A program made the translations under genes and the position numbers. Shown here in pieces: positions 1-64,000 of a DNA stretch of 64,000 bases. The notes under the pieces are model-generated. The model had not been told where the DNA came from. It did no database searches and worked only from the letters and a program-made list of their open reading frames with translations. Each line of letters begins with the position of its first letter. The first letter of the stretch is position 1. The stretch is from Haladaptatus caseinilyticus (GTDB lineage: Archaea; Halobacteriota; Halobacteria; Halobacteriales; Haladaptataceae), in assembly GCF_026248685.1 (NCBI RefSeq), contig NZ_CP111036.1, positions 1 through 64,000 on the forward strand, read 5' to 3'.

Positions 1-39
1 CGGGAAACCCTGAAGACAATCGGGCGACGAGTAAGCAAT

Positions 40-2187
40 ATGACTGAAAAGCCGACGATTTCCCTCACCGTTCGTGGCGCCGAAAAGCGCGACGGTGGGC
101 GGGGTATCGCTCGTATCCCGGATACGGCGCGACAGCAACTCGGTGTTCTCAGTGGCGACACTATCGCCCTCGATGGAACCCAAACGACCGTCGTCAAGGT
201 GTGGCCCGCCGCGAGTACGGTCCCGGAGGATTCGATACAGATCGACGCCGAGACCCGAGCGAACGCTGGTGTCAAAATCGGCGACACCCTGTCGGTTCGC
301 CCGATAACGGTTTCAGATGCCGATTCGATAACCGTCGTACCGAAGGCTAACTTCTCGCTGGACGATGTGAAGACACTGGAATCCGCGACGAAGCGAGAAC
401 TGTTGGACCGCCCCGTGAGCGCCGGTGAGCGTGCCCGAATCGAGCGATTAGGTGATGCAGGTCTGTTCGTCGTCTCGAAGACCGATCCCGGCGGAACCGT
501 CCGGGTAACGAACGAGACTGACGTGACGGTCTCCCTGTCGAAACTCGCGGATTCCGTGACACAGTCGACCTCCAACGAAACGACTGACACAACCGAGGTG
601 ACCGGTGCAACCTACGAAGATATCGGCGGAATGGACGAGGAACTTCGCCGCGTTCGGGAGATGGTCGAACTTCCCCTCTCGAACCCCGCGCTGTTTCGCC
701 GACTGGGTATCGACCCACCGAAGGGCGTACTCCTATATGGCCCACCCGGAACCGGGAAGACGCTTATCGCGAAAGCAGTCGCAAACGAGGTCAATGCCCA
801 TTTCGTCTCCGTTTCCGGTCCGGAAGTGATGAGCAAATACAAGGGTGAGAGCGAGGAACGTCTCCGCGAAATCTTCGACGAGGCGAGTGAAAACGCGCCA
901 TCCATCATCTTCTTCGACGAGGTGGACAGCCTCGGCGGAAAGCGAGACGACGAGAGCGATATGGAAAACCGACTCGTCGCTCAGATGCTCTCGTTGATGG
1001 ACGGCCTCGAATCTCGAGGAGAAGTCGTCGTCATCGGGGCGACGAACCGCGTCGATGCGATCGACCCCGCCCTTCGGCGCGGCGGTCGATTCGACCGCGA
1101 GATCGAAATCGGTGCACCGGACGAGGGCGGCCGACACGAAATCCTCGAAGTACACACCCGCGGCATGCCGCTCACGGACGACGTATCCATCGACCGACTC
1201 GCGGCGACGACCCACGGCTTCGTCGGGGCGGACCTCCACGCACTCGTCACGGAGGCCGCGATGGCCGCCCTTCGACGAGCACGGGATGCGGGTTCGGACG
1301 ACGAGGAACTCCTCTCCGTCGAAGTTACCCGCAGCGATTTCAACACCGCACTGGCGAGCGTCGAACCGTCCGCAATGCGCGAATTCGTCGCCGAAGCACC
1401 CGACATCTCGTTCGAGGACGTGGGGGGATTGGACGACGCGAAACAAACCCTCATCGAAGCTGTGGAGTGGCCGCTCTCCTACGCTAATCTCTTCGAAGCG
1501 ACGAGGACGGAACCGCCGAGCGGTGTCTTGTTGTACGGCCCACCCGGAACCGGAAAGACGCTCCTCGCACGGGCGTTGGCGGGGCAGAGTGACGTGAACT
1601 TCGTCTCGGTGGCGGGACCGGAACTGCTCGATAGATACGTCGGCGAAAGTGAAAAGTCAGTTCGTGAGGTGTTCGACCGGGCCAGACAGGCATCCCCTGC
1701 GATCATCTTCTTCGACGAGATCGACGCGCTTGCCACCCAACGCGGCGAATCCCACGAGGTGACGGAGCGCGTCGTCTCCCAGTTGCTGACCGAACTGGAT
1801 GGACTGACCGAAAACCCGAATCTCATCGTCCTCGCGGCGACGAACCGTCGGGATGCGATCGATCCGGCGCTCTTACGACCTGGACGGATCGAATCACATA
1901 TCGAGGTTCCAGCGCCCGACGAAGCAGGCCGACGAAAAATACTCGACGTGCATGCGGCCGACAAGCCGCTCTCCGACGATGTAGATTTGGATGCACTCGC
2001 CGAGGAACTGGATGGCTACACGGGGGCGGATTTGGAAGCGCTCGTCCGGAACGCTTCGATGCGGGCTATCCGCGAGGCAGCGGAGAAATGGAGTCCGGAA
2101 GAGGCAAACGAACGGGCGGACGAAATCGTCATCGAACGGCGCCATTTCGACGTCGCGCGGGAGTTCGTTCGACCGACGTTCGAGTAG
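40..2187 (+). CDS. cdc48: CDC48/VCP-family AAA+ ATPase
   Basis: Hexameric protein unfoldase that extracts and remodels substrates, probably feeding the archaeal proteasome in the cytosol. The 715-residue protein has a double-psi barrel N-domain (about residues 5-185), then two AAA modules. Each module has a GPPGTGKT Walker A (near 233 and 501) and a Walker B (IIFFDEVDS in the first, IIFFDEIDA in the second). Both SRH regions are present; the first reads RRGGRFDRE and the second RPGRIESH. Length and order match archaeal CDC48 proteins. The ATG at 40 is the only start compatible with a full N-domain. It lies close to the left edge, so promoter context cannot be judged. Haloarchaea usually carry several CDC48 paralogues and I cannot tell which one this is. 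Confidence 0.95.
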
Positions 2188-2219
2188 GAACTCGTCGGTG
2201 GTTGCTCACCGCCTCCTGC

Positions 2220-4115
2220 CTACGTGAACAGGTTGTGTCCCACCGTCTTTTGCGGTCCTGCGAGGACCGTATTCGTGCTCCCGTTCCCGTGTCCTTCGTT
2301 GCCCGTCATGACCCAGTAGTTCGACGTGCCGGTGGAGTATACCGGCCGACCGGCCAGCCCCGATAGAGCACAACCGCTGACCGTGACATAGTCAGTGTCT
2401 ATCCCCGTGATTCCATTGCCGTCAACGTTCCGGACGACTGCTTCTAGTCGCGCGTTCGTTACGTCTTCGAGAAGAATACCGTTCGTCCCACCGCCGTCCC
2501 CATCTACGATTCCGGAGACGGCTACGATATCGACCGATGAGAGGCGAATCCCCGACTGGCGTTGGTCGTACACCGTCGCATCGAGTCGAATGTCGCTGCC
2601 GCCACCGTCCACGTTGATACCGTGGTTTCCGACGTCGTCTGCCTGAACGTCTAGCCTTGCAGTTTGAATGGGGATTACCGACAGGAAACCGTCACCGCCC
2701 ACGTCAGCGACTCTGGCATCGATCATGATATTGTCGGAGATATCGTTCGGTTGGCCGCTTCCGTCGATTCGAATCCCCGCATCGTTGAACGAGGTGACGT
2801 TTGCATCGACGGTTACGTCCGAGACCGATTCGAGGAGGATTCCCGTCGTCCCTACTCCTCGTCCGTCGTAGGTTCCACGAACATCGACTTCGTTGTATCC
2901 GGCCACCCGACAGCCGGTCGCCGCTTGACCGACCGTTCCGTCGTGTGTTCCATCGACGCGAACGGCGGCGTTTTGGCCGCCACCGGCGAGGTTGATCATA
3001 TGATTCGCGGATTCCGCCACCTGTATGTTCGCTTTGATGTTGTTGCACGTCGCTCCCACGTACACGCCGTCCATTCCGACGTCGGTAATGAGTCCCCTGA
3101 TAACGACATCATCGACTGAGTTTCCCGTATTTCCGTCGTCTACGATGGTAACACCGTGCCCGTAAGTATCGTAGACCTGACAGTCGATAACGGCGGTTTC
3201 GATGGCTGCGACTGGGTCGGCGTCGTACTCCGTGTGGAGTTTGACACCGTTCGCGTGTACTGGCGAACTCACCGTTCCGCCTCGAACGTTGACGTGTTTC
3301 GTCACGGCAGTTCGCGCACCGACTGCGATCGCATCATCACCCGACCTGATGTCGGGATTGACCAACAGAACGGATTCCGAATCGAAGGCGTGGAATCCAT
3401 CGAGTCCGGCGGCATCCGATGGATTCGAAATCGTTTCCGGATGGGTTCGCTGGGTGTAATCGCTCGCGAGAATACCCATCCACTGCCGAGCGCGAACCGA
3501 GAAATTCGTGTTATCGACGACAGTGAGACCGTCGATGAAGAGGAAATCGGTTCCGTCGTTCGTGAGAATGATTTCGTCGTGCTTTTCGGCCGGGAAGTTC
3601 TGTCCTGCCCTGTTGCCATCGACGATCCCTCCCTCTATCCAGACGTTTGCGGACGCCGTTAGGTCGAGCATCGTCGCATTCATTCCGTCCCCTCGGCGAA
3701 TCGTATGTGGCCTGCATATCAACCACAGTTCGTCGGTCACTGTCGCTTCGACAGTCGAGGTGAGCGTGATGTCGTCGCAAACGACCACGATACCTCCCGA
3801 AGGAAGTGCGTTTTCGAGTTCCGACTCGGTCGAAACGTACTGGACGCAGTTGACCGAGTTCGCTTCCACCGACGCGAGCTCCGCGTCCGCGAGTTCCCAG
3901 TCCGAACCGGTACCCTGGTAAACCGCGCCCGTGTCGGTCGCGCGAAATTCGGCCCGTTCGTAGGGGTGGTATTCACTTCGATTCTCCTCGCGGTCCCGTA
4001 CCGGAAGGAGTCGGTCTATCGTTTCGACGTTTCTGTTCCAGCGCTCTCTGAGGCTGTTCTTCGCTTCGCCACTCGGAAACCGTCGCAAGTCGTGATTTCG
4101 TGTCGTATTCTCCAT
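2220..4115 (-). CDS. Right-handed parallel beta-helix protein, polygalacturonase (GH28)-like motifs
   Basis: The 631-residue protein has a charged N-terminal region (about 1-85) followed by a long beta-helix. Many short turns repeat a pattern of hydrophobic-x-V/I with G/N/D corners. Around residues 245-295 it carries SGDDAIAV and then ANGVKLHTE, which resemble the SGDDAIAI and RIK regions of family 28 glycoside hydrolases; the canonical NTD and GHG signatures are not clear. No signal peptide or Tat motif is visible, which is odd for a polysaccharide-active protein. Similar beta-helix proteins occur as haloarchaeal surface or tail-spike-like proteins. A sugar-polymer lyase or hydrolase, or a purely structural protein, are both possible. 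It is convergent with cdc48. Upstream is AT-rich DNA with TATA-like elements on the minus strand. Confidence 0.8.
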   Translation of the reverse strand: MENTTRNHDLRRFPSGEAKNSLRERWNRNVETIDRLLPVRDREENRSEYHPYERAEFRATDTGAVYQGTGSDWELADAELASVEANSVNCVQYVSTESELENALPSGGIVVVCDDITLTSTVEATVTDELWLICRPHTIRRGDGMNATMLDLTASANVWIEGGIVDGNRAGQNFPAEKHDEIILTNDGTDFLFIDGLTVVDNTNFSVRARQWMGILASDYTQRTHPETISNPSDAAGLDGFHAFDSESVLLVNPDIRSGDDAIAVGARTAVTKHVNVRGGTVSSPVHANGVKLHTEYDADPVAAIETAVIDCQVYDTYGHGVTIVDDGNTGNSVDDVVIRGLITDVGMDGVYVGATCNNIKANIQVAESANHMINLAGGGQNAAVRVDGTHDGTVGQAATGCRVAGYNEVDVRGTYDGRGVGTTGILLESVSDVTVDANVTSFNDAGIRIDGSGQPNDISDNIMIDARVADVGGDGFLSVIPIQTARLDVQADDVGNHGINVDGGGSDIRLDATVYDQRQSGIRLSSVDIVAVSGIVDGDGGGTNGILLEDVTNARLEAVVRNVDGNGITGIDTDYVTVSGCALSGLAGRPVYSTGTSNYWVMTGNEGHGNGSTNTVLAGPQKTVGHNLFT

Positions 4116-4580
4116 CGCAATATTATTATGGCCTTCGTTTATGTAAAATATAGCCCCAAGGTGGAAGTGTCGAACTACACCTCATGAGCATGAAGACACA
4201 TCGTCCGTGTCGTCACCACTCCTTCGCAGTTCTCTGTCTTATTGGTAACCGTTGTTCACACGGTCATCGTCACTGGCGGCGGCGTCGAAGACGTCTACGG
4301 TCCGACCGTCTCACATTTGTGGGACGGCAGACAGACGGTCGATACCATAAAAACGACATTATCGAGTTGGGTGTCGCCCGAAAATGACGACTCCGTGGAT
4401 CCGTTCCACCGTGGACCGTTCATGCTGTCGGATGAGCAGTAGAACCACTACTTCTCTCGAGGAGTGCACGTACTGCAGTACGCGGTTCTTGTCGCCATCG
4501 ACTGCTGACGTGGCGTTTTGTCCTTCCGTTCAGGAGGCGAGTAACTAAACGACCGCTTGTGGTTCGATCGTATACAACCG
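4116..4580. other. Intergenic region, probable divergent promoter area
   Basis: About 465 bases without a confident gene. The left end (4116-4160) is AT-rich and reads, on the minus strand, as TATA-like elements in front of the beta-helix gene. A 66-residue plus-strand frame (4242-4442) begins with a non-ATG codon and matches nothing I recognise; I do not call it. No repeats or stable hairpins are evident. Confidence 0.4.
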
Positions 4581-5258
4581 ATGTCCGACGAAAATACTTC
4601 GACGACCGATGAGAACGGTATCCCGTTCCAAGCAACACGGCGCACTCTCGTTCAGCTCCTCGGTTCGGCAATCGCTACCGGGGCGATTGCCGGGTCTGTC
4701 GCCGGTGACGGTGACGTCTCCGAGATGAAGCGCACGAATGCCGGTTACGAAGACGGACGGAACGGTGCTTTCGATTGGACCGGCCTCTCGTTTACCGACG
4801 ACGAGTTCCATCTCGAATGGTTGCAGTTCACGCCAACAGTCGATGGCGAGACGGAGGAGATGCTCATCTGTGAGGGTTTTGCGGCTACTGTCGAGAGCGA
4901 CGCTGTGACCGACATGGGCGTCGATTACATCGACATCCACGAGGACCTCGAGGAACTCATTCTCGAACTCGTCGGCCATCTCGCGGCCGGGAACGCCTCC
5001 AGTGAATTCGACACCGCCCCGAACGTGATGGCCGAATATCTCGACCACATCGATACTCGACACTTCGAGCACGTTCGAACGGCTATGGAAAACGACGGTG
5101 TTGCGGGTACGTTGGAACACCGTATCAACAATGGTGCAAGCGGGGATTACTCCGGTGGAGGGTTCGTCCTGATCTTGGTCCTTTTCATTCTACTCGTCAT
5201 CATCGGTGCGGGTTTTGGAGTCGGAACCGGTCGCCCTTCCGACGAAGATTGCCGATAG
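4581..5258 (+). CDS. Uncharacterised exported protein with Tat-like leader and C-terminal membrane anchor
   Basis: 225 residues from the ATG at 4581 (MSDENTSTTD). The frame is open 24 bases further upstream, but this start places the leader properly. Residues about 20-42 read TRRTLVQLLGS followed by a small-residue hydrophobic stretch, a plausible twin-arginine signal. The middle (about 60-185) is acidic and contains no recognised domain. Near the C-terminus (about 195-215) lies a strong hydrophobic segment, VLILVLFILLVIIGAGFG, followed by a short charged tail, so the mature protein could be held in the membrane with its body outside. No family is recognised. It lies between two minus-strand genes and seems to be transcribed alone. 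Confidence 0.65.
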   Translation: MSDENTSTTDENGIPFQATRRTLVQLLGSAIATGAIAGSVAGDGDVSEMKRTNAGYEDGRNGAFDWTGLSFTDDEFHLEWLQFTPTVDGETEEMLICEGFAATVESDAVTDMGVDYIDIHEDLEELILELVGHLAAGNASSEFDTAPNVMAEYLDHIDTRHFEHVRTAMENDGVAGTLEHRINNGASGDYSGGGFVLILVLFILLVIIGAGFGVGTGRPSDEDCR

Positions 5259-5317
5259 CGCGGGTCGATACTGCGTATCCGGCCTCCGTCTTCGATAGCC
5301 GGACCTCGGTACGTCGA

Positions 5318-6355
5318 TCAGGGTTGCCAATAGATATCCGTCGCTCGATGGCGCTCGTCGTATGCCGCTAATCCGTCGCCGGGAAGGAATTCCCCGAGGG
5401 AGAAGTCATCGTACAGTGTCGAATTTCTATAATCGACAAACGTCATCGGAACGACGACAGCATCGTTTTCGCGGACGATACTGGCGACGCCCACGTACAC
5501 GTGTCCGTGGCGGTCGTCAACCACTTTCGCGCCTACAATCGGTGGGCGTTGGCGATGCGCCGGAACCGCATGCAATGCCTCAATTGCACGCCACGTAAAA
5601 TCCCAGCAGAGCATCCCGTTCGTCTCCCCCGATTCGAGTGCGGCAAAGGTGGTCGGGGATTCGAAATGGTGGCGGAGGTCGGCCACGTCGAAAATGATGT
5701 TGTCCTCGATAGACCCGGCAACGTATCGCGGAGTATTGTAGTACGTGTGCCTCCGAAACCCCTCAACCAACCCTTCGAGGACTGCTTTTGGGTCGGTCGG
5801 CGAGGCGTTCGCGAAGGATTCGATGGTCGCAGATGAAACGTCCGAAAACTGATTGCTACGCATCGCCTGCACCGTAAACGGTCGGGTGTTCGTATTTTGT
5901 AACCGGTCAAAAAACGGTTCGTACTGCGAGAACTCGAACCGAATATCGTCGGCATCGATAGCCGAGAGGTCCCTGACGAGTTGCTCTACGGGGCTGCCAA
6001 CCAACCCAAGATCGGAGTCTACTGCGGCGGCTTCATCCGTCGACGAGAACCGTGACAGGGTACGTACGATTTCGTTCGTTTCTCCGTCGTAGACACGAAT
6101 TTCGTCGTCGTGGAACTGAAGGCGATTTCCCGAGACGACCGTTGTGAACCGTGATGGCTCGAACCGCTTGCGTGCTTCGGCGCCCGGATTCTGTTCACGG
6201 AGGTTCGTTCCGGTGAGGGGACCAAATCCGAGAACGACGTTGTCGATCGCTTTCCCGGTGGCGATTGCTGTCGCTCCACCACCGAGCCCGAACAACAACT
6301 GGCGGCGGCTGAACTCGCCGACTTCGAAATCAAACGGTGTCCGTGGCCAATCCAC
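5318..6355 (-). CDS. Tat-exported protein, candidate cysteine transglutaminase/peptidase-like fold
   Basis: 345 residues, apparently starting with GTG at 6355. Residues about 14-35 contain SRRQLLFGLGGG, a clear twin-arginine signal, so the folded protein is expected to be exported. No family is recognised with certainty. The C-terminal third contains a cysteine at about 250 (GMLCWDFTWRA), histidines at about 283 and 285 (RHGHVYVG) and an aspartate at about 308 (TFVDYRNS). This is the order and approximate spacing of a transglutaminase or papain-like Cys-His-Asp triad. A co-factorless structural role is also possible. The upstream gene on the same strand (HTTM protein) ends 48 bases before this start, so co-transcription is possible. 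Confidence 0.7.
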   Translation of the reverse strand: MDWPRTPFDFEVGEFSRRQLLFGLGGGATAIATGKAIDNVVLGFGPLTGTNLREQNPGAEARKRFEPSRFTTVVSGNRLQFHDDEIRVYDGETNEIVRTLSRFSSTDEAAAVDSDLGLVGSPVEQLVRDLSAIDADDIRFEFSQYEPFFDRLQNTNTRPFTVQAMRSNQFSDVSSATIESFANASPTDPKAVLEGLVEGFRRHTYYNTPRYVAGSIEDNIIFDVADLRHHFESPTTFAALESGETNGMLCWDFTWRAIEALHAVPAHRQRPPIVGAKVVDDRHGHVYVGVASIVRENDAVVVPMTFVDYRNSTLYDDFSLGEFLPGDGLAAYDERHRATDIYWQP

Positions 6356-6403
6356 GGTCGAATGAGATTGACGGGAGGTATAAGTTTTCTATTGTCTCAG
6401 CAG

Positions 6404-7903
6404 TTATTCGATAGTGTCTCCGGAAATGCACGAATACTGCACGAGTTCGATTCGGTTCGTCGGTTCAGGACCATGGAGTCGCGTCGGCTGCTCGACGTAA
6501 TAGACCGAAAGCTCGGTCAGTTCATCCTCGTGGTTGCTGTTCCAGCGATTGCAGACGTGCTCCGCGAACGAGGGACGGAGTCCTTCGTATCCATCCCGTT
6601 GGAGGTCGAGGAGATACACCAGCCATCGATGGCTGGGGAACCCCTGGGCAACGTCCGGTGGCTGACGCCACCGGATTGTCCGTTGATGAAACGCATCGGT
6701 TCGTTTTCCGGATTCGAGTCGGCCCGGAACGACATACCAACCGTCCGTTGTTCGAGGTTCGGGAGCGAACATGCTCCAACGATGTTCACCCGGATCAACG
6801 GCCGATTTCACTTCAGGAGGCGTCTCGACGTACCCCAACGTTGCAGCATTCCAGACGAGAACGAACACGATGAGACCGGCCAGCACGATCGGGACGGTTC
6901 GGGCGGTCAACTGGGTGATTTGTCTCGGGATTTCGAACGGACGAAACGCGGGGAGCATATCGACCCGGCCTCGAATGCGAGCAGTGTCGAAGTCATCGGT
7001 GACTTGGTCGGCAACACCCATCGTCGAGTCCCAGACGATGCCCGGAAGAAATGGTATGAGAGCGGTGATAGAAACCAGCGGAAAGGGACCGAGGCGCATG
7101 GTGAGAAGCATTCCAAGATGCATTCCGATGAACAGCGAGGCGAATACGGCCCGTGACCACCCTGTCAGGAGCAACAATAACACTGAAGATGCGACGAGCA
7201 TGAGCCAGATCGTGTCGAATAGCTCAAGGAGTGCAGGAAATCGAGCGAAGAAGTCACCGAGAAACACGGTGAGATGGTCGAGGCTGAACACGTACTGAAC
7301 GGCGACCCCGCGCACCCAAAGATCCCCGCGGAGTTTGAACAGGGCGTTTACGGTGTAGATGACCACGACCTGCAACAGCAAGCCTGCGGACGCGAGGCTC
7401 ACAACTCGATTCTGCCGTTTGTCGTCGTGAAGTGCATCGACGGATAAACGGCCACCCAATGGAAGAAAGACTCCCCACAGCAGCAGTCGTCGAAGCAGGG
7501 AATCCCCGGCGTTCAGGAGGACGGGGTTACGGGCGTGGAGTGATACCAGCAACACCAACGAAATCGCGGTTGCGAATCTGGTACGGTAGCCGACGAGCAC
7601 CAATACGGCGAAGATCCCAGCGACGACGAACATCAATCCCTGAAACCACGCAGCACCGGAGAGCGTGTGAATCGAAAGCTGGGAGAAATTGGGGAACTGC
7701 TCTCGGAGTATCGACCGCGGCAGCACGCCTGAATCGGTGTAGAAGGCGACGAGGTCACGTGAGCGAAGTAGCAAATCCGAAAGGAGGACGAGACCGAGCG
7801 AAATCCTGAAGACGGCCAGCGCTCGCATATCGATTCCGACTCGATGGGCGAGCGCAGTCTGGCCACGGGCGCGTACCCTCGCCAGCAACGTACACAAGTC
7901 CAT
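6404..7903 (-). CDS. HTTM-domain integral membrane protein
   Basis: The 499-residue polytopic membrane protein has an N-terminal core of several membrane helices typical of the HTTM domain, the membrane domain shared with vitamin K-dependent gamma-carboxylase. Recognisable parts are the early segment RALAVFRISLGLVLLSDLLL, the following FYTDSGVLPR, and the motif NALFKLRGDLWVRGVAVQ. The last about 100 residues are soluble and include HRWSMFAPEPRTTDGWYVVP, which is common in haloarchaeal members. Bacterial and archaeal HTTM proteins have no established reaction, and gamma-carboxylation should not be assumed. The ATG at 7903 is preceded by other start-like codons but matches the usual N-terminus. 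The Tat-exported protein lies immediately downstream on the same strand. Confidence 0.85.
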   Translation of the reverse strand: MDLCTLLARVRARGQTALAHRVGIDMRALAVFRISLGLVLLSDLLLRSRDLVAFYTDSGVLPRSILREQFPNFSQLSIHTLSGAAWFQGLMFVVAGIFAVLVLVGYRTRFATAISLVLLVSLHARNPVLLNAGDSLLRRLLLWGVFLPLGGRLSVDALHDDKRQNRVVSLASAGLLLQVVVIYTVNALFKLRGDLWVRGVAVQYVFSLDHLTVFLGDFFARFPALLELFDTIWLMLVASSVLLLLLTGWSRAVFASLFIGMHLGMLLTMRLGPFPLVSITALIPFLPGIVWDSTMGVADQVTDDFDTARIRGRVDMLPAFRPFEIPRQITQLTARTVPIVLAGLIVFVLVWNAATLGYVETPPEVKSAVDPGEHRWSMFAPEPRTTDGWYVVPGRLESGKRTDAFHQRTIRWRQPPDVAQGFPSHRWLVYLLDLQRDGYEGLRPSFAEHVCNRWNSNHEDELTELSVYYVEQPTRLHGPEPTNRIELVQYSCISGDTIE

Positions 7904-7958
7904 GGCCGGTCATTTTGACGAGCCAGGATAAGTCTTCTATCTTTCACCCGAATCGACG

Positions 7959-8603
7959 TCACTCGTCCCTGAGTGTCACCTCGAACGTCCGTCGAATCGC
8001 TTCGGCTTGCATCGCCAGCGACAGACTCGGTTTCACCGATGCTCCACTGGTTCCGTTTCCGACACGCGCCTGTTCGGCGGCCATGCCGGGCGTACAGGGG
8101 AGGTGGACGAATCCCATGGGGGCGGTGTTCGCCTTGTCTTCCAGATACGCCCGCGTCGAGTAGAGAACGTTGTTGCAGAGGTGGGTTCCGGCGCTGTTCG
8201 AAACGTGGGCCGGAATTCCGCGTTCGAGCAGTTCCTCGACCACCGAAACGACGGGAAGCGTAGCGAAGTATCCCGCTCGATCGTCGGGTCGAATGCGCTC
8301 GTTTCGCGGTTCGACGTTCGCATTGTCGGGCGTACTCCCGCAATCGTTGACGTTGATACCGACGCGCTCGACGCTGATACCTGCGCGTCCCGCCGCGAGA
8401 CCGGTTGCGACGATTGCGGTCGGGTCGTGAGTTTCGATGAGGTTCCGCATTTCCTCCGCGGTCCTGTCGAACTCGACCGGAAGAACGTGGCCGATAATTT
8501 CGTGTCCTGCGATTTCCTCGCCGTCGATTTCGCAGGCAACCATCGCGCTCGGGTTTTCGTTGTGGTCACCGAACGGTTCGTACCCCGTCACGAGGAGTGT
8601 CAT
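7959..8603 (-). CDS. pcp: Pyroglutamyl-peptidase I (pyrrolidone-carboxylate peptidase)
   Basis: A cytosolic cysteine peptidase that removes N-terminal pyroglutamate from peptides (family C15). The 214-residue protein begins MTLLVTGYEPFGDHNENPS, matching the conserved N-terminal TGFxPFG motif. It has the catalytic cysteine in NSAGTHLCNNVLY and a histidine in FVHLPCTPG, which fits the Glu-Cys-His triad; the glutamate lies in the middle region near ISVERVGINVND. The ATG at 8603 was chosen because 24 upstream in-frame residues are unlike the family. It is about 70 bases downstream of a phosphate-type transporter gene on the same strand. Confidence 0.92.
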   Translation of the reverse strand: MTLLVTGYEPFGDHNENPSAMVACEIDGEEIAGHEIIGHVLPVEFDRTAEEMRNLIETHDPTAIVATGLAAGRAGISVERVGINVNDCGSTPDNANVEPRNERIRPDDRAGYFATLPVVSVVEELLERGIPAHVSNSAGTHLCNNVLYSTRAYLEDKANTAPMGFVHLPCTPGMAAEQARVGNGTSGASVKPSLSLAMQAEAIRRTFEVTLRDE

Positions 8604-8676
8604 GGGAACTCGTTTTCGGGAAGATGGCTTAGTTGGTCGGCTTCCGGAAGCGTACGTGTTTGAACTGCAGTACAAA

Positions 8677-9762
8677 TCAGAGGAAGACGAGCAAAAGCGG
8701 TAGTATCAGGAGCGACAGGAGAAATCCGACAACGTAGCCATCGCTTTCGATAACTCCGTCCTGTAGCGTATCGACGAATCGACTGTACGTGGGGAAGAGT
8801 AGCAAACACAGCACCGTCACCACCAGGCCGGTTGCCAACAGCAAGACCACGATTAGAGCACCGATAGATGTATTCAGAGCGATGGCAATGATGAGCGTAT
8901 CGACCAACGTTCCGATGTTTGCCCCGAGGATGTACGGGACGATTTCATTTCGGTTGATGTGGCCGCGGTTGTAGAGCGGAACGACTACGCCGAGGGAGAA
9001 CGCGACGCTCGTCGTGAGACTGGTGACGACGAGACCGAGGCCGAACGACGTCCATTTGTCACTCAATCGGGAGAGGTATCGGGCTCGGAGCTTCCGTTTG
9101 TTTACGCGCTTGAGGATTCGGTCGAACGATCGCATGCTCAGCAGGAGGGCAGCGATTGCGATGACGAATGCCGCACCCGAACCGACCGATTCGAGTATCC
9201 CACCGGTAAGTATCGAAAGTACAGCCGGTGTTCGCAGTCCCGCCGGGAAGATGCTTTCATCGATCGACGTCGCTGGAAACGCCACCGAAATCAGAACGTA
9301 TCCAAGCGCCATCGCGGGCAGATATACTGAATGGGTGAGGAGGAAGGTGAGCAGACCTAAACGGACGGACTCGCGAAGCGACCCAACCTCCTCGTTGATG
9401 TAATCGAATGCACCGATGAAAACGATGATCGCAGCACTTCCGAGTCGAGAACCGACGATCATCAGAAACAACTGGGTGGGAGTGATGAGATTTGAATCGA
9501 ACAACGAGAGTGCGAGTGCGGCGACGATAGTCCCACTTGCCACCATATACGCTGCGAGCCAACTGATGCCGAGGGCGGGCACGTTGCCGACGATAACTCG
9601 TTGAAAGCTCCGCCGGAGAAGGGGCGAAAGCGCGTGGGTTGTATCCCCTAGCAGCCGTACTGCGAACAGGAACAGACCGATAGTCACGATGATTTTGACC
9701 GAAATCAACACGGATGGTCGCTTGGTCAACCGATCGTGAATGGAATCCCAACTAATGCCCAC
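8677..9762 (-). CDS. Na/Pi cotransporter-family membrane protein
   Basis: The 361-residue protein has eight to nine hydrophobic segments. Two repeated halves carry related signatures: IVGSRLGSAAIIVFIGA in the first half, and VVTSLTTSVAFSLGVVVPL followed by YILGANIGTLVDTLIIA in the second. These match the duplicated QSSS/GANIGTT-type core of sodium-phosphate cotransporters of the NptA/SLC34 superfamily. The QSSS motif is altered to LTTS, so the substrate is uncertain. The start is GTG at 9762. No PhoU-like C-terminal domain follows, unlike many bacterial relatives. Transport of phosphate or another anion with sodium across the cytoplasmic membrane is the likely role. Confidence 0.8.
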   Translation of the reverse strand: MGISWDSIHDRLTKRPSVLISVKIIVTIGLFLFAVRLLGDTTHALSPLLRRSFQRVIVGNVPALGISWLAAYMVASGTIVAALALSLFDSNLITPTQLFLMIVGSRLGSAAIIVFIGAFDYINEEVGSLRESVRLGLLTFLLTHSVYLPAMALGYVLISVAFPATSIDESIFPAGLRTPAVLSILTGGILESVGSGAAFVIAIAALLLSMRSFDRILKRVNKRKLRARYLSRLSDKWTSFGLGLVVTSLTTSVAFSLGVVVPLYNRGHINRNEIVPYILGANIGTLVDTLIIAIALNTSIGALIVVLLLATGLVVTVLCLLLFPTYSRFVDTLQDGVIESDGYVVGFLLSLLILPLLLVFL

Positions 9763-9894
9763 CCACCGAACTGAAATACGGCGTAAATCAGCTAAAGGAT
9801 TGTCCCCGGACTAAGCTGACGCTCGTTTGTTCCTCGAATCGCCCCCCTTGCTGTGAAGATGTGGAAGTACCCATCGACGGACCGTACGTGAAAC

Positions 9895-12732
9895 CTAATC
9901 CCAGAAGGCCTGCGTTCGAGCGTACTGGCGCTCCTTCGAGAGAATATCCCGATAGAAATCGTCCTCGTCCTCGCGCAACTTCGCGATGATTCTGGCGGCA
10001 TTCTGCGGGCCGACACCCCTCGCCGCGAGTGCGATGATTGCCCGCTTTCCGTGGCTCTGAACGAGATTCGCGGATTTGTAGGCTCGTCTCGTCATCTTCT
10101 CTTGCTCGTCGTCCTTGTCGTCCGCTCGGACTGCTTTGAGCACTTCGTCGGCCCACGGATTGAGGGCGGCGATTCGCGTGGAACCGCAGTGAATGCATTT
10201 CGGCTGGTCGTCGATTTTCTTCACCGTCGTCTTTCGTCGCCAGTCCTGACAGTGCAGACAGAACAGCAACATCTCGTCGTTTCGGATTCGTTCCCTGACC
10301 GTTTCGATGACGCTGGCGTCGGCGTTTTCCGGCGCGAGCAGCTCTCGCCCGGACGAACGCCCGCCACTTCCGACCGGAGTTCGTCCCCCCGTGGTGACCA
10401 CTTCGATGTCGCCCGCGTGGATTTGCCGAAGAACGTCCTCCGCTCGTTCGACATCGAGATCGTCGTGGAACACTTCACGGACCGCTTCGTCGTAGATCGG
10501 GGTGTCTTCCAGCGCACTCAGCAACCGCCCCATCGAGAACCGGCCCTGTCCCTCCCAACGATTCAGCGACCCGAACTTCGCGGCCACCTGTGCGAGGGTG
10601 AACTTCAGCGTATCGGAGCGTTTGAGCGAGAGTTCGATGAGCGGACCGACGTGCTCGGGGTCGGTCTCTTCCAACACCTCGATGATTTCTCGACCGTCCA
10701 GTTTCGCCGGGACGTCCAACTCGATTCGATAGGGGTCGATCTCCATTCCGACCGACGATCCGGTCCGTTGGCCGACGAGCGACGAAAGCATGCGGCCGAG
10801 CGTTTCGTTCACCTTGTGGCCGAAACAGGCGTTGACGACGATTTTCCCGGCAGCGTGCTCCACCACGAGTCGGTCGCTCGTCGGGGTCTGATTCTCGGTT
10901 TCCGCCTGCCTGTCCGTCTGTTCGAGTGCGGATTCGGCGGTGTACTGGTCGGTGGGATATCGATTCGTGAACTCCTTTGCGACACCGTCGCGCGGTGCCC
11001 CCCGCTCGAACTGTGGCCCGGCAACCGCCCGCATCTCACCCACCTCCTGGGCCACATCGTATGGAACCGGAATCTCCTCACCGACCCACGACGGTACCTC
11101 ACCACCGGGATCTTCGATGGGGGAGACGTTGACACGACTCTCTTCTTCGTCGATTTCGGCGATGCGCCACATCTCGCCGCGTTGGATGAACACCTCGCCC
11201 GGTTCCGCGAAGTTGACGACGAACCGCTCGTCAAGCGTCCCGATCTGTGACCCGCTGGCCATGTCGTACACCTCGAAGGTTTCCTCGTCGGGAATCATCG
11301 AGAGGTTTGCGTAGAAGTACTGCCACGTCTTCCCCGACTTCTCGATTTGGTCTTTTTCCTCGTTCAGCCATACCAATCGATTCCCCTTCAATTCCCGGAC
11401 CACACCCTTGAACTCGTCTTCGACGAGGTCGCGAAACGGGTAGGCTCGGGTGACGATTTCGTACGCTCGCCGGGCATCGATTTCGCCGAAGTCCATCACC
11501 ACGCCGACGATTTGGTTCGCGACCGTGTCGAGACTCGCATGGTGGATATGTGCCGGTTCGACCTCGCCTTCGACCGCACGTCGGGCGATTGCCATCGATT
11601 CGAGCGCGTCGTCGGGGTGCGAGGTAATGATGGTTCCCTCCGACACCTCGTCCATTCGGTGGCCCGCCCGTCCGACTCGTTGGAGGAGTCGGGCGACTTC
11701 ACGTGGACTCTGATACTGGACGACGTGGTCGATTCGCCCCACGTCGATGCCGAGTTCCATGGAAGAGGTACAGAGGAGCGCGTCGATCTCGCCGGCCTTG
11801 AACCGGTCTTCCACGTCGATTCGGGCCTCCTTCGACAAGCTACCGTGATGAACGCCGATGTTCGCCCCGAGTTCCTTGAACCGGGACCCCAACGCCTCGG
11901 CGGTTTGACGCGTGTTGACGAAAATCAGCGTCGAATCGTGCTCGGTCACGATGTCACGAATCGCCCGGACGTGACTGGCGATGTCGGGGTTGGTCATCAG
12001 TTCGCGCGCCAACGCCTCGTCTTCGTCCCGAGTATCGGGTTCGCGAACGCGGAAATCGACCTTGCTCCCCACGTCTACCTCGATTATCTCACAGCCACGA
12101 TTTCCGGTGAGGAATTTCCCGACCTCCGTCGGGTCGCCGACAGTCGCGGAGAGTCCGATTCGCTGGAACTCGCCCGACAGCTCGTGGAGTCGTTCTAACC
12201 CGATGGTCAGCTGTGCCCCACGCTTCGCACTGGCGAGTTCGTGCACCTCGTCCACGATGACGTGGTGAACGTCTTCCAGCGCCTTCCGGAGCTTTGACCC
12301 GGTCAGCATTGCCTGCAACGTTTCCGGCGTCGTCACCAGCACGTCCGGCGGGTCGTTCGCTTGCTTCTGACGCTGATAATCAGTGGTGTCGCCGTGGCGA
12401 ACGTCGATGTCGATGTCGAGGGTCTCCCCCCACCACTCCAATCGTTCGCGCATGTCGCGGTTCAGCGCCCGAAGCGGCGTGATGTAGAGCGCGGAGATGC
12501 CGAACCGTGGCTCCGCCTGCGCTATGGAGTCGAACACCGGTAACATCGCCGTCTCGGTCTTGCCAGTTCCGGTCGGCGCGATGACGAGACCATGGTGTCC
12601 CTCGGCGAGTGGTGGAATCGCGCGCTTTTGCGGTTCGGTCGGGGTTTTGAACCCGCGTTCCGAGAGGGCCGACCGAACCTCGCTCCCGAGTCGCGCGAAG
12701 GCCGCAGAACCGGCGGCCTGCTGGTCGCTCAT
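9895..12732 (-). CDS. Lhr-type large DEAD/DEAH-box helicase
   Basis: ATP-dependent nucleic acid helicase of the archaeal Lhr group (superfamily 2), implicated in DNA repair and replication restart. The 945-residue protein has Walker A APTGTGKTET (residues 52-61), the DEVH box (161-164), motif III LSAT, and the helicase C domain with STLIFVNTRQTAE and QRVGRAGHR. An Lhr winged-helix and beta-sheet region follows. Near residues 810-850 there is a zinc-binding pattern, CLHCQDW then CIHCGST, after the Lhr core. The ATG at 12732 gives the usual N-terminus. It stands alone between the transporter and the RPA operon; the downstream about 130 bases contain nothing clear. Confidence 0.93.
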   Translation of the reverse strand: MSDQQAAGSAAFARLGSEVRSALSERGFKTPTEPQKRAIPPLAEGHHGLVIAPTGTGKTETAMLPVFDSIAQAEPRFGISALYITPLRALNRDMRERLEWWGETLDIDIDVRHGDTTDYQRQKQANDPPDVLVTTPETLQAMLTGSKLRKALEDVHHVIVDEVHELASAKRGAQLTIGLERLHELSGEFQRIGLSATVGDPTEVGKFLTGNRGCEIIEVDVGSKVDFRVREPDTRDEDEALARELMTNPDIASHVRAIRDIVTEHDSTLIFVNTRQTAEALGSRFKELGANIGVHHGSLSKEARIDVEDRFKAGEIDALLCTSSMELGIDVGRIDHVVQYQSPREVARLLQRVGRAGHRMDEVSEGTIITSHPDDALESMAIARRAVEGEVEPAHIHHASLDTVANQIVGVVMDFGEIDARRAYEIVTRAYPFRDLVEDEFKGVVRELKGNRLVWLNEEKDQIEKSGKTWQYFYANLSMIPDEETFEVYDMASGSQIGTLDERFVVNFAEPGEVFIQRGEMWRIAEIDEEESRVNVSPIEDPGGEVPSWVGEEIPVPYDVAQEVGEMRAVAGPQFERGAPRDGVAKEFTNRYPTDQYTAESALEQTDRQAETENQTPTSDRLVVEHAAGKIVVNACFGHKVNETLGRMLSSLVGQRTGSSVGMEIDPYRIELDVPAKLDGREIIEVLEETDPEHVGPLIELSLKRSDTLKFTLAQVAAKFGSLNRWEGQGRFSMGRLLSALEDTPIYDEAVREVFHDDLDVERAEDVLRQIHAGDIEVVTTGGRTPVGSGGRSSGRELLAPENADASVIETVRERIRNDEMLLFCLHCQDWRRKTTVKKIDDQPKCIHCGSTRIAALNPWADEVLKAVRADDKDDEQEKMTRRAYKSANLVQSHGKRAIIALAARGVGPQNAARIIAKLREDEDDFYRDILSKERQYARTQAFWD

Positions 12733-13063
12733 TCGTGATTTCCGGGTAGGGACTCGAACGAATTAAGCACGTTGCCCGTTACGCTCGACCCTCGATTTCG
12801 GTGAGTCGGTCGGTAGCGAAGGTTACCGTAAAAGATGTGTCCGACACTATCTTTGTGAATACGTCGCTAGCTATTGCCGACCACGATGAACCCGCACCCG
12901 CTACCGTATCGGAACTTCCACACATCCCCCTGACCGACTCTACGATTCGCTCGGCGGGAGACAAGCTTCACGGCGCTCGCTCTCCGCTGGTGTGTCTTCC
13001 GAAACACATAATCAACCGCACCGGAATCAACGACGGCATCACGACCCATCTCCGAACGACATC
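12733..13063. other. Intergenic region with no supported gene
   Basis: About 330 bases between the helicase and the RPA operon. Two short minus-strand frames (61 and 66 residues) and one plus-strand frame (92 residues) are open, but none has a recognisable family, a good start context or haloarchaeal coding character. The promoter of the helicase gene must lie in the left part. I see no repeat or stable hairpin. Confidence 0.4.
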
Positions 13064-13804
13064 TCAAACGCTTCCGTAGCTACCCAGTCTGGTCCCATTC
13101 AGCAGATACGCCTCGCCGTCGACCAGCCCGTCGGGTAGAAACGGCGCGAGAAAACCCTGTCCCTCGACGTTTACCCACGTTCCGCCGGTCAGGTCGTTGA
13201 ACGCGGGAAAGACGATTAACTCGCCATCCGCGGTCAAATCATCGCCCACGTGCGCTTCGAACGGTTCCGGGTTCAGTCCGCCACGCAACCAGACGCGTTC
13301 TACCCGACTGCCACCGACCGAATCCTTCAACCGAACGCATGGGTGTTCGTGGCCGACGCAGATTACATCCGCCGAGAGTACGTCCCGCGAGGGCCACGTG
13401 TGCCCGTGGACGAACCCCACGTTTCCGAATCGAGCGCCATCACCGGGTGTCACCTCGCACTGAATCCACGATTCGACCCCACCGTCGTGGTTGCCCTTCA
13501 CTAGCGTCACCGGCACGTCGATGGACTCAAGCAGGACTTCGATTTCGCCACGCTCGGCACCGCCCGGTCCCGCGATGGACTGCATCAAATCGCCAAGAAA
13601 GACGACCCTGTCGGGGTGGGTGCGGTCTAACAGTGTGGCCATCGCATCGCGTCGTTCGCCCGCCCGACTGTCGAGGTTGATTCCCTGCTCGTACCGGAGG
13701 TGATCCTCGATTCCCGCGTGGTAGTCGGCGACGACGAGTGCTCGTTCGTCGCCGAGGTCGGCGGTCGCGGCGGGTTCGCCCGGAATCGGCTCGACCAGCG
13801 CCAT
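13064..13804 (-). CDS. rpe: RPA-associated calcineurin-like phosphoesterase
   Basis: Metal-dependent phosphoesterase of 246 residues. The metallophosphoesterase motifs are in order: VVADYHAG (variant of DxH), FLGDLMQS (GDxxx), VKGNHDGG (GNHD), FVHGHTW and VGHEHPC. The product is probably cytosolic and its substrate is unknown; in Haloferax the gene of this position is linked to RPA function and named for that. Its ATG overlaps the stop of the upstream RPAP gene by one base (TGATG), so translation is likely coupled and the three genes form one operon. The linkage to single-stranded DNA binding is known from the family context; a nuclease role is inference. Confidence 0.88.
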   Translation of the reverse strand: MALVEPIPGEPAATADLGDERALVVADYHAGIEDHLRYEQGINLDSRAGERRDAMATLLDRTHPDRVVFLGDLMQSIAGPGGAERGEIEVLLESIDVPVTLVKGNHDGGVESWIQCEVTPGDGARFGNVGFVHGHTWPSRDVLSADVICVGHEHPCVRLKDSVGGSRVERVWLRGGLNPEPFEAHVGDDLTADGELIVFPAFNDLTGGTWVNVEGQGFLAPFLPDGLVDGEAYLLNGTRLGSYGSV

Positions 13805-15468
13805 CAGATCGGCTTCAGTGTGTCCTCGCCGGATTCATAACAGCGACCGGCCATGAGCGCGTCCTTCAGTGCGTCCTCGACAGCAGCAGGAGTCACGTCG
13901 TAGGAGTTCACCACCGCGGCCAGTAGTCGTTCGCGTTCCACGCCGTCGCCCTCGTTCAACTCCTTCATCTGCTCCATCACCGTGTTTTCGAGGTTTCCGG
14001 GCGCTTCCTTCTCCGAGACCGAGTCCGACGCATCGGATTCGGCTTCGGTGTCCGTCCGGGACGCGTCCTCGACTTCGGACTCCTCGATTTCGTTCGGTTC
14101 CGGCTCGGGTTCGGTTGCCTCCGTCTGTGCCGGTTGCCCTGCCTCGGCATCCGGCCCGGTCGCTTCCGCGGGTTCGGCGGCGGTGTTCGGTTCAGACTCG
14201 GTGTCCGGCTCGATTTCGGGGTCTGGCGTTTCGATGTCCGCTTCGCCCGGTGAATCGACTTCCGACCCGGTCGAGAACTCGGTGCCGTACTCCGCTTCGA
14301 TTCGTTCGCGTTCTCCCTCCTCGAACTCGTACATTTCGCCGCTCACGTCTTCGCCCATCGGTTGCCTGTCGAAGTCGTCGAGTTCGTCCGATTCGTCCGC
14401 GGTCTGGGATGCACCCGAATCGAAATCCCCGAGATCGTCCGTCTGTTCGGGCTCCGACTCCTCCGTGTCGAAATCCTCCAGTTCGTCACCGGTGTCGAAC
14501 GATTCGCTTGCGACGTCGGTTTCGGCCACGTCCGTTTCGTCCGACTCGGTTTCCGCTGTGGTCGGTTCGGCTGGTTCGTCTCCCTGATCCGGTTCACGGG
14601 CTTGTGCGGGGGGCGTGGTCGTGTCGGGGCCGGAGTCCGGAGCGGGTTCAGCTTCGGTCCGTGGTTCCGATTCGGTGTCTAACTCCCCGTCAGGTTCGGC
14701 GGCGGCTTCGGATTCGGCCGTTTCCGGCTCCGACCCGGCCGATTCGAGCGACACGTCGAAATCGATAACTGCTTCACCGGGTTCGTCCGGTTCTGCATCG
14801 AGCGGTCGCACTTCGTCCTCCTCGGCCGCGACGACGCGAGCGGCGTCGAGTGCCACGTCCTGCAATGCTGCGAGGTACGGCGTCGTCGTGTGGTAGTGTT
14901 CGAGCGCCAGCGGGACACCCGTTGCGAGTCCTTCATCGACGTCGTTGGCTCGGAGTACTCGTTGGAGATCGTCCCCTCGTTCGCTCGAATCCAACGCCTG
15001 TGCAAACGATTCCACGCGGGCGAGCGTCTGTTCCGCGGTTTGCACCGACCATCGGTCCCGGGTTTCGGCATCGACTGCGTTGATGCTCTCCGGTCGGATG
15101 GAGGTGTACACCAGATCGGAATCGTCCGGTTGGAACGTTCGGGCCTTGCCCGTCACGGCGACGAACATCGGCGGCGTCGCGCGTTCGAGGAACGCGAGTG
15201 CATCCGGTTGGTACTGGCCTGCGTACACGACGAATCCACCGGTCGGATCCACGATTCGAGCGCGGAGGACTTCGTCGCCGACCGTTTCGATTTCGGTCAG
15301 TACGCCGACGACGAACAGTCGGTTGATCCGCGCACCGGTCGGAGTAACGACGTAGTTCGGTGCGCGCTCCTCGTCGCTGTCGGAGTGTTCGAGCGACGAG
15401 TCGTTGTATTCCGCCGCGAAGACGCGCCACGCGACTTCCCGTCGGCCAGCATCACCCTGTGAACTCAT
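13804..15468 (-). CDS. rpap1: RPA-associated protein (RPAP, COG3390)
   Basis: Partner of the archaeal single-stranded DNA-binding protein RPA. The 554-residue protein has an N-terminal OB fold (about 5-130: REVAWRVFAAEYN, then NRLFVVGVLTEIE and ARIVDPTGGFVVYAGQY). A helical region and a very acidic Glu/Asp/Ser/Thr-rich linker (about 220-480) follow, and a C-terminal winged-helix-like region (about 490-554, NTVMEQMKELNEGDGV onward). The long linker fits the longer RPAP1 type rather than the short RPAP3 type. The start ATG overlaps the rpa1 stop by four bases (ATGA). Expected partners are the products of rpa1 and rpe in the same operon. Confidence 0.9.
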   Translation of the reverse strand: MSSQGDAGRREVAWRVFAAEYNDSSLEHSDSDEERAPNYVVTPTGARINRLFVVGVLTEIETVGDEVLRARIVDPTGGFVVYAGQYQPDALAFLERATPPMFVAVTGKARTFQPDDSDLVYTSIRPESINAVDAETRDRWSVQTAEQTLARVESFAQALDSSERGDDLQRVLRANDVDEGLATGVPLALEHYHTTTPYLAALQDVALDAARVVAAEEDEVRPLDAEPDEPGEAVIDFDVSLESAGSEPETAESEAAAEPDGELDTESEPRTEAEPAPDSGPDTTTPPAQAREPDQGDEPAEPTTAETESDETDVAETDVASESFDTGDELEDFDTEESEPEQTDDLGDFDSGASQTADESDELDDFDRQPMGEDVSGEMYEFEEGERERIEAEYGTEFSTGSEVDSPGEADIETPDPEIEPDTESEPNTAAEPAEATGPDAEAGQPAQTEATEPEPEPNEIEESEVEDASRTDTEAESDASDSVSEKEAPGNLENTVMEQMKELNEGDGVERERLLAAVVNSYDVTPAAVEDALKDALMAGRCYESGEDTLKPI

Positions 15469-16736
15469 GCGTCCACCTCCGTGAGGAGGGCTTTTGCACG
15501 GTCCACCGGGTCGTCCTCGGTTTCATCGAACTCGCTCGCTTCGAGGTTCGCACCGTAGTCGTCCACCGAGAGATTACCGCGAACGCGGTACTCGTGACCG
15601 ACGATTTTCTCGCGGATGGAGTCCGCGACGACTTCCTGATCCATCGCATCGCGGGCCTGCTGGCGCGCCTTTTCCAGACCACCGCCGTACACGTCGGCCG
15701 TGAGTTCGTCGTCCAAAATCGCGGTGACGGTGCCGGTTCCGTCGTCCACGATCGCTTTCACCCGCAGGTCGTCCTCGCCGTCCACTTGGCCGTGGCTTCG
15801 GCACTGGCCCTTCTGGACGACGCGACCGCATTCCGGACACCGCTGGATGAGGCCGGACCCGTCGCGCACCGCGACGATGTTACCGATGACCTCCACGTCG
15901 AACGCACCGCCGGTGTCGACCGCTTCGCGAACGGATAGTCGTGTCGCGCTGTCCTTTACGTCTACGTCGCGGGCGAGCGGTTCGACGGTGGTAAACTCGG
16001 AGAAGTTGATGGAGGGGACACCCCGGAACTCGCGGACGTAGATGTTGTCAGCGCGGATGGTTGCGCCCTCCGTGAGTTCCTCGCGGGCTTCCCAGTCAGT
16101 GAAGGGGAGGCGGGCAGTCTCGTCGGCAACCACTCCGCTTTTGATCTCCGTCTCGCCGTCGCGCCCGTCGATGACTTTGTCCTCGGCTTCGAGGACGGTC
16201 AGTTCGAGCGACACACCCCTGTCGCCGGGGCGAACGTCGGCGAGCGACGCGTCGCCGCCGACATCGTACGGAACGTCGATGTCGGTCCCTTCTCGGACGA
16301 CGTTGGTGCTTTCACCGAGGTTGAGCTCGGGGTTGCCTTCCCATTCTCGCACCCCCGCATTGCCCGCGGTGATGACTTCACCCGGCGAGAGGCTGAAATC
16401 GTTCCACGCGGTGTAGCTGATTTTCCCGGTCTCGTCGGCGAGTTCGCCCTCGAAAATCGTTTGCTCGTTGCCTTGGTACCGAATCGAGCGCTTTCCGACG
16501 GTGAGCACCTTCGCCGTCACGGTGACGTTGCCCATGTCGGTGGTTACGTCAGCGATGTCGGCGGAGGACGGTTCCGAACTTCCCGTGCTTCCGCCGCCGT
16601 ACTTTCGGCGGAGGCTTTGTTTCGCTTCGTTGACTGGGACACTGTACTCGATGAGGTTCTGCAGGTCTGCTTTGACCTCCTCTTTGTCGACACCGAGGTC
16701 GGAGGCAAGCGCCTCGGCATGTTCGTCCACGTTCAT
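15465..16736 (-). CDS. rpa1: Replication factor A, single-stranded DNA-binding protein (RPA1 type)
   Basis: Binds single-stranded DNA during replication, repair and recombination. The 423-residue protein begins with a helical segment (about 1-55), followed by three OB folds (about 65-160, 170-265 and 290-390). The third OB fold contains a zinc-finger-like insertion, RCPECGRVVQKGQCRSHG, the usual mark of archaeal and eukaryotic RPA large subunits. The ATG at 16736 is preferred over a GTG one codon upstream. It is the first gene of a three-gene operon with RPAP and the phosphoesterase, with 4-base and 1-base overlaps, which supports stoichiometric expression of a complex. Confidence 0.93.
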   Translation of the reverse strand: MNVDEHAEALASDLGVDKEEVKADLQNLIEYSVPVNEAKQSLRRKYGGGSTGSSEPSSADIADVTTDMGNVTVTAKVLTVGKRSIRYQGNEQTIFEGELADETGKISYTAWNDFSLSPGEVITAGNAGVREWEGNPELNLGESTNVVREGTDIDVPYDVGGDASLADVRPGDRGVSLELTVLEAEDKVIDGRDGETEIKSGVVADETARLPFTDWEAREELTEGATIRADNIYVREFRGVPSINFSEFTTVEPLARDVDVKDSATRLSVREAVDTGGAFDVEVIGNIVAVRDGSGLIQRCPECGRVVQKGQCRSHGQVDGEDDLRVKAIVDDGTGTVTAILDDELTADVYGGGLEKARQQARDAMDQEVVADSIREKIVGHEYRVRGNLSVDDYGANLEASEFDETEDDPVDRAKALLTEVDA

Positions 16737-16760
16737 CACTCGAAGTTCGGTCGGGATGGA

Positions 16761-18131
16761 TTAAAAGTGTTCGTCGTCGTTCGTTTCTCGCGACACTCGA
16801 ATCGGAACCTTCGTCTCGATACGGAGATTCAGGTGTTGGAGTTCGTAGACACCCCAAACGAGTAGCGTCAGAACTGCGAGGACCACCGCAACTAACTCCC
16901 CAAGTCCGGCCCACATCGGCAGGACGAACCAGAACCCGCTCACGGTTTTCTTCGAGAAGAGCGCGTGCGCCAATCGTTCGTAGATACCACGCTCACTAAC
17001 CGTCGTGGTGGACGACCGAATTTCTGCTTGCGTCGCGCTCGGTCCCCTCGTGCTTTCGTCCCCCGTTTCCAGTCGTTCCACTTCGTACGGGGAGTAGAAG
17101 GGCAGTTCCCAGATCGCACGTCCTTGCCGGTTTACTTCCACAACACGGTTGCCGTTGGTATCGGCGACCAACGTATGGCCGTTCGGTAGGCGGTCGGCAT
17201 CGCGCGTCCACACGGTGTCGGAATCGTTCCATTCCCAGGTCTGTTTCCACTCGCCGTCTTCTCGCTGGTACTCGACGACACGGTCGTTCAGCGAATCGGC
17301 GACGATGACGGCGGGGCCACCCCGTGATTCGGGGATGTAATCCGGGTTGTGCTGTTCGTACAGCACGCTGAAGTCGTCTTCCTGGCCGAGCGTCCACGAC
17401 TCCATCATGCCGCTCTCGTTCAGGAAAACGACCTGGTCCTGATTACGAAGGCTGGCCATGTAGCGACCGTCCGGCAATCGTTCCACGTCGTTCAAATGCG
17501 CCCAATCGACGGGATACGGCCCACCCTCGGTGATGGGAAAGTCGTCCTGTGCGTCCCAGCGCCAGGACGTGATGTTCGTCGTGGTGTTGACGACGTACAC
17601 TTGGTCTTGATGGATATCGCCGACGAGAAGGTGTTCATCGCCGATCCGGTCCACGTCGTGCCAGTTCGCGCCCCTGTCCTGTGGGATGACTCGTTCGAAA
17701 ATCCGCGTCTTCTCTCCCGTCGTGAGATTCACCCGCTCGACGAACGAGAGGGTGCATTTCGCATCGCACGCGTTCGCCCGTGGCCCGGAAAGTGGCTTTT
17801 CCGCGACGTACTCGACCGTCATGGACTCGTTCGAAACCGGATCGACGTCGAAGTATCCGGTGTAATCGTCGTCGTGATATAGAACGGTTCCGTTTCGCCC
17901 AAATGCGGCGAGAACGGATTGGTCGCCGTTCATGCCGTGCCCCGCTACCACGGTGACACCCGACGTCGGTGGCGCGACTGCCTCTCGTTGGTCCTGTGGA
18001 ACGTCAGATTGCTCGTGATATTCGTCGACCGCATCTCGGACGGGAGAGGTGGTGTACGCGTAGCCCACCGTCGCCGAACAGAGGAGGATGAGCGCGGCGA
18101 AGAACGCTCGATAAGCCTTCCGGGAAACCAT
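16761..18131 (-). CDS. Arylsulfotransferase (ASST)-like membrane-anchored beta-propeller protein
   Basis: The 456-residue protein starts at the ATG at 18131 (MVSRKAYRAFF), giving an N-terminal signal-anchor helix. The body (about 55-360) is a beta-propeller with repeating strands. Examples are WHDVDRIGDEHLLVGDIHQD, WAHLNDVERLPDGRYMASLR and TRDADRLPNGHTLVADTNGN, which resemble the NHL/ASST propellers of arylsulfate sulfotransferases. The catalytic histidine cannot be assigned with confidence. A second hydrophobic helix near residues 410-435 makes it a double-anchored protein with an external propeller. It may be a sulfotransferase or a ligand-binding surface protein. The gene lies just upstream of rpa1 on the same strand (24 bases) and diverges from the reductase gene. 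Confidence 0.75.
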   Translation of the reverse strand: MVSRKAYRAFFAALILLCSATVGYAYTTSPVRDAVDEYHEQSDVPQDQREAVAPPTSGVTVVAGHGMNGDQSVLAAFGRNGTVLYHDDDYTGYFDVDPVSNESMTVEYVAEKPLSGPRANACDAKCTLSFVERVNLTTGEKTRIFERVIPQDRGANWHDVDRIGDEHLLVGDIHQDQVYVVNTTTNITSWRWDAQDDFPITEGGPYPVDWAHLNDVERLPDGRYMASLRNQDQVVFLNESGMMESWTLGQEDDFSVLYEQHNPDYIPESRGGPAVIVADSLNDRVVEYQREDGEWKQTWEWNDSDTVWTRDADRLPNGHTLVADTNGNRVVEVNRQGRAIWELPFYSPYEVERLETGDESTRGPSATQAEIRSSTTTVSERGIYERLAHALFSKKTVSGFWFVLPMWAGLGELVAVVLAVLTLLVWGVYELQHLNLRIETKVPIRVSRETNDDEHF

Positions 18132-18213
18132 TACCCGATTCGTTCGGGGCGAAGTGCATAAAGTTCCTGATAGCACCGAAAGCGGTTTTCACGGCGGGTG
18201 CCAATCCGCGAGC

Positions 18214-18861
18214 ATGCATGTGGTCGTCAACGCCGCGATGAGCGCCGACGGAAAACTCTCCTCACGGCGACGCGAACAAGTCGCCATCAGCGGTCCGGAC
18301 GACTTCGACCGGATGGACACCCTACGCGTCGAGAGTGACGCTATCGTCGTCGGTGTCGGGACAGTGCTCGCGGACGATCCGTCACTCACCGCCGACGGTG
18401 GGACGAATCCGCTCCGCGTCGTCGCGGATTCACGCGCTCGGACGCCGACCGACGCTCGGATACTGGACGACCGTGCGGACACCGTCGTTTTCGTGTCCGA
18501 AAGCGCGTCGGACGAGCGGATCGGAAAGCTCCGGGATGCGGGCGGGAAAGTCGTCGTCGCGGGCGACGAACGCGTTTCGCTCGAAACGGCCTTCTCGGAC
18601 CTCGAATCGCGCGGCGTCGAACAGGTGATGGTCGAAGGGGGCGGCGAACTCATTTTTTCGCTGTTCGCCGACGGACTGGTGGACGAACTGCGTCTGTACG
18701 TCGGGTCACTGATTATCGGCGGCCGTGACGCTCCCACGTTGGCTGATGGTGAGGGATTCGTCGCGCGCGGGGAGTTCCCGCCCCTCGAACTGACGACTGT
18801 CGAACGAATCGACGACGGCGTACTGCTCCGCTATTCGGTATCGTCGTTCGAAAAATCGTGA
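18214..18861 (+). CDS. arfC: 2,5-diamino-6-(ribosylamino)pyrimidinone 5'-phosphate reductase
   Basis: NAD(P)H-dependent reductase acting after GTP cyclohydrolase in archaeal riboflavin and F420 (deazaflavin) biosynthesis. The 215-residue protein has the RibD C-terminal/DHFR-like fold. It begins MHVVVNAAMSADGKLSSRRR, with the conserved DGK, then GVGTVLADDPSLT, and ends with the signature VMVEGGGELIFSLFADGLVDE and IGGRDAPTL. The ATG at 18214 is chosen because the upstream open frame adds 20 residues not expected in the family. It is transcribed divergently from the propeller gene and appears monocistronic. Confidence 0.92.
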   Translation: MHVVVNAAMSADGKLSSRRREQVAISGPDDFDRMDTLRVESDAIVVGVGTVLADDPSLTADGGTNPLRVVADSRARTPTDARILDDRADTVVFVSESASDERIGKLRDAGGKVVVAGDERVSLETAFSDLESRGVEQVMVEGGGELIFSLFADGLVDELRLYVGSLIIGGRDAPTLADGEGFVARGEFPPLELTTVERIDDGVLLRYSVSSFEKS

Positions 18862-19134
18862 TGACGACTTCCTGCTACGCTCCGGATCCTCCCAACTCGC
18901 GATGGCTGTTCGTCGTTCGAGTTTCCGATCGTTGCTGAATCGGACTGCTGGTCAGAAGTCGGTATCGACCCGGACGTCGTTGTCGCTACGAACGTGAAAG
19001 GCGATCCCCTGCACCGAAGTGGGGACGAGGACCGTGAGTATTCGTTTCATTCCGTGTATCCGGAAAACGCAGGTAGAACGAGCAACTCCGTGGCAGTAAA
19101 TGGATCCTCTATCGTGCGGTCATTTATGCCGGCC

Positions 19135-20169
19135 TCAGACCCATCCTTCACGGACGAGGAGTTCCCCGTTCAGGAGGCTCGCTCCGGCGGCACCGCGAAT
19201 CGTGTTGTGGGCGAGACAGTTGTACTGGAGTCCACTCGGCGTGTCTTGTAATCCGCCGACTGCGATTTGCATGCCCCCACCGAGAGTGCGGTCGAGTCGG
19301 GGTTGCGGGCGGTCGGGGTTGTCGAACACTTCGATGAGTGGGTCCGGAGCGCTGGGGAGGTCGAGCGTCGGCGCGTCGCTGAACGCTTCGCGTGCATCGT
19401 CGATGTCGATGTGTTCGGCCGTCTCAGCCCAGACGTTCTCCAAGTGGCCATCGAGCGTCGGTACTCGGTTACAGGACGCCGACACGTTTACTTCGTGGTG
19501 GTCGATTTCGCTTCCGTCGAACGTGCCGAGGAGTTTTCGCGGTTCGGCCTCCATCTTCGACTCCTCGCCCCCGATATGCGGGATGACGTTATCGATGATC
19601 TCCATCGAAGTCACGCCGTCGTAGCCCGCGCCGGAGACCGCTTGCAGAGTCGAGACGTGTACCGTTTCCAACCCGAACCGGTCGAGGGCCGCGAGGGTTG
19701 GCACCATCGTGATGGTCGAGCAGTTCGGGTTCTTCACGAGTGCGCCGTCCCAACCTCGCTCGTCCTGTTGAACCTCGAGAAGGTCCAGATGTTCGCCGTT
19801 GACTTCGGGAATGACGAGGGGAACGTCGTCCGCCATCCGGGAGTTCGAGGAGTTCGAGGAGACGACGTACCCCGCCTCGGTGAACTGTGGTTCGACGACC
19901 TCTGCGACGCCCGAGGGAAGCGAAGAGAAGAGCAGGTCAACGTCGTCCGACACCGCTTGCGGGTCGGTCGCGCGGACTTCGATGTCGCCGACCCAGTCCG
20001 GAATCGGCGAATCGACGCGCCACTTCGCGGCCTCGCGGTAGGATTTGCCCGCGCTCTCGTCGCTCGCCGTGATCGTTACCAGTTCGAAATCGGGATGGCC
20101 GTCCAGGAGTTGAATGAATCGCTGCCCAACTGCCCCGGTGCCACCGAGGATTCCAACGTTGACACTCAT
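19135..20169 (-). CDS. asd: Aspartate-semialdehyde dehydrogenase
   Basis: Reduces aspartyl phosphate to aspartate semialdehyde with NADPH, at the branch to lysine, threonine and methionine. The 344-residue cytosolic protein has the N-terminal nucleotide-binding motif GILGGTGAVGQRFIQLL, the catalytic cysteine at about residue 150 in VKNPNCSTI, and the later motif SCNRVPTLDGH. Size and the NCST motif fit the archaeal/fungal type. It lies just downstream of rps17e on the same strand (about 67 bases), an arrangement I associate with haloarchaeal genomes. An intergenic stretch of about 270 bases follows downstream. Confidence 0.95.
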   Translation of the reverse strand: MSVNVGILGGTGAVGQRFIQLLDGHPDFELVTITASDESAGKSYREAAKWRVDSPIPDWVGDIEVRATDPQAVSDDVDLLFSSLPSGVAEVVEPQFTEAGYVVSSNSSNSRMADDVPLVIPEVNGEHLDLLEVQQDERGWDGALVKNPNCSTITMVPTLAALDRFGLETVHVSTLQAVSGAGYDGVTSMEIIDNVIPHIGGEESKMEAEPRKLLGTFDGSEIDHHEVNVSASCNRVPTLDGHLENVWAETAEHIDIDDAREAFSDAPTLDLPSAPDPLIEVFDNPDRPQPRLDRTLGGGMQIAVGGLQDTPSGLQYNCLAHNTIRGAAGASLLNGELLVREGWV

Positions 20170-20236
20170 ATGAAGATGGGTTGCAAGAGGATTCGCAAGT
20201 AGCTTTCGACGGCGTCGGTGCTTGCCGCGGAAACGA

Positions 20237-20413
20237 TTATTCTTTCTTACGGGTGACGTAGCCAGCGATTCGGTTACGGACGCCCTTCGAGTCGATGTCG
20301 GTCAGTTTCTCGACGCTATCTTTGTTCTGGTCGAAGTCCTTCGTGAATGCGGTCGGGTATCGCTCCAACAGGATGGTTCCCGTCTTCTTGACGTAGTCGG
20401 GTTTGATTGCCAT
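20237..20413 (-). CDS. rps17e: 30S ribosomal protein S17e
   Basis: Small-subunit ribosomal protein of archaea and eukaryotes. The 58-residue protein from the ATG at 20413 begins MAIKPDYVKKTGTILLERYP and continues with FTKDFDQNKDSVEKLT and RNRIAGYVTRKK, the complete S17e core. The frame extends 22 residues upstream, but these are unlike the family. It is encoded upstream of asd on the same strand, probably in one transcript. Confidence 0.95.
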   Translation of the reverse strand: MAIKPDYVKKTGTILLERYPTAFTKDFDQNKDSVEKLTDIDSKGVRNRIAGYVTRKKE

Positions 20414-20509
20414 GTCGAACTGTTGCCGGTTGCGGGTCTTAAAAGCATTCGTTCGCACTCGCCGAGCGTGAATAGCCATTGTAGCCGGTTGCGTCCGGCG
20501 TACCGAAAT

Positions 20510-20788
20510 CTACCGGCGGATTCGGAAGCCGTCTTCACCCTTTGGGTCGCCGTATTCGACTTCCACGCCGTCCACATTCGCGGCCGGACTTCCCGTGTGA
20601 CACCAGTCCACCATCTCGTCGACCGCCTCCTCGGAACCTTCGAAAACGGCCTCGACGCGGCCATCCGAGAGATTCTGCACCCAGCCATCGACATCCAATT
20701 CTCGCGCCGTGTCGCGGGTGTTCGCTCGATAGTAGACGCCCTGTACGTTTCCGGAAACGAAGACGTGTGCGCGGGTTCGGTCGGTCAT
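20510..20788 (-). CDS. acyP: Acylphosphatase
   Basis: Small cytosolic enzyme that hydrolyses acyl phosphates. The 92-residue protein has the signature VFVSGNVQGVYYRANTRD with the phosphate-binding arginine at residue 21, and the catalytic asparagine at residue 39 in GWVQNLSDGRVE. Length is typical. The ATG at 20788 is used rather than the open frame to 20836, whose extra 16 residues are atypical. Confidence 0.93.
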   Translation of the reverse strand: MTDRTRAHVFVSGNVQGVYYRANTRDTARELDVDGWVQNLSDGRVEAVFEGSEEAVDEMVDWCHTGSPAANVDGVEVEYGDPKGEDGFRIRR

Positions 20789-20844
20789 GTGAGACGGTTC
20801 TTCGTCACGCGACAAAATCGATGGGGCCGACGTCATCGACGAGG

Positions 20845-21014
20845 TCAGTCACTCGTTCGCACTTGGCTCGTCGGTCGGATGCTTGACCGCGGTTCGAACT
20901 TCGCTTTTCGTGAGTCCGAGTTCGTCGTAGACGAAGGTTCGAAGCGCGTCGATGCTAACCAAGAACGGCGACGATACGGCCGGTACCGATCCCGAAGAAC
21001 CCCGCGGCCATATC
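20845..21014 (-). pseudogene. Possible frameshifted small membrane-type gene
   Basis: A minus-strand ATG at 21014 opens MAAGFFGIGTGRIVAVLG and then meets TAG. In the next frame, starting almost at that stop, a fluent haloarchaeal-looking sequence continues, VSIDALRTFVYDELGLTKSE and further to a TGA at about 20849. One frame change near 20960 would join a short hydrophobic N-terminus to this helical C-terminus to give a protein of about 55 residues. It could be a decayed gene, a sequencing error, or two unrelated frames. No family name is offered. Confidence 0.35.
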
Positions 21015-21056
21015 CTACCGCTAGACGATATGTGAATATACCATTCGACGGGCAGG

Positions 21057-21938
21057 TTAGCTCCGCAAATAGTGGAACACGTACGTCTGTGCGTATCCGG
21101 CGTACTCGTTTCCGAACTGCTCCCGAATCGCCCGCGAGGTTTTCGTGTACGACCCCTGCTCGCAGTGGGGATACCGTTCTTCGATCGCGCTTTGAATCCA
21201 CGTGTCGAGTGGCACCGCTTCGAGGTAGCCGAGCGAAAAGAGTAGAACACAGTCGGCTACTTTGTCGCCGACGCCGACGAACACTTGCATGGCGTCGCGA
21301 GCATCCTCGTACTTCATCCCTCGAACGTCCGTCGCCGAGGCCTCACCGGATGCGACGAGTTGCGCGGTCTTTCGGACGTATGGCGCGCGATAGCCGAGGT
21401 TGAGGTCACGCAGGTCGTCTTCGGTGGCAGTCGCCAGCTGTTCGGGTGTCGGGAACTGGTGGTACGTCTTTCCGTCGAAATCGATCGTGTCACCGAACTC
21501 ACGGGCGAGCGCTGTCTGCATGCCGTAGATCCGACTCACGCGCATCTGCGCCGAGCAGATGAACGAGACGAGACACGGAAAGAACGGGTCGCGGACGATT
21601 CGCATTCCACGGTACTCCTCGCAAGCCGACTCGACCAGCGGATCGGCAGGAGTTCGATTCACGATGGCGTCCAAATCGTCGTCGAGACGGAGCAGGTCGA
21701 ACAGCAGCGGTTCGGCGTCGGCAGTCGCTTTCCATTCGATTTGGCCATCCCGTTGGCGCGCGCGAACGACGTCGCCATCCACGACGGTGTAGTACCACGC
21801 ATCGCCGCCGTAGGCGTGGGTCGTTTCGTACATTCGCCCGTCCTCGCGCCGCCAGAGGTAGCTCTGTCCGCTTTCGACGGTCGATTGCAGGTCGAACCCA
21901 CCCGAAAGGTCGGCGACGGGTATCGAACCGGTTTCCAT
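21057..21938 (-). CDS. OGG1/AlkA-type DNA glycosylase-lyase (HhH-GPD)
   Basis: Base-excision repair enzyme, likely acting on 8-oxoguanine or alkylated purines. The 293-residue protein from the ATG at 21938 has an N-terminal beta domain (FDLQSTVESGQSYLWRR, like the OGG1 N-domain). An HhH-GPD core follows with FVGVGDKVADCVLLFSLGYL and AVPLDTWIQ. The lysine at about 226 matches the OGG1 catalytic lysine and the aspartate at about 245 matches the conserved catalytic aspartate. It is therefore expected to be bifunctional (glycosylase plus lyase). Length is similar to eukaryotic-type OGG1. It is followed upstream on the same strand by a dipeptidase gene about 70 bases away. Confidence 0.9.
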   Translation of the reverse strand: METGSIPVADLSGGFDLQSTVESGQSYLWRREDGRMYETTHAYGGDAWYYTVVDGDVVRARQRDGQIEWKATADAEPLLFDLLRLDDDLDAIVNRTPADPLVESACEEYRGMRIVRDPFFPCLVSFICSAQMRVSRIYGMQTALAREFGDTIDFDGKTYHQFPTPEQLATATEDDLRDLNLGYRAPYVRKTAQLVASGEASATDVRGMKYEDARDAMQVFVGVGDKVADCVLLFSLGYLEAVPLDTWIQSAIEERYPHCEQGSYTKTSRAIREQFGNEYAGYAQTYVFHYLRS

Positions 21939-22006
21939 TAGCCGGTGATTGGAGCGCGAGGGAGCAAGTCTTTCGATTCGCGGATTGGGGATTCGACGGT
22001 TCCACT

Positions 22007-23071
22007 TCACCACGTTTCCGCGAGTACGCGCCGCCAGTTTCCGCGGGTTATTTTCTCGATAGCTTCGTCGCCAAATCCACGCTCCCGAAGGCCGTTTACT
22101 ATCACCCGGAGACCGGTTACGTCGCCAACTGCATCCGGAATCCTCGCGCCATCGAAATCCGAGCCGAACACAACGTGTTCGATTCCCACGAAATCCGACA
22201 CGTACTCGATGTGGTCAACGATGGTTTCGGCGGTGATTTCGGCGTCCGGGTCAGGGTCGTCGGCCAATCCCGGCTCGTGGAACGTGATTCCCACGACGCC
22301 ACCGGATTCGGCCACGGTGACCAACTGTTCGTCGGTTAGGTTCCGGGAGTGTGGACACAGTTCGTGAACGCCGGAATGGGAGACGACGAGTGGTGTATCG
22401 GTCAACTCGGCGACGTCCCAGAACCCTTGCTCGGTCATGTGTGCACAATCGACCACGATCCCGCGGTCTTCACATGCTTGGACGAGGTCACGTCCCGCGC
22501 CCGTGAGTCCGGAACCGGTATCCGGGTTCCCTGGATAGCGCGATTGAACGCCGTCACCGAAGGCGTTCGGACGACTCCACACAGGGCCGATGGAACGAAC
22601 TCCTGCCGAATACAGAAAGTCGAGATTGGCGAGATCCGGTGCGACACCAGCCGCGCCTTCGAGATGTGGAATCGCGCCGAGGATGTCCGACTCGAGACAG
22701 ACATCGAGGTCGGACAGCGTCCGAATCACGCGAAAGCCATCGACCTCGTGTGCGAGTCGGGAGAGCAGTTCGAGCGTTCGATACGTGACCGCTCGTGCGT
22801 CATCGTGGGAGACGGCATTCGGAAGGGGATGTTCGTACCCGTCTGCCGTCGAAATGGGGTCATGTTCCTCACTGCTCAGGACGAACACCGCAAAAAATCC
22901 GGCAGCGAGTCCCGCTTCGTGGGCGGATGGAAGATCGATGTGGATGTCTTCACATCCGTCGGTAAACGCGGCTAGTGGGTTTTCCGTCTCCAGCAACCGT
23001 AAGAGAGTATCGTTGTGGCCGTCGATAATCGACGCGTCGATCATTGCAGGGGATGTGTCCGAAAACGACAT
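22007..23071 (-). CDS. Membrane dipeptidase-like peptidase, family M19
   Basis: Zinc dipeptidase of the renal dipeptidase family. The 354-residue protein shows the amidohydrolase-type metal site: DGHNDTLLRLL near the N-terminus, an acid in the middle (IPHLEGAAGV), and histidines in VDCAHMTEQGFWDV and VVSHSGVHELCPHSRNLTDE. Later come FGSDFDGAR and the closing GNWRRVLAE. Despite the family name, no signal peptide is visible, so it is probably cytosolic. It may cleave D- or L-dipeptides; the substrate cannot be read from sequence. The start at 23071 is ATG; another ATG lies nine codons in. Confidence 0.92.
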   Translation of the reverse strand: MSFSDTSPAMIDASIIDGHNDTLLRLLETENPLAAFTDGCEDIHIDLPSAHEAGLAAGFFAVFVLSSEEHDPISTADGYEHPLPNAVSHDDARAVTYRTLELLSRLAHEVDGFRVIRTLSDLDVCLESDILGAIPHLEGAAGVAPDLANLDFLYSAGVRSIGPVWSRPNAFGDGVQSRYPGNPDTGSGLTGAGRDLVQACEDRGIVVDCAHMTEQGFWDVAELTDTPLVVSHSGVHELCPHSRNLTDEQLVTVAESGGVVGITFHEPGLADDPDPDAEITAETIVDHIEYVSDFVGIEHVVFGSDFDGARIPDAVGDVTGLRVIVNGLRERGFGDEAIEKITRGNWRRVLAETW

Positions 23072-23149
23072 AAGTGCTTTCGATATGTGTCAAAATTCCT
23101 ATATAGGGCGAAAATTCATACTACTGGCTGTGTAACTGTCTTTGGGATC

Positions 23150-23602
23150 ATGAACTGCAGAGTTGTCGTCGAAGCCGCGATCCCGGTGTACGACGTTTCG
23201 ACGCCGGATGAAGCGGTGCGGATCGCCATCTCGAAAACTGGCGAGTTGCTGAACCCGGATCTGAACTACGTCGAGATCAACATGGGCGAACGGACCTCGC
23301 CATCCGGTGAGGAACTCCCTCCGGCGTTCATCGCCGCGGACGAGGCGCTCGTGGCGTTGGAACTGGAGATGACCGTGTTCAACGTCGAGCGTGAGGAACA
23401 CGCTTCACGCATCGCTCGCAAGGAAATCGGCCAACGACTGGAAAACATTCCGCTCACCGTCCTCGATGTCAAAGTGCTCGAAGACGAGGACGACGGGGAG
23501 GAAGAATCGGAGGCCGAAAAAAGCGAGTCCGACGAGGGAAACGATGAGGATTCGACCGAAGAGGACGACGTATTGCCGGAGTTCGAAGACCTCGTCGAAT
23601 AA
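23150..23602 (+). CDS. UPF0212 (DUF555) family protein
   Basis: The 150-residue archaeal protein of unknown function begins MNCRVVVEAAIPVYDVSTPD and contains DEAVRIAISKTGELLNPDLN and SGEELPPAFIAADEALV, a pattern I recognise as the archaeal UPF0212 family. The last about 45 residues are an unusually acidic Glu/Asp/Ser tail. The ATG at 23150 is chosen; the upstream open frame is cysteine- and arginine-rich and not coding in character. It is divergent from the M19 peptidase with a short AT-rich spacer. Confidence 0.8.
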   Translation: MNCRVVVEAAIPVYDVSTPDEAVRIAISKTGELLNPDLNYVEINMGERTSPSGEELPPAFIAADEALVALELEMTVFNVEREEHASRIARKEIGQRLENIPLTVLDVKVLEDEDDGEEESEAEKSESDEGNDEDSTEEDDVLPEFEDLVE

Positions 23603-24099
23603 TCGCGTCGGTTCGCGTTGATACACCGGGTCATCGTCAGGATCGGGGTTGCGTGCGCTCCAAAGAGATTTGTAGGTCAGGTTCGAGTCAGGTTTTTGTG
23701 AAGATGAGCTCGTGTGTTCCGAGAACGACAGCGTGAACGCTCCGACTCAGGAAACAGAGCCAGGCACCGATAGTACCCTTCCCTCCAGAGCCGAGGGACG
23801 TTCGATTTTCGGTGGTTCTCATTCGATCAGGCCATCCCCGACTGGCCGTGTTTCGGGCGCAATACGTCTTTTCGAACGCGATAGCAAACGGATTCAACCA
23901 CTCGATGGACGACCACTCAGCATTCGTCCGTCAGTTGCTTCACCCGTGGCTTCCCCCGAGAAGTGTCAAACGGGACTGCCACATTCTCGTATCATGATCG
24001 TGTCCCGCCGCCACGTCCGTTTTATTTTTTGACACTGTCTGGAGTTTGAAACCGCGAGAGGTCATAAACGATAACCCGGATGACAACCAACGAGTGAGT
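23603..24099. other. Intergenic region with no supported gene
   Basis: About 500 bases between the UPF0212 gene and a small ribbon-helix-helix gene. Short frames exist on both strands (69 residues minus, 61 residues plus starting with GTG), but none shows a known family or a credible start. The right part (24020-24050) contains a short T-run, TTTTATTTTTTG, which could end a plus-strand transcript. Possible relics cannot be excluded. Confidence 0.4.
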
Positions 24100-24309
24100 A
24101 TGACGGATTATACGACGGTTTCCATCCCGAAGGACCTAGCCGACCGTATCGAGGAGACTATCGAGGGGACGAGTTTTTCCAGTACCAGTGACCTCGTCCG
24201 ATTCCTCTTGCGGAGTATCGTCATCCAACACCAGCGACAGGGGCGATTGACGGAGTCCGAATTCACCGAGATCACCGATCAGCTACGTGAGTTGGGGTAT
24301 CTAGAGTAG
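24100..24309 (+). CDS. Ribbon-helix-helix (CopG/Arc-like) DNA-binding protein
   Basis: The 69-residue protein begins MTDYTTVSIPKDLADRIEET and continues SFSSTSDLVRFLLRSIVIQH, the classical N-terminal beta strand plus two helices of a ribbon-helix-helix repressor. It is expected to dimerise and bind DNA; no toxin partner is adjacent on the same strand. The ATG at 24100 was selected because the strand begins two residues later. Its stop overlaps the 3' end of the convergent gene by nine bases. Confidence 0.8.
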   Translation: MTDYTTVSIPKDLADRIEETIEGTSFSSTSDLVRFLLRSIVIQHQRQGRLTESEFTEITDQLRELGYLE

Positions 24310-24711
24310 TTCTGCGGGAGGTTCCGCATCGACAACGATCAACTCCTGTTTTCGACCCGCCCTGTCGAATGCTGCGAGCATATCCGTCGTCCACGGTGGT
24401 ACCGCGATCAGCATGATTTCGTGCAGCTTGTCCGTTCGTGCGACTTCGAGACGGCCTTGTGGATGCGAGATGAATCGACCTTGTGTCTGTCCGGCAGGAA
24501 TGGAAAGGTCCATCCCGAAGACAGCACTGACCGCCCCGCCCGTGTTCGGTGGATAAAAGTGCGTAAACACGGGTGTTTCCGAAGGGAGTTCCTCTTCGCC
24601 ACGCAACTTTCCTGCGGATGTCACCGCGAGCGAAACGGTTACCATCTCCGGTTCGGCATCCGACGCCAGTTCGAGGAGTGCATCCCTCAATCCACGAGTA
24701 ACGAAGACCAC
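24301..24711 (-). CDS. Conserved haloarchaeal protein of unknown function
   Basis: The 136-residue cytosolic protein starts with GTG at 24711, with GGGAGGTG directly in front as a strong ribosome-binding site. Features include FVTRGLRDALLELA at the start, TPVFTHFYPPNTGGAVSAVF in the middle and FISHPQGRLEV. The histidine residues and the SHPQG motif faintly recall JAB/MPN metallopeptidases, but the HxHP...D set is not intact, so I do not assign that function. It is convergent with the ribbon-helix-helix gene. Confidence 0.65.
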   Translation of the reverse strand: MVFVTRGLRDALLELASDAEPEMVTVSLAVTSAGKLRGEEELPSETPVFTHFYPPNTGGAVSAVFGMDLSIPAGQTQGRFISHPQGRLEVARTDKLHEIMLIAVPPWTTDMLAAFDRAGRKQELIVVDAEPPAELL

Positions 24712-24863
24712 ACCTCCCTTTCGTGTCGGGGTAAAATAACATCATCGAATTAATGACATTCCTCTGACACACAATCTGTGACAAATACTGTACAAACTCC
24801 GATAAACCAACTGGACCCGTCGGGAGGAATATTTCTTAGTCTATTATAGAATTATCGAATTTT

Positions 24864-24980
24864 ATGATGGTTGTATACGATCTCACCACCTACCTCGAAG
24901 GGTATTCCACAATGATCGGCGTGCTGTCCACTATCGTTTCCATACTGTCACAGACGGGCAATGTAATACGGGCGTTGTAA
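24864..24980 (+). CDS. Possible 38-residue hydrophobic peptide
   Basis: Short open frame in an otherwise empty 344-base gap. It begins MMVVYDLTTYLEGYSTMIGV and continues LSTIVSILSQTGNVIRAL, making a peptide that could form one amphipathic or membrane helix. Upstream DNA is AT-rich with TATA-like elements (about 24829-24850) and a GGAGG at 24822-24826, which lies too far away to be its ribosome site. No homologue is known to me. It may be a small membrane peptide or a chance frame. Confidence 0.35.
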   Translation: MMVVYDLTTYLEGYSTMIGVLSTIVSILSQTGNVIRAL

Positions 24981-25055
24981 CAGGCGTGTGGGGCAGTGGC
25001 ACGACGATTTCGATCGATTATAAAACGGTATCGAGTATTTGTAACATTCACGCAA

Positions 25056-25730
25056 CTAGAGCGGTGAGAGGCGACGAACTGTCGAAGCTAACAACGAAGG
25101 GTACCGTCGGCGGGAACCATCGAGGGTGTCGGCGAGCGTTACTGCGGCGTCGTCGAACACACCTGCTCCGTGACCGACGAGGATTCGTTCGGGCGTCAGT
25201 CCACGGAGTTCGTTCGGTGGCAGGAGTCGAACCATCGGATGGACACCAAGTCGTTCGCGACCTGTCCGGAAGTATTCGGCAGTGCCGACGGATTCGGGAA
25301 CGACGAGCGTTCCGGTCGTCTCGTCGTACAGTCCTGCCTCCTGCCACGCCGGGTTGTCGAACAGTTTGAGCACTCGAAAGTCGGTGTCGGCGAGGGTTCG
25401 TTCGAATCGCCGAACCGGAATCCCGCTCACGCTCCGTCGCACCCACGTCGGCAGATAGAGCGGTACTTCGTGTCTGCGGGCGATCTCCTCCGCATCGCGC
25501 ATATGCCGGTCGAGAAGGACAACCACGCCGGCAACGTCGCCGAAATCGGCAAGCAAATCGTCGAGTTCCGATGCATCCACCGGGTCGATTATCCAGAGGT
25601 CGCCATCGTGAACGAGGGCATGACTCGCCCGTTGCATCGTCTCGTCCGGATGCGCCATCCACCCGACACCACCGTCCCATCTGTCGATTTCACGGAATCC
25701 CTCCGAAGTGTGGGTTTCTTTGAGCGGCAT
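25056..25730 (-). CDS. Metallo-beta-lactamase-fold-like protein, degenerate metal site
   Basis: 224 residues from the ATG at 25730 (MPLKETHTSEG). The layout resembles the beta-lactamase fold: ALVHDGDLWIIDPVDASELD, then VVVLLDRHMRDAEEIARRHE in place of the usual HxHxDH, later GTLVVPESVGTAEYF and ILVGHGAGVFDD. Because the HxHxDH motif is reduced to DRHMRDAEE, metal binding and catalysis are doubtful. It is a common haloarchaeal type. It is divergent from the glyoxalase-like gene. Confidence 0.7.
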   Translation of the reverse strand: MPLKETHTSEGFREIDRWDGGVGWMAHPDETMQRASHALVHDGDLWIIDPVDASELDDLLADFGDVAGVVVLLDRHMRDAEEIARRHEVPLYLPTWVRRSVSGIPVRRFERTLADTDFRVLKLFDNPAWQEAGLYDETTGTLVVPESVGTAEYFRTGRERLGVHPMVRLLPPNELRGLTPERILVGHGAGVFDDAAVTLADTLDGSRRRYPSLLASTVRRLSPL

Positions 25731-25862
25731 ACCCAACTGTAGCGCCGCGCGAGGCTTAAATCGACGGGGCGATACGTTTGGCAGGGACAGGTTCGGACGG
25801 TTATTCGCGGCTCGACTACGTCAGGGCGACGTTTTAAGCGCCGCCGCTGTGTATTCGGGACT

Positions 25863-26555
25863 ATGCTCTCGGGTCTCCGCTGGCTTGCACTGGAAGTGAA
25901 GTATCTCGACCGGGCACGGGAATTTTACGAGACGTATCTCGATCTCTCGGTTCGGGAGGCCAACGAGCAGGAGGTCGTTTTCGATGTGGGGGAGCATACG
26001 CTCGTCCTGCGTAAACCGCATGGTATCCCTCGCGGCGGGGTTCACACTCACTACGCCTTTTCAACTCCGGAAGCGCGCTACGACGACTGGCACGACCGAC
26101 TCGTCCCCGAGTTCGACCTCGTGGAGCACGATTTTGGGTCGGCACGATCGCTGTACTTTTACGACCCGGACGGCAACTGCGTCGAGATCGGTGGCACGGA
26201 TACGGACGGTGATGACATCACGGGTATCTTCGAAATCGTCCTCGAAGTCGAAACCCTCGAGCGAGCCGAGCGATTTTACACCGACCTCGGATTTGAGACG
26301 TACAATCGAGGGGGGGACCGAAAACGGGTCCGGATGAGCGGCCCATTCGACCTCGAACTCTGGGAACCACAGCTCGGCATCGCAGACGCCAGAGGCGGCC
26401 TTCACGTCGATATCGGGTTTATCGCTGACGACCCGATAGCGGTGAAAGAGTCAGTGGAGGAACGTTCGTGCGTGGTCGAATCGGTCGATTCCGGGATACG
26501 AGTTCGCGACCCGGATGGCCATTATTTGACGTTTCTGTCCATCGATTCCGCGTAA
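25863..26555 (+). CDS. VOC (glyoxalase/dioxygenase) superfamily protein, two domains
   Basis: The 230-residue protein has two vicinal-oxygen-chelate modules, about 1-115 and 120-230. The first contains WLALEVKYLDRAREFYETYL, then LYFYDPDGNCVEIGG; the second contains IVLEVETLERAERFYTDLGF and ends VRDPDGHYLTFL. The arrangement matches ring-cleaving dioxygenase or lyase relatives. Putative metal ligands are the histidine of the HTHYAF segment and the glutamate of CVEIGG. Substrate unknown. Its 3' end overlaps the convergent regulator by 34 bases. Confidence 0.85.
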   Translation: MLSGLRWLALEVKYLDRAREFYETYLDLSVREANEQEVVFDVGEHTLVLRKPHGIPRGGVHTHYAFSTPEARYDDWHDRLVPEFDLVEHDFGSARSLYFYDPDGNCVEIGGTDTDGDDITGIFEIVLEVETLERAERFYTDLGFETYNRGGDRKRVRMSGPFDLELWEPQLGIADARGGLHVDIGFIADDPIAVKESVEERSCVVESVDSGIRVRDPDGHYLTFLSIDSA

Positions 26556-27319
26556 GCAGTCACGCATTCGGCGCTCGTCCAAACGTGTTCGAACAGTTTC
26601 GTTCCCCAGCGACGGGCGCGCTCCGATTCGGCGACGAACTCCGTCTGTACGTCGTACGACCCGTCCAGGTGCGGAAGCGAAAGCAGAAGGCTTTCATCGG
26701 TCACCGTGAGTGCGAACGCCACATCCGCCACGCGAACGTCGATCCGGTCGTCTTCGTCCCGGTTGAATGTCGTATCCGTCAGTAAGTCCGCGAGGACGCT
26801 TTTTCCCAATACGAGACGGGGATCGTCGCAGTTGTCGACGAACGCGTCCGATAGCCGTTCGCTGAAAATCGGCGCGATGACGGAAGGGTTAGACGCGGAT
26901 TGAAGTCGCTTTTCGACCTCGCGGACGGCGCGCGAGGGTTGCGTATCGGTCGCTCGGATGATTTCACCATCCGAGAGAGCGGCCAACTGTGAGCGAAACG
27001 GCTCAGGGAGGGCGGTAACGTCGTGATTCTGCCAGTAATCGGTATCCATCTGAAGAACACGTTCCGTCGCTCGTTGCTGACGAATGAGGTCGGCGACGAC
27101 CGATCCTGTACCCGTTACTGCCCAGCGTTTCGTTTTCGGCACGTAGATCAGACCGCGGTTTTCCAATTCAGTCAGGGCGTTGTACACTGCCGACTCGCTT
27201 GCGAGGTTTTGGTTCAGCAGTGCCTGTGTCGAGTTGTGACCGTCGAAAACGGCCAACAGTACGTCAGTTCGTGCCCCCGAACGAAGGACGTACTCGACGA
27301 AGGGCCGTGTTTTCTCCAT
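26522..27319 (-). CDS. Winged-helix transcriptional regulator (FilR1-type C-terminal domain)
   Basis: The 265-residue protein has an N-terminal helix-turn-helix (about 10-75: RTDVLLAVFDGHNSTQALLN, then SAVYNALTELENRGLIYVPK). A C-terminal sensor region (about 110-250) resembles the haloarchaeal/methanogen regulator fold, with VREVEKRLQSASNPSVIAPI. It is probably a cytosolic repressor or activator, ligand unknown. It starts at the ATG 27319. A 3' overlap with the VOC gene (26522-26555) makes antisense effects possible. The region upstream is AT-rich with TATA-like motifs. Confidence 0.8.
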   Translation of the reverse strand: MEKTRPFVEYVLRSGARTDVLLAVFDGHNSTQALLNQNLASESAVYNALTELENRGLIYVPKTKRWAVTGTGSVVADLIRQQRATERVLQMDTDYWQNHDVTALPEPFRSQLAALSDGEIIRATDTQPSRAVREVEKRLQSASNPSVIAPIFSERLSDAFVDNCDDPRLVLGKSVLADLLTDTTFNRDEDDRIDVRVADVAFALTVTDESLLLSLPHLDGSYDVQTEFVAESERARRWGTKLFEHVWTSAECVTAYAESMDRNVK

Positions 27320-27566
27320 GGCGACAGATATCGATTATTTCGCTCGGTTCTTTTTGCTATCGTTCTCCTGGCGCCAGCTATCACATTACAAACTATTTGG
27401 ATTAGTCTATTCTGTTTGCAAATTTCCTAGAAATGGAATGGAATTTTTATATATCTCTAAACGTTTCTATGAGCCGGGCCCCCTGTGGCCCCCGCTGACG
27501 TCTTTCGGGTACGAATCACGACGATAGTTACAAACTGTCCCCGAACCTCCATCAGCCCGGAGTACT

Positions 27567-27857
27567 TCAGAGTTCGCTCGTATTGATTTCGAGGCCCGGC
27601 GGCGAGATTATGAGAAACTTCCTGAAATGCACTAGGTTTCCACCCTGCTTTTTTACCGCCGGTGCAAGCTCAGCAGCGAGTTCGTTCAACTCGCCATCGA
27701 TCGCGAGGACTAACACGTTTCCGCGTTCGATCGCCTCGATTCGCTTCGCGACGGGAGTCGTCCCATCGAGTATTCCTAAAATGACTTGTTCGTCGTCATC
27801 GAAGTCCATTTCGCTCTCGGCCGTTTGCAGGTCGAGGTCGAAACCCGAATTGCCCAT
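27567..27857 (-). CDS. Conserved small haloarchaeal protein (probably DUF5779 family)
   Basis: 96 residues from the ATG at 27857; a GTG three codons upstream is an alternative. Motifs include VILGILDGTTPVAKRIEAIE, NVLVLAIDGELNELAAELAP and VHFRKFLIISPPGLEI. I recall this arrangement as a haloarchaeal family of unknown function, DUF5779, but cannot verify. It is a compact alpha/beta cytosolic protein. The ferritin-like gene lies 38 bases upstream on the same strand. Confidence 0.7.
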   Translation of the reverse strand: MGNSGFDLDLQTAESEMDFDDDEQVILGILDGTTPVAKRIEAIERGNVLVLAIDGELNELAAELAPAVKKQGGNLVHFRKFLIISPPGLEINTSEL

Positions 27858-27895
27858 ACGCGGCACCTCTCATCCCCCCGAGAAAAATCCTTGCC

Positions 27896-28348
27896 TTATT
27901 TTTCGTATTCGCGTTTGAATCCACGGAACTCCGTCCGATGAGCCTCTTCGTCAGCGAGGATGGTAACGCCGAGGTCCTCGGTGACTGGGTCGTTGGCGTC
28001 CTCGGCCGCAGATATGACGTTCCGATACGTATCGATAGCATCCTCTTCGGCTTCGAGCACGCCCTCGATGACGGACAGTACGTCGGTGCTTTCGGCCGGG
28101 GGCTGGAGGCTTTCCTGACGCGCTTCGAAGTCGTACGATGCCGGCGGGCGTTCGTCCAACTGTTTGAGTCGCTGGCCGATCATCTCCGCGTGGCCGAGCT
28201 CTTCTTGAATGTCCTCCGCAAGGCTCTCTTTTACTTCCTCGGCACTCACCCCGTCGAGAACGATGGAGTTCGTGAGGTAGTTCATTACCGTCTCGATTTC
28301 GTCGCTGTACGCTTTTCGCAGAAGTTCAGTGACTTCGTCGTTCGTCAT
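27896..28348 (-). CDS. Ferritin-like di-iron domain protein
   Basis: The 150-residue four-helix-bundle protein has paired carboxylate motifs: EIETVMNYLTNS in helix one, EELGHAEMIGQR in helix two (ExxH), EAEEDAIDTYRNV in helix three and ADEEAHRTEFRGF in helix four (ExxH). This is the classical di-iron ligand set of ferritin-like, Dps-like or rubrerythrin-type proteins. No heme or C-terminal extension is present. The probable roles are iron storage, oxidative stress protection or an unknown oxidase. The ATG at 28348 is used. It is transcribed with the small gene downstream and divergently from the tiny-ORF chain. Confidence 0.85.
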   Translation of the reverse strand: MTNDEVTELLRKAYSDEIETVMNYLTNSIVLDGVSAEEVKESLAEDIQEELGHAEMIGQRLKQLDERPPASYDFEARQESLQPPAESTDVLSVIEGVLEAEEDAIDTYRNVISAAEDANDPVTEDLGVTILADEEAHRTEFRGFKREYEK

Positions 28349-28425
28349 CGTACACTTCGTACGGCGTCGACCCACGTTATCGTTGTGGCGAACTCGTGTG
28401 GCAGTCGCTGCAACTCACGCAAGAA

Positions 28426-28432
28426 TTATAAA
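28426..28432 (+). promoter_or_regulatory. TATA box for the tiny-ORF chain
   Basis: TTATAAA stands 28-34 bases before the ATG at 28460, which fits a transcript with a leader of only a few bases. A partly symmetric GTCACTGAGTAAC lies between it and the start and could be an operator. Confidence 0.55.
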
Positions 28433-28459
28433 CACTGGGTCACTGAGTAACACAGTACG

Positions 28460-28540
28460 ATGGGAATGATAGTCACTGACTCGCATACGGATGTCGCGAG
28501 CAGTGTCGCTGTCGGCTCGATTCTGAACGGAGGGGTCTGA
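28460..28540 (+). CDS. Tiny ORF 1 of a coupled chain (26 residues)
   Basis: The sequence MGMIVTDSHTDVASSVAVGS and six more residues follow a TATA box at the right distance, so this is the first ATG of a short-leader transcript. Its TGA overlaps the next ATG (TGATG). It may act as a leader peptide that controls translation of the downstream frames. No homologue is recognised. Confidence 0.4.
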   Translation: MGMIVTDSHTDVASSVAVGSILNGGV

Positions 28541-28626
28541 TGCTCCCTACTCGTTCCCACATCGGACCCGCTGCACTGCAGATGAGAGACGACGGAACAT
28601 CATTCACAGACCGAGAAACACCATGA
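28540..28626 (+). CDS. Tiny ORF 2 of a coupled chain (28 residues)
   Basis: Begins MLPTRSHIGPAALQMRDDGT and ends with a TGA that overlaps the next ATG by four bases (ATGA). Start and stop overlaps at both ends suggest translational coupling, or a decayed longer gene. No domain is recognised. Confidence 0.4.
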   Translation: MLPTRSHIGPAALQMRDDGTSFTDRETP

Positions 28627-28853
28627 CAGACCGACGACGACCCACGACCAGGAACCGACGGACGATGCGAGAAATGAGCCACACAAATCCACACACGAGT
28701 CGGAGAGCACCGGATTTCTTTGCCCGCGGACCGCGGGTGATGAGCGACGGTGGCAGAGAAAAACGGACGATGGCGGACGTCGATCACACGCCGCCACACG
28801 AAGCACCCGATGCGAACCGAGTGTTCGAGCGCGGTAACGAAGGCAGACGCTAG
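28623..28853 (+). CDS. Tiny ORF 3 of a coupled chain, conserved-looking basic small protein
   Basis: The 76-residue product has an Arg-rich N-terminal half (MTDRRRPTTRNRRTMREMSH) and a C-terminal half, ADVDHTPPHEAPDANRVFER, that resembles a small protein motif I associate with haloarchaea. An internal ATG at about 28770 could produce just that C-terminal part. The function is unknown. It is the last member of the overlapping chain that starts at 28460. Confidence 0.5.
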   Translation: MTDRRRPTTRNRRTMREMSHTNPHTSRRAPDFFARGPRVMSDGGREKRTMADVDHTPPHEAPDANRVFERGNEGRR

Positions 28854-28930
28854 CAAGCGTCAGGACCCGAAAAAGAGCTGACCGACGTCTTTCTTTTCGC
28901 CCCGTCACCCCGTCCCCCGACTATCCCCAC

Positions 28931-29164
28931 TTAGCGGAGCGGTTCACGGCCACCGATGAGCTTGGCCGTATCTACTTGCTCCGCCCGTGCCCCACCCTTC
29001 TTCACTTCCGTGGCGGTCATACATTCGAGGCACCCGAATACCTCGTTGTGGTTGTTCCCGAACACACGAGCGAAATCACGGGTCACGAACGACCCACAGC
29101 TTTGGCATCGGTTTTCGGTGACGGTGTCGTTTCGACCTGTAACCCTGCTTTCTGTCGTTGTCAT
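28931..29164 (-). CDS. Small zinc-finger protein (probably DUF7563 type)
   Basis: The 77-residue protein carries two CxxC knuckles, RCQSCGSFVTRDFARVFG and then FGCLECMTATEV, forming a single treble-clef-like zinc site. Such proteins are numerous in haloarchaea and of unknown role; nucleic acid or protein binding is plausible. The ATG at 29164 was chosen, since the upstream open frame is only nine codons and unlike the family. Confidence 0.7.
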   Translation of the reverse strand: MTTTESRVTGRNDTVTENRCQSCGSFVTRDFARVFGNNHNEVFGCLECMTATEVKKGGARAEQVDTAKLIGGREPLR

Positions 29165-29391
29165 AGTGAACCTCAGCGATACGTGTAACAACAGTGTGGG
29201 TACTTTGTTATCCGGTCACTGTTCGGTCGAAAGCAACCCCTGCCGCCGGGAAAGAGCGGTCTACGAAATCGGTAACGGGTGGTTACTTGGTCGAATCGAC
29301 GAAATTCGGGTTTCAACGAACGAGAAAAATGAGACCTCAAAGCGTTGTCGGCCTATGTTTTAATACCGTCCGCGAGCGTTAGGGTACATCG

Positions 29392-29547
29392 ATGCCAAAA
29401 ATAACACTCGACGAGGACACCGTTTCGCGCCTCGACAGCCTTCGAATCGAAGACGAATCGTACGACGAAATCGTCAACGAACTCATCAACATCTACGAGG
29501 CAGAAGAGTTGACCCTGTTCCACGGTGGGGACTATTCGAGCGACTGA
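29392..29547 (+). CDS. Small antitoxin-like ribbon-helix-helix protein
   Basis: 51 residues beginning MPKITLDEDTVSRLDSLRIE and continuing SYDEIVNELINIYEAEEL. The strand-helix-helix layout resembles VapB-like or DUF7557-type haloarchaeal proteins. No PIN-domain toxin is adjacent. A TATA-like TTTTAATA lies at 29358-29365, giving a short leader. Its stop overlaps the 3' end of the convergent phosphatidylserine decarboxylase gene by 16 bases. Confidence 0.7.
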   Translation: MPKITLDEDTVSRLDSLRIEDESYDEIVNELINIYEAEELTLFHGGDYSSD

Positions 29548-30170
29548 GACGAGGTATCCTCATTCACGGAATCGGTGCCATCGGACCGCGCGAGAACGGT
29601 TTCACCTGCGCGAACCCGCTCCCCCTTCGAGACCAGAACAGCAGCCGAATCGAACGACTCGGGGAGGAGTACGTCCGCGCGACTGCCGAACGCGATGTGT
29701 CCGAGTCGCTCGCCTCGCTCCAGCGTTTCGCCGCCTTCGACGTACGGATGGATTCGCCGAGCGAACGCGCCCGCGATGAGCGTTAGGTCACACTCGGAAA
29801 ACCGAACGTGTACTTTTTCGTTGTTATCCGACTCCTTGCTGAACGCGGGGCGGTGGTTTCCCGGTTCGTGTTCCACCGATTCGACGTGCCCGGCCAGTGG
29901 TGCGCGATTAACGTGCACGTCCGTGACGTTCATGAACACGCCGACGCGAACCCGATTTCCTTCCTCGCGAATGACCGAGACTCGACCGTCAGCAGGTGAG
30001 AGAATCCCGCTTTCAGGCGGGACACGGTCGGGGTCGCGGAAGAAGAGTAAAATCGCACACCCCAACCCGAGTGCGAAGAGGGTTGCAACCGGCGATAGAA
30101 ACCCGACTGGTCCGGCGAGCAGAAACGCCGGAAGCGCGTACCGCCACGCGGTAGGAGCGAGCCGTATCAC
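29532..30170 (-). CDS. psd: Archaeal phosphatidylserine decarboxylase-family protein
   Basis: Membrane-associated decarboxylase that converts archaetidylserine to archaetidylethanolamine, using a pyruvoyl group made by self-cleavage. Two hydrophobic segments near the N-terminus precede FRDPDRVPPESGILSPADGR, which is highly characteristic. FMNVTDVHVNRAPLAG and the GS cleavage site in IAFGSRADVLLPES complete the domain. I place the start at GTG 30170, because its GTGA overlaps the upstream stop by four bases; the alternative ATG at 30200 would overlap by 34 bases. Known family members in haloarchaea also support archaeosortase-dependent lipid anchoring. Confidence 0.88.
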   Translation of the reverse strand: MIRLAPTAWRYALPAFLLAGPVGFLSPVATLFALGLGCAILLFFRDPDRVPPESGILSPADGRVSVIREEGNRVRVGVFMNVTDVHVNRAPLAGHVESVEHEPGNHRPAFSKESDNNEKVHVRFSECDLTLIAGAFARRIHPYVEGGETLERGERLGHIAFGSRADVLLPESFDSAAVLVSKGERVRAGETVLARSDGTDSVNEDTSSQSLE

Positions 30171-30613
30171 TCTTGAACCGCCGTCCGGACTCGCTTCCAC
30201 TTGCCGTTCGATTCGAGTCGAGTTTGCAGTTCGTCGGCATACTCCTCGGCCAACCCCTCGGCGGCGCTAAGTCGGTCCTCGTCGATTCCGCTCCCACTAC
30301 CGCCCATTCCGAGGGCGTCTTTGAGCGAACTGAAGATACCTTTGCTCTCCTTGCTGGCGGGTTTTCCACCCATCGCGTTCATTTGCGATTGGATGTTCTC
30401 CATCTCGGGCATCACCTGTCGAACCTTGCTGGTGTCGGCGACCAACTTCGCCCGCTCGTCGTCTTCGGGATGGTCGATGTCGAACTCCACAGCGGTCATT
30501 ATCAGTCCCCACTCCTGCCGAGAGAACTGCGAATCCGTGATTCGCTGGGCGAACTCCCTATCAACGGCCATTCTGTCCCCCACGATCATGTCCGTCCACT
30601 GTTGTCTGGCCAT
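30167..30613 (-). CDS. Conserved haloarchaeal protein (probably DUF5799)
   Basis: 148 residues from the ATG at 30613. Recognisable stretches are QQWTDMIVGDRMAVDREFAQ, FSRQEWGLIMTAVEFDIDHP and VRQVMPEMENIQSQM, then a glycine-rich linker and a C-terminal helical region, AAEGLAEEYADELQTRLES. I associate this with DUF5799, function unknown, but cannot confirm the number. The frame stays open 165 bases upstream without family resemblance. The gene is translationally coupled to psd by a GTGA overlap. Confidence 0.75.
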   Translation of the reverse strand: MARQQWTDMIVGDRMAVDREFAQRITDSQFSRQEWGLIMTAVEFDIDHPEDDERAKLVADTSKVRQVMPEMENIQSQMNAMGGKPASKESKGIFSSLKDALGMGGSGSGIDEDRLSAAEGLAEEYADELQTRLESNGKWKRVRTAVQE

Positions 30614-30889
30614 GAGTGTGAATCGTAGTGCCTGAGACTTGTCGTTTTCGTCTGCGATAGCGTGTTTGGCGAGTTCTCGGAACGGGCTTCGATTACGGTG
30701 GTTACGACCGTTCGCAGTCACGAACACCGTCGGTTTCGCCATCCTTTCAGGGATGTGTTCGAAACCCGAACCGAACATCCGTAGAACACGGCGGTAGGCA
30801 GTGCCTACGCGAACGGATTCCGGCCGTAATCACTGATTTCCGAGGAAACCCGTGCCACAAACAAGCTGTCAAATTCGTAGATCATACCG

Positions 30890-31165
30890 TTATTCGTACG
30901 GATAGCGAGCTTGCGCGCCACAGTCGCAGGTAATGACGACGTGGCCACTTTGTAGTCGAACGCGGGCGTTCTTCCCCGGTCGGAGATAGGTGTCGCAAGC
31001 GTCACAGGTGAATCGCTTGAACTGGTGCGGAAGCGAAAGCCGATTTCGCTCGGCGATTCGTCTGGCAAGCTGAACGTACTCCCGTGCTCGCTCCTCGTTA
31101 CAATCGACGGCAGCGTCCCTCGCAAGTCCCGCGAGGCGCTCTATTCGCTCTTCAGCTACAGTCAT
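30890..31165 (-). CDS. rnp4: Ribonuclease P protein component 4 (Rpr2/Snm1-like)
   Basis: Protein subunit of archaeal RNase P, which trims tRNA 5' ends together with the RNA subunit. The 91-residue protein has an N-terminal helical pair (ERIERLAGLARDAAVDCNEE then REYVQLARRIAERNR). A zinc ribbon follows, with CDACDTYLRPGKNARVR and ITCDCGAQARYPYE supplying four cysteines. This is the complete Rnp21/Rpr2 fold. It diverges from the glycosyltransferase gene. Confidence 0.93.
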   Translation of the reverse strand: MTVAEERIERLAGLARDAAVDCNEERAREYVQLARRIAERNRLSLPHQFKRFTCDACDTYLRPGKNARVRLQSGHVVITCDCGAQARYPYE

Positions 31166-31274
31166 TCGGAATGGGGGGGTGGGGGTTTCCGGGGCGAGAC
31201 AGGATAAGGATAGAAGTTTTCCTGTATTGCCCCATTCCCCCCATACTCCCGTGGTAACAAATACTTTGTGGTCG

Positions 31275-31280
31275 TTTAAC
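31275..31280 (+). promoter_or_regulatory. TATA-like element of the glycosyltransferase gene
   Basis: TTTAAC sits 22-27 bases before the ATG at 31302, the spacing expected for leaderless transcription starting at that codon. It supports the longer start of the next gene. Confidence 0.35.
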
Positions 31281-31301
31281 GATCCCTTTCCGAAAGCGGT
31301 A

Positions 31302-32375
31302 ATGGCGGACTATTCCATCACTGCTTCAATGCGTGCACTCAACTATCTGGAACTCGAATCCCGCTTGGAACGGAGCGGCATCGGTACCTCCACACGGCAC
31401 CAGCGGAAGGCGCTCGCGGGGACTTCGGTGGATGTCGTCACCTCGCCGTGGCGCGGCGGCACGCCAGTTCATGGGGTGGCGTCCCGGGCAGTAGGACGTG
31501 GTTTCTTCGCCGATTTCGACATCGCTCACTGTAACGTCATCGGACCGGGCTCCGTCGCCGTCGCCCGCCACGCGAAGCGCGCGCGGATTCCACTCGTGCT
31601 TCACGCGCACGTCACCAGCGAGGATTTTGCGGAGAGTTTTCGCGGCTCGACACTCGCCGCGCGACCCCTTCGACGATATCTGAGGTGGTTTTACTCGCTG
31701 GCGGACGTGGTCCTCTGTCCGAGCCAGTACACGAAATCCGTCCTCGAATCGTATCCCATCGATACGCCGATCCGTCCGATTTCGAACGGCGTCGATACGG
31801 AGTCGCTCGAAGGGTTCGAATCGCTACGTGAGGAGTACCGAGACCGATACGATTTGGACGGGATGGTCGCATTCACGATGGGCAACGTCTTCGAGCGAAA
31901 GGGCCTCACGACTTTTTGCCGACTCGCGCAGGCGACCGACTTCGACTTCGCGTGGTTCGGTCCGTACGACACCGGACCACAGGCGAGTTCGACCGTTAGA
32001 AAATGGGTGGAAAACCCACCGGAGAACGTTACCTTCACCGGCTGGGTAGACGACAAGCGAGGAGCATTCGCGGCAGGTGACGTACTCTGTTTCCCGGCCA
32101 AGGACGAAAATCAAGGGATCGCCGTGCTCGAGGCGATGGCTTGCGGGAAAGCCGTCGTGCTCCGTGATATTCCGGTGTTCAACGAGTTTTACACCCACGG
32201 CGAGGACTGTTTGATGTGCGAGACGGAAGCGGAGTTCAAGCGCGCGCTGGAACTGCTCGCACGAAATCCCGGCCTGCGTGAGCAACTCGGTGAGAACGCA
32301 AGGAAAACCGCTGCGCAACATAGTTTGGAACGGCTGGGTGACCGGCTCAGTGAGACGTACCGCGAACTCGTCTGA
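31302..32375 (+). CDS. Glycosyltransferase family 4 protein
   Basis: Retaining GT-B glycosyltransferase, probably cytosolic and acting on glycans or lipids of the cell surface. The 357-residue protein has the N-terminal acceptor domain (RALNYLELESRLERSGIGTS, then VVTSPWRGGTPVHG) and C-terminal donor-binding motifs LCFPAKDENQGIAVLEAMAC followed by GKAVVLRDIPVFNEF. The EX7E-type element around NQGIAVLE fits GT4. Start 31302 is supported by a TATA-like element; ATG 31329 (MRALNYLE) is the other candidate and would match the usual N-terminus. A second GT4 gene follows 42 bases downstream on the same strand. Confidence 0.85.
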   Translation: MADYSITASMRALNYLELESRLERSGIGTSTRHQRKALAGTSVDVVTSPWRGGTPVHGVASRAVGRGFFADFDIAHCNVIGPGSVAVARHAKRARIPLVLHAHVTSEDFAESFRGSTLAARPLRRYLRWFYSLADVVLCPSQYTKSVLESYPIDTPIRPISNGVDTESLEGFESLREEYRDRYDLDGMVAFTMGNVFERKGLTTFCRLAQATDFDFAWFGPYDTGPQASSTVRKWVENPPENVTFTGWVDDKRGAFAAGDVLCFPAKDENQGIAVLEAMACGKAVVLRDIPVFNEFYTHGEDCLMCETEAEFKRALELLARNPGLREQLGENARKTAAQHSLERLGDRLSETYRELV

Positions 32376-32417
32376 AAGTCACAAGTCCTTAAGACCTACT
32401 CCTCGAATGCGGAGATA

Positions 32418-33530
32418 ATGAGCCGATGGGTCGCCGCGTTCACGGATACGTACTTACCGACGATAAACGGCGTCACCTACACGATCAGGTCGTGGCGCGA
32501 CTGTTGGGAGAAAAACGACGGCCGGATGGACGTCATCTACCCGCGATCGGACGAGTACACGCCCGAAAAAGGTGAACATCCCGTCGGCAGCCTACCGTTC
32601 CCCTTTTACGACGGCTACCGACTCGGCACGCCACGGATTCCGAAAGCCGTCATCGATGCCGATATCGTCCACGCTCACACACCGTTTGCCATCGGACTCG
32701 GCGGACTTCGACTCGCGTGGAAAGAGGATACACCGTTTGTGACTTCGTATCACACGCCGACTGGGGAGTACGCGGACTATCTCGTTTCGAACGAATCCGC
32801 GGCCGAGTACGTCGAGCGTGCGTCCGTCGCCTACGAACGCTGGTTTTTCGGACGTTCCGATGCGGTGCTCACGCCGAGCGAGGCGACACGGAAGCACGTC
32901 GTCGAAACCGTCGGCGTGGACGCACCCGTTCACGTCGTGCCGAACGGAATCGACATCGAACGGTTCCATCCCGTCGAAACCGCCGCATTCGTCGAGAAAT
33001 ACGACCTCGACGGGGGGCGACCGCTTATCGGGTATACAGGCCGACATGGCTACGAAAAGCGTCTCTCGGAACTCGTCTCGGCCGCGGAGGGAATGGAGCT
33101 TACGGTCGTTTTCGGCGGTGACGGTCCCGCACGAAAATCGCTCGAAAAACAGGCTCGCGAATCCGACGCCGACGTTCGATTCCTGGGCTTTCTAGAACGT
33201 GAAGAGATGCCAGCCTTTTACTCCGCGTTGGACGTGTTTGCCTTCCCGAGCCCGGTCGAAACCCAAGGTCTTGTCGCCCTCGAAGCGAACGCCTGCGGAA
33301 CACCCGTCGTCGGTGCAAATGCGGGTGCATTGGAAAACACTATTTCGGAGGGAAAGACGGGGCATCATTTCGAAAGCGGTGATATCGAAGGGTTTCAGGA
33401 TGCGATCCGGCGTACACTATCGAATCGCGACCGACTTCGAGAATCGTGTCTCGCCCGGCGCTCGGAAGTCAGCGTCGAACGGGCGGTCGAAAAACTGGGG
33501 CGGGTGTACGAGCGTATCGACCGTCGTTAG
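32418..33530 (+). CDS. Glycosyltransferase family 4, diacylglycerol glucosyltransferase-like
   Basis: 370-residue GT-B enzyme. It starts MSRWVAAFTDTYLPTINGVT, the classic start of Pim/diacylglycerol glucosyltransferase-type GT4 proteins, then VHAHTPFAIGLGGLRLAWKE, TSYHTPTGEYADYL and SDAVLTPSEATRKHVVE. The donor site includes PNGIDIERFHPV, TGRHGYEKRLSELVSA and FAFPSPVETQGLVALEANAC. The likely product is a glycolipid at the inner face of the membrane, but acceptor and sugar cannot be read. It follows the first GT gene with a 42-base gap, probably one operon, and its last bases overlap the convergent HD gene by four. Confidence 0.88.
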   Translation: MSRWVAAFTDTYLPTINGVTYTIRSWRDCWEKNDGRMDVIYPRSDEYTPEKGEHPVGSLPFPFYDGYRLGTPRIPKAVIDADIVHAHTPFAIGLGGLRLAWKEDTPFVTSYHTPTGEYADYLVSNESAAEYVERASVAYERWFFGRSDAVLTPSEATRKHVVETVGVDAPVHVVPNGIDIERFHPVETAAFVEKYDLDGGRPLIGYTGRHGYEKRLSELVSAAEGMELTVVFGGDGPARKSLEKQARESDADVRFLGFLEREEMPAFYSALDVFAFPSPVETQGLVALEANACGTPVVGANAGALENTISEGKTGHHFESGDIEGFQDAIRRTLSNRDRLRESCLARRSEVSVERAVEKLGRVYERIDRR

Positions 33531-34348
33531 AGTTCCATTCGTTCAACGATCGCGTCGCTTCCCTCGCGGACGTTCAGCGCGACGATTCGGATGTCGTCTT
33601 CCAATCCGGATTTGTGAAGTTTCGCCTTGAGAAGGTTGTCCACCTGATACACTCCCGCCGCGTTCATCATCTCGATTTCGACCAGAACGGGCACGGTGTC
33701 TCCCTCTCGAAGGCTGACTTTCTGGATCGCCTGACTGGAAACCGTGTTGATGCCTCGACCACCCTTTTCGTACGGGATACGCGAGCGACCGTGTTCCATG
33801 TCGAGGGCATCCGCGACGCGAATTACCCCTGCTTCGGTCGTCAGCGGGTCCTCTTCGGTGTGGTGACAGAGGATCGCGTGAAGGATTTCGCCCTTCATTC
33901 GAACCGTGTTTGCAGTGTCGTAGAAGTTCGGAAGAACGCGGTCGAGAACGTCTGCGGCCAGCGGAATCGAATAGTAGGAGTGGTCGTCACGGTGGACGAT
34001 GTGGCCGATATCGTGGAGTACAGCAGCGAACGCGATGATAACGCTTTCGTCCTCCTCGTCTAACCCTTCGTCCGCGGCGCCGTTGAACTCGACCCCACCG
34101 CGCTTTAGCAGGTCATAGAGGAGGAGGGCACGATTGAGTACGATTTCGATGTGCTTCGACCCGTGGTCGTTGTAGCCCTTCCTCGCTACGGCATTGACGT
34201 TCTGAGCGTCGAGATACGTCTGAATTTCGACGTCGTTGTCGATAAACTCCAGAACTGCGTTCAGTTTCTCGTCCGGGAACGCGTGGTCGGCGTCCGGATC
34301 GTACGCACGCCGTCCGTTTTCGACGGGTTCCGTTTCTGGTTCGTCCAT
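33527..34348 (-). CDS. HD-domain phosphohydrolase
   Basis: The 273-residue cytosolic protein has an HD metal-dependent phosphohydrolase domain. Motifs in order are KGYNDHGSKHIEIVLNRA, AVLHDIGHIVHRDDHSYY and EILHAILCHHTEED, with later EAGVIRVADALDMEHGRSR; together they give the H...HD...D set. A C-terminal about 80-residue domain (VPVLVEIEMMNAAGVYQVDN) is typical of haloarchaeal members. Nucleotide hydrolysis is likely but the substrate is unknown. The ATG at 34348 was chosen; the upstream open frame lacks similarity. Confidence 0.9.
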   Translation of the reverse strand: MDEPETEPVENGRRAYDPDADHAFPDEKLNAVLEFIDNDVEIQTYLDAQNVNAVARKGYNDHGSKHIEIVLNRALLLYDLLKRGGVEFNGAADEGLDEEDESVIIAFAAVLHDIGHIVHRDDHSYYSIPLAADVLDRVLPNFYDTANTVRMKGEILHAILCHHTEEDPLTTEAGVIRVADALDMEHGRSRIPYEKGGRGINTVSSQAIQKVSLREGDTVPVLVEIEMMNAAGVYQVDNLLKAKLHKSGLEDDIRIVALNVREGSDAIVERMEL

Positions 34349-34451
34349 GACCGTACCTCTCGTTCCGGCGCAAAAAATGTCTCGGGCACAGTCCCGATGG
34401 AGAACGAGTTGGCGAACTGATGCCATCCGAACCCGTTTAGAGCAAAAAGCC

Positions 34452-34457
34452 TATAAT
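34452..34457 (+). promoter_or_regulatory. TATA box of tatA
   Basis: TATAAT begins 33 bases before the ATG at 34485, giving an expected transcript start a few bases before or at the start codon. Confidence 0.45.
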
Positions 34458-34484
34458 TGCCAATGGGTAAGCAACTGGTAGAGG

Positions 34485-34778
34485 ATGTACGAAATGATTC
34501 CACTATTCGGGCCAATTCCGGGCGGAATGGAGCTTGCGGTGATTTTGCTCATCGCAGTGCTCCTATTCGGTGCGAACAAGATTCCGAAGCTCGCGCGCTC
34601 GACGGGTGAGGCAATGGGAGAGTTCAAGAAAGGGCGGCAAGAAGTCGAAACCGAACTCCGCGAGATGCAGGAGTCCGATACGACGTCCAGTAGTACGAGC
34701 GACCTCGACGACGAACCGCGCCCCACGGAAACCGAAACCAGCACCGAGACGAATACCGAATCCGAATCCGGACAGTAA
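34485..34778 (+). CDS. tatA: Twin-arginine translocase subunit TatA
   Basis: Membrane pore subunit for export of folded Tat substrates. The 97-residue protein begins MYEMIPLFGPIPGGMELAVI, a short N-terminus, then one transmembrane helix, LLIAVLLFGANKIPKLARST, with the conserved FG-x-x-KIP hinge. An amphipathic helix, GEAMGEFKKGRQEVETELRE, and an acidic Ser/Thr/Glu tail follow. Several exported proteins in this window carry Tat leaders, so its presence fits. The start ATG 34485 is in good position to the TATA box; a second ATG lies three codons in. Confidence 0.95.
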   Translation: MYEMIPLFGPIPGGMELAVILLIAVLLFGANKIPKLARSTGEAMGEFKKGRQEVETELREMQESDTTSSSTSDLDDEPRPTETETSTETNTESESGQ

Positions 34779-34813
34779 GCGTTTTTCTGCGTCGATTCAT
34801 TGTTTTAACTACA

Positions 34814-34886
34814 GGGCGTGTGGCCTAGCGGATAGGGCGAGAGGTTCCTAACCTCTCGACCGCGGGTTCGAATCCCGCCACGCCCG
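34814..34886 (+). tRNA. tRNA-Arg(CCT)
   Basis: A 73-base cloverleaf closes with acceptor GGGCGTG/CACGCCC and discriminator G. The D stem GCCT/GGGC, the anticodon stem AGAGG/CCTCT around loop TTCCTAA (anticodon CCT), and the T arm GCGGG-TTCGAAT-CCCGC are all intact. There is no intron and no encoded CCA. Confidence 0.93.
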
Positions 34887-35417
34887 CTATTTCGTAGTGA
34901 GCGATGCGAACGAGAGATTGCGGTGCGCAAGGAGAACAGACCAGAGAGACGTATCGTACCCGGTTACGTTTCTGACCCCGAGAATCGCCCATATCATATC
35001 CGTCTCCCGCGTTCGATCATCGAACGTTTACCCCACTCGCTCACTACGCTCGCTCGGGTTCGTGCCCAACGACCGTAATGCGGGGGGCACCATCGACGGA
35101 ATTCTAATCGCTACTTCCTAATGAAAGATTTATTACCAATCGGGAGACAGTGATGAATGCGGTGCTTTCGTTTCGAAGGTATCGCCGGAAAGCCACATCA
35201 GGCATCACTGGAGTCCATCACGGAGTTCTCATGCGAGATCGTGTCATGATTGATTTCGGTTCTCCCCTCCGAACCAAATGTTCATTATACATACATATAG
35301 AAAAGAGATAAAATATAAATCGCAAGACTGAAAGCTCGTACCTTCCCATCTAACAGACTACAAATGTATATTAATTTTAACAAGGACTTTTAATGGATTA
35401 GTGTTTGACGATACTCA
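34887..35417. other. Gene-free region downstream of tRNA-Arg and upstream of the pilus locus
   Basis: About 530 bases without a credible gene. The first part contains short GC-rich direct motifs (ACTCGCTCACTACGCTCGCT at 35034-35053) of a type common in haloarchaeal intergenic DNA. The second part (about 35270-35400) is strikingly AT-rich, with TACATACATATAG and AAAATATAAAT, in contrast to its surroundings. The final TTTTAA at 35388-35393 lies about 25 bases before the pilus ATPase start and may be its TATA box. No integrase or duplicated tRNA end was found. Confidence 0.5.
35388..35393 (+). promoter_or_regulatory. TATA-like element of the pilus operon
   Basis: TTTTAA stands 25-30 bases before the ATG at 35418 within an AT-rich block, consistent with a nearly leaderless operon start. 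Confidence 0.4.
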
Positions 35418-38400
35418 ATGGCTAGTGATGAATCAGAGGTGTTCGGGGGTGGGGGCCCCGACGCTTCCCCCGACGGCATCCATCTCGCAGACGGGGCACC
35501 CGCCCGTGTCGCTCTCGGTACGTACACGTGGGAGGATTTCAAGGCGGAGTATTTCTACGAGAACGGGAGACCACCGACGAATTGGCGTGGGAAATCCCGT
35601 CCGTTTCCGGCCGAGGAATTTCTCGGGTTCGCCCCGGAAGAAACCACGTCACGCATCAGAACGGGGGCGAAACGCGCAACCGCACTTGGGACATATTTCG
35701 AGGCATTTCTCGTCCCGGAAGAAACGTCGGTTTCACTCGGCGAGTATCTCTGGGAGCATTTTCGCTACGAATATTACTACGACCCCGGCCGCGAGAAACC
35801 CCACGAAAAGCCCCGCGACGTGGACGGGAACGTCGTCGAATTCGACAAAGCGACGTGGCTCGGGTTCGAGGAGGACGAACTCCCGAAACGTCTCTTTCGG
35901 GGCGCGTTCGCCGGAAATCGCGGAAGCGAACGATTCGAGGCGTTTCTCGATCCAGCCACGACACCCGTCACGGTCGGCGAGTACCTCTGGGAGCATTTTC
36001 GCTACGAATACTACTACGACCCCGACCGCGAGAAACCCCACCAAAAACCACATGACGGGGATGGAAACGTCGTCGAGTTCGAGAAGGCAGAGTGGCTCGG
36101 ATTCGAGGAGGATGACCTACCGGATCGTCTCACCGAGGGTGCGGCCAAGGCGAGCGTCCTCCTCGGAATCGAAGACGAACGGACGCTCGATGTCCCCGAC
36201 GAGTTGGACGAGGACGCCTTTTTTTCGACCGTCGAGGGCCACACGACGGTCGTCAATCGCTACGACTTGGAGAAGGCGGTTGCCTTCCCGAAAAAGAGGC
36301 ACTTTCGCGAAGTAGACCGCTACTGGGTGAACAAACCCTTCTCGTTCGTCTGTATTTTTCACTCGGGGAAGGAAAACGAGACGAAATACTACCTCATCGA
36401 ACCGTATCGAACACCGATCGAAGACGACCTGCAAGCGTTTCTCACCGGCAAACTCCGGACCGCCATCAAATACGCGAGCGACGACGTGGTCGCGGAAACC
36501 GACGGGAAAGACCGTCAAACCGTCATCGAACGGGAAACCCTTCGATTGCTCTCGCGCTACGACCTCTACGTGCCCGGCGACGACGAAATAGCTGAAAGCC
36601 TCACGGCACTGCTGACCCGGTACGACAACGCTCGTGAAACGTGGAACCGGTACGGAGCCGAAACGCGAGCACAAACCGATACGGCGATTCGAACGCTTCG
36701 CGAGGAGACTGAACCGTACTTCGAACGGTTCCGGAAGGACGACCCAGCAGAATGTGGGGACGAACGGAGTACCAACGCGGATGAAACAACTGGGGAATCT
36801 GTGCCCGATTTCGACGACGGAGAACCGACGAAACCGGGCGACGATGGAACCGTCCCCGAGGAACCGGAATCGGACGAAATCGGGGATGGACCGTCAAACG
36901 AACGGGAATCCCAACCGTCATCCTCTACGCAAGGTCGTCTGAACGAGCTCGGAACGCGCTGGAAGGCCCTGCTCGAGAAACACGTCGGCAACGAAAGTGT
37001 ACGACGGGGAGTACGAACGCGAGTCGAAGAACTCATCGAGGAGCACGAGGCCGACGATGAGAACTGCGAACTCGATGGGATCATGGCACGTCCCGAACCG
37101 GCCTTGCTGGCGGAGGATTCCGATACCCTCTCCGAGTATCAGGTCGAAAAATTGCTGTACCTACTGAAGCGGGATTTCATCGGCTACGAGCGAATCGACG
37201 GCATCAAACACGACATCAACGTGGAGGATATCTCCTGTGACGGCTACAATTCCCCGGTGTTCGTCTACCACTCCGACTACGAACAGATAATCACGAACGT
37301 CCATCACGGGGAAAGCGAGTTGGACGACTTCGTCGTCAAGCTCGCACAGCGGTCGGGGAAAGGTATCAGTAAACGGCAGCCGCAGGTGGATGCGACGCTG
37401 CCCGATGGCTCCCGCGCCCAGTTGACCCTCGGCCGGGAGGTGTCCGACCACGGGACGAACTACACCATTCGTCAGTTCAAGGACGTGCCGTTCACGCCAC
37501 TCGACCTGATCAACTGGAACACCTTCTCGCTAGACGAAATGGCGTTTCTCTGGTTGGCCATCGAAAACCATCGGTCGCTTATCTTCGCAGGGGGTACCGC
37601 GTCCGGAAAAACGACCAGTCTGAATGCAGTGTCACTGTTCATTCCTAGCAACACGAAAATCGTCTCCATCGAGGACACCCGCGAGGTCGAACTCCCACAG
37701 CGAAACTGGATTGCGAGCGTCACTCGTCCCTCCTTCTCCGACGACGACAAGGGCGACGTGGACGAGTTCGATCTGCTCGAGGCTGCTCTCCGCCAGCGAC
37801 CCGACTACATCGTGATGGGGGAGATTCGGGGCGAAGAAGGTCGAACCCTCTTCCAAGTCATGTCCACCGGACACACGACCTACACGACTTTCCACGCGGA
37901 TACCGTCGGCGAGGTTCTCAAGCGATTCACCACGGAACCCATCAACGTATCGAAAACGCTGTTCACCGCGCTCGACCTCGTTTCCGTTCAGACACAGACA
38001 CGGGTCAAGGGAAGCAAAGTCAGGCGGACGAAGTCACTCACGGAAATAAATCACTACGATACCGAGAACGACGAGATCAACGTCAAGGACGTGTTCCAGT
38101 GGCGTGCGGAGACAGACGAACACGAACGTCTCACCGGGTCGAACACGCTGGAGGAGATCAAGTTCGACCGCGGGTGGAATCAGGACCAGCTCGAGACGGA
38201 ACTGCTCATGCGGCGAGCCATCCTCGCATATCTCCTCGATAACGGGCTGAACGAGTACACACAGGTGGCCGCGACGATTCAGGCGTTCATCAACGATCCG
38301 GACACTATCCTCGCACTGGTCGCAAACGAGACGCTCGAAGACAGTCTCGCCGATCTTCGCGAGATGGAAAGCGTCCTCATCGATATCGATCCGAAAAAGG

Positions 38401-38708
38401 AGGAGATGGTGCCACGACCCGACCCGAACGAGGAAATCGTCCAACTCTCGAAGGACATCCTCGCCGAGGCGGACGACCGACTGTTCGACCAGTATCGCGA
38501 TATGCACGTCACTGGAAGCGACCTCGCAGTCGCGTTAGTCGATACCGCGAACCCCACGGACGAACCGACTCGCGATCGCGCGTCCGGCGGGGTACCACAC
38601 ACTGGCGACGGGAGATCCGACATGGACGGCCATCACTTCGGCGAGTTCGAGGAAGCGACGTTCGCAGACGACGAACATTCTGAAAGCGCAGGGGAGGACG
38701 ACGAATGA
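35418..38708 (+). CDS. pilB3: Type IV pilus assembly ATPase (PilB3/TadA-like) with three tandem N-terminal modules
   Basis: Cytosolic hexameric motor that powers pilin assembly. The 1096-residue protein holds the secretion ATPase core in its C-terminal half: IFAGGTASGKTTSLNAV (Walker A near 725), VSIEDTREVELP (Asp box), YIVMGEIRGEEGRTLFQVMS (Walker B) and TGHTTYTTFHAD (His box). The N-terminal region is unusual: a module starting LGTYTWEDFKAEYFYENGRP is followed by two near-identical copies, LGEYLWEHFRYEYYYDPGRE and VGEYLWEHFRYEYYYDPDRE. These begin near residues 33, 107 and 186. An acidic linker (about 440-510) separates this part from the core. Start ATG 35418 follows AT-rich promoter DNA. 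It overlaps the next gene by four bases. Confidence 0.92.
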   Translation: MASDESEVFGGGGPDASPDGIHLADGAPARVALGTYTWEDFKAEYFYENGRPPTNWRGKSRPFPAEEFLGFAPEETTSRIRTGAKRATALGTYFEAFLVPEETSVSLGEYLWEHFRYEYYYDPGREKPHEKPRDVDGNVVEFDKATWLGFEEDELPKRLFRGAFAGNRGSERFEAFLDPATTPVTVGEYLWEHFRYEYYYDPDREKPHQKPHDGDGNVVEFEKAEWLGFEEDDLPDRLTEGAAKASVLLGIEDERTLDVPDELDEDAFFSTVEGHTTVVNRYDLEKAVAFPKKRHFREVDRYWVNKPFSFVCIFHSGKENETKYYLIEPYRTPIEDDLQAFLTGKLRTAIKYASDDVVAETDGKDRQTVIERETLRLLSRYDLYVPGDDEIAESLTALLTRYDNARETWNRYGAETRAQTDTAIRTLREETEPYFERFRKDDPAECGDERSTNADETTGESVPDFDDGEPTKPGDDGTVPEEPESDEIGDGPSNERESQPSSSTQGRLNELGTRWKALLEKHVGNESVRRGVRTRVEELIEEHEADDENCELDGIMARPEPALLAEDSDTLSEYQVEKLLYLLKRDFIGYERIDGIKHDINVEDISCDGYNSPVFVYHSDYEQIITNVHHGESELDDFVVKLAQRSGKGISKRQPQVDATLPDGSRAQLTLGREVSDHGTNYTIRQFKDVPFTPLDLINWNTFSLDEMAFLWLAIENHRSLIFAGGTASGKTTSLNAVSLFIPSNTKIVSIEDTREVELPQRNWIASVTRPSFSDDDKGDVDEFDLLEAALRQRPDYIVMGEIRGEEGRTLFQVMSTGHTTYTTFHADTVGEVLKRFTTEPINVSKTLFTALDLVSVQTQTRVKGSKVRRTKSLTEINHYDTENDEINVKDVFQWRAETDEHERLTGSNTLEEIKFDRGWNQDQLETELLMRRAILAYLLDNGLNEYTQVAATIQAFINDPDTILALVANETLEDSLADLREMESVLIDIDPKKEEMVPRPDPNEEIVQLSKDILAEADDRLFDQYRDMHVTGSDLAVALVDTANPTDEPTRDRASGGVPHTGDGRSDMDGHHFGEFEEATFADDEHSESAGEDDE
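35514..36125 (+). repeat. Three tandem copies of a pilus-ATPase N-terminal module
   Basis: Coding repeats inside the pilus ATPase gene with periods of about 74 and 79 codons, near 35514, 35736 and 35973. Copies 2 and 3 are very similar even at the DNA level (for example CTCTGGGAGCATTTTCGCTA in both), which points to recent duplication; copy 1 is more diverged. Confidence 0.85.
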
Positions 38709-40726
38709 GCCTCGGGACTGCGACCAGCAACAGCGGGACCAGTGCCGATAGACTCGCCGATGCCTTCTATCCGTTGTACGACCGTCTCTTCGACGAGAAC
38801 AGTGATTTCGCGGCAACCCTCGAAGAGAAACTCGCCGAAGCTCGAATGCCAGAAACCGCCGAGTTGTACGTCTCGCGCGGTCTCGCGGTCGGAACACTCG
38901 TCGGACTCGTGTTGTGGTTGGTCGGGCTCCTTCTCGGCTACCTGTTGGTCTCGGTCGGTTTCATCGGGGGCGGGACGTGGCTCGGTGTCCCTGTTTCGGG
39001 CGCGACGGCGGACGTGCTGAACGCATTGAAGATACCGACCCTGATTCTCGGTATTGGCGTCGTTCTCGGAACCGTCGGTTTCGCGGCCGGGTTCGGAACG
39101 GTCGTTGCCATTCCGTACAGCAGGGCGAGCGCGCGAAAGCGTGAGATCAACATGCTCCTGCCGGACGCCATCTCGTTCATGTATGCTCTCTCCATCGGCG
39201 GACTGAACCAACTGGAGATCTTGGAAGCGATGGCGAGAGCGGACGATACGTATGGCGAGGTGTCCCACGAGTTCCGGAGCATCGTTCAGGAGACGGAGTA
39301 CTTCGATACGGACTACCGAACTGCAATCCGAAAGCGCGCGCTCGAAACGCCCAGCAACGAGTTGGGGCAGTTTTTCACCGATATGCTATCCATCGTCAAC
39401 AGCGGCGGGAACATGACGCAGTTTTTGGACGACAAAAAGGACAAGCATATGCGGACGGCAAAACAGGAGCAGGAACTGACGCTCGAAACGCTGGAACTGT
39501 TCGGCGAGATGTACATGACTCTCTCGCTGTTTCCGCTCCTGCTCATCATCATCCTCGTCATCATGGGCATCATGGGGGAAGCGAAGCAGACCCTGCTCTA
39601 CGCCACGGTGTACGGGTTGATTCCGCTCATCGGCGTCGGGTTCCTCGTCCTCGTTTCGACCGTGAAGCAGGACGATCCCGGTAGTGGTTATCTCGAACCT
39701 GACAACGACGGTGATCAGTTGGAGACCGTCTCCGGCGCTGGACTGCTGCATCTCGGTCTCGTCGAGGAGTTCATCGGCGAGTTCTCGGTGTTCGACCGAA
39801 TCAAAAGTCGGGAAGGAACGCATACCACCATCGAACTGCTGCGGCGGCCACACTACTTTTTCCGCGATAATCCGCTGTACGTTCTCGGAATCACGATACC
39901 GGTGTCGATGGTGCTGGTCGCCAGCGCGGTGTGGACCGGTGCGGTTCCAGCATCCGTGGATGAATTCATTTCGAATCCAGTCTGGACGACGTTCGTCTCC
40001 GTCTACGTCCCGCTGTACGTGAACGGCGTTCCACTCGCCATCTTCCGCGAGTGGAACGTCCACTCCCGGCGGACTGTCGTTCGAAAGCTCTCCGACGACC
40101 TTCGAAAGCTATCGAGTGCGAACGACACCGGGTTGACGCTCCTCGAATCCATCAAAACCGTTGCGGACACGTCCTCCGGCAAGCTCTCGGATGAGTTCGA
40201 CCGAATTCACGCCAAGGTACAGTACGGCATGAGCATGAAAACGGCGTTCATCGAGTTCAACAACCGCTATCACCTGCCGCGACTCGCACGGACGGTGAAA
40301 CTCATCAGCAAGGCACAGGAGGCGTCGAGCCAGATTACTGCCGTCCTGACGACTGCGGCACAGACCAGCGAGAACCAGGACGACATCGCAAGAGAGCGGC
40401 GATCCCGCGCCAGAATGCAGGTCGTCATCATCATCATGACCTACCTTACCCTGCTCGCTGTAATGGCCATCTTGAAAACGCAGTTCATCGACGTGATGGC
40501 TGGACTCGCGGGACAAGCGTCGAACAAGGATTCGCCACAGGGAATGAGCTTCGGAAGTAGTATCGACACGACGATGCTGTCGATGCTCTTTTTCCACGCC
40601 GTAACGATACAAGCCATTCTCTCCGGATTCATCGCGGGCTACATCCGCGATGCCGACTTGCTCTCCGGCGTGAAATTCGCCGTCGTCCTTCCGACGATCG
40701 CCCTCGTCACGTTCACTTTCATCTAA
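38705..40726 (+). CDS. pilC3: Type IV pilus membrane platform (PilC3/TadC-like), two T2SF domains
   Basis: Integral membrane platform that partners the assembly ATPase. The 673-residue protein contains two T2SSF domains, about 130-310 (LPDAISFMYALSIGGLNQLE, then LGQFFTDMLSIVNSGGNMTQ) and about 455-600 (LRKLSSANDTGLTLLESIKT, then TAFIEFNNRYHLPRLARTVK), each with flanking transmembrane helices. Hydrophobic segments also occur near 60-85, 100-135, 265-310 and the C-terminus. Its ATG overlaps the ATPase stop by four bases (ATGA), so translation is coupled. The downstream pilin-like genes follow almost without gaps. Confidence 0.92.
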   Translation: MSLGTATSNSGTSADRLADAFYPLYDRLFDENSDFAATLEEKLAEARMPETAELYVSRGLAVGTLVGLVLWLVGLLLGYLLVSVGFIGGGTWLGVPVSGATADVLNALKIPTLILGIGVVLGTVGFAAGFGTVVAIPYSRASARKREINMLLPDAISFMYALSIGGLNQLEILEAMARADDTYGEVSHEFRSIVQETEYFDTDYRTAIRKRALETPSNELGQFFTDMLSIVNSGGNMTQFLDDKKDKHMRTAKQEQELTLETLELFGEMYMTLSLFPLLLIIILVIMGIMGEAKQTLLYATVYGLIPLIGVGFLVLVSTVKQDDPGSGYLEPDNDGDQLETVSGAGLLHLGLVEEFIGEFSVFDRIKSREGTHTTIELLRRPHYFFRDNPLYVLGITIPVSMVLVASAVWTGAVPASVDEFISNPVWTTFVSVYVPLYVNGVPLAIFREWNVHSRRTVVRKLSDDLRKLSSANDTGLTLLESIKTVADTSSGKLSDEFDRIHAKVQYGMSMKTAFIEFNNRYHLPRLARTVKLISKAQEASSQITAVLTTAAQTSENQDDIARERRSRARMQVVIIIMTYLTLLAVMAILKTQFIDVMAGLAGQASNKDSPQGMSFGSSIDTTMLSMLFFHAVTIQAILSGFIAGYIRDADLLSGVKFAVVLPTIALVTFTFI

Positions 40727-40728
40727 CT

Positions 40729-41178
40729 ATGCGAGCACAAACGAGCATCGACTTTTTGGTCGGAATGAGCGTCTTTCTGCTCACAGTAGCCTTCGTGTTC
40801 ATGGCGCTCCCGAACTCGTTCGTACCGTTCACCGGGGACGAGAGCGCCGAATTACTCAGTGTAGACCGGGTCGCTTCACATCTCTCTGACGGGACACTCG
40901 CCCGGCGCGGCCAACCGGGGATCCTGAACGAGACGTGCACCACGCAGTTTTTCGGTGCACCGGGAGCCTGCAATCCGTCGGACCTCAACGCCGCGCTCGG
41001 CGTGGGGTCACAGCAACGCGTGAACGTCACCATCGAGTCGAACGGCGCGATCCGAACGGTCGGTGGGGTCGAACTCAGTGCGGGGCCGTCGGTTCCAACG
41101 AGGGGTTCCGTCGTCGTTGCGACTCGACTCGTCGCTATCGACGGCGACGAACATACGTTGTACGTCAGGATGTGGTAA
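40729..41178 (+). CDS. Pilin-like protein 1 of the pilus operon
   Basis: 149 residues. The N-terminus MRAQTSIDFLVGMSVFLLTV has an Arg-Ala preceding a Gln and a long hydrophobic helix, a pattern like archaeal prepilin leaders though unusually short. The exterior part (about 30-149) contains a cysteine pair (ETCTTQ, GACNPS) and beta-rich segments. It belongs to a set of small haloarchaeal proteins of unknown function that regularly sit behind PilB/PilC genes. It starts two bases after the platform gene stop and is a probable minor pilin or pilus-associated subunit. Confidence 0.75.
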   Translation: MRAQTSIDFLVGMSVFLLTVAFVFMALPNSFVPFTGDESAELLSVDRVASHLSDGTLARRGQPGILNETCTTQFFGAPGACNPSDLNAALGVGSQQRVNVTIESNGAIRTVGGVELSAGPSVPTRGSVVVATRLVAIDGDEHTLYVRMW

Positions 41179-41179
41179 C

Positions 41180-41767
41180 ATGGATAGGGCACAAGCACAC
41201 ACGTTGGAGGCGTTTACCGCGGCGCTGTTGATAGTCAGTGCTATCATCTTCTCGCTCCAGGCGACGGCGGTGACGCCACTCACTGCGAGCACGTCGAATC
41301 AGCATATCGAGAATCAGGAGGAAGCGACGGCTGACGGATTGCTATCGGTTACGGCTGACGACGGCCGACTCCGCGAGGCCGTCCTGTACTGGAACGACAC
41401 CGGCAGGAAATTCGCCGGGTCAAACGACGATGGGATTCACGCGAACGGTGGTCCACCGAATGGCTTTGGCAGAACACTGAACGAGACGTTCGGCAACATC
41501 ACGTCTGGCGGTAGTCGAATCGCATACGACGTGTTCGTGGTCTACCGGATGCCAACCAACGAAACCCGGCGAAAGACGATGGTGTACATGGGTGCTCCCA
41601 GCGATAACGCCGTCGTTGCGACCCGCACCATCCCGCTGTTCGACGGTGACGAACTCACATCGCCCGGCGGTGGGACCGTCGGGGAATCGTTTTACGCACC
41701 GGACGCCGCGCCGAACGCGGCGCTATACAACGTCGTGGAGGTTAGGATCGTCGTATGGAGGATGTGA
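41180..41767 (+). CDS. Pilin-like protein 2 of the pilus operon
   Basis: 195 residues from the ATG at 41180, one base after the previous stop. The leader MDRAQAHTLEAFTAALLIVS puts Arg-Ala before Gln-Ala and a hydrophobic helix with a conserved Glu after the start, like the Glu+5 of pilins. The external part has several N-x-S/T sites (NDT, NET, NIT) and a glycine-rich middle, and ends in a beta segment, ALYNVVEVRIVVW. The family is known only as a haloarchaeal protein near pilus genes. Its stop overlaps the next ATG (TGATG). Confidence 0.75.
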   Translation: MDRAQAHTLEAFTAALLIVSAIIFSLQATAVTPLTASTSNQHIENQEEATADGLLSVTADDGRLREAVLYWNDTGRKFAGSNDDGIHANGGPPNGFGRTLNETFGNITSGGSRIAYDVFVVYRMPTNETRRKTMVYMGAPSDNAVVATRTIPLFDGDELTSPGGGTVGESFYAPDAAPNAALYNVVEVRIVVWRM

Positions 41768-42717
41768 TGTCGGTTCGTATACGAGGTACCGACCGCGGGC
41801 AACTCATCCTCGTGACGGGGCTTGCTATCGCGGCCATTCTGGTCGCACTCGTCCTTCTGCTCAACACGGTCATCTATACCGAAAACCTCGCCACCCGCGG
41901 CGCGGATGTCGGTGGTCATGACGTGGTCGAGTTCCGAAACCTCGCCACGGACGGAGTCGGGGCAGTTGTCGTTCACGAGAATCAGGCTAACCACTCGTCG
42001 CCGGGAGCCGTGACCACGAACGCTACGGACGGTATCCGTCGATATGCCGATCTATCGGAACGGTACTATCTCGAACGCGCTTCAGTGGTTGAAGTATCGA
42101 ACCTCACCGTTTCGACCGGGATGGCGTTACGCCATCGGAACGGAACGCGAACGTTCACCAGCAAAAGCGGGGCAAAAAACTGGACGCTGGCGACGAACAT
42201 CGGCGAGGGTCAACTCCGGCGATTCCAGTTCGAACTGGCACGGGAACCACTCGCATCGTCGCCGTCCCAGTCGTTCCGAATCGTCCTCGATGACGGCGAC
42301 GACGCGTGGCGTGCGTTCGTCTATCGGCAGGCGGGCGATATCGTCGTCGCCACGAACACGGATGCGGGTGGTTCACCGACCCCGGTTTGCTCGGCGACGA
42401 CCGCGAAAACCACGTTCTCACTTACCGACGAGACGTTTGCCGAGGAACCCTGTCCGATAGATTTCGCTGGTGGGCTGGACGACCCGTACTCGGTCGAATA
42501 CCGATACGGAAACGAGGCGAACGGGACCTACTCCGTCGTCGTGAACACGTCGGCCGGCGCGGGAGTGACCGCCACGAACTTCGTAACAGATGGCTCCAAT
42601 TCATCGCCATACACCAGCCACGCCGTCTACAGTGCGACGTTCGACAGCTACTTTCGGACGCCGAAACTGACCTACGCCGAGCGTATTCGGGTCGCCCCGG
42701 GTGAGCATGATGATTGA
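41767..42717 (+). CDS. Pilin-like protein 3 of the pilus operon
   Basis: 316 residues from ATG 41767; an ATG four codons upstream also fits. The leader RIRGTDRGQLILVTGLAIAA has an Arg-Gly before Gln and a hydrophobic stretch, AAILVALVLLLNTVIYTENL. The rest is a beta-rich external domain with potential glycosylation sequons (NHS, NAT, NLT) and two cysteines. I recall a haloarchaeal family of this type adjacent to pilus genes; its function is unknown. It is translationally coupled with its neighbours on both sides. Confidence 0.75.
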   Translation: MSVRIRGTDRGQLILVTGLAIAAILVALVLLLNTVIYTENLATRGADVGGHDVVEFRNLATDGVGAVVVHENQANHSSPGAVTTNATDGIRRYADLSERYYLERASVVEVSNLTVSTGMALRHRNGTRTFTSKSGAKNWTLATNIGEGQLRRFQFELAREPLASSPSQSFRIVLDDGDDAWRAFVYRQAGDIVVATNTDAGGSPTPVCSATTAKTTFSLTDETFAEEPCPIDFAGGLDDPYSVEYRYGNEANGTYSVVVNTSAGAGVTATNFVTDGSNSSPYTSHAVYSATFDSYFRTPKLTYAERIRVAPGEHDD

Positions 42718-43192
42718 CCCCGGACGAATGCGAGCGGTGATCGACCGTGATCGGACGGGAACGTCGATCGACTGCAATCGAGGTGTTTCGGTGACGGTGA
42801 ACTATGCTCTCAACCTTGTTGTCGCGACGGTGCTCATCGCGGGACTGTTGACTGCAACGGCCGGAATGGTCGAAGACCACCGGAGAGACGCGGCACGAAC
42901 GGAACTCCACGTCATCGGCCAGCGACTCTCGGCCGACACACAGACTGCCGACAGACTCGTTCAGGTGGGGGGTAAAACGGTTGTCGTCGAAACGTCGCTA
43001 CCCGAACGCGTTGCTGGGGTTTCCTATTCGGTAACCGTCGAACCCGACGCGTTCGTACTGAAAACAACTGGGCCACAGGTGACCGTGCGTGTCTCCTTTG
43101 CCACTGCCACGCCAGTCAAGGAAACGACGACTTCCGGTGGTTCGGTAACGATCGTCCGAACCGACGACGGCGAGTTGGAGGTGCGGGGATGA
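42701..43192 (+). CDS. Pilin-like protein 4 of the pilus operon
   Basis: 163 residues if the GTG at 42701 is used; ATG at 42707 or 42710 is also possible and all overlap the previous stop. Arg-Gly occurs in CNRGVSVTVNYALNLVVATV, followed by the helix LIAGLLTATAGMVEDHRRDA. The remaining part is beta-rich with no cysteines. The leader before the Arg-Gly is longer (about 28 residues) than in the sister proteins. Probable minor pilin or pilus-associated protein. The next gene overlaps its stop by four bases. Confidence 0.72.
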   Translation: MSMMIDPGRMRAVIDRDRTGTSIDCNRGVSVTVNYALNLVVATVLIAGLLTATAGMVEDHRRDAARTELHVIGQRLSADTQTADRLVQVGGKTVVVETSLPERVAGVSYSVTVEPDAFVLKTTGPQVTVRVSFATATPVKETTTSGGSVTIVRTDDGELEVRG

Positions 43193-43947
43193 ACGACCGC
43201 GCCGCGAGCGAAACCGTGGGATTCGTTCTCGCGTTCGTTCTCGTAACGGCGACGATCGGAGCGGTGTATGCGACGGGTATCGAGGGGCTTCACGACGCAC
43301 AACGATTCGAGCAAGTGAACAACGCGGAGCGTGCCTTCGACGTGCTCGCCGATAACGTCGCGGACGTGCACCGGGAGGGCGTGCCGAGTCGGGCGACCGA
43401 ACTCCGATTGGGGGGTGCGACGCTCGACTATCGCGATCCCGTGACGATTCGCGTGCAAGTGAACGAGACCGGTCCATCGACCAGAAACGCGACATACGTG
43501 ATGAACACCAACCCCCTCGTTTACTCGGGCGTCGAGGATAGCGAACTCGTCTACGTTGGCGGTGCGGTGTTTCGAAGTAGTAATGGAGGGAGCGTGATGC
43601 GCCGTGAACCGGGCTATGTGTTCGACGACGAGCGCGTTGTCATTCCGTTTCTCATCACTTATCCGCGCGGCGACACTGACAGTATTTCCGGGGATTCGAC
43701 CGTTCTGATCGTTGCATACCATCAATCTGCCGCCCTCGACGGTCAGTTCCGAACCGGTTCTACGGCGGACGTACGGACGAACGTAACTGTCGAGTCACCG
43801 CGGGCAGTGGCGTGGAAACGATATTTTGAGCGAAAGGGATTGACAGCGATAGACGGTGACGCGACCGACGGAAGCGTCACGTACCAATTAGTCACCGATC
43901 GGGTCGTCGTCCCCGAAACAGTGGTCGAGTTCGAACTGAAGCGATAG
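43189..43947 (+). CDS. Pilin-like protein 5 of the pilus operon
   Basis: 252 residues. The leader MNDRAASETVGFVLAFVLVT contains Arg-Ala then Ala-Ser-Glu-Thr-Val-Gly, very close to that of the large convergent gene. A helix continues as ATIGAVYATGIEGLHDAQRF, and an external domain of about 210 residues with some N-x-T sites (NET, NAT, NVT) follows. It overlaps the previous gene by four bases (ATGA) and ends the plus-strand operon. I see no lectin or adhesin motif. Confidence 0.75.
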   Translation: MNDRAASETVGFVLAFVLVTATIGAVYATGIEGLHDAQRFEQVNNAERAFDVLADNVADVHREGVPSRATELRLGGATLDYRDPVTIRVQVNETGPSTRNATYVMNTNPLVYSGVEDSELVYVGGAVFRSSNGGSVMRREPGYVFDDERVVIPFLITYPRGDTDSISGDSTVLIVAYHQSAALDGQFRTGSTADVRTNVTVESPRAVAWKRYFERKGLTAIDGDATDGSVTYQLVTDRVVVPETVVEFELKR

Positions 43948-43963
43948 TCGAACTGCGTCTCCT

Positions 43964-45670
43964 TCAGACAGACGTGACGTTCACTCGGTTGACCGAGACA
44001 TGCATGTAGGTGACTCGCGGAATCGCGGTGTACTCCGCCGGGAGTGTCTGGGCCTGGACGAGCGACTGATCGTAATGAACGACGCCGCCCGATTGGAGAA
44101 GCGTCTGTCCACCGACCAGCGCACCAAAGACGCTCGAGTGTGTCGTCACCGAGATCCGTCCTCGATGGCTATCGGAGTTCGGAGCGTACAGGACCCCAGT
44201 AAACTTCGCATCGGAAAAGTCGGCGTTCGTCCCCGGGGGACCGTAGATTCTGAATGCAGGTGAACGGTCACCGGATACAGATACGTTCGCTCCATTGGTC
44301 ACCGACAGCGTGGTTCCGCCCATGTAGACGTTCGCAGTACCGTTTTGCGGTGCGACGACTCGAATTTTCCCACCGTTTACGCTCACATCGCCATCGACGA
44401 CGAGGTCGACATCTCCGTCGGAAAGGTCAAAAACGAGTTCGTCGCTACCGGTGAGTGAGAGCGAGTCGAGGTGGTAATCGCCCGCGGTAAGCGTCCACGT
44501 GACGGTCGATGTATCCAGTTTCGACCCTTCAATGGCGGTCGTGGCATCATTGTCGTTTTCGTCACCGACCGCTTCGATTTCGTGATCGATCATCTTATCG
44601 ACAGGGTCGATCGTGTCGACACTTCCGTTATTTGCGACCCAGCCATCGACGCTTGCTTTTTTGTGTAGTTCCGGTTCGCTCCCGCCATAGGAGATATTTC
44701 CCCTCACTGCGCTATTGCCGCTTTTTAACTCTATCTGTCCCCCACCGGAAACGAGATCACCGCGAATCTCGGCCCCGCCACGCATCGTGACGCCGCCGAC
44801 GGTCTTGATAGTTCCATTCGACCCGCTGGTCATGCTGTACGTTCCGACCGAGGAATTGTAGCTATCGGTGAACGACGGATTACCACCGGACCCTTTGATG
44901 GTGAGTTCCTGTGGCGAGGTAGACGCCAGACCTTGTTTTATTTTCGGGGCTTTCGTCGGCGTGACGAGGGTGAGTGTCACCGTTTTTGCAACGTCGTCGT
45001 ACTGGACTTCGCCACCAGTCCGCCGTTCGAAAAACTGTCCCCATGCCAGATAGTAGTCGCTCTGGACAGTGACGTTTACCGTCGCTTCAGAGAGTGGGTT
45101 GGTTTTTTCTGATTCGGCGAGCGGAAATTTTGGCTCGACGCTTCCGTTTTTTCTAACTTCGAGGCGCGAGTCGAGTGCACCTTCGCCACCGACAGTAACG
45201 AGTGGGAGCGTGAGTGTCGTTTTGCGGTAGTGAAATTCAGGGGGTGAAACCATCGTCGAACCGTCCCCATCATGACGCCACACACCCCCTCCTTGATAGG
45301 CGATGGACGTTCGCTCGTTTCGATAGACGATCGACCCGAGCGTTTGATTCATCACTTCTACTGCCACCCCATCGTCGGGGTCCACTTCGATGCGCATCCA
45401 ACCGTCTCGACTGCGGGTAATCGTCCGCCCATCGTTTCGTACGCCAAGGTTCACTTTTTGCATATCCGTCTCGCCGATACCCACCAAACTGGCTTTGGAG
45501 TCCAGTTGTGTCATCGCGTGCTCCGCGCTGTCGAGTTCGGTCACTCGTTTCGAATCGTCTAACATTGATGATCCGTAGGCGACGATGGCTCCCGTCCCCG
45601 CGAGCGTGATCAAAAGAAGAAGGACGACGCCCACCGTTTCGCTCTGTGCGCGAGTTGACGGGTGTACCAT
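43964..45670 (-). CDS. Large pilin-like surface protein with bactofilin-like beta-helical part
   Basis: 568 residues from ATG 45670. The leader STRAQSETVGVVLLLLITLA matches the RAxSETVG motif of pilin-like protein 5, so it is probably processed by the same peptidase or is a stable anchor. The middle (about 60-300) is a beta domain. The following part (about 310-420) has repeated short hydrophobic turns such as RGGAEIRGDLVSGGGQIELK and NISYGG, like polymer-forming bactofilin proteins. The rest includes further repeating strands (VNGGKIRVVAPQNGTANVYM). It is convergent with the pilus operon and may be the major or an accessory pilus component. Upstream DNA is AT-rich. Confidence 0.78.
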   Translation of the reverse strand: MVHPSTRAQSETVGVVLLLLITLAGTGAIVAYGSSMLDDSKRVTELDSAEHAMTQLDSKASLVGIGETDMQKVNLGVRNDGRTITRSRDGWMRIEVDPDDGVAVEVMNQTLGSIVYRNERTSIAYQGGGVWRHDGDGSTMVSPPEFHYRKTTLTLPLVTVGGEGALDSRLEVRKNGSVEPKFPLAESEKTNPLSEATVNVTVQSDYYLAWGQFFERRTGGEVQYDDVAKTVTLTLVTPTKAPKIKQGLASTSPQELTIKGSGGNPSFTDSYNSSVGTYSMTSGSNGTIKTVGGVTMRGGAEIRGDLVSGGGQIELKSGNSAVRGNISYGGSEPELHKKASVDGWVANNGSVDTIDPVDKMIDHEIEAVGDENDNDATTAIEGSKLDTSTVTWTLTAGDYHLDSLSLTGSDELVFDLSDGDVDLVVDGDVSVNGGKIRVVAPQNGTANVYMGGTTLSVTNGANVSVSGDRSPAFRIYGPPGTNADFSDAKFTGVLYAPNSDSHRGRISVTTHSSVFGALVGGQTLLQSGGVVHYDQSLVQAQTLPAEYTAIPRVTYMHVSVNRVNVTSV

Positions 45671-45852
45671 GCAAGCAACTCTTTCGTCGGCAGTAATAAA
45701 CGTCTGCAATTTTATCGGAAAGAGGTCATTTTAAAGGCCGAAGTAGTCTGCCGTTTCTAACGGTTGCTATCCATTAACCGACTATTTTAATCCTCGATCC
45801 GCCTGCTAATACGGCCACAACAGGTACAATCCCACACCGATGAAGTCATAAT

Positions 45853-45984
45853 ATGGCTCGAACTTCGACGGTCGTGATGCTCGCAGGTGTCGTTATGTTC
45901 TTCATCCCGGAGCCGATAACGTCGGGAATCGGTCTCCTCGTCATTCTGGCTGGATTGGCGATGCGACTGCTCAGTATCGCCTAA
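45853..45984 (+). CDS. 43-residue double-helix membrane protein
   Basis: MARTSTVVMLAGVVMFFIPE is followed by SGIGLLVILAGLAMRLLSIA, two hydrophobic segments around a proline-containing turn. I associate the pattern with a small haloarchaeal membrane protein family. The ATG at 45853 is the only plausible start. Function unknown; single-gene transcript. Confidence 0.65.
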   Translation: MARTSTVVMLAGVVMFFIPEPITSGIGLLVILAGLAMRLLSIA

Positions 45985-46028
45985 TCCGTCGGCGAACGTT
46001 AAGTGTGTCTACGGCGAACTGTTCTCGA

Positions 46029-46178
46029 ATGGGGCGCTTCGATTCGGTCAAACGGATTTTCACGATAGAGGGGGACGAGTATCGGTGTAACTACTGCCGT
46101 CGGACGTTCGCGTATTCCGTCGAACTGCCGGATTTGCGCTGTCCGTACTGCGACTCGCCCGATATCGAACGAGTCTAA
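46029..46178 (+). CDS. 49-residue zinc ribbon protein
   Basis: Begins MGRFDSVKRIFTIEGDEYRC. Two CxxC knuckles (CNYCRR and CPYCDS) form one zinc ribbon of the rubredoxin/RPB type. Such small ribbon proteins in haloarchaea may bind nucleic acid or other proteins. It follows the small membrane protein by 44 bases on the same strand. Confidence 0.75.
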   Translation: MGRFDSVKRIFTIEGDEYRCNYCRRTFAYSVELPDLRCPYCDSPDIERV

Positions 46179-46266
46179 CCCTCCGTTCGGTCGTTCGCGG
46201 AGTGGCGTCTCGAGTCCAGACCGTCACCAACGTTGATGGTTCCGCTTACCGAACGTTCGAGCAACC

Positions 46267-46638
46267 GTGTTCGAATCAGACGAAGCGTTCGTCAACGCCC
46301 TGCAGTCTCATATCGGTTCCGCGCTCCAGACGGTCGCTAGCCGACGAAACGGACGGTACGATGTGCTTTACACGCGCAACGACGTGACCGGTCGATTCAC
46401 ACCGGCCGATTTCGATCGGCTTCACGACGAATCGCTGCTCGCGGATACGTCCCGTGAGAATACCGAAAACGTGTTTCGAGCCGGGTCGCTCAACTTTGCG
46501 ATCTATACGTTCGACACGGCCGTCATCGTACAGTTTTCTCAGACGTCCGGATCGCTCTTCGTCGGTTTCGACAACGACGATGTTCCGATTCTCCCCGTCG
46601 TGGAGCTGTGTTCCGAGTGGTCTCAAACGCGTAAGTAA
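46267..46638 (+). CDS. Conserved haloarchaeal protein of unknown function
   Basis: The 123-residue protein starts with GTG at 46267 (MFESDEAFVNALQSHIGSAL) and is predicted cytosolic. It contains YDVLYTRNDVTGRFTPADFD and AIYTFDTAVIVQFSQTSGSL, suggesting an alpha/beta sensor-like fold. No family name is recalled with confidence. Its last 16 bases overlap the convergent Tat protein gene. Confidence 0.6.
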   Translation: MFESDEAFVNALQSHIGSALQTVASRRNGRYDVLYTRNDVTGRFTPADFDRLHDESLLADTSRENTENVFRAGSLNFAIYTFDTAVIVQFSQTSGSLFVGFDNDDVPILPVVELCSEWSQTRK

Positions 46639-47102
46639 CGGGCATCCTCACGTCGAGCGACGACCCCATAGAACGGCCACACCGCACAGAATCCGCTCGG
46701 CGCATCGACGCACGTGAATATCGTCGCGATTCTGTACGTGTCCTTCGGAATTTGCTTTTGCGTGGCGAATGCGATCCCTTGCCGTCCTCGTGGTTCGTCC
46801 CCTTCGAACACCGTAACGAGATACCGGTACAGGAGCGTCTTTTCCTCGAAACATTCCGGCTTGGTCGGCCCGAACGTCCCCTCGGCTCGTTCGAGCAGTA
46901 GTCGGTCGTTTACGTCCGGTGTCGGATCGTCCTCACTCGTGACATCACAGGTGTACAATTTCACGGCAGCGGGCGCGTCCGCGTCACCTGTGATTTCCTT
47001 CCGGACCGCTCTCGCCGGTGGTCCAGTTCCGATTCCGGTCAGTGTGCCTCCCATGACAGCGACCTGTCGAAGGAGACTCCGTCTCGTGTTCGAATTCGTC
47101 AT
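46623..47102 (-). CDS. Tat-exported small protein of unknown function
   Basis: 159 residues. The N-terminus MTNSNTRRSLLRQVAVMGGT contains the twin-arginine motif TRRSLLRQ and a hydrophobic stretch, so the protein is expected to be exported folded. The mature part has four cysteines (TCDVTS, PECFEE, FTCVDAP, GFCAVW), which could form disulfides outside. No enzyme motif is visible. It is monocistronic and convergent with the upstream unknown gene. Confidence 0.7.
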   Translation of the reverse strand: MTNSNTRRSLLRQVAVMGGTLTGIGTGPPARAVRKEITGDADAPAAVKLYTCDVTSEDDPTPDVNDRLLLERAEGTFGPTKPECFEEKTLLYRYLVTVFEGDEPRGRQGIAFATQKQIPKDTYRIATIFTCVDAPSGFCAVWPFYGVVARREDARYLRV

Positions 47103-47232
47103 TGGTAACGACCTACATACGGGCTGACTGAGTTACGACCGAGTCACGATTAGCCCTTTCGGCGGGGTTCTTTTCCATCATCGTCCGATCGCGATAGCCA
47201 GTCTCATCGTCGTATCGAGCGCTGAGGAACTC

Positions 47233-47676
47233 GTGTACTATCGAATCCTTTCGTATGCAGGCCCGACCCTTACGCTCGTTCGGACGCTACTGTATAGCAC
47301 GATGTTCGGACCACTTACAGTCGGGAAGAAGGCGGCGAAATTCGGGTACAAGCGGTTCGGGATACCGGGTGCGGTCGTGTCCGGAAGTGCCGGACTCATC
47401 GGGTATATCGCAGTGAGACGCGCCGTCAAATCGGTCGTGAAGGGAAAGGACGTCGATACTGCCATCGACACGAAAACCATCCGTTCGGCCGTCGATGAAA
47501 ACGGACTCGATGCAGTGACTGATACCGAAACCCTCGAAGCCGCGATCGACGAGGACGAACTGGGTTCAGATATCGACATCGACGACGTTCAGTCGGCGAC
47601 GGAAGCCGAGGCGGATGAACTGCAAAACGATACGGAGGACGTGGATTCCGACGAATCGAACGAGTCCGCCACGTAG
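47233..47676 (+). CDS. Membrane-anchored protein with acidic tail
   Basis: 147 residues from GTG 47233, which has a GAGGA six bases upstream; ATG 47302 is an alternative that removes 23 residues. The N-terminal half has a hydrophobic region (FGIPGAVVSGSAGLIGYIAV) flanked by basic residues. The C-terminal half is very acidic and helical (DTETLEAAIDEDELGSDIDI), ending in a Glu/Asp/Ser tail. The family is unknown; a scaffold or membrane-adaptor role is possible. Confidence 0.6.
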   Translation: MYYRILSYAGPTLTLVRTLLYSTMFGPLTVGKKAAKFGYKRFGIPGAVVSGSAGLIGYIAVRRAVKSVVKGKDVDTAIDTKTIRSAVDENGLDAVTDTETLEAAIDEDELGSDIDIDDVQSATEAEADELQNDTEDVDSDESNESAT

Positions 47677-47787
47677 CTCCGCTCCCGTCGTTCCTCACAC
47701 CCGTCAAAATCGTAACCACTATCCAATCTAGCTTTCACGAGTGGGGCCGATAGGTCTTAGAACGTCGCAACCTTCTCCGTTTACCGC

Positions 47788-48126
47788 ATGAAATCCGTGA
47801 TTCACCTCATCTCGGGGGACGAAAGCGAACAAGATACCGCACTCGCGATCGCGAGGAATCTGTTAGACGACGAAAGCGGCACCATCGATGACGTCGCAGT
47901 CGTGGCTCAGTCGAAGGGAATCGAGTCGGTCATCAACGGTGGCGACAGGGAGGAACGAGTGCTGTCGCTGTTGGACGATGGCGTCCCGTTCAAAGCCTGT
48001 ACCAACACGCTCGACGTGATGAATCTCGACGAATCCGACCTCATCGACGGCGTCGAAACCGTTCCGGAAGGGGCCGTCGAAGTGACTCGGTTGGAAAACG
48101 AGGGCTACGCGTACATGCGGCCGTAG
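47788..48126 (+). CDS. DsrE-like sulfur-relay family protein
   Basis: The 112-residue cytosolic protein has the DsrE/DsrF fold layout: MKSVIHLISGDESEQDTALA, then VAVVAQSKGIESVINGGDRE and VPFKACTNTLDVMNLDESDL. One cysteine (KACTNT) sits where the reactive cysteine of DsrE-like proteins is found. Likely role is sulfur transfer or redox handling. ATG 47788 is used. Confidence 0.78.
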   Translation: MKSVIHLISGDESEQDTALAIARNLLDDESGTIDDVAVVAQSKGIESVINGGDREERVLSLLDDGVPFKACTNTLDVMNLDESDLIDGVETVPEGAVEVTRLENEGYAYMRP

Positions 48127-48236
48127 TGGGAGATGTACATCAACCGAGTCAAAAACGTCGATTCAAGGATCGATTTTCGGTGACCCTTCGAGATGTATCG
48201 ACGATTCGTTTCGCCCGACCCTTCCTTACTAGTGGT

Positions 48237-48335
48237 AGTGGACTCGCCGGGACTGAGCAAACGGTGGTCTGCTTGCGAAGGTCGGTGAGCCCACTGAGTG
48301 AGCGAAGTGAAACGAAAGAAGTGGACTCGCCGGGA
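48237..48335. repeat. 16-base direct repeat next to tRNA-Ala
   Basis: AGTGGACTCGCCGGGA occurs at 48237-48252 and again at 48320-48335, the second copy covering the 3' end of the tRNA-Ala gene. The spacing of 83 bases is too short to hold an element. The repeat could be the scar of an integrated element or a template-switch relic. Confidence 0.6.
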
Positions 48336-48393
48336 TTTGAACCCGGGGCCTCTCCCATGCCAAGGGAGTGATCTACCACTGATCTACGAGCCC
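48322..48393 (-). tRNA. tRNA-Ala(GGC)
   Basis: Read on the minus strand it is a 72-base cloverleaf starting GGGCTCG and closing with CGAGTCC plus discriminator A. The anticodon stem CTCCC/GGGAG encloses TTGGCAT, anticodon GGC. The T arm is CCGGG-TTCAAAT-CCCGG. There is no intron and no CCA encoded. Confidence 0.93.
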
Positions 48394-48707
48394 GCGTCTG
48401 CACTCGTTTCTTCCTCGGCACCACTGATAAACCTCTCGAAATCAGTGTGGCCTCGGCGGACTGTAGCACGGCGAACCGAATAGCAACGATTTAACTGTCT
48501 TCGGAGTTTTCGTCCTGATACGGGAACGGCACAGCCGCAAATCCGACTCGTTGCGCGCGTTCGCGGGCAGTTGCCCGCTCTCTTCCGGGACAATTCGTCC
48601 CCTTTGCGCAACTTGGGATTGCGGACGTGCACCGTGGCGATCGCCACGACCGGCGGACTTTCCGCCGATCACACTCTAGCGGCTCGTGCAGTTCCTATCC
48701 TCGAACA

Positions 48708-49169
48708 ATGGCACGAATGCACACCCGACGCCGTGGGTCGTCCGGTTCGGACCGACCTGTGGCAGACGAACCACCGGAGTGGAGTGACGTAGAAGCAGAC
48801 GACGTGGAAGACCGCGTCGTCGAACTCGCGGAAGACGGACACAGCCCGAGCGAAATCGGACTGAAGCTCCGTGACGAAGGCGTAACCGGTACGCCCGTCC
48901 CGAACGTGAAGCTCGTCACCGGCAAGAAAGTGACCGAGATTCTGGAGGAGAACGACGCAGATCCCGACCTGCCCGAAGACCTCCGGAACCTGATGGCGCG
49001 CGCCGTGCGCCTGCGTGAACACGTCAACGACAATCCGCAGGACAAGCACAACAAACGTGCGCTGCAGAACACTGAGTCGAAAGTTCGACGCCTCGTCAAC
49101 TACTACCGCGGCGACGAACTCGACGAGGACTTCACCTACACCTACGATACCGCGAAAGAACTCCTATAG
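48708..49169 (+). CDS. rps15: 30S ribosomal protein S15 (S13e)
   Basis: Small-subunit protein that binds 16S rRNA. 153 residues starting MARMHTRRRGSSGSDRPVAD. The archaeal N-terminal extension EPPEWSDVEADDVEDRVVEL precedes the S15 core with LRNLMARAVRLREHVNDNPQ and DKHNKRALQNTESKVRRLVN. ATG 48708 matches the conserved N-terminus. First gene of a translationally close cluster with the RecJ-like gene, Pcc1 and S3Ae. Confidence 0.96.
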   Translation: MARMHTRRRGSSGSDRPVADEPPEWSDVEADDVEDRVVELAEDGHSPSEIGLKLRDEGVTGTPVPNVKLVTGKKVTEILEENDADPDLPEDLRNLMARAVRLREHVNDNPQDKHNKRALQNTESKVRRLVNYYRGDELDEDFTYTYDTAKELL

Positions 49170-50330
49170 ATGGCAACATCCGGTCGAACCGCTTCCGAGG
49201 ACGCCCCAACCGCGAGCGACGTGACAGCGACGCTTCGCGACGCTGGCTTCGTTCGAATCGTCGCCTATCCGGACGGCGACGGACTCGCGGCCAGTGGCGT
49301 CCTCGCCCGCACCTGCGCGAACATCGGAATCCCGTTCCAAGTAAGTGCCACGCGATTTCCCACCCAACGTGCCGACTCCCACGGCGACGATGTCGTCGTG
49401 ACGGTTGGCGCACCGGGTGGCACCGTTGCACTCACTGAGCGTCCAGCGAGCATCGTGGCCTTCGAGGCTGCGGATGGACTCGGCGGTGGCCCTGACCCGG
49501 TTCTCGCCCTCGCTGGTGCTGTCGCTGCAGGAACCCCACCGGGCGCGGACGATTGCGCCCACCTGTTGGATGCGGCTTCCGACCGACTTACCCGTAGACC
49601 CGGCGTTGCGACGCCGACGGAAGACCTCGCGGATGGATTGGCACATTCGACGCTGATTCACACCGGCTTCTCGGGCAATCCAGGCGCGGTGCAGGCCGAA
49701 CTCGCGGAGATCGATCTCCCCGTCGAACTCGACGATGACGCGCATCGGCGAGTCGCCTCGCTCGTCGCGCTCTCGGTCACAGGACCGGAAAGCGCGACGC
49801 CGAGAGCAGGTAAGATGGTCGAACGTGTACTCCATCCCTACGAACTCGTGGACGGCCCATTTGCGACGCTCGGCGGTTATGCCGACGTGCTCGATGCGGT
49901 CGCACACGAGCAGTCCGGAACGGGCATCGCGCTAGCGCTCGGACACGACGCCCGTGCACCCGCACTGGACGCGTGGCGTGACCACGCGGAAAGCGCCCAC
50001 GCGGTGCTCCAAGAGGCGACGACGGGTCGATACGATGGCCTGTTCGTCGCTCGGACGGACGGTGCACCCGTCGAGACGGCTGCTCGGCTGTTGGGCGATT
50101 ATCGCTCACCGGAGCCGATCGCGCTGGTCGTCACGGACGACGAGGCTGCTGCCGTGGCAGTCGATGGGCGCGGCGGGGAACCCGATTCGGCCTCGCCGAC
50201 CCTCGGCGATGCGATGGCAACGGCCGCAGACGGACTCGGCGGCGCTGGGACGGGAAGCACGCATCGCGGGTATGCGCGGTTCGACGCGGACGCAAAGGAG
50301 TTCCTATCGGCGTTTCGGGAGGCACTATGA
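49170..50330 (+). CDS. Degenerate RecJ/DHH-family protein
   Basis: The 386-residue haloarchaeal protein begins the base after the S15 stop. It retains the first motif of the RecJ/DHH family as AYPDGDGLAASGVLAR (Asp 35 and 37), and the later glycine-rich DHHA1-like region is recognisable. The DHH triad itself and the second Asp motif are not visible, the regions being replaced by low-complexity Ala/Gly-rich sequence. It is thus likely an inactive RecJ/Cdc45-like relative or divergent nuclease, perhaps part of replication or translation coupling. It sits between ribosomal protein and KEOPS genes, a conserved haloarchaeal context. Confidence 0.75.
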   Translation: MATSGRTASEDAPTASDVTATLRDAGFVRIVAYPDGDGLAASGVLARTCANIGIPFQVSATRFPTQRADSHGDDVVVTVGAPGGTVALTERPASIVAFEAADGLGGGPDPVLALAGAVAAGTPPGADDCAHLLDAASDRLTRRPGVATPTEDLADGLAHSTLIHTGFSGNPGAVQAELAEIDLPVELDDDAHRRVASLVALSVTGPESATPRAGKMVERVLHPYELVDGPFATLGGYADVLDAVAHEQSGTGIALALGHDARAPALDAWRDHAESAHAVLQEATTGRYDGLFVARTDGAPVETAARLLGDYRSPEPIALVVTDDEAAAVAVDGRGGEPDSASPTLGDAMATAADGLGGAGTGSTHRGYARFDADAKEFLSAFREAL

Positions 50331-50566
50331 GACGAGCAACGATCCGCACGGAGTTGGACGATGCCGACGTGCTCGCCGCGTCGCTCGAACCGGACAACAC
50401 GCCCGAAATCGAAACGAGCGTGGAGGACGGAACGATAGTGACGCACATCGAACGCGAGACGACCGGCGGACTCCAATCTACCGTGGACGATTACGTCGTC
50501 AACCTCTCGGTGGCAGCACAGACAGTACAGATAGCGAACGATTACAACGACACGAACCATGAGTGA
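50327..50566 (+). CDS. pcc1: KEOPS complex subunit Pcc1
   Basis: Small dimerisation subunit of the tRNA threonylcarbamoyladenosine (t6A) complex. The 79-residue protein begins MRRATIRTELDDADVLAASL and contains TGGLQSTVDDYVVNLSVAAQ near the end, the typical Pcc1 pattern of strand, helix and a helix with NL. Overlaps the previous stop by four bases and the following S3Ae by eight. Confidence 0.9.
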   Translation: MRRATIRTELDDADVLAASLEPDNTPEIETSVEDGTIVTHIERETTGGLQSTVDDYVVNLSVAAQTVQIANDYNDTNHE

Positions 50567-51194
50567 ACGATCAGTCTCTAAGAAGTCACAGGAAAAGCGG
50601 TGGTACACCGTCCTCGCTCCCGAGCAGTTCGACCGAGAGGAGCTTGGAACGACCCCCGCAGATGAACCGGACAAGGTGCTCGGCCGCACCATCGAAACCA
50701 CGCTGGGCGAACTGACGAACAACGCCAGCGAGAACAACACGAAGTTGACCTTCAAAATCAACGACGTCGGAAGCGACTCGGCGTACACCGAGTTCGTTCG
50801 ACACGAACTCACCCGCGACTATCTCCGTAGTCTCGGCCGCCGCGGTGCCTCGAAAATCGAGGCGTACATCACTGTGCTGACCTCGGACGACTACCGCGTC
50901 CAGATTCAGCCAGTCGCGTTCACGACGAAGAAGGCGGACCACAGCCAGGAGAAGGCCATCCGCCGAACGATGATCGACCTCGTGCGGGACGCAGTGCAGG
51001 AACGCACGTTCAAGGAGGTCGTCGATAGCATCGTCGAAGGTCGCATCTCCAGTGCGATCTACGGCGAGGCGAAAACCATCTACCCACTCCGCCGGGTCGA
51101 AATCCAGAAAGCGACGCTGGAAGCCTACCCGGAAGAGGTCGCCGAAGAGGAGGAGACCTCCGTGGACGTGGAAGAAGAAGACGTCGAAGTCTAA
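50559..51194 (+). CDS. rps3ae: 30S ribosomal protein S3Ae
   Basis: Archaeal and eukaryotic small-subunit protein. 211 residues, with KRWYTVLAPEQFDREELGTT near the start, then GRTIETTLGELTNNASENNT and KTIYPLRRVEIQKATLEAYP. An acidic tail follows (EEVAEEEETSVDVEEEDVEV). ATG at 50559 overlaps pcc1 by eight bases. A T-run follows the stop. Confidence 0.96.
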   Translation: MSERSVSKKSQEKRWYTVLAPEQFDREELGTTPADEPDKVLGRTIETTLGELTNNASENNTKLTFKINDVGSDSAYTEFVRHELTRDYLRSLGRRGASKIEAYITVLTSDDYRVQIQPVAFTTKKADHSQEKAIRRTMIDLVRDAVQERTFKEVVDSIVEGRISSAIYGEAKTIYPLRRVEIQKATLEAYPEEVAEEEETSVDVEEEDVEV

Positions 51195-51209
51195 TCGACG
51201 CACAAACTG

Positions 51210-51220
51210 TTTCGTTTTTT
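51210..51220 (+). terminator. Probable terminator after rps3ae
   Basis: The stretch TTTCGTTTTTT at 51210-51220 lies about 15-25 bases after the S3Ae stop. T-rich tracts of this kind end many archaeal transcripts. Confidence 0.4.
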
Positions 51221-51260
51221 GTCGCTCGCTCGAACGTTTGAAAAACGACTCGGGGAGTCA

Positions 51261-51695
51261 CTACTCCGTTACGACGATACTGCCGGACATGCCGCTGGGT
51301 TCGTGGGGAACACAGAAGTAAGAGTAACTACCCGGCACCTCGAACGTGTGTTCGTATGTCGTGCCTTGATCTATCGAGCCGCCGTACCCGCTTTGCCACG
51401 CATCGCGGGCGGCCTGCTCGGAGTCGTAGCCACCGGAGGCGAAGTATTCGGCACCCTTCGGAATCCCACCGTTTCCGTAGGCGGTGACGGTGTGTCTGCG
51501 CATACCGGTGTTTTTCCAGACGACGGTCGTTCCGGGGGTCACTTCGAGTTCACGCGGATGGAAGGCGTTCGACCCCATCCCGACGTCGAAGTCGCCCTGT
51601 GAGGTGTTTCGGCCGGTGTCCATGATTCCAGCACATCCCGCCAAAGTGACGGATGCGGACCCGACGATGCCGGCCAGAAACGCTCGGCGGTTCAT
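51261..51695 (-). CDS. Halocyanin-like blue copper lipoprotein
   Basis: Membrane-anchored type I copper protein for electron transfer outside the cell. 144 residues from ATG 51695. The leader MNRRAFLAGIVGSASVTLAG is Tat-like with a lipobox ending LAGC (Cys 21). The plastocyanin fold has the copper ligands His 68 (RRHTVTAYG), Cys 128 and His 131 (FCVPHEPSG) and Met 136. The upstream frame is open for another 74 codons but without likeness. Convergent with rps3ae. Confidence 0.92.
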   Translation of the reverse strand: MNRRAFLAGIVGSASVTLAGCAGIMDTGRNTSQGDFDVGMGSNAFHPRELEVTPGTTVVWKNTGMRRHTVTAYGNGGIPKGAEYFASGGYDSEQAARDAWQSGYGGSIDQGTTYEHTFEVPGSYSYFCVPHEPSGMSGSIVVTE

Positions 51696-51870
51696 AGTTC
51701 GAACTCGGGTTGCTCCCCGTATATGTCTCTCGAAAGTTCTACGAAAGTGGGAATGGGTTGTGTGTGGGTTTTGGTGTACGACAGCGGTAGTTTCCGCGCC
51801 GACTACTGCAACGGCATCGGTCGTTCCCGAGCAGTCCGCAACTGCCGACTTCAAATAACCGCCTCCGCAT

Positions 51871-51907
51871 GCGGGCAGGTGCGCCAGCGGTCGGCGCACC
51901 TGCCCGC
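51871..51907. repeat. Perfect 15-bp inverted repeat
   Basis: GCGGGCAGGTGCGCC is separated by seven bases from its exact reverse complement GGCGCACCTGCCCGC, giving a very stable hairpin on either strand. No T-run follows on the plus strand, so a terminator reading is not favoured. Confidence 0.85.
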
Positions 51908-51923
51908 GACGCCCCATCCTCCC

Positions 51924-51977
51924 CGCGCCGGGAGTCAGGGCTTCGCCGTGAATGGCTCACCCCCGACTCCCGGCGCG
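51924..51977. repeat. Perfect 13-bp inverted repeat with long loop
   Basis: CGCGCCGGGAGTC (51924-51936) pairs with GACTCCCGGCGCG (51965-51977), with 28 bases between. It stands 16 bases after the previous hairpin. Confidence 0.8.
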
Positions 51978-52078
51978 TCCTGTCGGCTGAACGAACTGGC
52001 GATTCACGACGGATGGGTGACTTGCCGAACGGTTGCCCCAGCGAGTTCGCACGAGGGGAGCGAGGCGACGAATAGCGC

Positions 52079-52182
52079 GGAACGGAGTTCCGTGGACTGT
52101 CGAGCGGCACTGCCGCGAGACGACGGCGAAGCAGTGAGTCGTGAGCGAAGCGAACACCGAGTGCAACCCCGCGTTGGCGGGG
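52079..52182. repeat. Series of short perfect hairpins
   Basis: GGAAC-GGA-GTTCC (52079-52091), GCGGCA-C-TGCCGC (52104-52116) and CCCCGC-GTTG-GCGGGG (52167-52182) follow one another. Together with the two larger ones upstream they make an unusually structured segment. Confidence 0.7.
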
Positions 52183-52312
52183 AGGAGTGGGGGCGCTGGC
52201 GGTGGCTGTTGCGATGTTTGGAGTCGGTGACTCCCTGAGACATCGCTCACAAAAATGGAGGTCCCAGAGCTGCGAAAAACGCCGGTGAAAACCCGACCGC
52301 TTTCTGCCGCGT

Positions 52313-53569
52313 CTACGGCCAGTTGCCGGATTCCTCGTAGGCGTCGATGACGCGCTGGAGGGCGACGACGTAGGCCGCAGTGCGGAAGTTCGGCAGGTCG
52401 TGTTCCTCGTATGCGTTGGTCAGGTCGTCGAACGAGGAGACGATGATGCTTTCGAGTTCGTCGTTGACGCGCTCTTCGTCCCAGTAGAAGCGCTGGCGGT
52501 TCTGCACCCATTCGAAGTACGACACCGTCACGCCGCCCGCGTTGGCGAGGATGTCGGGAAAGACGTGCACGTCGCGCTCCGTGAGTACGTCGTCGGCATC
52601 GGGGGTGAGTGGACCGTTTGCGGCCTCCACGACGACATCCGCTTGTACCTCCTTCGCGAGGTCGCCGTCGATGGCGTTTTCGAGTGCCGCAGGCACGAGC
52701 AGATCGACGTCGAGCGTGAGCAGGTCTTCGTTGCTCATCTCCTCGCTCGCACCGGCGTAACCCGAAACGCTTCCGGTCTCGTTTTTGTGGTCTTTCACGT
52801 CGATGGCGTGAAGCCCGTCGTCGTTGTAGATCGCGCCGCTGGAGTCCGAAACGGCGACGATTTTCGCGCCGAGGTTTTCGAGGAGTTTCGCGGCGATCCA
52901 GCCGGCGTTTCCGTAGCCCTGTACGGCGACGCTCGCACCTTCCATCTCCTTGCCGAGGTAGTCGAACGCCTCGCGAGCGGTAAGCATGGTCGAGCGACCG
53001 GTCGCTTCGACGCGCCCCTCACTGCCGCCGGAGTCGAGCGCCTTGCCAGTGATGACGCCCGGAGCCGTGGTGTTTTCGAGCGTCTCGTAGGTGTCTTTGA
53101 TCCAGTTCATCTCGCGCTGACCGGTATTCACGTCCGGCGCGGGGATGTCCCGGTCCTCGCCGATGATGGGGCGGAGTTCCTTGGCGAACGACCGAGTGAT
53201 TCGTTCGAGTTCGTCCTCGCTATACTCGTCAGGGTCGATGACGATGCCACCCTTACCGCCACCGTACGGGATGTCTACGACGGCGGTTTTGTATACCATC
53301 CATCCGGAGAGCGCTTTCACTTCGTCACGGCTGACGTTCGGGTGGTACCGGATACCGCCTTTGTACGGGCCGCGGTCGCCGTTGAACTGTGAGCGGAACG
53401 CTTTGAACACCTCGATAGAACCGTCGTCCATCTCGACGGAGAGGTTCGTTTCGAGCACGCGCTCGGGGTGTTTGAGCCGTTCGAGAACGTCCGGGGACGC
53501 GTCGATGTATTCGGCCGCGTCATCGATTTGTTCCTGCAGACTCTCGAACGGATTCGCTTGTTCGGACAT
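52313..53569 (-). CDS. gdh: Glu/Leu/Phe/Val dehydrogenase family protein, copy 1
   Basis: Interconverts glutamate and 2-oxoglutarate with ammonia. The 418-residue cytosolic protein shows the substrate site [20 protein letters not shown], the catalytic lysine region [20 protein letters not shown], the loop [14 protein letters not shown] and the dinucleotide fold [20 protein letters not shown]. The closing region is [20 protein letters not shown]. Starts ATG at 53569 (MSEQANPFE). A second family member lies 1.6 kb away on the same strand. Cofactor preference is not readable. Confidence 0.95.
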
Positions 53570-53637
53570 CGTCTGTCAATGACACCCACCCACTGTTAAG
53601 CATGGCGAAAATAGGATGAATTATTCCTAAATCGTGG

Positions 53638-54495
53638 TCACTGGTCTTGCTTCAAACCGACATCCGCATACTCCAGGATCCGTTCTGCCTGTGCGATGAG
53701 CGGCGCATCTATCATCTCCCCATCGACTCGGAAAACGCCGCGTCCGTCGTCGTCCGCCGCTGACTTCGCCGAGAGCACCTTCTCCGCCCATTCGACGCGT
53801 TCGGGGTCCGGCGTGAAGGCATCGTTGATGGGCGATACCTGTGCCGGGTGAATCGCCATCTTACCGTCGTAGCCGAGTTCGATAGCGAACTCGGTTTCTT
53901 CGGTCAACCCGTCCGTGTCCCCGAAATCGGTGAACACCGTGTCGATAGCATCCACATCGGTCGCGCTCGCGGCCAACACGACGTGTTCGCGGGCGTAGAG
54001 GACTTCCGTTCCCTCGTCGGTTCGGGTTGCGCCGATATCCGCCGAGAGATCTTCGGCGCCGAAAACGAGCGCGTCCGCCGCCGGTTCCGCGCCGATTTCG
54101 GCCGCGTTGAGTACGCCCCGTGCAGTTTCGACCAGTGCGAGAACTGGGACCGAACAGTCGTGCTCCGAGAGCAGGCGGGAGAGCGTTTCAACATCGTCCG
54201 CGGATTCCGTTTTCGGAAGCATCACCGAGTTGAGCATGTCCGCCCCCGCCGCGATTCCTCGGAGGTCGTCGTCGGCGGAGACTCCTGCCGGATTGACTCG
54301 AACACACAGTTCACAATCGGGGTCGAACGCTGGGTCGGTGAGAACCTCACGAATCGCCTCGCGTGCCTCGTCTTTCCGTTCCGGTGCGACCGCGTCCTCT
54401 AAGTCGAATACGATTACGTCTGCCCCTGCTTCGGGCGCTTTGTGCATCATCTCCGGGCGATCGCCCGGCGTAAACATAACGCTTCGTCGTGGCAT
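53638..54495 (-). CDS. HpcH/HpaI aldolase / CitE-like acyl-CoA lyase
   Basis: The 285-residue TIM-barrel protein of the CitE/malyl-CoA lyase group cleaves 3-hydroxyacyl-CoA such as methylmalyl- or citramalyl-CoA. Start ATG 54495, MPRRSVMFTPGDRPEMMHKA. Signature elements are DVIVFDLEDAVAPERKDEAR, RVNPAGVSADDDL, LALVETARGVLNAAEIGAEP, ALVFGAEDLSADIGATRTDE and KMAIHPAQVSPINDAFTPDP. The Glu and Asp of VETA and GAEDLSAD fit the magnesium site. Haloarchaeal members function in the methylaspartate cycle; sequence alone does not fix the substrate here. It sits between the two glutamate dehydrogenase genes. Confidence 0.9.
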   Translation of the reverse strand: MPRRSVMFTPGDRPEMMHKAPEAGADVIVFDLEDAVAPERKDEAREAIREVLTDPAFDPDCELCVRVNPAGVSADDDLRGIAAGADMLNSVMLPKTESADDVETLSRLLSEHDCSVPVLALVETARGVLNAAEIGAEPAADALVFGAEDLSADIGATRTDEGTEVLYAREHVVLAASATDVDAIDTVFTDFGDTDGLTEETEFAIELGYDGKMAIHPAQVSPINDAFTPDPERVEWAEKVLSAKSAADDDGRGVFRVDGEMIDAPLIAQAERILEYADVGLKQDQ

Positions 54496-54567
54496 ACGCG
54501 AGGCGACGCGGGGATGAGATTTCAACCCACCGGGAACAGTTATGTCGTTTTCCAACAATAGGGGTCC

Positions 54568-54768
54568 ATGGTTCGAAACACTGACAGTAGCAAACACGAC
54601 GAAAACGATGAACTGGCGGCCGTCGATGGGCGAAACATGGGTCTCGGCGTTGGGCTCGGTGTCGCCATCGGCACCGGAATCGGTGTCGCGATGGACAACC
54701 TGGCACTTGGAGTAGGGATGGGGATGGCTATCGGCATCGCAATCGGTACCGGATTGACGAACCGATGA
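54568..54768 (+). CDS. Glycine-zipper small membrane protein
   Basis: 66 residues: a hydrophilic N-terminus, MVRNTDSSKHDENDELAAVD, then a Gly-rich two-segment hydrophobic region, GLGVGLGVAIGTGIGVAMDN followed by ALGVGMGMAIGIAIGTG. Each segment could form a tightly packing membrane helix. I recall similar small haloarchaeal proteins, function unknown. A related frame follows immediately (54831-55031). Confidence 0.65.
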   Translation: MVRNTDSSKHDENDELAAVDGRNMGLGVGLGVAIGTGIGVAMDNLALGVGMGMAIGIAIGTGLTNR

Positions 54769-54830
54769 TACCAGCGGATTTCCGTAACGCACTGAGAACA
54801 GTTACCATTGATCGCCCCCAGTACTGAACT

Positions 54831-55031
54831 ATGGTCCGAACTGCAGACACGAACGATTACAGCACCGATGACGGAAAAAACGACGCCTGAACGTGGAGGG
54901 GTGGCTGGATGGGTCTCGGCATCGGGCTCGGTGTCACGATCGGTCTGCTGATGGATAATCTCGCGGTGGGAGTGGCGCTCGGCGCCGTATTCGGTGTCGC
55001 GTTCGAGACTGGCCAGTCGAAACGCGAGTAA
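54831..55031 (+). pseudogene. Second, interrupted copy of the glycine-zipper protein
   Basis: ATG 54831 opens MVRTADTNDYSTDDGKNDA and then meets an in-frame TGA at 54888-54890. The same frame resumes 18 bases later at ATG 54909 with MGLGIGLGVTIGLLMDNLAV and runs to TAA at 55031. The two parts align with the intact 66-residue neighbour, so this is a tandem paralogue broken by a stop. The second part might still be made from its own ATG. Confidence 0.6.
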
Positions 55032-55152
55032 ATCCGACAGCGAGGCGGATAGTGAGTCGTACTGTGCCTGTTAGTCGGGGTCCACTATGGAACGGGAGAA
55101 CAATCGGGTTGTTTTCCGCCGCAAGCCGATACGGCCCACCGCTGCAACCGTA

Positions 55153-56427
55153 CTATGGCCAGAGTCCGCGCGCCTGATGCGCTTCCGAGATACGTGAGAG
55201 GCCAACGATGTACGCCGCATCACGCCACGTCACGTCGCGCGTTTCCACTTCGGCGCGCACGTCGTTCCACGCGTTGAGCATCTCGGATTCGAGTTCATCG
55301 TTGACGCGTTCGAGCGACCACTGACGGCGATTGATGTCCTGCAGCCATTCGAAGTACGACACCGTCACGCCGCCCGCGTTGGCGAGGATGTCGGGAATAA
55401 CGTGGATGCCACGCTTTTCCATGATTTCGTCCGCGGTGGTCGTCGTCGGGCCGTTCGCTCCCTCGACGACGATGTCCGCTTTGACCTCGTGGGCATTCGA
55501 CTCGGTGAGAACGTTACCGATTGCCGCCGGGATGAGCACGTCCACGTCGAGTTCGAGGAGTTCATCGTTGGAGACCTTCTGCGGTGCGTCGTAGGTCGTG
55601 ACCGCTTCCGGCTGTTCTTCGTGCGTCGGGATGTCGTCGATATCCAACCCATCGGGGTCGTAAATCGCACCGTTCACGTCGGAGACTGCGACGACGTTTG
55701 CACCCCATTCGTGAAGCGAGAGTGCAGCGTTCGCGCCGACACTTCCGAACCCTTGAATGGCGATGGTCGTATCTTCGAGTGGGTAATCGTAGTACTCACA
55801 CGCTTCCCGTGCGATGATTGCGACCGAGCGTCCGGGGGACTCTTCGCGCCCGTAGGAGCCACCGACAACCGGCGGTTTGCCCGTGACGACACCGGGTTGG
55901 GTTTCCCCTTCCTGCATCGAGTAGGCGTCCATGAACCACGCCATCGTCTGCGCGTCGGTTCCCATGTCCGGTGCAGGAATGTCGCGCATCGGGCCGATGA
56001 AGTCGCGGAGTTCTTCGGCGAAGCGTCGCGTAAGTCGCTCCTTTTCCTCGGTGCTCAGCTCCTTCGGGTTCACGACGATTCCGCCTTTCGCGCCGCCGAA
56101 CGGGAGGTTCATGACGGCACACTTCCACGTCATCCACATCGAGAGACCGGTACATTCTTCTTCGGTCACTCCCGGGTGATATCGCATGCCACCCTTGAAC
56201 GGCCCGCGGACGCTATCGTGTTGCGCACGATAACCGGTGAAAATTTCCGTATCGCCGTCATCTCGCTTGAGCGGTACCGAAACTCGGTGGACTTGATCGG
56301 GATGTTTCAGCCGTTCGATGATTCCACGCTCGACGTCGAGGTGTGCCGCGGCGCGTTCGAGTTGCCGCCGCGCCGTCTCTGCCGCCGTCTCCGGTTCCTC
56401 TTCCTTCTGTTTCCCAGTTGCTGACAT
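55153..56427 (-). CDS. gdh: Glu/Leu/Phe/Val dehydrogenase family protein, copy 2
   Basis: 424-residue glutamate dehydrogenase-type protein from ATG 56427 ([20 protein letters not shown]). Conserved elements: [100 protein letters not shown]. It differs clearly from copy 1 (different N-terminus, FG instead of YG in the loop), so this is an old duplication rather than a recent one. One copy may work in assimilation and the other in catabolism. Confidence 0.95.
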
Positions 56428-56657
56428 GATGAGGGGGCCTCTGCGAGGTCTGACCGGCAATTCTTACCCGACCGAAGAAAGTCCTTACCATCCGAAGCCG
56501 AAGTGATACGCAATACCACGACAAGCGATGACAAAAATACGAACCGTACCGGTCCTTCGTCGAAAAATAAACAACGAGTTCGGGGACGGGATTAGAACGG
56601 CCGATATCGTGACGACGCGCGTGTAGGGACTGTTCTATGGGAGGGGCATCCGGTCAG

Positions 56658-58037
56658 CTATCGTGGGAAGGCGTACACCGTTCCGGTCACGTCACCGACA
56701 TAGACGCCGTGTCGTCCGACCGTCGGCGAGGCGACGAGTGAATCCTGTACGTGGTACTGCCACCGAACACGACCGTCAGCCCGGTCGAGCGCGAACACGA
56801 AGCCATCGTCGTTGGTAACGTACATCAGTTCGTTCGTAACGACCGGCGTTCCCCAAACACGAGCGCCGGTCTGGACGCGCCATCGGACGGTCCCTTCGCG
56901 GGCGTCCAACGCGTAGACGTTGCCATCGGCACACCCGACGTAGACGATGCCACCGACGACGACCGGAGACGACCAAACGCCCGCATCCAGGCGATGACGC
57001 CACTTCGTTTCCCCGGTCGTGGCATCGATAGCGTACACCCTGTCGCCATCGACGGTGCCGACGTAAGCCGTGTCATCGACGACTTCCGGCGCACCGGCGA
57101 TTGCGAGGGACGGGGCAAACCGGAACTGCTCCGTTCCGTCAGTGATATCGTGGGCGAAGAGACCACCGTCGAGACCGGTCGCGTACAGGGTGTTGCCAGC
57201 GATTCGAAGCGAGGTGAGTGCTCGTGCCGGACTGCGGAACGAAACCCGCTTGTCACCGGTCTGCGCATCGAGACCGAACACCTGTCCGTCTCGCGCCGCG
57301 ACGTAGAGGGTGTCCCCGAGGAGTGAGGGGGACACTTCGAGACCGGCGTTCGTTTCGAACCGCCACTCGCGTGCACCGCTTGCCGAGTCGAGCGCGAACA
57401 AGTTTCCGCTGCGGTCACCAACGTAGATTCGTCCGTCGTCGCCGACCTCGGGCGTTCCGACGGCGTTGGGCGCCTGAAACAGCCAGTTGCTCACGCCGTC
57501 TCGATGGTCGATGTCACAGACGAACCCGTTTTCGGTGCCGACGTACACCGACCCGTCTCGGACGATGGGTGCGGTTTCGACGGGGCCACCGACCTGTGCG
57601 TACCAGCGTGCATGAACCGTCTCTCCGTCGAGTTCGCCTTTTGGTGGTTTCCCGCCCGTCGCTGGCGTCGGAGTCGCGTCCGCTTCGAACGACCTCCCTT
57701 GCTCGTCCACGCCACCGTCTGGTGCGACTCGGTCCGACTTCGAGTCGCAGCCGCCGTCCGAGACGAACCGCTTCACGTCTTCGCGGGTCGCCGTCGTACC
57801 GTCGTTCGTTTCGGAACCCTCACGATGCATATCGTCGGTCGTCTCGGAACACTCGAACGACCATTCGACGCTCCGCGAAACTGTGGTGTCCCCTCGGGTG
57901 ACCACCTGGTCGAACTGAAATTCGCCGGTCGCACTCACGTCGATACCGTCGGTATTATCCTCGGATTCGAACGAATATCCTGTCGTATCGAACTCACGTC
58001 GATTCGCCGCCGAGTCTCGCGTGTTTTCGTCCTTCAT
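56658..58037 (-). CDS. PQQ-like beta-propeller repeat protein
   Basis: 459 residues. After a hydrophilic N-terminal part (about 1-140) come seven or eight PQQ/BamB-type blades, each with a stretch like GSVYVGTENGFVCDIDHRDG, GRIYVGDRSGNLFALDSASG, NTLYATGLDGGLFAHDITDG and GIVYVGCADGNVYALDAREG. No signal peptide or membrane helix is visible, so it may act as a cytosolic scaffold or be exported by an unrecognised route. Haloarchaea have many such proteins of unknown ligand. Start is the ATG at 58037. Confidence 0.85.
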   Translation of the reverse strand: MKDENTRDSAANRREFDTTGYSFESEDNTDGIDVSATGEFQFDQVVTRGDTTVSRSVEWSFECSETTDDMHREGSETNDGTTATREDVKRFVSDGGCDSKSDRVAPDGGVDEQGRSFEADATPTPATGGKPPKGELDGETVHARWYAQVGGPVETAPIVRDGSVYVGTENGFVCDIDHRDGVSNWLFQAPNAVGTPEVGDDGRIYVGDRSGNLFALDSASGAREWRFETNAGLEVSPSLLGDTLYVAARDGQVFGLDAQTGDKRVSFRSPARALTSLRIAGNTLYATGLDGGLFAHDITDGTEQFRFAPSLAIAGAPEVVDDTAYVGTVDGDRVYAIDATTGETKWRHRLDAGVWSSPVVVGGIVYVGCADGNVYALDAREGTVRWRVQTGARVWGTPVVTNELMYVTNDDGFVFALDRADGRVRWQYHVQDSLVASPTVGRHGVYVGDVTGTVYAFPR

Positions 58038-58203
58038 ATTTTTCTCCTGATCTGAAATTTTACTGACTGTCTCAATTTTCGGATACTGTCTACTTTGTTA
58101 TGGACCGCATACAGTCGCTCATCGCCGATGCAACAGTTGGAACGGTTGGAACAATCGGGGCCAGACCGACAGCATTTTTCCGGTACCGGATACAGATATC
58201 GTC

Positions 58204-58653
58204 ATGACGGGGCTCTATTACGAGGAGTTCGAAGTCGGTCAAATGATCTCACACGAGAAAGGCCGCACGATAAGCGAGAGCGACAATCAACAGTTTTGCG
58301 ACATGACGATGAACCAGCAACCGCTCCATCTGGATGCGGAGTTCGCCGGCGACACGCAGTTCGGCGAGCGACTGGTCAACGGACTCTACACGATGAGTCT
58401 CGCGGTCGGACTCTCGATTCCGGACACGACCGACGGAACCATCGTCGCAAACCTCTCCTACGATGATGTTTCACATCCGAAACCGGTGTTCCACGGCGAT
58501 ACGATCCACGCACAATCGACCATCACCGAAAAGCGCGAGACGAGCGACGGCGAGCGCGGCGTCGTTACGATGCACGTCGAAGTGTTCAATCAGGACGACG
58601 AACTCGTGTGTGAGTTCAAGCGCACGATTCTCTCGCTCAAGAAACCGGAATGA
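58204..58653 (+). CDS. MaoC-like hot-dog acyl-CoA hydratase
   Basis: 149-residue single hot-dog-fold protein, MTGLYYEEFEVGQMISHEKG at the start. It carries FCDMTMNQQPLHLDAEFA, a variant of the hydratase-2 motif in which the usual Asp-x-Asn-Pro is Asn-Gln-Gln-Pro. Other regions are NGLYTMSLAVGLSIPDTTDG and SHPKPVFHGDTIHAQSTITE. Relatives with the QPLH variant often occur beside CitE-like lyases in other organisms and hydrate mesaconyl- or itaconyl-type CoA esters (recollection). The nearby CitE-like gene at 53.6-54.5 kb would fit such a partnership; this is inference. Confidence 0.85.
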   Translation: MTGLYYEEFEVGQMISHEKGRTISESDNQQFCDMTMNQQPLHLDAEFAGDTQFGERLVNGLYTMSLAVGLSIPDTTDGTIVANLSYDDVSHPKPVFHGDTIHAQSTITEKRETSDGERGVVTMHVEVFNQDDELVCEFKRTILSLKKPE

Positions 58654-58662
58654 TTCCCCCGT

Positions 58663-59016
58663 TCAAAAGCTGACGAACAGGGAGAGGTTGACGAGTACGG
58701 CAATCGTCCACGGAAGCGCGAGTCCCGCAGGAACGAGCGCAACGTACTCCCGCGGGACGAACCGTCGGCAGATGACTCCAACCGTGAGCGAAAACGCCTT
58801 CAGTCCGACGAGCGCCACGAACCCAAACCGTGAGAGCGCACTGCGCGCGACGGGATTCGATTCAGTCAAACCGGCGTTCAAGCCGACGTACGTCGTCAGT
58901 AGGTCACCGACCAGGACGACGAACACGAATACCCACAGCAGTCGCTCGAACGTACCGAGGCCGGGAAGAATCGCGCGTCGAAGTCGCGTAGGTAACCGTC
59001 GTCGTCGGTAGCTCAT
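58663..59016 (-). CDS. DUF5658-like four-helix membrane protein
   Basis: 117 residues from ATG 59016. Hydrophobic segments include LLWVFVFVVLVGDLLTTYVG, FVALVGLKAFSLTVGVICRR and VPAGLALPWTIAVLVNLSLF, with the short motif GLTESNPVARSAL between. The ESNP element is characteristic of the DUF5658 family, which I recall from haloarchaea. Function unknown; nothing indicates export. Confidence 0.78.
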   Translation of the reverse strand: MSYRRRRLPTRLRRAILPGLGTFERLLWVFVFVVLVGDLLTTYVGLNAGLTESNPVARSALSRFGFVALVGLKAFSLTVGVICRRFVPREYVALVPAGLALPWTIAVLVNLSLFVSF

Positions 59017-59190
59017 GGGTGTATTACACACGCCCCGTTTTCACGTGGGCTATCGACAGCGACGGTAGAATGGGTCTTTATTATGAACTGGCTTGCAGTC
59101 GGTAAAGAACACCTTAAACCAGCTGAAACAGTCCTCCGTGAGACAGTTTGAAATCGGTTCTCGGAGAACCGATTCCGGTAACGGGCCGCG

Positions 59191-60894
59191 TTACAGGATC
59201 GTCCCGTGTTTTTTGTCCGGCAGACTCTTTTCCATGTCCGCGTAGAACTCGAATCGGTTTTCGAGTTCTTCGCGCAGGGTGCTCGGCGGAACGATATCGT
59301 CGATGACCATCTCGCTCGCCATGCGGTGAACGTCGATGTCCTCGCGATACTCCTCGCGAAGTTCCTGTTCACGTTGGGCGCGTTCCTCTTCGTCCTCGAT
59401 GGCGTTCAGTTTGTTCGCGTACACCGCGTTGATCGCGGCTTCGGGACCCATGATCCCGATTTCACCCGACGGAAGTCCGATGATGCTCTGTGGGTCGTAC
59501 GCCGGCCCGGACATGGCGTAGATGCCCGCACCGTAGGCTTTCCGAACGACGACGGACTGTTTTGGCACGGTCGAAGAGGAGGTGGCATAAATCATCTTCT
59601 TGCCTTTCTCCAGAATGGCGTCCTTCTCGACCTGCGACCCGGCCATGAACCCCGGCGTGTCACAGAGGTAGAGCAGCGAAACTTCGAACGCATCGCATTT
59701 CCAGATGAACTCTGCGGCCTTTTCCGCGGCGTCGGGGAAAATGGCGCCCGACCGCTGTGCCGGTTGATTCGCGACGATTCCGACCGGTCGGCCGTCGATT
59801 CGCGCGAACGCGGTGATGATTTCCCCGCCGTAGTCGGGACGGAGTTCGAAGTAGGAATCCGCATCCACCACGCGCTCTATCACGTCGGTCATGTCGTATG
59901 CCCGGTTCGGACTCTGTGGGATGACCTCGTCGATGCCTTCGGGGGATTTTTTCGGCGCTTTCGGTTCGCTTCGGGGTGGTTTCTCGTGCGCCTTGTTCGG
60001 GAGATACGTGATGAGGTCGGCGACGAGTTCGCGGGCGTGTTCCTCGTCGCGGGCGACGAGGTCGGCGCTGCCGGAGTGTTCGGCGTGCATCTTCGCACCT
60101 CCGAGGTCCTGCATGCTGATGTCTTCGCCGGTGACCATTTTCACCATCCGTGGGGAGGCGATTGCCATCGCGGACATCTCCTCGACCATGATCGTGAAGT
60201 CAGCGAAAACGGGAGTGTACGCCGCTCCCGCGATGCACGGTCCGTACAGGACACAGATCTGTGGGACGCGTCCGGAGAGCATCGAGTGGTTGTAGTAGTA
60301 TTTGCCGATGCCTTCCCGGTTGGCGAAGAAGCCGGTCTGCTGGTCGATCCGCCCCCCGGAGGAGTCCATCAAGTAGAGGACGGGATTGCCGCTCTGTAGA
60401 GCGCGCTGTTGCATGCGAAGGAATTTCTCGACGCCCTTCGCGGCCATGCTTCCTGCCTTGACCGTGAAGTCGTTCGCCATGAAGTGAACGTCCCGGCCTT
60501 CGAACTCAGCCGCACCGGTGAGGAGCCCATCCGCCGGAAGCGTATCCTCGGCGTCGAACTCGGCGAATCGGCCGTCCTCGAACTTGAGACCGTCCTCACC
60601 GAACCAGAGGTCGAGTCGGTCGCGGACGAACAGTTTCCCCTTCTCGGCGAGTCGTTCTTTGTACTTTTCCGGGCCACCTGCTTCGATGGCTTCGATTTCC
60701 TCCCATAGTTTGTTTTCGCGCTCCGTGGGTCCAAAATCGTCCTCCGGCGGTTCTTCGGATTCACTCCACGTAACGGTCGGCTCGTCTGCGTCGCCGACGT
60801 ACACGTTTACTTCGCTCCCGACATGCTGAGCGAGTGCGCTCGCGATGGCTGAGGCTTCCTCCTCGGTTGCCCCCGGACCGATGCGGACTTTCAT
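59191..60894 (-). CDS. Acyl-CoA (propionyl-CoA) carboxylase carboxyltransferase with N-terminal epsilon/PccX-like domain
   Basis: Transfers carboxyl from biotin to acyl-CoA, probably propionyl-CoA, giving methylmalonyl-CoA. 567 residues from ATG 60894. The first about 50 residues (MKVRIGPGATEEEASAIASA, then LAQHVGSEVNVYVGDADEPT) form a small extra domain unlike the carboxyltransferase and similar in flavour to actinobacterial epsilon or haloarchaeal PccX subunits. The crotonase-like N- and C-domains follow: YLMDSSGGRIDQQTGFFANR, YGPCIAGAAYTPVFADF, GIVANQPAQRSGAIFPDAAE, CDTPGFMAGSQVEKDAILEK. No biotin carboxylase gene is adjacent. It could alternatively accept acetyl-CoA. Confidence 0.88.
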   Translation of the reverse strand: MKVRIGPGATEEEASAIASALAQHVGSEVNVYVGDADEPTVTWSESEEPPEDDFGPTERENKLWEEIEAIEAGGPEKYKERLAEKGKLFVRDRLDLWFGEDGLKFEDGRFAEFDAEDTLPADGLLTGAAEFEGRDVHFMANDFTVKAGSMAAKGVEKFLRMQQRALQSGNPVLYLMDSSGGRIDQQTGFFANREGIGKYYYNHSMLSGRVPQICVLYGPCIAGAAYTPVFADFTIMVEEMSAMAIASPRMVKMVTGEDISMQDLGGAKMHAEHSGSADLVARDEEHARELVADLITYLPNKAHEKPPRSEPKAPKKSPEGIDEVIPQSPNRAYDMTDVIERVVDADSYFELRPDYGGEIITAFARIDGRPVGIVANQPAQRSGAIFPDAAEKAAEFIWKCDAFEVSLLYLCDTPGFMAGSQVEKDAILEKGKKMIYATSSSTVPKQSVVVRKAYGAGIYAMSGPAYDPQSIIGLPSGEIGIMGPEAAINAVYANKLNAIEDEEERAQREQELREEYREDIDVHRMASEMVIDDIVPPSTLREELENRFEFYADMEKSLPDKKHGTIL

Positions 60895-61038
60895 GTTTGC
60901 GTGTCCGTGGGGTGATTTCAAACCATTTTCCCTTTCGCACGCGGCAAAACTTTCGACTGCGAATCGCACTCGCAACGAGCATCATCTCGGAGAGTTCAGA
61001 AGCGTCTTCAGGGGGTCGGGACGGACCCTGGTTACCGG

Positions 61039-61461
61039 CTATCGTTCGGGCAGTTCCATTGCGGCAACGTGCTCGGCGTACTCTTCGAGGACCGGCTGTC
61101 CCCAGTACCGAACCGATTCGCTACGCGCGTCGTAGTCGATGATGTTGACGTCATCGAGTTTCGGCAGGTGTGTATGGTGAAGGGATGCTTCGACACGCCG
61201 TCGGTAATCGTCCGGGACGTCGGCGGCCATCGTTTCGGTCTCCCATGCGGCGACCTGTTCGACGAGATCCGATAGTGCCGCAAAGCCATCTGGTGTCGAT
61301 GAGAGATAATGGATGGCATATCGCCGTCGTTTCTCCGACAGCAGTTTGAAGATATCGTCGAAAGACGGCCTGCTCACTGCTGGTTCAGAACGGAGTACGT
61401 GGGGCGGGTCTGTAGATGGACGTTTCCCCGAGTCGTCCCGGTATGGTGACTCATTGCTCAT
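61039..61461 (-). CDS. Winged-helix protein of the DUF7344 type
   Basis: 140 residues from ATG 61461. After a polar N-terminus (about 1-30) comes DDIFKLLSEKRRRYAIHYLS, GFAALSDLVEQVAAWETETM and YRRRVEASLHHTHLPKLDDV, the helix-turn-helix arrangement of the haloarchaeal DUF7344 domain, ending with a wing-like segment (NIIDYDARSESVRYW). A DNA-binding transcription regulator is likely; target unknown. It is divergent from the repeat protein gene and could regulate it. Confidence 0.82.
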   Translation of the reverse strand: MSNESPYRDDSGKRPSTDPPHVLRSEPAVSRPSFDDIFKLLSEKRRRYAIHYLSSTPDGFAALSDLVEQVAAWETETMAADVPDDYRRRVEASLHHTHLPKLDDVNIIDYDARSESVRYWGQPVLEEYAEHVAAMELPER

Positions 61462-61784
61462 GCGACGCTCATCGGCAGTTGACCACCGTGGATAAAGAAT
61501 GGTGAATCTAGACACCTAGAAAGGTGGCAGTCGAAATGAACACGATGGCCAATAGGGTTTATTTCTAATAAATACATAGCCGATTATATTCGGGTTGGCC
61601 GTCGGCGGCTGAATCGAACGTCCACGGCGTGCGAAACGGTGATTACCACGACGGTTCGGTGCAGTTGCGAGCGGTATCCGAGGTTGGTTATCGGTAGTAC
61701 CACCACAACTGACCGCCATCGAAGGGAGAACGGAATTAACGGTGTCGAATGTTGAAACCTGAACGAAGCGTCTAATGGACGATT
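61462..61784. other. Intergenic region between the DUF7344 regulator and the repeat protein
   Basis: About 320 bases. It includes an AT-rich patch near 61555-61585 with a small symmetric TTTATT-TCT-AATAAA. This could be an operator or promoter part for either divergent gene. No gene is visible. Confidence 0.4.
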
Positions 61785-64000
61785 ATGAGGCGGTTCATGC
61801 GGACAACAGTCGTGCTCGTTCTCGTCGTGAGTCTCGCGAGCACTGGAGTCGTCTCGGTGGTACGTCCTACTGCGGGTCCATCGATGGATACACCTACATC
61901 GATCGGAACGCCGGAAGTACTCCCACCGAGTGAACAAATCGACAGTTCCCTATCGGCAGCAAGTCTCCAGCAACGCTCCGAGCGCGAAGCGGCGGCCGCA
62001 CAGGGGGCTAGAGAAGGGGCGACGTTGGCGCAACGACAGGGCGTCACCATCAGTCAGCAACAACGACAGGCCGCGGTTCAGGGTGCTGTACAATCAGTGT
62101 CGCAGAATCAACAGGCGAGCGTAAAGCAGGTACAAGCCGCCGCTCGCGGCGCAGCACACGGAACACTGCTCCAGAGTCAAGACGTCGATGCTCGACAAAT
62201 ACAGGTGGCAACACAGGGGGCGACGACCGGTGCGACCACACAAGTACAGCGTGCAGACGTCAAACAGGTACAAGCCGCGGCGTTCGGTGCTGGACACGGT
62301 GCAGTCGCACAGAGCCAGCAGGTAAGCGTGAAGCAAGTGCAGGTCGCAGCACGCGGTGCCGCGAACGGTGCCGCAACCGGTGCGGTCCAACGACAGGAAG
62401 CCAGTGTTTCACAGATTCAGGAGGCTGCGCAGGGTGCGGCTTTCGGCGCACTCGACCAGCGTCAGCAGGTCGCCGTCAAACAGATACAGTTCGCGGCGCA
62501 AGGGGCTGCCACGGGTGCGCTTCAATTTCAGCGTGCGAACGCAAAACAAGTACAAGTGGCCGCGTTGGGGGCGGCAAAGGGTGGCGTGACGCAGGCCCAA
62601 CGCGTCACTGTTCGACAGGTGCAAGCGGCCTGCCAGGGTGCGGCGGCGGGTGCGATTTCCCAGAGTCAGCAGGTGAGCATCGTCCAGATTCAGGAGGCTG
62701 CGCAAGGTGCGGCGAAGGGCGGTATCGTGCAATCACAGCAAGCGACCGTTAAACAGGTGCAAGCGGCTTGCCGGGGCGCGGCGGTGGGGGCATTGAGTAT
62801 CACCCAGATTCAGATCGTGAACATCGTCCAGATACAGGTCGTCGCACAAGGCGCGTCACAGGGCGCAATTCAGGGTGCCGTCCAGAAGCAAGTCGCCGAC
62901 GTGAAACAGATACAGGCCGCCGCGAAGGGGGCCGCCCGAGGTGGAATCACACAAGTTCAGACCGTGCGAATACGACAGGTCCAGGCTTCGTCTCTGGGGG
63001 CCGCCGCGGGTGCCGTCACGCAGAGCCAACAGGCGAGTGTGGTCCAAGTACAGGCCGCCGCACAGGGTTCGGCGACGGGCGGGGTGACCGCAAGTCAGAC
63101 GCAACAAGCCACCATCCAGCAGGTGCAAGCCGCGACGCGCGGTGCGGCGACTGGCGCGGTTTCCCAAAGTCAGCAGGCGAACGTCATCCAGATTCAATCC
63201 GCCGCACGTGGTGCGGCGACCGGCGGCATCACGCAGATACAGCAGGGAACGGTCGAACAGGTGCAGGCGGCGTCCGTCGGGTCCGCGGCCGGTGCGGCAC
63301 AAGCCGCGGCCGAGCAGAACGTAAACGATGCGAGCCAGATTCAGCAGGCAGCCCGTGAAGGAACGGCACGGGCGAGCGACCGAATCGCCACGACGGAGGG
63401 CGTTGCGCCACAGGAGATTCAATCGGTCGCACAGAACGAGGCGAGCCAGATCACGGAGGTGACGACGACCCAACCGCCCGCCACGACGCAACCCCGTGTA
63501 ACCACTGCACAACAGCCGGAGACGACACAACAGCCGACGACTGTGAGAACGACGAACGTTACGACGACGGCTCAGACGCAGACGACGAGTGCAACGAACG
63601 CTACGCCCGCGCCGCCCGTCACGACGACTCAGATTGGCACGACGACGGCGAACGCTACTGCTGAGCCCACAACGGCACCGGCTACGACGACGGTGAACGC
63701 TACGACCAGCCCTAACATCACGACCACACCCAATGTCACGACCACAGCGAACGCTACGACCACAGCGACGCCACCTGCCGAGCTGACGGCCGATCTGTCT
63801 TGTACCGAAGTATCGGCCAGCACGACGCAACCGCAGGACGTCCAACTGGTGGCAGTGCTGGTCGACGCCTCGAACCCCGAATCGGGAATCCAAGTCACGC
63901 GGAACGTTTCCGCGAACGACTTCGAGCAAGCACCGGACGGGACCTTCACGTGGACGAACACGACCGCCGACCTCGACGCCGAAGGATTCGTCTTCCTCAA
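61785..64000 (+). CDS. Exported giant repeat protein with Thr-rich stalk (partial, runs off the window)
   Basis: 738 codons are visible; no stop is reached. The N-terminus MRRFMRTTVVLVLVVSLAST is a cleavable or anchoring signal. Residues about 60-110 are Gln/Ala-rich, and about 112-532 contain roughly 18 tandem repeats, mostly 23 residues long, around VKQVQAAARGAATGAVTQSQ with anchors QVQ or QIQ. Residues about 550-665 form a Thr/Pro/Gln-rich stalk with at least seven N-x-T sequons (NVT, NAT, NIT). A beta-type domain then begins (ADLSCTEVSASTTQPQDVQL). ATG 61797 is another possible start. It looks like a surface fibre or adhesin; no known family is recognised. The minus-strand 357-codon frame here is a shadow. 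Confidence 0.75.
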   Translation, partial: MRRFMRTTVVLVLVVSLASTGVVSVVRPTAGPSMDTPTSIGTPEVLPPSEQIDSSLSAASLQQRSEREAAAAQGAREGATLAQRQGVTISQQQRQAAVQGAVQSVSQNQQASVKQVQAAARGAAHGTLLQSQDVDARQIQVATQGATTGATTQVQRADVKQVQAAAFGAGHGAVAQSQQVSVKQVQVAARGAANGAATGAVQRQEASVSQIQEAAQGAAFGALDQRQQVAVKQIQFAAQGAATGALQFQRANAKQVQVAALGAAKGGVTQAQRVTVRQVQAACQGAAAGAISQSQQVSIVQIQEAAQGAAKGGIVQSQQATVKQVQAACRGAAVGALSITQIQIVNIVQIQVVAQGASQGAIQGAVQKQVADVKQIQAAAKGAARGGITQVQTVRIRQVQASSLGAAAGAVTQSQQASVVQVQAAAQGSATGGVTASQTQQATIQQVQAATRGAATGAVSQSQQANVIQIQSAARGAATGGITQIQQGTVEQVQAASVGSAAGAAQAAAEQNVNDASQIQQAAREGTARASDRIATTEGVAPQEIQSVAQNEASQITEVTTTQPPATTQPRVTTAQQPETTQQPTTVRTTNVTTTAQTQTTSATNATPAPPVTTTQIGTTTANATAEPTTAPATTTVNATTSPNITTTPNVTTTANATTTATPPAELTADLSCTEVSASTTQPQDVQLVAVLVDASNPESGIQVTRNVSANDFEQAPDGTFTWTNTTADLDAEGFVFL
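62118..63380 (+). repeat. About 18 tandem 69-base coding repeats
   Basis: Repeat units of the giant protein, recognised by the conserved codons for Gln-Val/Ile-Gln. Residue positions of that anchor are 115, 138, 161, 184, 210, 233, 255, 278, 301, 324, 349, 375, 398, 421, 446, 469, 492 and 518. Most steps are 23, a few 22, 25 or 26. DNA of the copies is diverged, so the array is old. Confidence 0.85.

Follow-up and report, generated by a model that had tools for sequence, protein, structure and literature searches.

The bacterial motors PilB and GspE carry MshEN domains, tandem N-terminal domains that bind c-di-GMP. Among haloarchaea, the PilB4 ATPase HVO_1160 has extra N- and C-terminal domains that are specific to Halobacteria (Makarova et al. 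2016, PMC4858521), and the existence of an extra N-terminal region in PilB4 is thus already known. Searches of open-licence papers found no description of this region as a tandem repeat, nor of a three-copy form, and Supplementary Figure S4 of Makarova et al. may show part of it. We analysed a 64,000-nt stretch of the Haladaptatus caseinilyticus genome (the window), in which an open reading frame at 35418-38708 (+) encodes a type IV pilus secretion ATPase of 1096 aa with three tandem N-terminal modules.

Results

The ATPase was recognised by T2SSE (E = 5.8e-32), and its best PDB relatives were A. fulgidus GspE (2oap) and FlaI (4ihq/4ii7). It shares a VirB11-type motor core with GspE and with FlaI/ArlI; matches to these proteins were confined to the core, whereas the window protein adds modules, a linker and an acidic C-terminal tail. 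All features of the gene lie on the forward strand. Past the modules, a PilB3_N-like N-terminal ATPase domain (36204-36602; aa 263-395) showed many invariant residues and a best Foldseek match to 2oap. A variable acidic linker (36603-37052; aa 396-545) leads to the secretion ATPase core (37053-38447; aa 546-1010), identified by T2SSE, PDB relatives and homologue alignment. Its Walker A motif, GGTASGKT (37590-37613), was read from the sequence and occupies invariant alignment columns 725-732. The protein ends in a long C-terminal tail, and the acidic end of this tail (38640-38705) bears an FGEFEEA-type motif close to its terminus, possibly a short linear motif. An FGxFExA motif was found in 19 of 85 sequences, from Haladaptataceae and some Haloferacaceae, which rules it out as a general feature of the ATPase.

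The next gene encodes the cognate PilC/TadC-type membrane platform (38705-40726, +; 673 aa; T2SSF, E = 4e-31) and overlaps the ATPase stop codon. Five further genes follow on the same strand, each recognised by a domain match: DUF7287 (40729-41178; Pfam domain, same operon), DUF7288 (41177-41767), DUF7261 (41755-42717), DUF7266 (42701-43192) and DUF7289 (43189-43947). Judging from gene context, all five are probably pilin-like, with the DUF7287 protein a probable minor pilin-like product. Convergent with the operon, a gene at 43964-45709 (-) encodes a 581-aa protein with DUF7289 and DUF7305, probably another pilin-like protein. A divergent gene on the other side (33527-34426, -) encodes an HD-domain protein, possibly a phosphohydrolase.

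The original prediction had placed the motor in the PilB3 family. The window protein scored 18.5 bits against PilB3_N (PF23990), below the cut-off of 27, and 31.1 bits against PilB3_C (PF23989), barely over the cut-off of 27. A separate gene elsewhere in the same genome encodes a 544-aa PilB3-type paralogue without modules (PilB3_N 58.6 bits; PilB3_C 77.7 bits). This shorter paralogue is the genuine PilB3, and a PilB3 identity for the window ATPase was therefore rejected. Haloarchaeal PilB3 is a homologous secretion ATPase, and the window domain past module 3 is distantly PilB3_N-like; unlike the window protein, however, PilB3 has no modules, is about 550 aa long and has its own gene in the same genome. 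An archaellum motor (ArlI/FlaI) was likewise excluded, as the NF058587 score, 386.8 bits, fell short of the cut-off of 550.

Haloferax has a separate gene for each of three motors: ArlI (NF058587, 867 bits; cut-off 550), PilB3 (PilB3_N and PilB3_C, 158 and 143 bits) and a two-module orthologue of the window protein. The orthologue is directly followed by a 680-aa ORF in the PilC position and lies about 48 kb from arlI, a distance that fits the gene order around HVO_1160. The ATPase core of the window protein was approximately 76-82% identical to that of the Haloferax orthologues; these differ from it in having two modules rather than three and in a long insert within the first of them. A T2SSE core with Walker A, modules found only in Halobacteriales and a long C-terminal tail were all present in the window protein. 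Given the distinct third Haloferax gene and the published description of HVO_1160, with its Halobacteria-specific extra N- and C-terminal parts (PMC4858521), the window protein is well supported by sequence comparison as PilB4-type (HVO_1160-like), its presumed orthology to HVO_1160 being traced through the Haloferax relative and gene distances.

The three modules occupy 35508-35726 (module 1, approximately aa 31-103), 35730-35963 (module 2, approximately aa 105-182) and 35964-36200 (module 3, approximately aa 183-261). Module 1 is the distal, A-type copy and falls together with the first module of orthologues that carry two; module 2 is an extra copy common to Haladaptataceae; module 3 is B-type and adjoins the ATPase N-terminal domain. 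Each matched a 75-position module HMM, iterated over homologues and partly built from the same modules, at E ≤ 1e-24. Local alignment gave z-scores of 18 (modules 1 and 2), 14 (modules 1 and 3) and 40 (modules 2 and 3), each pair scoring above all 500 shuffles. Copies 2 and 3 form a direct repeat of 198 nt at 80% identity with a spacing of 237 nt, or 79 codons. These scores bear out the predicted tandem triplication, with copies 2 and 3 as the closest pair. The extent needed revision: the full repeat unit is approximately 73-79 residues (a module of about 78 residues) rather than about 50, the shorter length matching the stretch over which copies 2 and 3 are well conserved, and the array ends at 36200, beyond the predicted 36130. 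The suggestion of 18 modules per motor is sound arithmetic, provided that the ATPase is hexameric like its relatives. A repeat collapsed or expanded during assembly is very unlikely, almost to the point of being negligible, as the reading frame is intact across 1096 codons, the copies differ by at least 20% and an identical three-module layout recurs in many independent assemblies.

Conserved features of the modules are W, P and F positions and an LGF motif, and no catalytic residues were conserved in the module alignment; the invariant W, P and F look structural rather than catalytic. A 378-residue N-terminal model (pLDDT 80; pTM 0.40, low for the arrangement of modules) predicted that each module begins with a short helix and a loop containing brief strands, continues with a second short helix and closes with a long one of about 25 residues; the ATPase N-terminal domain comes after the array. 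The full-length model was poor (pLDDT 43). Tandem N-terminal domains on a secretion ATPase occupy the same place as MshEN on bacterial pilus motors, which would fit small-ligand sensors functionally like MshEN. Against this, a Pfam search with 33 modules returned no convincing family match, MshEN included, a PDB sequence search with the modules returned no match, and Foldseek of the N-terminal model against PDB gave no convincing module fold match (best hit A. fulgidus GspE, E = 0.005, fewer than 100 columns, TM < 0.15). The modules thus have no detectable sequence relation to MshEN, and MshEN or another known domain was ruled out by the Pfam and PDB searches; a ligand-sensing role is accordingly improbable.

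The C-terminal half of the module depends on its place in the array: a terminal FEAFLDP-type link joins each of copies 1 and 2 to the following module, and copy 3 is joined to the ATPase domain by a terminal link of ERTLDVP type.

We counted modules by HMM across haloarchaea. The commonest state among 80-odd haloarchaeal homologues was two modules, and some orthologues had one recognisable module or none. The expectation of one module elsewhere thus did not hold, since PilB3 has none and PilB4-type proteins mostly have two. Module matches were present in 350 of 391 Halobacteriales genomes; such single-model genome counts undercount the divergent first module, so that "one" often means two. Within a Haladaptataceae sample that includes, judging by its named loci, Haladaptatus, Halorussus and Halomicrococcus, three modules were found in 23 of the 25 genomes with the gene, and two modules in the remaining two (H. 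pallidirubidus and H. salinisoli). Prevalence of the three-copy form, named beforehand as a refutation, therefore holds for Haladaptataceae but not for haloarchaea at large. At least three module matches were detected in 8 of the 325 other Halobacteriales genomes with a match, always spread over two separate genes, and these eight genomes, with three or four matches each, were rejected as carriers of three-module proteins. Natronocalculus had three modules by the iterated HMM. In a 247-genome sample of the phylum, 38 genomes matched, all from the same order or closer, and no match came from outside Halobacteriales; the matches sit in ATPase-sized ORFs of 830-1475 codons. Two Haladaptatus genomes (G002 and G007; 99% and 95% complete) gave no module match and seem to be without this ATPase. 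In a Haladaptatus relative (L105; G003:C2, about 1408000-1413500), a frameshift just before Walker A splits the orthologous ATPase gene, reflecting either a pseudogene or a sequencing error.

In the ATPase-core tree, all Haladaptataceae sequences formed one clade (SH-aLRT 100), and the two-module species were nested inside Haladaptatus; one gain at the base of the family followed by two losses within Haladaptatus is our preferred reading of this tree. The module tree, weakly resolved as the module is short, grouped copy 1 with module 1 of the proteins that have two. Copies 2 and 3 formed a family-specific pair (89/97), within which each copy had its own cross-species group (93/90 and 91/80). 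The Natronocalculus copies 2 and 3 were placed elsewhere, which makes its third module an independent gain. One Haloferacaceae MAG (B1-Br10_E2g22; L036) carries a pair of similar B-type modules but lacks an A-type module, which suggests that A was lost after a B duplication common to L036 and Natronocalculus. The C-terminal half in the two-module species H. pallidirubidus and H. salinisoli was module 3-like, which fits a loss of module 2. Most likely, on these trees and alignments, module 2 arose once, at the base of Haladaptataceae, by duplication of the ATPase-proximal module, and was lost twice in Haladaptatus.

The 80% identity of copies 2 and 3 over 198 nt would favour what had been predicted, namely a recent triplication, in the lineage of this species, of a normally single PilB3 module, altering the motor entrance. 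The family distribution and the divergence both contradict it. All 17 genomes sampled from the sister genus, Halorussus, had three copies, as did one genome of a third genus, so the three-module state is common to the family. Comparison of modules 2 and 3 in the window gave dS 0.89, dN 0.26 and 66% amino acid identity; at this level dS is partly saturated, and 76 codons make it a noisy estimate, so the age argument leans more on the cross-species comparison. Modules 2 and 3 of the window gene were 77-87% identical in amino acids to the orthologous copies in other Haladaptatus, above the 66% between the two of them, indicating that the duplication predates the genus. As the protein is also not PilB3, a recent lineage-specific triplication was ruled out, and we regard it as highly improbable. 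The third copy is, by these sequence comparisons, an old family trait and not a recent event.

The young look of copies 2 and 3 is attributable to their first approximately 47 codons. Over this stretch the two copies were 81-87% identical in amino acids in every three-module Haladaptatus genome, and 50-63% identical in Halorussus and Halomicrococcus. In this first half, pairing modules 2 and 3 within a genome gave higher similarity than pairing them across genomes, whether scored on amino acids, on nucleotides or on third positions (0.75 versus 0.64 for third positions), and the true pairing was the best of 120 permutations (five genomes, two pairs of them close kin; 1/120 being the minimum attainable). 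In the second half there was no same-genome excess (third positions 0.33 versus 0.32). These results point to concerted evolution confined to the first approximately 47 codons, for which gene conversion or repeated unequal crossover would be the simplest cause, since protein-level constraint alone would leave third positions not tracking the genome.

Discussion

The identification of the motor as PilB4 and the history of its modules, taken together, are conclusions that we hold with high confidence. The usual state is two modules, a distal module A and an ATPase-adjoining module B. Duplication of B in the Haladaptataceae ancestor most likely produced A-B'-B; most members retained the extra copy, which was lost on two occasions within Haladaptatus. 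Sequence exchange between copies 2 and 3 affects their first approximately 47 codons, and their C-terminal halves stay position-specific.

The modules are predicted to lie ahead of the ATPase N-terminal domain, a region through which secretion ATPases often engage their partners, and would most likely form a repeated binding arm, with three modules per subunit and 18 per hexamer. Candidate partners of such an arm are the cytoplasmic face of PilC4, a MinD/FleN-like regulator or pilin tails. The main contact would probably be module 3, and the extra copy may tune reach or avidity. The position-specific C-terminal halves, the strong conservation of copy 3 and the loss of copy 2 lead us to infer a docking arm whose main contact is copy 3. 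Mean between-species dN was about 0.07 for module 3, 0.12 for module 2 and 0.16 for module 1, making module 3 the most constrained. Drawn from position, composition and analogy, a non-catalytic docking or adaptor arm is a tentative proposal, to which we give somewhat less than even credence. The explanation as a whole, with a PilB4 motor, duplication of B in the family ancestor and modules that serve as a docking arm, is one that we favour with reasonable confidence.

The main rival to the docking arm is that copy number drifts nearly neutrally, the modules being a flexible spacer gained and lost by unequal recombination with little functional effect. Two losses in Haladaptatus, the independent gain in Natronocalculus, members with one or zero recognisable modules and the faster evolution of copy 2 than of copy 3 are all consistent with drift; because some orthologues have one recognisable module or none, the array does not seem strictly needed. 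Near-neutrality fits less well with the retention of three copies in every sampled Halorussus genome, with the conserved W, P, F and LGF positions, and with a dN well below dS between orthologous copies. We consider such drift unlikely, although it deserves serious attention. A more specific version of the docking arm, in which an undescribed haloarchaeal domain recruits a specific PilB4 partner and its copy number, with independent duplications on more than one occasion and copies kept alike by partial gene conversion, sets the avidity or reach of a regulated pilus motor, is speculative, and we would not expect it to hold in full.

These findings correct the identity of the motor to PilB4, and thereby direct attention to a little-studied haloarchaeal pilus system. 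They also illustrate how an old duplication can come to look recent through partial gene conversion. The PilB4-type proteins provide a natural series, in which one motor carries none to three copies of one module, and, with copy number varying between two and three among close relatives within one genus, the contribution of the extra copy can be tested directly.
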